A stretch of 64,000 nt of DNA from Heliopora coerulea (lineage: Eukaryota; Cnidaria; Anthozoa; Scleralcyonacea; Helioporidae), in contig JASJOG010000021.1 in assembly GCA_030142905.1 (NCBI GenBank), positions 2,632,001 through 2,696,000 of the forward strand, in the 5' to 3' direction. Position numbers and translations under genes: made by a program. Each line of letters opens with the position of its first letter. Positions within the stretch are counted from its first letter, which is position 1. The notes below the pieces were generated by a model that made no database searches, was not told the DNA's origin, and saw nothing but the letters and a program-made list of their open reading frames with translations. Positions 1 through 64,000 of this stretch are shown in pieces.

Positions 1-385
1 CGTTGAGGGTACCGAAGTCATGACAGGGTGGCGGTTAAATATTGCATTAATAGCTAATATAACTTTGAGAACATACTCTAAGAGCTTATAAATGATGAAC
101 TAACTTTTTGATATTGCAGCATTCTCTGTAAAGGTTGCCTTAGCATTCAAAACTCTCCTGCACGTTGAGTCTCGTTGTAAGGTTCATTTAGAATAAGAAG
201 ATCGATATACCTGACGACACAACTCTATTTTGAAAGGTACCGTTGATTATCTGGTTTCTGCCAGAAATGATGTGAATTTCTTCTGTGCCATTGATGGATT
301 TAAAGTCCTTCTGTCATCACTTGGGATCAATTTAGGCCATATATGGTAATCACTGATGCACCCGATAACTCTCCAGTTGTAGTGG
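1..385. other. Non-coding, presumed POLR1A intron
   Basis: I see no conserved exon, RNA gene or clear repeat here. It lies upstream of the first recognisable POLR1A exon and is probably intron, because roughly 570 N-terminal residues of that protein are missing and must lie to the left. Confidence 0.4.
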
Positions 386-1566
386 AATTACACCTTTTGC
401 TGTTCATTACCAGGAAATATACTATCATTAACGCCAACCTCAAACTCGTTAACGCAAAAAGATATTCATTTTATTCACTCGACATTCATTAACGCTTCTG
501 TCGCATTCAATTGCTATTTTTGCATAGAAAGTGACATTCATTAGAGTAGATACGCAACCATTTGCATCAAGGGGCACTCTATAGCACCAACAGACGACCA
601 TTAACACCATTCTAATATACATTAGGGATAATAAAATTTTAATTACGGAAGATACTTCTTCGGTCCGTTGCAAGGTCGATTTAAGGTTAAATGGAATCCT
701 GAAATGTATAAAAGATAATGGAGTAAAACTATCATAATTCGTACATAAACTGGATTCGGTTAGACAGTTCGAACCTCTTTTATTTCGCCGATAATTCGAT
801 GACTGTTTGGCTATGTACTGTAAAATGCTCTACTGACCCACTTTCTGCTCTGCTGAGCCCTTTCAGAACTGTCTTAACTCACAACATTGAATTATGCTAC
901 TGAAGACAGTTCTCCAGTCTTTTGCAGGGTCAAAATGGAATCTTAACATGTATTTTAGTTCACAGCGCTTTGTTAACACATCGACTTTCGCGTCCCAGAG
1001 AAAAGAACAAACTGTTTTGCGGCTAAATATGGCTTTGCGATCAATGCTTTCATACAGTCCAGTACTGCAGTGTATTGTAAGCTTTGATTGCAAAATATGT
1101 TTTGTCTAGGATGTAAACGTTGATGTGTGTTAGCAAAGTGCTGTGAACTACAGTTGGTTAACTGCGTGAAATTATACTTGTCAGGAAAAATGTGGTATGA
1201 TGAGAAAGTTTCATAATATCAGTTAAGTGAAGGTGCAGACGAAACCACGTTTAAAAGATAAAGGAATAAAACTATCAAAATTTATATACAAACCGGTGAA
1301 CGTAGGCTTCCTATAAACAGAGGTTGAAAGCCGTGTGTGCAATCAATTAAGACGTTCAAGAAAGGTAGAATAGAACTATTCTCTATCCCACCACAAAACA
1401 TATTTCAATGTTGTGAGTTAAGATAGCCCTGAAAGGGCTCAGCCGAACACATAGAACGTGGTCGGCTGAGCGAAAAATAGCAAAACAATCATCGACATAT
1501 TGGCGAAATAAAAGAGGTTCGAACGGTCTAACTGAATTCAGTTTATGTACGAATTATGACAGTTTT

Positions 1567-1797
1567 AAAATAAAACATATTCCGAAGAATAAAGTCATCT
1601 TGAGAACTCAAGATATGAGTCAATGCAAGATAAAACTATAGTTGGAACTGTGATATTTCGACTTTATTCCAAAGTCATCTTCAGACAGCCATCGGAATAA
1701 AGTCGAAATATCACAGTTCCAACTATAGTTTTATCTTGCATTGACTCATATCTTGAGTTCTCAAGATGACTTTATTCTTCGGAATATGTTTTATTTT
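1567..1797. repeat. Perfect 104-bp palindrome with 23-bp loop
   Basis: Positions 1567-1670 and 1694-1797 are exact reverse complements by eye, with loop 1671-1693. Perfect identity over arms this long implies a recent origin or active correction. It sits inside the right arm of the older foldback, so it arrived later. The loop plus one arm make a hammerhead-like core on the - strand. Confidence 0.9.
1656..1684 (-). ncRNA. Hammerhead-ribozyme-like core
   Basis: On the - strand the order is CTGAAGA, a hairpin with stem GACTTT/AAAGTC, then GAAA. This fits the hammerhead consensus CUGANGA - stem II - GAAA. Stem I would be the CTGT/ACAG flanks; stem III is very short or absent, so self-cleavage is not assured. 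Hammerheads of this minimal kind are known in Penelope-like elements and in animal retrozymes. The link here is inference. Confidence 0.45.
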
Positions 1798-2290
1798 ATA
1801 CTTTTTGAAGTTGTCGGCTGGTCATGACAGTTTTATTCCGTTGTGTTTTATACATGTCCGAATTCGATAAAATCTTAGCTCGACCCTCCAACAGACCGGA
1901 GAAATATCTTGCGTACTGTATATACTGTTTTACTTCATTATCTTTTATACATTTCGGAATTCCATATAACCTTAAATCGACCTTGCAACGGACCGAAGAA
2001 GTATCTTCCGTAATTAAAATTTTATTATCCCTAATGTATAGTAGAATGGTGTTAATGGTCGTCTGTTGGTGATATAGAATGCCGCTTGATGCAAATGGTT
2101 GCGTATCTACACTAATGAATGTCACTTTCTATGCAAAAATAGCAATTGAATGCGACAGAAGCGTTAATGAATATCGATCGAATAAAATGAATATCTTTTT
2201 GCGTTAACGAGTTTGAGGTTGGCGTTAATGATAGTATATTTCCTGGTAATGGAACAGCAAAAGATGTAACAGAAGTGGGGCCATTTGAAT

Positions 2291-2848
2291 GCCAATAACA
2301 TGTTATTTTTCGTAAGAATAATCGGAACAACCGACTAGAAACAGTTTACTTTTATATCTGACATGAAGAGAAGAGTCTATCATCTTTCTTGGCTAAATCA
2401 ATAATAAGTACTCATAGTTTGTACAATATTAAAATGTGTTATTATCAGTGAAAATTTCACGACGACTTGATAATTTTCTCCCGACAGTGAGGCTAGTTGG
2501 TGAACCACTTAAAACTTGAAGCTAAAAAATTTTTTCAGTTAGGAAAATTATATCGTGTTGTATTCGTAAAACGTATTGCTAATTTTATGAAGAAGTAAGG
2601 AAAGGTTCCTGCCTCAACTGCTATTGTGGTAATTTTCTTGGGTAATTACTTTATATACGGATAATTCTGTCTTATAGTTTTATTAATATACTTTATATTC
2701 GACATTATTATAAATTTTATATTTCTTTAAAATTAGCTTGTATCATAATCACAACTTTTGCCTGTGAATTCAGTGAGTGAAGTTGTTTCTTAGTATTTTG
2801 AAGTAAATTTTACTTGTTTCCCATAATCATCATTATCATTGTCCTTGT
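2291..2848. other. AT-rich non-coding
   Basis: No exon, RNA gene or repeat recognised. Presumed POLR1A intron. Confidence 0.4.
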
Positions 2849-3075
2849 CATTGCCATTGCCATTATGAATATCACTGCCACTGCCACTGCCACTGCCACT
2901 GCCACTGCCACTGCCACTGCCACTGCTACTGTCACTGTTACTGTCACTGTCATTATCATTGTCATTATGTTCTTCTCATTCTTCTTCTTCTTCTTCTTCT
3001 TCTTCTTCTTTCTATTATTATTATTATTATTATTATTATAATTCGCACACATTATTATTATTATTATTGTTATGT
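2824..3075. repeat. Hexamer and triplet microsatellite cluster
   Basis: About nine tandem copies of CACTGC, flanked by degenerate CATTGT/CATTAT units, run into (TTC)n at about 2986-3012 and (ATT)n at about 3013-3075. The open frames across it in several phases are products of the repeat. On the - strand the (AAT)n lies just beyond the LINE coding end at 3139, so part of it may be the element's simple-repeat tail. Confidence 0.9.
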
Positions 3076-3138
3076 TGTTACTTTCTTCGCACGGTTTAAA
3101 ACCGGGATTCACCAGTGACAGCTGTCCACAACCAGTAG

Positions 3139-3453
3139 ACTAATGTGCGACTGTAATGTCTTGCTCTCTAGTACTCTCCTGAGAATTCTTGCTGATCCTA
3201 GAAGTGTCGTTTTCTAAACCTGTTCAACCTTAACAGTTATCCCAATTTTCTTGATCCATTGCTCGAACTGTTTGCCTACACTGCCCAACGCTCCGATCAC
3301 AACTGGAACTACTATCTTTCCTACTGACCACAGGTTCTTTATCTTTCGTTTCAATTCTTGGTACTTTTCTATCTTTTCCGTTTCTTTCTCACCAACTCTG
3401 TTTTCTCCGGGGATGGCTATATCAATTAATAATTTCGCTCTGTTTTCTCTACT
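3139..3453 (-). pseudogene. LINE reverse-transcriptase C-terminal fragment
   Basis: The - strand reads about 105 codons, including LLIDIAIPGENRVGEKE, KIEKYQELKRKI, VVPVVIGALGSV and LLGSARILRRVLE. This is the typical C-terminal tail found after the reverse transcriptase of some non-LTR retrotransposons in invertebrates. One in-frame TAG (3214-3216) interrupts it where the family usually has Gln. It is a 5'-truncated dead copy, followed 3' by AAT repeats, and bounded 5' by another (ATT)n block at 3457. The exact clade (CR1-, R- or NeSL-like) cannot be decided from this piece. Confidence 0.7.
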
Positions 3454-3456
3454 ACA

Positions 3457-3458
3457 AC

Positions 3459-3489
<31 letters not shown>

Positions 3490-3570
3490 GTTATTATTAT
3501 TATTATTATTATTGTTATTATTATTATTATTATTATTATTGTTATTATTATTATTATTATTGTTATTATT
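3457..3570. repeat. (ATT)n microsatellite
   Basis: About 35 ATT/GTT triplets. The long run of leucines in one frame is an artefact of the repeat. Confidence 0.95.
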
Positions 3571-3806
3571 ACAAATTATTATAATTTTTATTATGATTTG
3601 TTCAATTTTTTACGTTGTTTATGATAACTTACTACGCCACTGTTAAGCCGATTTCCATAAGTTTTTGGTGTGACGGGCATGAAACCATATGCAATGTCTC
3701 ATTTGCCTATCATTTGCATATTATGATCAGCTTAATGACCAATGACCTTAGTGACCAATGTAAGACAATGTAAGACAACATTGTTATCACAATCTTGTCT
3801 TACATT

Positions 3807-4402
3807 CAAGCCTTGAAATAAATCTTGGAAATCTCCCGATCATCATGACCGGTAAAAAATGAAATTTGCCGGTCACACAGGATTTTTTACCGGTCACATT
3901 TGCCTTTTTCCTTTGTGGCCCATTAACACTGAACTACAACGTACAAATGTGTAGCCGGTGTGAGTTAGTTATCTTGCTGAACAACATGAACATTCTCAAT
4001 AAAATATGTTATCCCTTTGGCACGAAAAGGACGAACGAGGAACAAGAAGAAAATACCTTTTATTTATGATTTATAATAAACAATATGGTTACTGTGTATG
4101 ACGATCGAAATTTTGGTAACGTTTTACAATAGATACGGGGTTTTGAGGTGCGAGACATCCTAGTTTCCGTAATGCTTGTGGCGTTTTGAGGGGCCAGAAA
4201 TTCACTTTTTCCCGAACTAAACCTCCACAACGATTATGAAAGCAACATTTTCCGAAACAAGAAACCCATCTCACTCGCATTTTTGTGAAAAAAAAAAAAA
4301 ATATTACTGGTAATGGATGACCGTTAAGCGACGATATTTGCCGGTCAAACAGGATAGTTTTACCGGTCAATGACTGGTGACCGGCACCAAGTTCGAGGCT
4401 TG
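3807..4402. mobile_element. hAT-type MITE, 596 bp
   Basis: The ends are caagccttgaa... and ...ttcgaggcttg, i.e. terminal inverted repeats CAAGCCT(T/C)GAA. They are followed inward by inverted runs built from the motif ACCGGT(C/A)A and 'ttgccggtca'. An exact 8-bp target duplication CTTACATT flanks the element (3799-3806 and 4403-4410), diagnostic of the hAT superfamily. No transposase is encoded. The right end lies 29 bp before a candidate POLR1A splice site. Confidence 0.85.
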
Positions 4403-4431
4403 CTTACATTGGTTTATGTTGTACTGGGTAG

Positions 4432-4516
4432 TTTATGATGGTGGGCCTGAAATACAGCTCAGTCGTAATCACGCTTTGATTCTTAACGGTGGGGTTGTAC
4501 TACATTTAGTTTGTCG
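4432..4516 (+). CDS. POLR1A: Possible extra upstream POLR1A exon
   Basis: An AG at 4430-4431 and a GT at 4517 bracket an open stretch reading VYDGGPEIQ ... GGVVLHLVC plus two bases of an Arg codon. Joined to the next exon it gives VCRHLKEGD, which matches the place where the family reads (V/C)RH(V/L)K-GD before [10 protein letters not shown]. Phase and position fit. The rest of the stretch is only weakly like the family (NGP-x-PGA ... NEDG), so the exon is uncertain; the 5' acceptor in particular could be elsewhere (for example after atacag near 4453). Confidence 0.35.
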
Positions 4517-4545
4517 GTTTAATTCAGTTATATTGGTTTGGTGTA

Positions 4546-4692
4546 TAGACCCCTTGCACTTATTCCTTTGCTGGAGATAAAATGCTTATAGATTATAGAA
4601 TTTTCATCGATTATTCGTTCGGTTGAATATCGGAACTTTGAAGTTGTCCTCCAGATGGACCGTATTGACGCCATGTGCAAGGGGTCTATAGC
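4546..4692. repeat. Small foldback (MITE-like)
   Basis: Inverted ends tatagaccccttgcac and gtgcaaggggtctata, 16 bp and exact, lie about 115 bp apart. No coding capacity and no convincing target duplication. It sits in the intron just before the first certain POLR1A exon. Confidence 0.65.
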
Positions 4693-4753
4693 AATTTTGT
4701 TTTATGCAACGCAATTTAAGTCACTGATTGTTTTTAATTGTAAAGGTTTACAG

Positions 4754-33836
<29,083 letters not shown>

Positions 33837-35414
33837 GATATGGAAAATAAGAGGTTGTAAGTTAAGTTTGTCGTATATTACGGAATTCCTAGAGTTGTAA
33901 ACAAAGGCGTCGACTGCTCCTACATTTGCTTGTTTTTTTTTTTTTAATATCCAGATGTGTGAGAAATATAGAGATGATATATTCTATGACGTCATTTTGT
34001 TGACAAAGCATTTGGACTTATTCTGTGTTCTGATATGGTGTCAAAAAGACCATGTTGGTCAGTGACTTTTGAGTTTCGACGTTCAACAGAACAAATTCCA
34101 AAGAAAATATTTTTGAATACGAGCATTTCACTCGCAACAATTGAATTAATGGTTATCCGGTTGAAGATTGGAATATAACGCGCATCTTTTGAGATTGTTG
34201 AACGAAATTTGTGGAAATTTTGCACGTTTTGTGACATGTTGTGTGTTGGCATAACGCTTGAGCGAGATTGGAGTGCGACAAATGACAATGGAACGTCCGA
34301 CAAGCTCAAAGCTTCTCATTGGTCTTTTTCTGAGGATGTGTGCTTGAAAAAAGTTGGCATGTTGTCTACCAGACTTTAGTTGATTAGTTAACAATTCTGA
34401 TATAAGGAAAGAAGGATATGGAAACTGTCATGTTTACCACAGTAATGGTATTTCTAAAGTAGTTATGCCCAAATTCATCAACTACATTCATACGCAAAAT
34501 TTTCAAAGATTTCGAAATCAAGATATTTCGTTGAATAATATATCATGAATAATCAAAGCCTTTTTTGATAATTGAGAAACATTCAGTTTTATGGGTATTT
34601 ATCTACTCTATTCATATCTTTTAATCTTTCGTGCTTTAGCCGTAATCCTTTCCATACGTTCCTGAACCACCACCACCTTAATTCCCTTTGTAAGTTGAAT
34701 ATTCTTTCAAGTCTTCCTTAAATATACTCCTTCATTGGCTTTCCTGCACTAAGCTTCTGTGATCAACTTAGATATCTTCGAATCTTTTTTATTTGACCTT
34801 CTAATCGTCTCTTCCACTTCGAAGATACACTGTTTCCGAACGTTTACTTCTTTTACATACCAAGCTCATCTGTCCCAACGTTCCCTACTTCTTTAAGCAC
34901 GTCATTAAGTTGACTTGTATGATTAATCGGAATAAACTTCACCACGTTGTCCGTCATTCTTTTGTGATTTTTCACACTACGCACATTCCTGTTTCTAAAG
35001 TTTTGGGGACTCGTATTATCTGGACATCACATTTACTCTTATTTTGTACTCTTCTCATTACTTTTACTCTTCTGTTACTCTTCTCTGGACATTACTTTAC
35101 TGGTCATCATTTCTAAAATTGCAGACTTTTCATCACCAATTCCTCGCTGTCTTGCTTCTACAATGTCTTCATTCTTATATTCTCTACCACTATACACCTC
35201 GCCCTCATTGCCATTCACACCGGTACCACTTTCTACTCTTGCTTCCTCTGGTTCGTTAATAGTTGTCTCTTGAGTGATTCTTCATCGGTGTTTGGATCTA
35301 AATTTTTTTTCTAATCTCTTCTAATTCGGCTTCGGATTACCAGCCGTTATATCTGATTGCAAGAGTTTGTCCTGCAAGTTTTTGTTCAAATGAACAAATA
35401 CTGGCAGAACAAAC

Positions 35415-35690
35415 CCTTGACGATCCACAACTTAGTCCTATTGATACTCCTAGATTCAAACCGTTTGCATAAAAATTGATGGCTGATGCTCCGAAAATAC
35501 TAATACAAGTTTTGCGAGTGGCAAGTATTAATGATACCTCAAAAAATGCTACTAAAAATCGATTTTTGTCTTTTCGCTAACAATATTAACATATCAATAT
35601 ATTTCCAGGCCAGATATTATTTATGACAAAATATGCACATTCAATTCGTGGTATGAAACTGATTGCATAACTTTTTGTAAGCCTTGTTTA
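35415..35690 (+). repeat. Direct repeat, copy 1
   Basis: Shares the order 'ttgacgatc', 'cctattgatactcctagatt', 'caagtattaatga', 'ccagatatta', 'ttcgtggtat' and 'attgcataactttttgta' with copy 2 at 36424-36690; roughly three-quarters identical by eye. The spacing is about 1 kb. Confidence 0.8.
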
Positions 35691-36381
35691 TAGTAGGTTT
35701 CAAACAACTGTTGCGTAAGTGTTTCATAGCAATGATTACCTAACAATAGTTTTTGTTAGTCCTGTAAACACACAACAAGATTACATAACTAAATTTTTTT
35801 TTCACTGTAGGAACACAAGCAGATCAAGCAGTAGATATTTCCTTAAAAATTATTGTCCTTGTTAAGTCGAGGTTTGCTATTTTTTATGTACTTTTATTCA
35901 TTTGCAGAACATGACAGCTATATATAGGGCAGTTTTCATCTGTAGCGTAGCCGGAATCAAGTGGTTGGCAGCTTGGAACCCACTGTAGCATGTAAAGTTA
36001 TACAAATTATTGATGGCCTTGTGCGTTGAACAGGTTACCGTTTATCACATATCTTCACACCATTTAAATGAAAATATTTTTTTGATTTTATAAACCGATC
36101 GTTAAATGCAGGGCTACTGCTTAGCACAGGTTTCCTTGTGCTGGTGATGTTGAAAAGAAAAACGAATACGAAGAAAAATTCAAATGTTTGGTGAAGCGTC
36201 AAAGATGGCCAATGAGGGACTTTTCAAGCCAGAACACCGACAATCACTTTTAAAGTTTTCAACCGAAATTTTGGTTACTGAGGTTAAATCTCCAGTGGGG
36301 TAGCTGATATGAAGCTGATTGTTGATTGTGCAGATTGTCTCAGTCTTGTGGTTGACTCACTGTTGCAGGTAAGTCAGTGAT

Positions 36382-36413
36382 GTTTCGACGGCGGCAGAGG
36401 CGGTGATCTTCAG
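36382..36413 (-). ncRNA. Hammerhead-like core beside direct repeat
   Basis: On the - strand: CTGAAGA, then a GC-rich hairpin (cGCCtctgccGcCg, imperfect), then GAAAC. The same framework (GAAGATGACCGCC...GTCGAAACGTCA) ends the Penelope copy at 46.8 kb, so this may be the end of another Penelope-like element, with the two direct repeats as its long terminal repeats. Inference only. Confidence 0.4.
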
Positions 36414-36423
36414 AGTCGAGAAA

Positions 36424-36690
36424 CTTGACGATCAACAACCAAGTCCTATTGATACTCCTAGATTCCAACCGTTAACGTTAACACAGACGCTGATGCTTGG
36501 CAAATACCAGCACAAGTTTTTCGAGTCGCAAGTATTAATGACTCCTAATAAAATGCTACTTCAAATCTACTTTTGTCGTCTTGCTATCAATATTTATATG
36601 TTATAATGTGCTTCCATGCCAGATATTAATTTTGCCAAAATATGTACATTATATTCGTGGTATCAAACCTATTGCATAACTTTTTGTATA
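36424..36690 (+). repeat. Direct repeat, copy 2
   Basis: Partner of 35415-35690. It ends about 185 bp before the DCXR start codon, so the promoter abuts it. Confidence 0.8.
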
Positions 36691-36812
36691 ACTCTGACGT
36701 CACGGATCACCCTGACGACAAAGATCCAACTGTCAAGGCTCGGGATTCCTTTGAATGTTTGTTCCTGCTACCTCAATTAACCTGTTACTCTGGTACTTGA
36801 GACCTCTCCCTG

Positions 36813-36825
36813 TGTATATCATATT
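36813..36825 (+). promoter_or_regulatory. Possible TATA-like element of DCXR
   Basis: tgtatatcatatt lies about 50-60 bp before the ATG at 36875. The spacing leaves a very short 5' UTR. Weak evidence; many metazoan housekeeping genes lack TATA. Confidence 0.2.
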
Positions 36826-36874
36826 CCCCTGAGATTTGACTAGTCAAACCTTGAAGAAAAACTGAGTTCTGGAC

Positions 36875-36926
36875 ATGGAAATTAACTTTACTGGGAAAAC
36901 TGCGTTGGTAACTGGTGCTGGAAAAG
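36875..36926 (+). CDS. DCXR: DCXR-like exon 1
   Basis: MEINFTGKTALVTGAGKG (last codon split). This is the short-chain dehydrogenase start: first beta strand and the TGxxxGxG dinucleotide-binding loop. ATG is in a good context (ggacATGG) and the preceding frame has a stop. Seven exons in the window give 211 residues out of about 245 expected. The enzyme would reduce L-xylulose or other carbonyls with NADPH. Other SDRs (carbonyl reductase 2-like) are possible, but the SRTQSDLD and YxxxK contexts fit L-xylulose reductase best. Donor gtattc; the following intron is 13.2 kb. Confidence 0.9.
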
Positions 36927-38164
36927 GTATTCTCAGTTACTACTCTTTGTTTCGACTGTATTAATTGAAACAGCTACCTGAGCTTATCACTGACGTCTGT
37001 AATCTTTATATTTCTGACGATTCTATTGCACAAACACAATAGCTGTCACGAAATTTCCAATCGTTTGAATATAGAGATCAGTTCATTTTGAATTTTATAA
37101 CGTTCAGTACTAAAGTAAAAAATCTGCAGAAGAAGTTATGGAAGGGTAAATTTAACTGAAGTGAAGTAAGAGCTGAAGAATCTGAGGTTGGTAGCAAGCT
37201 CAGTAAAGTATTGCCATCAAAGTATAAATAAAAATGTGAACGGAAAATTTAGAGTTATATGTATTTCTTAGCCATGGAGCACTTTTTCAGTTTGAAAGTA
37301 GGCAGAATTGCGAGTTTTTGCATGGAATTATAGCGATGGATCTTTTCGACAAAATATTTGCATCATGGGTAATCAGGATCACGTTCGGTCATCTGAAACA
37401 GTAAACAACTAGCAAAGATTGCAAAGGCGCATGGAAGGTCGTTTATATTTCCATTCGGTTCAGAACAATTGAATTCAAGCTAAGCCAAGGCAAATCGAAT
37501 GTACTTGGTATTGTATTTGACTGTTAGGCCAGAACGTGTTTAGAGCTCAAAAATATTGAATTCAGAATCCCCTTATTCACTATGCATGAATAGTTGTCTT
37601 ATTTGGAAGACAAAGCAAATTTTACATGCCATAGTACTAAATAAATGTTCTTTAAACAACTACCTCGTCTGTTCATTTTGCTCGTGCGGTTCTTGTTAAG
37701 ACTTCACTTCGTCTGTGTGTAGATTAAATGCCTTACTGTAGTGATAACATGGCAGTATTGGAAGTGAACATCTCTATTGTTAACCAATTTAAGCCGTTCA
37801 ATACGTTCTTTCTCTGTTTCAAATTTGTTTCATTATTGATGATACATAATTTAAAAACTCATGTGGCAGAATAGTTTTAATTAAATTAGTAACAAAGAAC
37901 CTGTTGTAAACAACTAGTCATTATACTGGACAACAAGGAACCATTGTAAGCCAACCTCGACCTTGACCCTAAAGGCTAGGCTTGACACTTGTCTTTTGGA
38001 TTGCGTTGAAGCAGGTTGTAAAGTATTCGTAAGGTGAAGAGAAGTCAGAAGGAAGCGTACGGAGAGAGTGAAATAAAAGATAGATACAGTCCCTAGTGGA
38101 ATCTACTGAATTCACGAACAAGCGCCGCACAAATAGGCGAAGGTTGTGCGACAACTCATAGATT

Positions 38165-38381
38165 CAGTTTAATGTTTGAGAAACGTTAGACCTTAGATAT
38201 ATTAAGGTAGATGAACGATCTTCAAGTTCGATACTCCGAAAATGATTTTTGAGCCCCAGACGGGGATCGAACCCGCAACCTTCTGATGACCGGTCATCTT
38301 AGAAGGTTGCGAGTTCGATCCCCGCCTGGGGCTCAGAAATCAGTGTCTGAGTATCGAGCTTGAAGATCGTTCATCTGCCTT
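38165..38381. mobile_element. Palindromic tRNA-like retroposon, 217 bp
   Basis: An exact 12-bp duplication AACTCATAGATT flanks it (38153-38164 and 38382-38393). The arms are near-perfect inverses (aaggtagatgaacgatcttc / gaagatcgttcatctgcctt), centred on atgaccggtcat. Each arm contains a tRNA 3'-half-like segment: variable loop, T arm with GTTCGATCC (B box) and a 'tctggggctca' acceptor strand. No complete tRNA (no D or anticodon arm) is present. The duplication length suits LINE-style retroposition. Confidence 0.75.
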
Positions 38382-38400
38382 AACTCATAGATTGTTTAAA

Positions 38401-39099
38401 ATGTGTGACGAGAATGAACGAATGTCTTTGGAAGATTTCCTTGAGTGGACAACAGGATAACTTCAGTCGTTGCTGATGGAGCGGGGGAAGACACCCACTG
38501 GAAATAAGAAAGATCTTGCCGCTAGAGCCTTGTTGGTTGCCTTTGAAGCAAAAGATTCAGTTGTTAAGTGTGCCCAGGAAATCTCTAAACGTTTAGAAAT
38601 GGAGTACTCCGGCCTTAACAACTGCGAAATTCCTGACCCTTTAAAAGTTGAAGATAGCTTGTGATCTGGAGATATAAGTACATGACCAAATGTTAATCGT
38701 GGCCAAATTTTTCAATATATTCTGTCTTGCAAAGCTTTTGAATCCGAATATATCGGTCAATACAAGGCAAAAAAAGCTTACTCGTATTTTAAAAGTGGCC
38801 ATGTCCATCAGGTTTTGACCCATTTTCCTGCTGACACTGGTGATTTAGTTGTAGTGAAGTCATCAGTAACCCTTTCCATGAAAGTCAGAGAAACACCCAA
38901 GAAACTGCGGGTTCTTCTGACAAAGTCTGGTAAAATCAGGTCCGTTAATTGTTCGTGCACAACTGGATTCTCTAAATGTTGCAATCACATCACTGCTGCA
39001 CTTCACAAATTGCAATTTGCTGTTGAGAGAGAGTATAACAACCCAACATGCACTGAAATTCCTTGCAAATTTAACGATAAGAGTAGCTACACCCTGTAG
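38401..39099 (+). pseudogene. SAP-like/SWIM zinc-finger protein, broken by stops
   Basis: One reading frame, starting at ATG 38401 or 38422, runs to 39099 without a frameshift but with TAA (38458-38460), TGA (38662-38664) and TGA (38683-38685), and ends at TAG (39097). It reads MSLEDFLEWTTG, then LLMERGKTPTGNKKDLAARA (SAP-like, DNA-binding), KAFESEYIGQYKAKKAYSYF, and a SWIM finger CSC-x7-CNH at about 38950-38988. Similar proteins in invertebrates often continue into a YqaJ-type nuclease, which is absent here. The two TGA codons sit where Trp would be plausible (TGG to TGA). It lies between the two long TIRs and could be transposon cargo. Confidence 0.65.
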
Positions 39100-40030
39100 C
39101 CCAAAAAAGTGAAAGAAATCAGCTTTTTTAAACATGATAAAACATCTCCCAAATAAGACAACTATTCATACATAGCGAATAAGGGGATTCTGAATTCAAT
39201 ATGGCAACGACACGCTGTTACTAAGTCCATACTAATCAGATTTTTGAGCTCCAAACACGTTCTGGCCTAACAGTTGCTCTATGAATACAATACTAAGTAC
39301 ATACGATTTGCCTTGGCTTAGTTTGGATTCAATTGTTTTGAACCGAACGAAAATATAAACGACTTAGCACGCGCTTTTCCAATCTTCGCCATTAATTTAC
39401 TGTTCGAGATGGTCGAACGTGATCCTGATTACTCATGATGCAATGTTTTGTCGAAAAGATCTATTGTTATTAATCGAACAGGGTCAGATAAAATGTGATC
39501 GGAGGGTTTTAAATAGGATTGTCACAAACCTAGAAAGAACCTGATCTTTATCCAACCATTGAAGCGATCTTAATTGGAATATGTTACTCGTAAGCAAACA
39601 AAGAAGTGCGTGCTGCTGTGCATGCAGCTTAGTTTGCGGACCGATGATGGGAATCATACTGCGTGCAAACTGTGAAGCTACTGGGTATTGATTGACTTGC
39701 AAACGTAAAGTAAAAATCAATTGATTGACTTGCAGGTCATGACAAGAACACCAGAGTCCTGCCACTAGCCCACAGGAATTATTTTGTGACTGCTAAATTG
39801 CTTACCGTATTTGTGCAGCGTGTCTGCAAATGTTTTTCCTCTTCAGACAAATATTCACTTAGTCGGACGAATATCATCTCGTTATTTAATTCGAGAAGTG
39901 TTTCCTTGTGCTGCTAATGTCAGTTTCACGTAAGCTTCTTGAACAGTATGGTATTGCATTCTAAATCCAGAACTTAGATGAATACTCATGCATCCAATTT
40001 AAAATCTTTTTAAATTTTGTTGCGAGGTTC

Positions 40031-40528
40031 TTAATTACGCCCAGGGGGATACATAAAAACGATGGCTCTGAAACTTGCATTTAGTTATCAATAAAACCAA
40101 GGGGAAGAGCGCCAAAGATAGAAACACCTGAGGGGTTTCATACAAAAAGGAATTAAACGATATAAAGACCTTGGTTAACTGTGACGATCGTGTATACTTT
40201 TAATACCTTTTCGTTCTTACCTTTCTTACGTATGTTATTCTGTTATGTTATCTGTCATGTCAGACGTTGTTATAAGATTAGTGACATGTTTAATTGGGTT
40301 GTATAAAGTAAATTAAAAAAGACACTTTGTTTCCTTCCGAGGGTGGGGTTAACAGGAATGACAAACATGTAAGTCGGACATGTTGTAACGATATATATGA
40401 ACCAGCTTGATCAAAAATAAAGGAGACTACGCCTGAAGGCGAGCTCTGTGAGTGTTTGTATTTGTGGACACGCTACATAACCTTATTCAGACAACGTTAA
40501 ACGTGGATGATAAATATTTGGTAGTCTC
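40031..40528 (+). repeat. LTR-like tandem unit 1
   Basis: A 498-bp unit beginning 'ttaattacgcccaggggg'. Its second half (from about 40250, 'tgttatctgtcatgtcag' to 'gtggacacgctaca') has LTR features: TG...CA ends, an AATAAA signal at about 40420 and a U5-like segment. It is directly followed by a second copy. No gag/pol, primer-binding site or polypurine tract identified. Confidence 0.55.
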
Positions 40529-40629
40529 TTAATTACGCCCAGGGGGGATACATAAAACAGGGGGCTTTGATACTAGCATTTATTTATCAATAAAACCAAG
40601 GGGAAAAACGCCAAAGATAGAAACCTCTC

Positions 40630-41017
40630 TAGGCCTGCCCAGAGAGGGGGCAACTGGGGCAGTTTGCCTCGGGCCATAAGGGCAAGAGGGGCCCCGGGCA
40701 CCAGCTGTAGAGAGGCTCCCTCAGCATATTGATAAATTTATTTCCTTTATGTTTCAAATGGAAATGAAATAACTGAATTAGATTGGCAACTTTAATCGTA
40801 TCGACGCTGTTTATTTATTCATTGAACGCTGAGCCCTTACACTGAGCGAGGGCAGCACACGCATGTCTTCACCCGAATAGTTATCTTCAGGCTCTTCTGT
40901 AAAGAAGCAGATGGAAATGTTATTGTGAAGCACAATATCGATCAAAATAATTTTTGTAAGTGGGGGCACCAAATATCTATTTTGCCCTGGGCCCCACCCA
41001 GACTCTGGGCGGGCCTG
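40630..41017. mobile_element. hAT-type MITE, 388 bp
   Basis: Ends taggcctgcccagag and ctctgggcgggcctg are inverted repeats. The flanks aacctctc (40622-40629) and aagccctc (41018-41025) match 6 of 8. The uninterrupted unit 1 lacks this segment, which confirms insertion. GC-rich ends contrast with an AT-rich middle. No transposase. Confidence 0.75.
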
Positions 41018-41140
41018 AAGCCCTCGGTCAAATTCTTACAAAAAGGAATTAAACGATATAAAGACCTTGGTTAACCGTGACGATCGTGAATACTTTTAAT
41101 ACCTTATTCTTTCTTATCTTTCTTGCGTATGTTATCCTCT

Positions 41141-43943
41141 TAGGCCTTGACACAAATATCCGGATATTTTTTGAGATATTTAGAAGTTTCCGAGATATTT
41201 AGAAAATTTTAGAAAATTTTGGGATATTTAGGAAAATTTATAGCTTTTTTTGGCTGTTTTCCAGCTCTTCCTCGCTATTTTCTTGACAGAATACTCAGTT
41301 CTATCATTCTATGCTAGAAATAATCCAGTTCAGCGGTTTCCCACTTGAATAATGTATTCCATATCACTAGACACTAGCAGCCATTTGTCAAAATGGCGGA
41401 TGCTGGAAACAATGAGCCTGAACCTTCTTCAGGCTCTGAGTCTACTCCTTCTACTACTGCAAATCCTTCAATACCTGAAATACGTAAAGAAAGAGAAGTA
41501 GTTTCCCTGCTGGACCGACTGAGATCGCCAGCTGCAAGTGAGTTGTCAAGAAAAAGAAAGCTTTCGGTCAACTCCGTCAACACGCCTGGAAATCGTCGAT
41601 CACAGACCAGTGTGTAAAGAAAGGCAAATGAGCCTATGAAAGTTTCTGCAAGTCAAAGAGTGCAAGAGTTTAAAGAAGAGTCTTTAATTGTTAGCCGGAA
41701 TGGTGCATTGTTCTGCCAATCTTGCCGGGAAGAGTTATCCCTGAAGAAACAGAATATAGCCGTGCACGTGTCAAGCAAGAAGCACAAGGCCAACAAGGAG
41801 AAGATGGAAAAAACTACAAAGAAGGAAAGGCATATTGCTAAGTATGATGAGGCACACCACTCTAAAGGTGAGACACTTCCCACTAGCACAAGAGTTTTTA
41901 GAGTAAAAGTTGTGCAAGCATTTCTGAAGAGTGGAACACCATTAAATAGGATGAAATATTTCAGAGATCTGTTTGAAGAAGCAGGCTTCCCTTTGACATC
42001 TTCTACCCACATGAGCCAATTGATCCCTTTTGTGTTAAAAGAGGAATATAAATCAATATCCAAGGAAATACTGGGTAAGGAACTTTCTATCATATTTGAT
42101 GGAACAACTCGAGATGGTGAAGCCCTAGCTGTTCTGACTCGTTTTGTGCAAGACTGGGAGGTGAAAGTTAGGCTTGTGAGGTTTCAACTTGTAAAAAGTT
42201 CAGTTAACGGCGACGAGTTAGCTCGCATTATAATTGAGGTACTCCATCGAAAGCTGAATGTCCCTCATGGCTGCGTCTTAGCAGCAATGAGGGACAGAGC
42301 GCCAGTCAACACCAAGGCGTTACAAACGGTGTCTGTGTTGTACCCAGAAATGCTTGATGCTGGGTGCATCTCCCACTTTCTAGACCGGGTGGGAACCAAA
42401 TGCAACACTCCTGTTCTCAAGCAGTTCATGACGACGTGGAATCTCATATTTACTACAAGTATGAAGGGAAGAAGAGTATGGAAAGAGGTATCCGGGAAAG
42501 CCATGCCATGGTACAATGCGACAAGATGGTGGAGCTACTGGGAGTGTGCTAAAGTTGTGTTTGAGGAGTGGAGGCATATCACTACATTTTTAGAGAGCAA
42601 CGAAGAGTTTGCTGACACATCAAGGCAACGACTTTCCCAGATTTTGATGCAGAATGCAGTACAGTTGAGAGTCGAGCTAGCATCGCTCATGGAACTGGAG
42701 AAGTTTGTTAAGGCAACCTACACTCTAGAGGGGGATGGTCACTTGATATTTATCGCCTTTCAGAAGCTTGAAGAGCTCCGAGCTCTTATTCACGCGCACA
42801 ATTTCCCAGTTATCCTAGGTGTGGTTCAAGAACTGTTTCCTCTGAACATTGGCGACCAGCAAAGATGGTACTAGTATGGCCTAAGGGAGTGTGTGACGCC
42901 TGCCTTTCAGTATTTTCTGAACACTTTGGCGAATGACTTGGTAGTCTCCCGCACTATGAAAGTGTTCCGTGCTGCACAGCTTTTCAGTCCACGAGCAGTC
43001 AAGGTATCTCGACCCACAGCTGCCGACCTCGAAAGGATCAGAGATGTGCCGTTTTTGAACACCAATGATGTAATCCAGTCACTAAAAGATGAGCTCCCCA
43101 CTTACCTTGTCAAAGCTGCGGAGATTAATGATGCCTTTGATATCCTTTCTGACTCCATGCGATGGTGGAAAGACGTCTCCCCTGACCTCCCATCATGGTC
43201 TTCCGCAGTACAGAAAGTGGTACTGGTACAGCCATCATCTGCAGCAGCGGAGAGGGTCTTTTCACTACTCGTGACCATGTTTGGAGACCAGCAGCATGAT
43301 GCCTTGGAGGACTATCTAGAGGCTGCTCTTATGCTTCGAGTTAACGATTGTTGGTGCCTTGTATGGTATGATTGGTTTGTATAATTGTATCAGCTTAACG
43401 ACTGCTTTATGACCATGGTTGATATTCGTCTAAACATAGAAACTTTGCCACCTTTGGAGCTACAAGAGTTTTATTTTTTTTACACCAATTTACGGCCACA
43501 TAGTTCAAAGTCGGTATAGGATGTTTCCTCCTTTTGTTAAGTTTTCAGTCTCAGAGGTTTCTTCAGGTTGCATTTTATTCTCTTAAAGTAGAGCGGATAT
43601 TTGTATTAGTAGGAAGGTTACTGCGTCATAGTCATAGTCGTCACACACATGATAGACATACCAACTGTTTAACCCATTAGTGAGAAAACATTAAACTTTG
43701 CATCCATGTTGTTTTGAAAGTTGCTTTATTTCCATAGTACTAGTGCAGACAATCTCTGACATACTTTTCAGCTCCCGCTGGGGAAAATTTTGGCCAAAGG
43801 GATTCAAAATCGGCTTATTTTTAAAACAAAAATACGAGATATTTCGAGATATTTAGAAAATTTTTTGGGATATTTAGACATTTTTTTGAGAATTTCTGGA
43901 AAGATATTTAGGCGATTTTACGTGATATTTGTGTCAAGGCCTA
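41141..43943 (+). mobile_element. hAT transposon, 2.8 kb
   Basis: Ends taggccttgacacaaatatc and gatatttgtgtcaaggccta are exact inverted repeats of 20 bp. Subterminal copies of 'gatattta(g)aaaatttt' occur near both ends in opposite orientation. The target duplication is TATCCTCT / TATCCTGT (7 of 8). It is inserted into LTR-like unit 2; unit 1 preserves the empty site. It carries one transposase gene broken by two stops. Confidence 0.9.
41393..43384 (+). pseudogene. hAT transposase with CGGBP1-like finger, two stops
   Basis: One frame of 664 codons, with TAA at 41615-41617 and TAG at 42872-42874 and no frameshift. The N terminus is a Ser/Pro/Thr-rich leader. A C-x2-C-x13-H-x5-H finger (FCQSC ... 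HVSSKKH) follows, with flanking sequence like CGG-repeat-binding protein 1. Then come the RNase H-like core (IIFDGTTRDGEALAVLTRF; AAMRDRAPVNTKAL) and the C-terminal hAT dimerisation block (SSAAAERVFSLL ... FGDQQ ... LEDYLEAALMLRVN). CGGBP1 is known to derive from a hAT transposase, so this looks like a member of the parental group. It could function only if the stops were suppressed; I call it dead. Confidence 0.85.
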
Positions 43944-44238
43944 TATCCTGTTATGTTATCTGTCATGTCAGACGTTGTTATAAGATTAGTGACATGTTTA
44001 ATTGGGTTGTATAAAGTAAATTAAAAAAGACACTTTGTTTCCTTCCGAGGGTGGGGTTAACAGGAATGACAAACATGTAAGTCGGACATGTTGTAACGAT
44101 ATATATGAACCAGCTTGATCAAAAATAAAGGAGACTACGCCTGAAGGCGAGCTCTGTGAGTGTTTGTATTTGTGGACACGCTACATAACCTCATTGAGAC
44201 AATGTTAAACGTGGATGATAAATATTTGTTAGTCTCTT

Positions 44239-46247
44239 GGACACATGCCAAGTGTAGGGACGATTTTTTTTAAATGTTTGCCATCATGAAACTTGACTTT
44301 AACAATAAAGGTCCATTTCTCGGAAGATCTTAGTGAACTATTTCCAGCAATTTCAAAAGAGATTTAAAAGAATATTCCGGAAGGAAACTTAGATATTTGG
44401 ATTTAACCTCGTTCTGGTCAAGAGAAACACTTAATTCTGAACTTATAAACAACGCCAGATTAAGACATTTGGCGCACAGGGGCACAGTGTTTGTTCCGCC
44501 CTCGACCCCCCTGATTTTCTGGTTGATATCTTTTTGTAATGTGTTGCACACTATCTTTGCTTACATAGTTTTCATGACAAATTTTTTTTTTTTCATTTTT
44601 AGCAAGCCAAGTGTTGTTGCAAACAATTCACTTTCGGTTTTAAGCAAATGCAATCCCTGACAAATTACCGCTCCCCAACGGTCTGCCGCCCCGGGATAAC
44701 TGCCCCCCTTGCCCCCCTATTAATACAGTGCTATTTATAAATCAGTGGTGATTTATATGAATCAGTTGTGCGGGCAAATACGTTGTGATTTTTCACGCTG
44801 GTATTTACTTAGATTGTTTCTCCTTAATTTATATTGTTATCGAATTATGACATTGTCAGTTGAGAAGCCCAAAAGAACCAGTAGTTTTACAAATTGCTCT
44901 GCGTCTAGCCTTGTGCAAGCATTGAAACGATTAGATTCCGAAAAACCGTTTCCCAAATCAAGAACTCTGGGAGTGTTTCGACGTACACACTTATGGTTTC
45001 CGACAAAATCTGACTCCTAACGTATCGAAATGCCTTCTGCACCTTCGAAAATTGTCAAACAAGATCAACTATATAAGGGTCATTTATACCCGACTGTTGA
45101 TACGAGGACAAAGCATGTATTTTCTTGCGAAACGCTATTAGTTTTCGCCGGTGCTCGTGAATAGATAATTGTTATTTAAAAAACAGTATTTCGATTCCGA
45201 CTGACTTTGAAGTCATGGCGATAATTTACGAATCCTAAAGACGTATCCTAAATCGTAAATTCTAAAGCTATATGCAAATTATAAAATTTTTTTGACAATA
45301 TTCCTTTCAATATTCCTTTGATAATATTCCTTTGTTTGTTGCATGTCAATATACATGCATGTATAAATGTACAACTTTCTTTTCAAGTTTGCCATCGTGG
45401 GAGAACGTACAGGTGTTTTAGTTACCTGCGATAAAGATGGCATGATTGGCTTTTGAGCAAATAAATTTGGCTGCAAAAAGCGACCATATTTGTCCCGTAC
45501 ACGCGAGCAGATAAAACTTCTTAAATATTTTGAAGAAAACCTTGGCCGTTTGTATAGAATTCTGGGGCGCCAAATTCAGCTAGATGATTTACGAATTTCG
45601 AAAATAACAGTCGTGTTTATTACAAAAATAAAACACAAATTAAACATTTAAATTTTTAGAAAGGTAAATCATTCCCGTACTTTTTATTTAATCGGGAAAA
45701 GCCCACCCTTTTATGACGTTTTAATCCACCTTTCATATGTTTATCCCCAGTAATGGCGATGAAATCATGGCGGAGATTATTTAAAGAACATTTAGAAATC
45801 GTGCATGTTGTTTCACAAACTTTTATTCAAGAGGATTTCAGCAAGGAACCGCACGGCGATCAATTGAGCAAAGAAATTCTCGCGAAATATGCCGTCTCAC
45901 CAGTGAATGTGTGTGGGTGGCGAGCCGAGGGGAGGGTGGTGATGGTGTTGGATAGAGGTGGGGCTGTTTAGATTGACAACCCACCCCACCCCCTGGTCAA
46001 AACGGTCTGCCCAAAAAATCTCTGGATACGGCCCTGAATATTAAAACAGCTTGTTTTATGGTTATGGCCAACAACTTTACACAGGAAGATGCAGACTTTG
46101 ATTCGATTAACTGTGAGTACTGTGATGTCATGACGCATTAAGAGGTTATGATCATTCCATTTATTTGTTTTTATTTGTTGAAACCGTTTTTCGTCAATAT
46201 TTCCATTGAGTTTGAATGTATAAGAACGAAACTTTAACTGGTACATG
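44239..46247. other. DCXR intron 1 segment with transposon scraps
   Basis: About 44450-44720 has GC/C-rich end-like motifs ('ggcgcacaggggcaca', 'tgcccccctattaat') of a possible MITE. At 45960-46037, 'gtctgcccaaaaaatctctggatacggccctg' looks like one end of a hAT element whose partner I could not place. The short frame at 45753-45971 has no recognised motif. Confidence 0.4.
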
Positions 46248-46816
46248 CAGTACCACTCCAAGAGTGTGGCCACTGAAGCGCTTTTCCCGGGCGCAAAATC
46301 TTATGGGGCGACATTTTCAGAAACAAAGATTCGACTTTTTTTCATCTTTTTTTTAAATTAAAAAATATTTTGCAAAAATGTGAAAAGAATGTTTCGATTT
46401 CTGGTCGTTAATTGGTGGAATTTGCACCTGTCAAAGCTCCGGAGCGCCTGTTTTAAATTTTCAATTTCATTTTGAGTACAGTGGAACCCCGCCATATCGT
46501 CACCTCGTTAATACGGTCACCTCGTTATTACGACCCCTTTTTTTTTTTGTCCTGGCGAAACGCCCATAAATTTTATTATAAGGAGATTCCGTTAATGCGG
46601 CCACCCCGTTAATGCGTGCAACGGCCACATTTTGAAATCCCAATGTATATATTCCTTCATAACTTCACCTCATCAATACGGCCACTCAAACCAAATGTGT
46701 GTTCCGAAAGACAGATTAATAAAGTAAATGGTTTGAACCCGGGAAATTCGGTACATGTTAGTGATAGTAGATCGTCCAGGTTACTATAGTCTTGAGAAAG
46801 ACTGTTGGTGATTGAC

Positions 46817-46847
46817 GTTTCGACAGCCTCAGCGGCGGTCATCTTCA
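46817..46847 (-). ncRNA. Hammerhead-like motif at Penelope end, copy A
   Basis: On the - strand: ATGAAGA, stem GACcGCC/GGCtGTC around GCTGA, then GAAACGTC. The usual leading C of CUGANGA is A here, so cleavage is probably lost. Position in the 3' end fits published hammerheads in Penelope elements. Confidence 0.5.
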
Positions 46848-46912
46848 TAGTCAAAAAGTAGGAATAGTTAGGAACATAACCACCCCATAATTACCCCATA
46901 ACCACCCACAAG

Positions 46913-47985
46913 TCATGCGTGTGGGTGGTTGTGGGAGGTTGCGGTTTGTGGATATGAGTCATTGGCATTGTTAGAGTCGGTGTATTGTCTAGCCCTTTGT
47001 TTTAAGTTTTGAATAAGTCTTTTGTAAGGTGCTGGTAATTGTTGTGATCGGTTTAGTGCTTCTGGTTCCAAGTTGGTAAACCAACTTTCCAGTGTAAGCC
47101 GTTGTTTATAGTTTGTGCTGTACGTTATGCATGCTGCCGAGTCCCAGCCAATGTTGTGTTTGGTTTGTCGGTGGTGTTCGGCAATGTGGTTAGTTCTATC
47201 CCCGTTCTTAGTTACTCGTTTATGTTCAGTTAGTCTAGTGTTCAAGTTCCTGCCAGTTTCACCAATATATGTCGCCTGGCAGTCGGCACATTTGATCTTG
47301 TAGATCGCACCTTATCTATCGCGTGGGTGTTCTTTGTCTTTAACGTTAGTGAGTAGATTTCGTAAAATTGTAATCGGTCCGTGTGCAACTCGGATGTTGT
47401 AAAGCCGTAAGATACGCGAGATGATCTCAGACGTACCTCTGACGTAAGGTATCGTAGCTGTTGTAGTGGTCTGGTAGTTGGTTTCGTTTATTTTGTGGTC
47501 TTTGTAGGTGTTGAGTTTGATGAAGTCAGAGTTGTAGTTGCTCTTACGGAACACGTGTTGTAGGTACTCGTTCTCGTGGCGTAAAGCGTCTGGTGAATCA
47601 CAGATACGTTGTGCAGGTCTAGTCAACGTCTTGATGGTAGTGGCTTTGTGTGAAGTAGGGTTGTAGGATGATTCGTCGAGTAATCTGTCAGTGTGGGTGG
47701 GTTTTCTATAAATGGTAGTCCATTATTCGTCATTGTCACGTTTTACCAAGTAGTCGAGGAAAGAAAGTGTTCCTTTGTCTTCGGTCTCCTTAGTAAATTG
47801 TATGTCGTAGTTCTGTGAGTTAAGATGGTTGTGAAATTGGTCAATATCGTCGTCATGTAGAACAGTAATAGTATCGTCAACGTATCGAAACCAAAAAGGT
47901 AACGTTAGTCCGTAGGTGGCAAGGGCTTGTTCCTCAATGGATTGCATCACAATTTCAGCAACCACAACAGAAATTGATTAAGTTT
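46913..47985 (-). pseudogene. Penelope reverse transcriptase/GIY-YIG remnant
   Basis: The frame reads VVVAEIVMQSIEEQALATYG, the catalytic FRYVDDT (47873-47884), FLDYLVKRDNDE-stop-WTTIYRKPTHTDRLL, ICDSPDALRHENEYLQHVF, then stop and AIYKIKCADCQATYIGETGR (GIY-YIG endonuclease, about 47240-47310), LNTRLTEHKR and NHIAEHHRQTKH. Two in-frame TAA codons interrupt it, with no frameshift. It belongs to the endonuclease-containing Penelope clade. The N-terminal part of the reverse transcriptase is missing, so the copy is inactive. Confidence 0.9.
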
Positions 47986-48136
47986 ATTCAAAACTTAAAA
48001 CAAACGGCTAGACAATGCACCGACTCTAATAATGCCAATGACTCACACCCAGAAATCGCAATCTCCCACAACCACCCACACGCATGAAGTAATGAACCAG
48101 TTACATAACCGTTCCTAACTATTCCTCTTTTTGGCT

Positions 48137-48168
48137 ATGAAGATGACTGCCGTTGAGGCCGTCGAAAC
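48137..48168 (+). ncRNA. Hammerhead-like motif at Penelope end, copy B
   Basis: The inverted counterpart of copy A: ATGAAGA, stem GACtGCC/GGCcGTC, GAAACGTC. The stem is kept in both copies although the single mismatch in it differs (c.t against t.c). Confidence 0.5.
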
Positions 48169-48996
48169 GTCAGTCACCAACAGTCTTTCTCACGACTACA
48201 GTAACCTGGACAATCTACTATCACTAACATGAAAGACAGATTAGTGATGAACAAAAATAAATCTTGAGAAACGACAACAAGCTTCTTTTTTAATTGAAAA
48301 CGTCTTGGACATGTGATACCGTTGACTTTTAAAACAGCCATTTCCTTTACAAAGTCGGGAATGTAATACCACCCCTATTAAATGACGAAGGAAAATAAAA
48401 CTTGACAAACAATAATATCTGTTAAATTGCAAAATGATTAAGTCATTGTCCCTGCACAGAACGAGTCAATCGAAAGTCACAAATTTTTTTCAATATTCTG
48501 TTGAAAATTAATTTATTAATAAAAGTAACATGTAAAATTGGAGTGTTTGGGGCCTTTGTTTTTAAAAGGACAGTATGTATAGCAGATTGTTCCCGTTTAT
48601 AATGTTTAGTTATGTTTATCTTACCGTGTAGTTCCGTTTCAATTAAATCATATCTGCATTCCGGTTGTTTAAGCACAGTTATTTAGAAGTGCAGTTGTGA
48701 TATAACTGTCATGACGTCACCTGAGAGAGATCAGCCATGAAATTTGACACCACCTTGTTAATACTGCCAGATACTTACGGTCCCGTTGGTGGCCATATTG
48801 ACAGAGTTCCACTGTAATAAAAAACTCCAAAGCACTAAAAACACTTGTTTCTACAGAAGTACCTCCAATAGTTGTATAAGGTTAGTACCGGTATACAAAT
48901 GTTATAAGAAGCCTGGGGTTTGTTAGAGAGAGCCAAGGGGGCGTCTTAAAATTTGCCCCAGGCGAATTACCACCTTGGTACGGCTCTGGGTACATG

Positions 48997-50093
48997 CATG
49001 TATGATAAGAGTATGACGTCTACCAAGACTCTAGTAGTCGTTAGCGACCGTAATGACGTCATTATCACGTCATATAAAAGTATATGGAGTCATAATTTAC
49101 TCAATATTAACGTATATTTCTGAAAGAAGTTATAGAATGTTGAGCAACTTTTCGAAGACTGACGCTGGAGTAAAAGCTAATGCATTGAGACACTGCTGCC
49201 ATGGTAATTGCGTGTTACGTCATAGCCACGTCCTTAACAATTGACTCAATAAGTGTTTTTCTTAAAAAAACTAAGACCTTTAACTTTAAAAATTAAAAAA
49301 GGGACTTTCTATGGCAAAAAGGACATGTCTACCATATTTTCGGAATAACTGCTTGAAGCAATGAAATTATTAGGAAAATCCTTTATTGGAAAATATGTTG
49401 CTATTTTGGTAGCCTGTTTCCTCCATTATGTAGCTGCCATCTTGAATTCCTTTAAATTTGTTGGGGTAACTATACTAAAAACGAAGCAAGTTGACTGTAA
49501 GAGTTTAGTTGCTTATGCACAACTGTTTTACAATAAAAGGCCGTTGCCAGACTTCAGTATAAAAGGAGGCAAAAATCTGTGTCTGTGGACAAGGCATAGG
49601 AAACCTGCGGCAGAAACGTAGAAAGCACACCCAGTTGGCATGGATATGCAGTAACAACGTATGAAACAATAATAAAATATACAGAGGGAAATGGGCTTTG
49701 TCACAAATTCCATCCGCCCTCTTGGATTTAAGTTACGTTCAAATTGATTTAAATTACCCAAATGAGTAATTATGCTTACTGTGAAAAGTTGTTGCTAATT
49801 AAATGGAGAAATACAAATTCAATCAGGAATACAAGAAACTTGAATAAGGCATCCCAAATCTTCTCGTCCTAAATCATTGAATTGAGATATATCCTATAAT
49901 TCTATTGTCTGAATAGGTTTAAGAGTTACTTTTTACTGCTTACTTCTTAATACTCGCTGCAGAAGTTTTCTTTGAACGAAATTCTTCTGCAAGACATAAT
50001 CACTTGTAGAAAACAATACATACTCCGAAAGCGAAGTACGTTAACACTTCTTTTTTCTCATACAGCTGTTCTTTTGCTTGATTTGTTCATCAG
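48997..50093. other. End of DCXR intron 1
   Basis: AT-rich; no repeat ends or exons recognised. The open frame at 49361-49621 lacks motifs. The last bases are pyrimidine-rich and lead to the acceptor at 50091-50093. Confidence 0.5.
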
Positions 50094-50191
50094 GAATTGG
50101 TCGTGAGACAGCAAAACTGCTGGCAAAATGTGGGGCGAATGTTATCGCTCTCTCAAGAACTCAGAGTGATCTGGATGATTTGAAAAAAGAG
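50094..50191 (+). CDS. DCXR: DCXR-like exon 2
   Basis: GIGRETAKLLAKCGANVIAL then SRTQSDLDDLKKE. It completes the glycine loop GKGIGR and the second beta strand; SRTQ-DLD is characteristic of L-xylulose reductase and supports NADPH use (Arg after the strand). Acceptor gttcatcag, donor gtagct. Confidence 0.95.
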
Positions 50192-50254
50192 GTAGCTTGT
50201 TTTTTTGAGTAGTTTATTTTTTAGTTTATTAACTAATTTATTTTTTAAATTCTT

Positions 50255-50545
50255 TCTTTCTTATTTCCTGTATTTTTTTTCTTCCTTGCTCTCTTTCTTC
50301 CTTCCTTCGATCCTTAGGTGCTTCGTTCGTTTGTTCCTTTCCTTCTTCCTTCCTTCCTTCCTTCCTTCCTTCCTTCCGTCCTTCCTTCCTTCCCTCCCTC
50401 CCTCCTTCCTCCCCTCCTTCCTTCCTTCCTTCCTTCCTTCCTTCCATCTTTCCTTCGTTCCTTCGTTCCTTCCTTTCCTTCTTTCGTTCTTTCCTCACTT
50501 CCTTGATTCCTTGCTTCGTTATTTCTTTCCGTTTTCCCTTCCTCT
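50255..50545. repeat. CCTT-rich pyrimidine tract
   Basis: (CCTT)n with CCCTCC and CGTT variants, about 280 bp of nearly pure pyrimidine, starting about 60 bp after exon 2. Open frames across it are artefacts. Confidence 0.95.
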
Positions 50546-50567
50546 TTATTTGGCTGCTTGATTGCGA

Positions 50568-50652
50568 CCACCTGTGTCAAGCAACCTCGTACCCAGGGTT
50601 TTATATGCGCTTAGGTAAGACCCTGGGTACGAGGTTGCTGTATCAAGGTGGT
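50568..50652. repeat. Foldback, 'acccagggt' family
   Basis: agcaacctcgtacccagggt (50580-50599) is exactly inverted at 50620-50639; weaker pairing extends outward to ccacc/ggtgg. I associate this foldback with anthozoan genomes. Confidence 0.8.
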
Positions 50653-50714
50653 TTGATACAGGTTCTTTAAAATTAAAAATGAAAAATGCAAGTTTGGCCT
50701 TGAAAATGTTGTGT

Positions 50715-50803
50715 GGAAAATATTTTCAATATCTCTTATTTTGCTACAGAAATATTAGGAATCAAATATATACATACGTAAGTACGTAAAGGGACACCCT
50801 CGT
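50715..50803 (+). repeat. Duplicated 85-bp block, copy 1
   Basis: Contains 'cttattttgctacagaaata' and 'gtaagtacgtaaagg', repeated with few changes at 52447-52540. The two copies bracket the Tc1 element and a microsatellite. Confidence 0.85.
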
Positions 50804-50814
50804 ATATATGTGTA

Positions 50815-52195
50815 TATGGCGGTCAAAAAGAATCGATTATGTTAAGATTATGTCACTTTCTGCTTACATAGGCAGACAAGAAGTACATCGTACACCAGCA
50901 GCCTTCAGGGTTATAGTAATGAATGTTTTGGATAGATTGAGATATGTCCCATAATATTTGTGGAGATTATCTGTTTTTAAAGTATTTTATAGCATACGCT
51001 AAACAAATTTTAAGTCTTACAAGAAAGGGTTATTGGCCTGTCACAAATTGGAAGATACGGAATAATGGGCCAAAGAGAAGAATCAGCTTGGAAGATCGAG
51101 GAAAAGTGCTGGCATTATCCGAAGAAGTCTACACACAACGTGAAATTGCTGCTCGTGTGGGTCGTACTCAAAGCAGTGTCAGTGAAATCCTCAAGAAGAA
51201 GAGACTCACTGGTAGTGTGAAAGATGCCAAGATCCCTGGACGGAAACGAAAGATATCTGAGAGGGAGGACAGGCTCATGGTAAGGAAAAGCAAGTCAAGT
51301 CGCTACAAGACTGACCCGCAAATAAAAGCTGAGATGCTAATTGAACATGGTGTCAATATCTCGGTTTCCACCACCCAAAGAAGGCTTAGAGAGACAGGTC
51401 TAAAGGGCTGCAAGCCCAGAAAGAAGCCTAAGCTTACTGCACGCTATAAGAAGTCTCGATTACAGTTTGCATAAGCACACAAAGATTGGACGGCTGAACA
51501 GTGGTCCCAAGTTATCTTCAGCGATGAATCAAGGTTTCTTCATAAGAGCGATGGGCGTGTGTATGTCAGAAGAATGGCTGGCGAAGAACTAAAGGAAAAC
51601 TGCATTCAGACAACTGTCAAACATGGAGGGGGTGGCATCATGGTATGGGGCAGCATCAATGCAAGAGGTGTTGGCTGTCTTTCTAAGATAGATGGAAAGC
51701 TTAATGGAGAACGATACATTGATCTCCTAGAAAATTCGCTTATTCCAACCACACACACGCTGACCATAGCAGATGGTTGGATATTCCAGCATGACAATAC
51801 AACTTGTCACACCTCCCGCCTTGTCAAAAGATCGTTTAAGGAAGAGGGTATAACTGTGTTAACAGCACAGTCACCCGATCTCAACCCTATTGAGAATCTA
51901 TGGGACCAACGTAAGACAATGGTCCAAGAGCAAATCTCCATCAATGTCACAGAACTCTGGAGTGCTGTAAAAGCCGCATGGCAAGGCTTTCCGTTAGATA
52001 AGCTAATTATTTTAATAAATAGCATGCCTCGAAGGTGTAAAGCAGTGATCAAAGCTGGTGGAGAAGCCACTAAATATTAAGATTTATTTTCTGTTTGTTT
52101 TCGGTGTAATTACTTGTCCTGATAAGGTTTGTTACAATGTTAATGGCGTCACCATCTTTAGCTTATGTGCGATCGATTCTTTTTGACAGCCAGTG
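50815..52195 (+). mobile_element. Tc1 transposon
   Basis: The right end (cgattctttttgacagccag, then TG and TA) and the left end (tggcggtcaaaaagaatcga) are inverted repeats. The left terminus has lost its first bases to a TATG-rich sequence. Same TIR family as the MITE at 32566-33183. Confidence 0.9.
50944..52080 (+). pseudogene. Tc1 transposase, near full length, broken
   Basis: The frame from about 51061 reads GPKRRISLEDRGKVLALSEE and YTQREIAARVGRTQSSVSEI (paired-like helix-turn-helix), then IFSDESRF (first Asp), VKHGGGGIMVWG, FQHDNTTCH (second Asp) and SPDLNPIENLW (Glu). The spacing from second Asp to Glu is 32 residues, not the usual 34, through loss of two residues after ITVL. There is an in-frame TAA at 51472-51474 (FA-stop-AHKDW). 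The probable original start ATGGG (51065) is out of frame by one base. About 40 codons of open frame before it are fortuitous. Confidence 0.9.
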
Positions 52196-52450
52196 TATAT
52201 ATGTATATATGTATATATGTATATATGTACATATGTATATATGTACATATGTATATATGTACATATGTATATACGAATATATGAATATATGTAAATATGA
52301 ATATATGTATATATGAATATATGTATATATGTGTATATGTATATATGTATGCATGTATGTATGTATATATGTATTTATATGTATATGTGTATATGTGTAT
52401 GTATATATTTGTATATGTGTATATGTGTATATATGTATATATGTAAATAG
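52196..52450. repeat. TATATATG-type microsatellite
   Basis: About 250 bp of TATG/TATATATG/TACATATG units adjacent to the right end of the Tc1 element. Open frames here are artefacts. Confidence 0.95.
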
Positions 52451-52540
52451 GTAAAATATTTTCAGTATCTCTTATTTTGCTACAGAAATATTAGGAGCCA
52501 AATAAATACATAAGTAAGTACGTAAAGGCACACCTACGCC
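52447..52540 (+). repeat. Duplicated 85-bp block, copy 2
   Basis: See copy 1 at 50715-50803. Confidence 0.85.
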
Positions 52541-52589
52541 CATACATTGTAGATATATATGTACATGTATATGTATATGTATATGTAGA

Positions 52590-52599
52590 AATGTGCACG

Positions 52600-52638
<39 letters not shown>
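52590..52638. repeat. (CA)n(TA)n microsatellite
   Basis: ACACAC then ATATAT, ending where the inverted hammerhead unit begins. Confidence 0.95.
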
Positions 52639-52657
52639 GTTCAATTTGAACACTTAC

Positions 52658-52682
52658 GTTTCGCTGTACTACAGCTCATCAG
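52658..52682 (-). ncRNA. Hammerhead ribozyme core, canonical (left)
   Basis: On the - strand: CTGATGA, stem GCTGT/ACAGC with loop AGT, then GAAAC. All conserved core bases match the hammerhead consensus. After GAAAC the sequence guaagugu-u could form a minimal stem III (ACG/UGU) and a GUU cleavage triplet. A stem I is not obvious, so activity is uncertain. Confidence 0.6.
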
Positions 52683-52871
52683 TGCAGCTTGGAACGAATT
52701 TGGATTGATAGGGACCAGAGTGCTCAAACCGCTACTCAAGCGGTGGGCATTGCTTAACCCTATTGGTTATCGTTATGCGTCCATAGAATGCTCAACAACA
52801 TCGAAATGTGGGAGCGTATATATGTTCAATCCATGCATATATATATATATCCAAGTTCGTTCCGAGCTGCA

Positions 52872-52896
52872 CTGATGAGCTGTAGTACAGCGAAAC
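52872..52896 (+). ncRNA. Hammerhead ribozyme core, canonical (right)
   Basis: CTGATGA, stem GCTGT/ACAGC, then GAAAC. Downstream 'ttacgtc' allows a two-base-pair stem III (AC/GU) and a GUC triplet, the preferred cleavage site. Minimal stem III is typical of Penelope-type hammerheads. Stem I is weak. Confidence 0.6.
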
Positions 52897-52912
52897 TTAC
52901 GTCTGAAGATTG

Positions 52913-52914
<2 letters not shown>

Positions 52915-52950
<36 letters not shown>

Positions 52951-53103
52951 TGTATATGTATGTATGTATGTATGTATGAATGTATGTATGCATGTATGTA
53001 TGCATGTATGTCACTTAATCGGTGTGCCTACCTCTTCGCTCGGTCGGCACGAAAACCTCAGACAAATTCTTTCCCGTACATATTGTGTGTGTGTGTGTGT
53101 GTA
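52915..53103. repeat. (TA)n, (TATG)n and (GT)n microsatellites
   Basis: TA repeat 52917-52946, TATG/TGCATGTA units to about 53010, and a short (GT)n at 53083-53102. Confidence 0.95.
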
Positions 53104-53339
53104 TTATGTATGTTCCCCACGTACACGATTTAGGCAGGTAGCACGGCAAACACAGAATGAAGCAGTCATACTATCATTTGTGAATCCTGTTTATGCTTAC
53201 TTTTGATCAACTACGTTCGCCATTCGGACAGCATTATGAAATTGACTGATATTTCCTTGCTCTTGTGTATAAACAAAAGGCAAGAAATTAGGAATTATTA
53301 TAAGCAATACCGTGACATGAAGGAAATTAGTTATTAATT

Positions 53340-53602
53340 GTCTCCCTCGGGTAGAGGAGACATTTAATCACTCTTTTCTCTACATGTCATGATATTAGTT
53401 TCTAATACCATGATTACTGACAAAATTTAATTGGTATTGTTTGAAATGCTTTTCGGGATGTTAATTTGTTCATGGTGGGTACCAGCCCTTGTATAACATG
53501 ATTAATTTAGTGCGTTCTGTCGCATAAAACAGTGCCCTTTTGATGTTCGCTTTTGCATGTTAATGAGGAAGAATTAGAAATGTCCCCCTCTCTTGAGGGA
53601 AA
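53340..53602. repeat. MITE-like inverted-end element
   Basis: tctccctcgggtagaggaga at the left is matched inversely by tccccctctcttgagggaaa at the right, with some mismatches; about 260 bp apart. A related but more decayed sequence may be at 28010-28370. Class unknown. Confidence 0.5.
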
Positions 53603-54184
53603 ATTAGTAGAAAAATAGGGATTAAATCTCCTGTTGAGAACGATAAGAAAGAACGTCATCATGGTATTAATTCTGTTATATTCGACCAATCAAAATATTT
53701 CGGATGATGGGTTATCCCAAAGAGAGAGTTATTTCGCTGGCCTAAGAACGATATCAGGTACCGAATCACTTATTGCATTGATACTAATCCGAACCTTAAT
53801 TGATGGTTTGCAACCAGTCCTTTGAGATTCAAAAGACAAATATATTGGAGGCCTTTATAATAGTAACTAATGAAATTCTTTTGTTAAAATTCTACCAACA
53901 TGGCCACCATGACGTCACGCGGAAACTCCTATATTAACTCTAACCCTAACCTGAGATCAGTTTTGAATCGAAAGTTTCAGTTGAAATTTTTGTCGAAATA
54001 TCAATGGGATTCCAGCAAAATTACCTTGGCTTCATGTAATGGTCTTTGCTTGCGGGGTGTGGTCCGTCAACGATATTGACAGCATTTCGTGTTCACAGCA
54101 GAATAAGGGAATCACCACAAGCCCAGGATTCCGCAACTTTTAAACAGGTCCTCCACCATTACCGCAATTGTCCTTTAATTTCAG

Positions 54185-54345
54185 ATCCCGACCAATCTCA
54201 AGACTATCTGTGTTGATTTATCGAGCTTAGATGACGCAATAAAGGCCATCACATCTACTGGCGATGATATTGATATGCTGGTAAATAATGCTGCATATGT
54301 TGTCACAAAGGATACTTTGGATGTCACCGAAGATGATTTTGACAA
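54185..54345 (+). CDS. DCXR: DCXR-like exon 3
   Basis: IPTNLKTICVDLSSLDDAIK, then DDIDMLVNNAAYVVTKDTLD and VTEDDFD. VDLS is the coenzyme-contacting segment; the NNAA motif is the SDR structural signature with the catalytic-tetrad Asn region following. Acceptor tttcag, donor gtatgt. Confidence 0.97.
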
Positions 54346-54708
54346 GTATGTTTGATGTAAAGAAGTAATGAACAGATTAACTGTGTGATAATATACATGA
54401 TTCGATTCCCGATTTGGATTGGTTGGGAGCATTGCAATTTCAGGGTAAAACATTACTGAGAAAAGTAACAAAAATCTCCACGAAATTACCTTTTTGGCGC
54501 TTTCCACTTGTCGTGTATATTATTAATGAGTATTTCGTGATAAACTCGTCCATCGGACTAGTGCTGTTTTGATATTTTTAGAAAAACTAACTTGTACGAT
54601 TTTTTCCCCATAAATGAACTTGAAGCCATGATATTACCTACACTAATACATTAGTTCATTGAGTTCAATTTTTCAATGGATTCTTTTTTATTTTCGTAAA
54701 ACTTCCAG

Positions 54709-54751
54709 ATCAATGCTTGTGAATGTGAAGGCTCCACTTCTCCTGAGTCAG
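54709..54751 (+). CDS. DCXR: DCXR-like exon 4, 43 nt
   Basis: SMLVNVKAPLLLSQ with the first base completing Lys. The N of VNVKA is the catalytic Asn of the SDR tetrad. Acceptor ttccag, donor gtaata. Confidence 0.94.
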
Positions 54752-54779
54752 GTAATATATACATTTTGGTGAAAGGAAT

Positions 54780-55345
54780 AGAAGGACAAAGAACTGAGAG
54801 AGGGGGTCGAAATTCAGAAAAGGGAAACAAAGAGAATAAAATCGACGTAAAAAGAAAGGAAGGAGAAGAATGGAGGAAAGGATGGAAAATGGTGGAAAAG
54901 TTAATGAATTAAAACGGTGTTAAAATGCACAATGTAAGAAAAGTAAGGAAAGAGTACGAAAATATGGAAAAGCAATCAAAGAATTGAGGAAGAATGAGGA
55001 AACGGGAAAAAAGAGGAGATTAGAGGAGAAATTAAAAAGAAAAGAAAGGGAGATACAAGCAAAGATAACAGATGGTCAACAAGGAAAAGACAAAACTAAT
55101 AATTAAATATAGAATAATTAAAAAGGGAGAAAAGGAGGTTTGGAAAGAAGTGCTGAAGGAAAGAAATGCAAAAGAAACGCTGTACGTAAGAAGGAAGGAA
55201 GTGTGGAAGGAAGCAAGAATAGAAGGAAGGAAGGAAAGAAAGAAAGAGAAAAAGAAACAAAGGAAGATTAAAAGAATGGACGGAAGAAATATAATTAATG
55301 AAGAAAGAAGGAAAGAAAAGATAAAAGAAAGAAAGGTATGCAGGA
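54780..55345. repeat. Purine-rich tract (GAAAG-type)
   Basis: About 560 bp of almost all A and G, built from degenerate AAAGGAAG/GAAAGAAAG units. It fills most of the intron between exons 4 and 5. Confidence 0.9.
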
Positions 55346-55395
55346 AGAAACATAAATTGTTTGTTCATTTAAATTTAATTACTCTTTAAACATAG

Positions 55396-55495
55396 TTTGT
55401 TGCTCGCAATATCATTAAGAAAGGATCTAGTGGAGCAATCGTTAACGTGTCATCGATTATATCAAAATTTGCTATCAGTCATTTTTCACCTTATG
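55396..55495 (+). CDS. DCXR: DCXR-like exon 5, catalytic Ser and Tyr
   Basis: FVARNIIKKGSSGAIVNVSS then IISKFAISHFSPY. NVSS holds the catalytic Ser and SPY the catalytic Tyr, whose partner Lys is in exon 6 (Y-G-V-T-K). Acceptor acatag, donor gtaagt. Confidence 0.97.
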
Positions 55496-55705
55496 GTAAG
55501 TTTTCATCTTGTTTATTACAAACTATCCCAATGGCTATATTTTTACTCCATTGAAGTTGGAGTGGACTGATGGTAGAAGAGGGTAGTGTGGTTTATGAAC
55601 TATTGACAGTGTACGAAAATTTTTCATTTTCTGATTAGATAATTACTCTTTGCCACAAGATAAGTTCTTCAAATTTTTAGCCATATTCACAAACTCTCCT
55701 ACAGT

Positions 55706-55952
55706 ATAAGACCCCGTTCACACGATACCGGTACGAAACTGCACCGGTATCAAAATATCACGGTACGAACCTGTTCACACGATGCCGGTAGAGGTACAGT
55801 TTCATTACGGTTCCACATTACGGTTTCAAATCTTTACGGCTAGCATTACGATTTCATGCTTTTTCATACCGGTACCGTGTGAACGCAAGGCCTAACCGTA
55901 ATAATTTCGTTACGGTTTCATTTCGTACCGGTATCATGTGAACGGGGTCTTA
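55706..55952. repeat. MITE with 'gaccccgttcacac' ends
   Basis: taagaccccgttcacacgat at the left and atgtgaacggggtctta at the right. Inner 'accggta' blocks are repeated in both orientations. About 245 bp; 3-bp target duplication unresolved (TAA/TTA), so PIF/Harbinger-like is only a guess. Confidence 0.75.
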
Positions 55953-58900
55953 ATCACCCCTCTTTGTATTTGAAATAAAATGTACATTATTATTCATCTA
56001 TGCTCATTTACTTCCACGAGAACGCACAATTCTAGCTTCTTTTGCCTGCGTTTACTTAACTCTCTCAGTTCAGATTTTCCTTTTCGAAAGTGAAGTATAT
56101 AAATAACAGATTTGATAATAGATATTGGACCATAAAAACTTCATTGAAAAAAATGGACCTAGAAAATAGTAAGATTTTAATGACAATTAAAGGAACTGAT
56201 TGTAACTTGGCAAGCCAATTAACAGCTTCAATAAAATTTCATTATCTTATCCTTATCGCACAAGTTTGGTATATCACATTTGAACTTGGATTGAATACGT
56301 GTGAGTTTACTCATTGTTTCACCAGTGTAATTGATCTGTGCTTCCTTGGTGTTCTTGATCTGTATTGTTTTGTACATTTTGTTAAGTTACCAGAGACAAG
56401 GGGTGATGCTTTTGTTGTGCATCCTGCTCGCCTGGGCATTGAAAAAAGCGAAGCGATTAAAAGGTTAATTGGACCACCTAACATCTTCAGCACTTTTTCA
56501 AATATATTAATTCTTTTCACCCTTTTCTACCACAGACAATCTGGGGGCTAGTTTCTGCTTCGCATCATTACTTTTCTAATAATACATGTAATTTTGACGT
56601 CATAGTATTGTCATAGAAACTGTTTGATCTTCATATTCAATATTTTCTTTCGTTAAAATAAAAACACCCCTTGAATATGTCATCAATAAGTGTTGCTGAC
56701 AAGTTGGAAATTTACCATATAATACCAAAATATTTGTCACGAAAAGTGGAAGCATAACGATGTCCTCATCAACAATTCTCATGTCCTATATTACATTTGT
56801 TTCCAACGTTTTACAGCATGAGACGGTTAATTATGTCGACCCCAATAGGCGGGATCCACCTCTTTCTACATAAAATTGCGTTTCATTCTTGTGACGACAT
56901 AAAAATCATGTGACTTTCATTTTGTCACGAAATAAGTGAAATAATTGGAATTATTTTCTAGTTATTTCGCAATTTCCGTTCCAAATCCGTCTAACCTAGA
57001 TAATGGATGGAAATTTTGCTAAATACTTTAAAAGGAACGAATTATCAGATTCTGCTCGGAAGAAGGCACCATAGCTCAGTCTCTGATAAAAGCTGACCAA
57101 CCATTGTCATAGCAACGGTGAGAAGTATGGCTATCCTTTGCCAATAAAAAGTCGTCAAAGCTTTGCGCGTACGCACAATCGAGAGACGTTGATTTAAACA
57201 ACTCGGGGTGAAAAGGTTGATACTTACTCAAATTGAGCTAAAAAATAAGAATATAACTAAACATACGTAATGCACTGGTCTGTGGATGATTTGCTACTGG
57301 GATTTAGGCGAGGAGAAGTACTTGTATATATCCATGAGTCACCTCTTTTTAGAGGGTCCTTTAGGCTTTCCGAAAAGATCACTTTTTAAAGTTTTCTTCA
57401 CTTTCTGTGAGAAGTACAATTTTCTGAGGAATAGAACTGAGTTTCCTAAGCAAAGATAGCTCTTATTCTGCCAAGAGGAGACCGGCCACCCTTCACGCCT
57501 GCCCTAAATCCGTCTGCGTTCTGCAATCAACTTAAAAGAAGTTTATATGTAGTATTTTTATATGTAGTATTTAGCCGAAAAACGAGAGAACAAGTTGCTA
57601 CGTTTGACATTTGACCTTGATGAAGGACTTTTACTGGAAACGTCAATTCCTTGTTCTCTCGTGTTTAATCTTTTTCTATGTTGATTCAGAACTACCGACA
57701 TACCACTTCATTTTTGATATATCTATGCAATAACTGATATACTATTACCAGTTACCACAAAAAAAGCACGAAAGAAAGATACAAACATCCTCTATCAGTA
57801 GATGAAAGTAAATGCGTTTAAATTCAATACCACAAAAAAGGTTATCATCGCTACGTGACTAAGATACCTACTCTGTTTCACTATCCGATCCGACAAGTAA
57901 AATTCGAAGAAAGTTAAACAAACTGTTACTTGATTTAAAAAAATCCTTAAAAGGTTAACGATGCTAAATAAGGAAAAATTTTCGGTAGCAACGGACTTGA
58001 CGATTTTTTGGCTTATCGGAAATTCACAAAGCGGTTATTCCTTTCGAGACCTATTGTCTCTATAAGACTCTAAGACTCTACTCTTTCAAGAGAGACTGTA
58101 CGCTCTACCTGATGTATTTTCTTCATATTTGAGTGAATCTGCCTTACCATACGAATGAAAGGTAGGGCTCCGCACTCCCATTACTTCTTTAGGCTCACTA
58201 GTGAGCGACAGCTATAAAATTAATATGAAAAACTTGACCAGTTTCGAGCATAACAAGTCCCGTTTTAAAATTGTTCACTTTAGCTTGAAATTGATGTCGA
58301 CATCGAAATGTCATTTTCGCGAATTTTGACACTCCATTAAAATGTCCTGAAAGCAAACTTCCCATTCGATCGATTTCTTTCTCGCAAACTTTTTTAAATC
58401 ATTTCTTCATCTGCCACCTTTTTAACATTTTTAAAAGTTGAAATTTTTCTTTGTTCTTCGTTGTCTTATTTATTCTTTTGTCCGATGTGTCCTCTATACA
58501 GGACATTGACCATTATAGCTATGTCACTAATTTGTTATTGTTACAGCTTATGTGTTATGGTTATCGTGATATGTAATGGCTCGAGGAGGCAACGAGCCGA
58601 AACTCACTTTATCGGCCACCATGTTTGTTTTGCCCAACAGAAACTAAGTATCACATTGTGCTTTTGATTGTTTTTTTATCTTTAATCCATAGAATCGAAT
58701 TGCGTACTAGTGATGAAATAAACATGATAAATTAAAAGCTGGATAACGTATTTTATGGTCAATGGTTAAGAAAGAAAGAACCCTCTTTAAGACTCAATTG
58801 ACACCAGTGGCAAAAAGTCCAACATCAAGGCTTTTTCTACGTCAATACGACCGTGAGAGACTAAGTCCGTTATTGTTAGATTGGCTGTTGTGAGCTATTT

Positions 58901-59116
58901 TAGTTGCAATTATAATATGCAATTCTCGGTTGGTTTGGGACGTATTTGAGCCCAGGAAGTGCGTCTCTGTTCAATAAACTTATCTGGCGTTAAACATAAT
59001 GATATTCTAAAAGCATCCATCAGGCCTCAAAGGCTTAATGGCATCGATCAATAATGAGAATTTAGGAATAATAAATGACTAGTTACAATGTTCAATTAAA
59101 TATCTATTTTCTGAAG
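55953..59116. other. DCXR intron 5
   Basis: A 3.6-kb intron in total. Besides the MITE above and the small inverted repeat at 57578-57664 I see no repeats or exons. The 153-codon frame at 56090-56551 has no motif I recognise and no splice support; likely chance. At 58567-58597 'ctcgaggaggcaacgagccgaaac' is a further degenerate hammerhead-like string (one extra base in the first box). Confidence 0.5.
57578..57664. repeat. Inverted repeat with degenerate hammerhead-like core
   Basis: aacgagagaacaag and cttgttctctcgtgtt enclose TTGATGA, AGGACTTTTACTG, GAAACGTC on the + strand (57617-57643). The first base of CUGAUGA is T and stem II is weak, so it is probably a dead relative. Confidence 0.5.
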
Positions 59117-59181
59117 GTGTTACAAAATCTGCGTTGGATGGTATCACCATGGCAATGGCAATAGAACTTGCTCCATATAAG
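59117..59181 (+). CDS. DCXR: DCXR-like exon 6, catalytic Lys
   Basis: VTKSALDGITMAMAIELAPY then K, following the Gly split with exon 5. Supplies Lys of YxxxK; SALD-(L/I)T and ALELAP are standard SDR. Acceptor ctgaag, donor gtttga. Confidence 0.96.
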
Positions 59182-59189
59182 GTTTGATT

Positions 59190-59525
59190 ATTTCTCTGGC
59201 TCCTTTCCTTCTTTCTCTCTTTTTTCCCCGTTATTCCTGTCTTTCTTCTACTCTGTCTTTCTTCTACTCTGTCTTTCTTCTACTCTGTCTTTCTTCTACT
59301 CTGTCTTTCTTCTACTCTGTCTTTCTTTCTTTCCTTCTTTCTTTCCTTCTTTCTTTCCTTCTTTCTTTTTTTCTTTTTTCTTTTTTCTTTCTTTCTCTCT
59401 TTCTTTCTTTTTTTCTCTCTTTCTTCGTTCCTTCCTTTCTTTCTTCCTTCTTTTCTTTCTTCATTTCTTTCTTTCGTTCTTTCGCTCTTTCTTTCATTCC
59501 TTCATTTTTCCCTTTCTCCTTTTCA
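59190..59525. repeat. Pyrimidine tract with 16-bp minisatellite
   Basis: About five tandem copies of TTCTACTCTGTCTTTC (59246-59325) followed by (CTTT)n/(TTCC)n. It begins within 15 bp of the exon 6 donor. Open frames are artefacts. Confidence 0.95.
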
Positions 59526-59569
59526 CCTCTTTTTGTCATTTTCTCTCCTTTATCAATTAAATCATTTAT

Positions 59570-61060
59570 TCGTTTACCCGTTCATTCATTCATTCATTCA
59601 TTTATTTATTATTTATTTATTTATTTATTTAATTGTTTAATGATTGATTGATGAAAAGGTTGCGAGGCGTTCAGTTGCTGAGACTAGTCATCATCAGGCT
59701 TAAAAGACGTGAGCATGACTTGAAGTCTTACATGTAACAAACGCTATGAAAAGTCTTAAATTCAATTATTTAAAACTTTTAAAAGTACTTCTTTACGCTA
59801 GAAAACTCAAAATTCAAGGTAAAACTGACTACAATTAAGAAATCCCATCAAACTTCTATTGATGAAACCAAGCTTAAGTTTCTACTTTCCACATTCCAAA
59901 TTAAGTTCGGTATCAATTTTTCTACATTTAACTTCTCCAATTTAAGAAGCTTGGATAACTAGTTTTAGCTTTTAGTATCAAATCAATCAACAGTCACTAT
60001 TTGAAGAGGGTAAAATTTGACAGTATAAATTACGGAAAATTCTATGACCCTCTACAGTAAAATTATATACAAAATAAAACTGATGTTGCTGTATACTAAT
60101 ACATACTGATATTTAGGTTATTACAAATGTAATAACTGTTTTTTAAATTCCAAAATATTAGTGTAGAAAAATAATCCCGTAAAAAAAGAAAATATCAAAA
60201 CATTAAATAAAATTAATATGTCAACTTTCTAAGCGTGTGACTTCTCTCCGGTTGCTTAAAAATGGTTTATACATACTTTGCTTAAAATAAACACCAAGGT
60301 TTTCTTTTTGATAGCCATATCTATTTTGTTGCTGTCTGTAATTGTTATGTCTGCGATGGTTCTTCCTCCCATTTTTCGTTTATTCGCATAGCGTAACGAA
60401 TAAAAATTATGAGTATCTCATATGTCTATTATGGATTTCAGAATTCTTTACTAATAAAGCCCGCCACACACTTGGGCGACAGTGTACTATTTTAGTTGCA
60501 TGCAAGAAATATCAGAGTTTTTTGCAAAGAATTGTGCTGTGTGCGGCAGCTTGAGATGAACCTCTTTTTGCATGCAAGAAAAATCGCATCGATCAAACAT
60601 GTTTGATTTATTCACATGCAACTGAATGCATTTTCATCCTGTCGCAAAGATGCGCGCGTTTGTGGCACTGTTATGATTAAACCACCAATGAGAGAGTAGT
60701 AGAAATAACATAAAAAATGGCGTCTGTAGTATGGACCCCAAAAAAAGAACAGTTGGTATTAAGAATTGTTGTATGCGTGAGCGGCTTTGTGTAACAAAAG
60801 AAAACTCCCATGCGATCTGACGACTGCGACTAAATCGCACTCCTGTCCTGCGGGAGTAGAATTAGAAACTTACACATGTTTAAGAACTTAAATAGTTCTC
60901 TACTTCAACAAATTCTTTGCAAAAAGTTACCATTTTAAGGTGTTAATAAATAGAAAAGACGGCATCAATTTTTTCATTAACTAAAAGGATTCTGGCTGCT
61001 CACTTTTGAATCATCGTGTTTTTGTGAGATATCCAGCATGCACTACAGCTATCCCAAATT
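59570..61060. other. DCXR intron 6, mostly unrecognised
   Basis: A short (ATTC)n/(TTTA)n run at about 59583-59632. At 59660-59700 the complement reads CCTGATGATGACTAG ... CAACTGAACG, an unclear hammerhead-like string. At about 60455-60860 GCATGC-containing blocks and 'gcccgccacacac' suggest a decayed Harbinger-type MITE. No exon seen. Confidence 0.4.
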
Positions 61061-61061
61061 G

Positions 61062-61486
61062 CACCTTTTGCATTTCATTACCAGAAAATATACTATCATT
61101 AACGCCAACCTCAAACTCACTAACGTAAAAATACCTTCATTTTATTCAATCGACATTCACTAGCGTGGATACGCAACCATTTGCATCAAAGGGCATTCCA
61201 TAGCCAACAGACGACCATTAACACCATTCTACTATACGTTAGAGATAATAAAATTTCAATTACGAGAGAGAAATATCTTGCGTAATTAAAATTTTATTAC
61301 CCCTAATGTATAGTAGAATTGTGTTAATGGTCGTCTGTTGGCGCTATGGAATGTCCTTAATGCAAATGGTTGCGTATCTACGCTAGTGAATGTCGATTGA
61401 ATAAAATGAATGTATTTTTGCGTTAGTGAGTTAGAGGTTGGTGTTAATGGTAGTATATTTTCTGGTAATGAACAGCAAAAGGTGTA
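61062..61486. repeat. Small foldback of the 386-2290 family
   Basis: caccttttgc at the left and gcaaaaggtg at the right; arms of about 200 bp meet near 61272 ('attagagataataaaattt' against 'aaattttattacccctaat'). Same blocks as the element at 386-2290. Confidence 0.85.
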
Positions 61487-61884
61487 AACGTCCTTTAAAA
61501 TAGGTTTAACATTACAGGAAAGATGAAAGGAAAAAGTATACAAGACATTTTAAAACGTCTTTAAAGCATTTTAAAACTGTCACTGTTTTTTGTCTCAGTT
61601 TCTGTTGTATTTTAAAGCTTAACAATAAATAACTATCGTAAAGTATTTAGACATGTGATTGCATATTTCATAATTGTTTTAAATAGCTGTAATTCGTATT
61701 ATCTTGAACAGAAAGTCCTTACGTCATCCAGATCTCTTTTGGACCTGTTGATAACCTACTTTTGGGCAGAAATGTTGTCCGAAATTTAAATAAAGTCATT
61801 TTTAGATTTCTCGTGTTGTTCACGAAAGAATTAGTTCATAAATTAATTCATTTATTTGCTTTTTTTAATTCATTTCGTTCGTTT

Positions 61885-62027
61885 ATGTATGTATATATGT
61901 ATGTATGTATATATGTATGTATGTATATATGTATGTATGTACGTGTGTACGTGTGTACGTATGTATGTATTTATGTATGTATGTATGTATGTATGTATGT
62001 ATGTATGTATGTATATGTGCATGAATG
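61885..62027. repeat. (TATG)n microsatellite
   Basis: TATG and TATATATG units with a short ACGTGTGT part; the frames across it are artefacts. Confidence 0.95.
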
Positions 62028-62149
62028 TTTGTAGCGTATATTAGTAAATCAGCAGAACTACTTTAGGCTAAACATTTTTATTAAGACCCCATTCTCTTGG
62101 AGCATTAAAACCTGAAATACTGTCAGATTTTTCACTTTTAAATTTGTAG

Positions 62150-62264
62150 ATACGAGTGAACAGCATTTTACCTGGTTTCACAAATACGCCGCTTTTGGAT
62201 CAATATTCGGAAAGTGATTTTATAAAATCACATTTACAAAGAACTCCAAGAGGAAAATTTGCAG
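62150..62264 (+). CDS. DCXR: DCXR-like exon 7
   Basis: IRVNSILPGFTNTPLLDQYS then ESDFIKSHLQRTPRGKFA. IRVN-(A/S)-(V/I)-x-PG is the SDR C-terminal block and RxPxGKFA precedes the last helix. The remaining residues (VEDVVN...DGG-type end, about 33) must lie in an exon right of the window. Acceptor tttgtag, donor gtagag. Confidence 0.95.
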
Positions 62265-62316
62265 GTAGAGTATAAGTTGTGACATGTAATACACCGTAAT
62301 CCCAATGCTAGTGTGT

Positions 62317-62417
62317 TTAACCCTTTCTGGTTTATACCCGACTTTTTAACTTTACTCTGGCTAACGCCAGACGACTTTACTCGTTCAGGAGAGGCGTCTA
62401 AGACAGGAATGGGTTAA
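62317..62417. mobile_element. TTAA-ended MITE, second family
   Basis: TTAAccctttctgg at the left and caggaatgggTTAA at the right; internal 'ctaacgccagacgactttac'. About 100 bp. I associate this sequence with anthozoan introns. TTAA ends suggest piggyBac-type movement. Confidence 0.7.
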
Positions 62418-63009
62418 CTAAACAAAAATCTTACTGACATCTCAAAGTCTGTTGTATGAGGCGAGTTAATATTATCAGGCAGGGCTATAATAAATACTTA
62501 TTAGCAGAGAGTCGGGTCCAAATAATGTGTGCGAAAAAAAAAACGAAGACAAATTCTTTCCAGGATGGACCGAGCAAACGAGGTTAATAAGGAACTTATT
62601 ATATGGCTCTTTGGTTCGTTTTCTTTCCTGTATTTAATTAGGTTTTTGTCCTCCGAATTTGATGTTAATCTTGGCTTGTAAGTTGTTCATCTGGCTTCCT
62701 ATTACTACCAGTTAAACATTCAATTTACATGGTTTTATACAATTAGCTGTAAACAAAAGCAACACCAGTTTTCCAACATAATTGCTTGTTCCAAATTTTT
62801 GAATGTAGAGAAGTAATTTTTCTAAAAAGTAAATTACTCTAAAATCAACTTGAAGATTTTAGCGCCAAAACTTGCCGGTACGGAATAATCAGCGTATTGG
62901 ATGAGTCCACTATCCTACAATATTCGACCGTTTCAACTACCAATCTTCATGTGAAATTTTGTGTACGGGCCGAAATCCCAGCTCAGCCATACGATGATTT
63001 ATATTGTTA
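62418..63009. other. DCXR intron 7, unrecognised
   Basis: AT-rich; no exon or repeat ends seen. Confidence 0.4.
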
Positions 63010-63790
63010 TTATTATTTATAAAATAACACGCACCCTACGCACGCTCTGATTTGACGAGCCTCATTTTTTTTCTGAGATTGCAATGACACGCTGACGTCA
63101 TTTTCATTTTGTGTTTAAAAATTAGAGAGTTGCTTAAGTGTCTCTGTGCTTTTATAAAAAAACATGAATGACGTCATTTCTAGCCGAAAATGCCTAGTGA
63201 AAACACAAGGAGTAGCCTAGTGTTTTCTGGTATTTTTCTTCATGGTTGAAAATTTGAAATAATGTCATAAATGTTTCGATCACAGTACAGAGACACGAGA
63301 GCTATTTTCTATTTGTTTTATGAAATAACCAAAGATTTTTCAAGTTTTCGTAACTTCTCTGTGCTCTAATACAAAATGAAAATGACGTCAGCTTATCTCT
63401 GTACTCTGCGAGGAAATGTGGCTCGTCCAATCGGAGCGTGCGTAGGACCCTTGTTATTTTATATTATAAAATAACACGCGTCCTACGCACGCTGTGATTG
63501 GACTAGCCTCATTTTCTCTCAGAATACAGAGACAATACTGACGTCATATTCATTTTCTATTAGAGTACAGAGACACGAATGACGTCACGAAAACTCGAAA
63601 AACCTAAGTTATTTTATAAAACAAATAGAAAATAGCTTTCGTGTCTCTGTACTGTGATAGAAACATGAATGACGCTATTTCAACCGGAAAAATACCAGAA
63701 AACAGTCGGCTACGCCTCGTGTTTTCACTTGACATCTGTCTGGTTGAAATGATGTCATTCAAGTTTCTATCAGCACAGAGACACTCCAGC
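63010..63790. repeat. Foldback with five CRE octamers
   Basis: Two arms of about 280 bp (63180-63460 and 63470-63770) are inverses around 'ttattttatattataaaataa'. A partial third copy is at 63010-63180. Shared blocks: 'aaataacacgc-tcctacgcacgct', 'tacagagacacga', 'aaacaaatagaaaatagc'. TGACGTCA occurs at 63093, 63169, 63383, 63539 and 63580. A shorter relative is at about 15745-15840. Non-coding. Confidence 0.75.
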
Positions 63791-64000
63791 AATTTCATAT
63801 TTGTTAGATAGCTGAGCTCGTTATCTGATCTGGGCGTAAAATGACGTGCGTTAAATTTGATTTGATTACAGCCAAACCAGATTAATGTACGTTTACAAAA
63901 AAATGAACAATAGGTAATTACCGCATAGTTAGGTTTTTTCAACAGTGATTTTGGGTAGAAAGGTTGTTGAATTGATGCAATGTGAGCACAAATACTAAAT

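Follow-up and report, generated by a model that had tools for sequence, protein, structure and literature searches.

Among the animal repeats that carry hammerhead ribozymes, those described as metazoan non-LTR retrozymes (Cervera and de la Pena 2020, PMC7229834) are the closest to the repeat reported here. As far as the available text of that report goes, they share with it a type I hammerhead with a two-base-pair helix III closed by a tetraloop, an occurrence as tandem copies, a GC content below 50%, many dispersed copies and the presence of Penelope-like elements (PLEs) in the same genome; their unit measures 170-400 nt, against 186 nt in the present case. PLEs themselves bear hammerheads in their pseudo-LTRs (pLTRs), and the accessible parts of three studies (PMC11167929, PMC3846280, PMC7761336) report internal priming, AT-rich targets and some head-to-head copies with outward 3' ends, all of which have an observed or proposed counterpart here; head-to-head inverted pLTRs are given as the commonest inverted PLE arrangement in the portion of PMC3846280 dealing with it. 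According to the same sources, PLE hammerheads usually lack helix III, whereas the present family has one, and the PLEs further differ from the 186-bp repeat in that the latter is devoid of reverse transcriptase (RT) and endonuclease. The satellite hammerheads of newt and axolotl, as presented in the available text of PMC7229834, likewise combine a weak helix III with a palindromic tetraloop (ACGUACGU in our family), a combination which makes cleavage as a dimer plausible; Amex1, described there with a single-pair helix III, differs from the two pairs found here and also by its sequence and its unit length (330-350 bp satellite). For the giant squid, 235 Hammerhead_1 loci are mentioned in the accessible part of PMC6962438. 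The nature of the enzyme mobilising animal retrozymes is an open question, which a family of hundreds of 186-bp copies makes testable.

The window considered here, i.e. the whole stretch of 64,000 nucleotides analysed from Heliopora coerulea, contains two hammerhead cores facing each other, for which the first-pass annotation proposed an unrecognised small self-cleaving element. The pair consists of two worn copies of a 186-base repeat and is not a new element. Judged from its sequence, this repeat fits the animal non-LTR retrozymes, an already known kind: it is likely a retrozyme, with an RNA for which self-cleavage is predicted, and was probably copied into AT-rich microsatellites by the RT of another element, the window holding two opposite copies in one (TA)n tract. 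Attribution of the cores to hammerheads of the animal retroelement type was thus supported by the existence of a 186-bp dispersed repeat with a type I hammerhead. A difference with the described metazoan retrozymes, as far as documented in PMC7229834, lies in the short arrays of the family (at most 2.1 units among 83 pieces). Most published retrozyme circles for which a description was accessible are also highly self-paired, whereas the circle predicted here is not unusually so. Finally, some of the present copies are head-to-head, a disposition that the available text of PMC7229834 does not mention and of which no mention was found for retrozymes in the portions of the literature searched.

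The identity of the two cores (CTGATGA, stem II GCTGT/ACAGC, GAAAC) at 52658-52682 on the - strand and 52872-52896 on the + strand was confirmed: the 24-nt string CTGATGAGCTGTAGTACAGCGAAA occupies 52659-52682 (-) and 52872-52895 (+), a C coming next after each. The inverted arms can be aligned over 74 bp with 8 differences, 6 of them packed into the 12 bp directly 3' of GAAAC. The pair had been held to be very unlikely by chance, and a full motif like that of the + copy (exact core, stem II of at least 4 bp, stem III of at least 2 bp, H17 and the first two stem I pairs) is expected 0.0008 times per window (from 4 matches in 640 Mb of randomly generated sequence, converted to the two strands of 64 kb), a value which is low for a single window but not negligible across a large scan. 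The reality of the motif is settled by the genome, because the exact 25-mer core occurs there 176 times and its reversed-pattern control 0 times. Other genomic copies of the unit, which the annotation had suggested to search for, are therefore numerous, and a pattern without constraint on stem II but requiring the consensus stem III and GUC gave 256 matches, again with 0 for the control. No match to the core pattern was obtained in genome contigs of the prokaryote and viral collections, nor to three further patterns in viral collections, and none was found in phage records. An exact 19-mer of the core in an IMG/VR viral contig (L001:1732-1750) was read as chance.

A first genome-wide search returned 584 first-look candidates, 40 of which were scored, several being tandem at about 186 bp. 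The first sample comprises 39 loci taken by best match, or 40 with the window. The second comprises 40 loci: the exact-core matches were followed in list order within their first 100 places, skipping the first-sample loci and two places near contig ends, and the last locus (L096) was picked from lower in the list for its opposite-strand pair; both samples were thus drawn by similarity to the 186-bp family. The unit measures 186 bp, with a GC content of 0.47, and 16 of the 39 first-sample loci contain another unit, complete or partial, in the same orientation. The longest array over the 83 pieces of the two samples reaches 2.10 units, and many second-sample copies are shorter than one unit; copies exceeding one unit imply a circular or multimeric template. 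The unit is too short for an RT or a GIY-YIG endonuclease, and the one reading frame searched gave no homologue. Near-identical tRNA-like sequences, perhaps a tRNA-derived repeat, lie near two retrozyme copies (L010:1243-1309 and L012:522-588).

The family hammerhead, CTGCA-CTGATGA-GCTGT-AGT-ACAGC-GAAAC-GTAC-GTC-TGCAG, is of type I, with stems I and II of 5 bp, a stem III of 2 bp bearing a tetraloop, and the triplet GUC. Among 54 hammerheads tabulated at 40 loci, the 52 located outside the window include 24 with all five features and 40 with an intact core, and all 52 keep H17. Two other checks proposed by the annotation turned out negative. No Rfam model reached its gathering score in the window, where the arms obtained 16.6-21.6 bits against hammerhead models at loose thresholds, nor at 16 family loci; the intact copy L026 aligned in register with Hammerhead_HH9 at 26.6 bits (E 3.8e-5) for a cut-off of 52. 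Maintenance of the stems by compensatory change was nearly absent as well: for 12 pairs compared across 98 hammerheads, a single change affected both sides of a pair (2 of the 100 rows, with 11-12 mismatches each, were dropped). The stems decay rather than covary, and this near absence of compensatory change is expected of a young, decaying family. Decay is similar in the core (2.7%) and the body (3.6%) of the unit, which counts against the retrozyme reading. The copy number, the fixed 3' ends described below and the 24 of 52 fully intact hammerheads outweigh these Rfam and covariation negatives.

The lack of gathering matches in the window and at the 16 loci would also be explained if an ordinary repeat family, real as a repeat, resembled a hammerhead by chance and its RNA never cut, and so would the minimum-energy folds, which prefer other pairings: the hammerhead is weaker by 8 kcal/mol for the majority unit and by 7.8 for the right-hand window copy, in a model that does not include tertiary contacts. 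We consider such a chance likeness improbable, since the majority unit has the conserved core together with a GUC site and a 5-bp stem I, both of which lay outside the core string used for the 176-match count, and since the genome harbours further hammerhead families, with three places over the RF00163 cut-off against none in 14 control genomes. Circular folding was rejected as a support: the majority unit folds at -37.7 kcal/mol for a shuffle mean of -39.7, 133 of 200 shuffles being as good or better, so that it is no more self-paired than shuffled sequence, and the left-hand window copy gave a weak signal (17 of 200 shuffles as good).

In the window, the left-hand copy (copy A, 52632..52837, - strand) comprises a full 186-nt unit and the next 19 nt, and matches the majority unit of 35 genomic copies at 189 of 204 aligned bases. 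It starts at the point where the hammerhead is predicted to cleave (U1.1, plus a 2-nt insert), and its 3' end lies in ATTGAACATATATA. The unit boundary inside it is marked by a second occurrence of the 3'-end sequence, GATTGAACATATATA, at 52817..52831 (-); the two occurrences of these 15 nt are 185 bp apart (0 of 20,000 shuffles). This repeat inside the window led to the prediction of a unit of about 185 bp, either tandem or circular, which the genome search then confirmed. The core of copy A (52658..52682, -) is followed by G17 at 52651, a base found in none of the 52 other family hammerheads tabulated, and its ribozyme is predicted to be inactive. The right-hand copy (copy B, 52849..52922, + strand) is truncated at its 5' side, extends from unit position 132 to 19 and matches the majority unit at 72 of 74 bases. 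Its core (52872..52896, +) is followed by C17 at 52903, with a predicted cut between 52903 and 52904, and its hammerhead has a 2-bp stem III with tetraloop, a mismatch in stem I due to a C>A change at unit position 3, and a G>T change in loop III; it keeps GUC and is predicted to be weakened through stem I. Of the GUC/GUU cleavage sites anticipated by the annotation, only GUC in the + copy was recovered as a cleavable triplet, G17 occupying the position in the - copy, where a GUU register would cost stem I by inspection. An 11-bp (TA)n spacer (52838..52848) separates the copies. The outer 3' side of copy A is an (AT)13 tract (52613..52638), the inner end of which overlaps its ATATATA tract, and that of copy B is a (TA)n/(TATG)n tract (52917..53011), the first bases of which overlap its own ATATATA tract. 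A stem III inversion or a hetero-dimer was envisaged for the exact reverse complementarity of ACTTACGT and ACGTAAGT in the window, and rejected as the family has ACGTACGT and both are simple mutants of this palindrome.

The facing pair as a distinct self-cleaving element did not survive the comparison with the family, where most copies are single or tandem head-to-tail and pieces on both strands are rare; as a pair of ribozymes it is further undermined by the C17->G change of one of the two motifs, which is expected to block cleavage. The same observations bear on two other accounts. With its 74-bp inverted arms, the TA on either side and, about 0.6 kb off, a pair of ORFs for a Tc1-like transposase, the locus could recall a MITE of Tc1/mariner type, with a TA target and hammerheads arising by chance in its terminal repeats. 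This is very unlikely, as most copies have no terminal inverted repeats (both-strand pieces at 2 of 40 loci in the first sample, window included, and 5 of 40 in the second), copies occur singly or in tandem and are truncated to varying extents at the 5' side, and the Tc1 terminal repeats at 50817/52172 are unlike the arms by eye. Hardly more credible is the integration of a viroid-like circular RNA whose two polarities would both bear active hammerheads. A rod-like fold of -155.7 kcal/mol obtained for the + transcript of 52630-52925 speaks for it, but the rod simply is the inverted repeat, the - hammerhead has G17, and at the 39 remaining first-sample loci the hammerhead is present in a single polarity.

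The 3' ends of the copies are fixed in a ACATATATA tract, at unit positions 10-20 for 36 of 39 first-sample loci and 36 of 44 second-sample pieces (72 of 83 in total), and the 5' ends are variable and truncated, spread as in target-primed reverse transcription. Most copies adjoin (TA)n/(CA)n microsatellites, and a microsatellite lies within 50 bases of at least one end at 34 of 39 loci and for 36 of 44 pieces, where windows taken as background gave 4.3% and 7.5%. The sequence of tandem copies runs on beyond the usual 3'-end point, which implies that the RNA does not end there. A 3' end within 2 nt of the cleavage site was found at 3 of 39 first-sample loci (L015, L036 and L045), and 1 of 44 second-sample pieces ends within 3 nt of it, for 1.7 expected. 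A marking of the cleavage site by the 5' ends was rejected: 11 of 39 fell at positions 0-11 in the first sample and 0 of 44 within 2 nt in the second, so that this clustering is a selection bias and brings no support for cleavage in vivo. Three copies (copy A, L012 and L048) start at U1.1, an anecdotal observation.

Internal priming is the simplest reading of the fixed 3' ends. Transcripts of tandem units would fold into the hammerhead, with stem I CUGCA/UGCAG, stem II GCUGU/ACAGC and stem III AC[GUAC]GU, which would cut after GUC, and the resulting circular or multimeric RNA would serve as template. Annealing of nicked DNA, at a (TA)n or (CA)n end, to the internal ACAUAUAUA could then prime synthesis upstream, in which case nearly all copies would end there while their 5' ends vary. 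The most likely enzyme source would be the PLEs, abundant in this genome and often head-to-head.

Inverted retrozyme pairs were looked for by a sensitive scan of the window and 89 loci, three of the ten extra loci having been chosen for holding pairs. Pieces on both strands were found in the window, L027, L066, L072, L075, L088, L096 and three C35 loci, i.e. at 2 of 40 loci in the first sample (the window and L027) and at 5 of 40 in the second, L096 included, which was picked for it. The three C35 loci are duplicated copies of one locus (96-98% identity, flanks included) and were counted as one event. The two-piece inverted pairs, a small share of the loci scanned, amount to five head-to-head with 3' ends outward (the window, C35, L072, L066 and L096) and two tail-to-tail, to which one complex +/-/+ arrangement (L027) is added. 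L072 has a direct junction, its - piece ending at unit position 80, away from the usual site; L066 has a mirrored 5' flank, perhaps from local duplication, and about 0.8 kb separate the copies in L096. The tail-to-tail cases involve a 29-nt piece (L088) and a 20-nt piece (L075), so that the rule of every inverted pair being head-to-head was abandoned, holding only for the five pairs with both pieces above 60 nt. Five against two is no significant head-to-head excess.

Two successive insertions into one tract most likely account for the window pair, being the simplest explanation of both the spacer and the unshared substitutions: relative to the majority unit, copy A has 15 substitutions in 204 bases and copy B 2 in 74, none common to both. 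Copy A would have been inserted first, and copy B would later have entered the (TA)n left at its 5' side. The pair could otherwise stem from one event, in which a Penelope-type enzyme nicked both strands of (TA)n and used each of the two ends to copy one retrozyme RNA, which would give a head-to-head pair with outward 3' ends. In its favour, the two copies have their outward ends at an identical ACATATATA site, C35 resembles such a case by its nearly abutting copies (509-620 and 628-772 of L105) with 3' ends outward, L072 also has a direct head-to-head junction, Penelope neighbours in this genome are -/+ in 40 of 46 cases, and, according to the accessible part of PMC11167929, both strands are cleaved and extended by a PLE enzyme in vitro. 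This scenario is possible but the less probable one for the window, in view of the 11-bp (TA)n spacer and of the lack of common substitutions, the difference in divergence (15/204 against 2/74) not being decisive. Two ribozymes facing each other can simply represent copies of a dispersed repeat that share a simple-repeat hot spot.

The orientation of GIY-YIG neighbours within 6 kb hints at PLEs as the source: 40 of 46 are -/+ and none +/-, the others being -/- (4) and +/+ (2), in counts from 150 scored of 6,834 candidates, many from one subfamily; a distance of 2,658 bp is common to all six same-strand cases, as for a direct tandem. A PLE protein also starts inside its own RNA while cleaving and extending both strands, as stated in the available text of PMC11167929. 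The window has its own PLE fragment (46706-48243, - strand), with an RT end and GIY-YIG, and an inverted copy of the 3' tail at its other end; both 3' ends are outward and GAAAGACAGATTA flanks it at 46706 and 48231 as a 13-bp duplication. The PLE link is weakened as this PLE (46754-48231) was inserted at a site other than a microsatellite and two retrozyme pairs are tail-to-tail. Mobilisation of retrozymes by Penelope enzymes is thus suggested by a hint that is not a proof, LINEs being also possible sources. It can be put forward tentatively, and with more doubt than confidence, that animal retrozymes are moved by PLEs, the fingerprint of which would be AUAUAUA-annealed 3' ends on nicked (TA)n and head-to-head insertions (C35, L072) in Penelope geometry. 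If true, insertion geometry alone would have revealed the enzyme that is missing from the retrozyme cycle; the fixed internal 3' junction, the microsatellite target and the head-to-head events (C35, L072) make the proposal testable.

The tail of the window PLE contains GAAACGTC and no intact CTGATGA. Elsewhere in the genome, a second hammerhead family (L135, L136 and L137; C445 and C24) has the core CUGAAGA, with GAAACGTACGTC identical to that of the retrozyme, and may belong to the PLEs; L135 and L136, oriented away from one another at a distance of about 950 bp, score 36.4 bits to RF00163, over the cut-off, and L137 scores 32.7 bits, under it. A third family (L138, C757:929600-929880) scores 35.0 bits to RF00163 and adjoins a (TA)n tract. 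Among the matches listed for the RPA1 and hAT proteins encoded in the window, those bearing a name come from sponge, fish and sea anemone. Other features of the window are a Tc1-like transposon (50817-52192) with 21-nt terminal repeats (95%) and a transposase whose two ORFs (HTH_Tnp_Tc3_2 and DDE_3) are separated by a stop, a hAT-like transposase in two ORFs (41618-43381), the best named relative of which among the matches listed is from a sea anemone, and an exon of the RNA polymerase I subunit RPA1 (PF05000) at 13245-13832.
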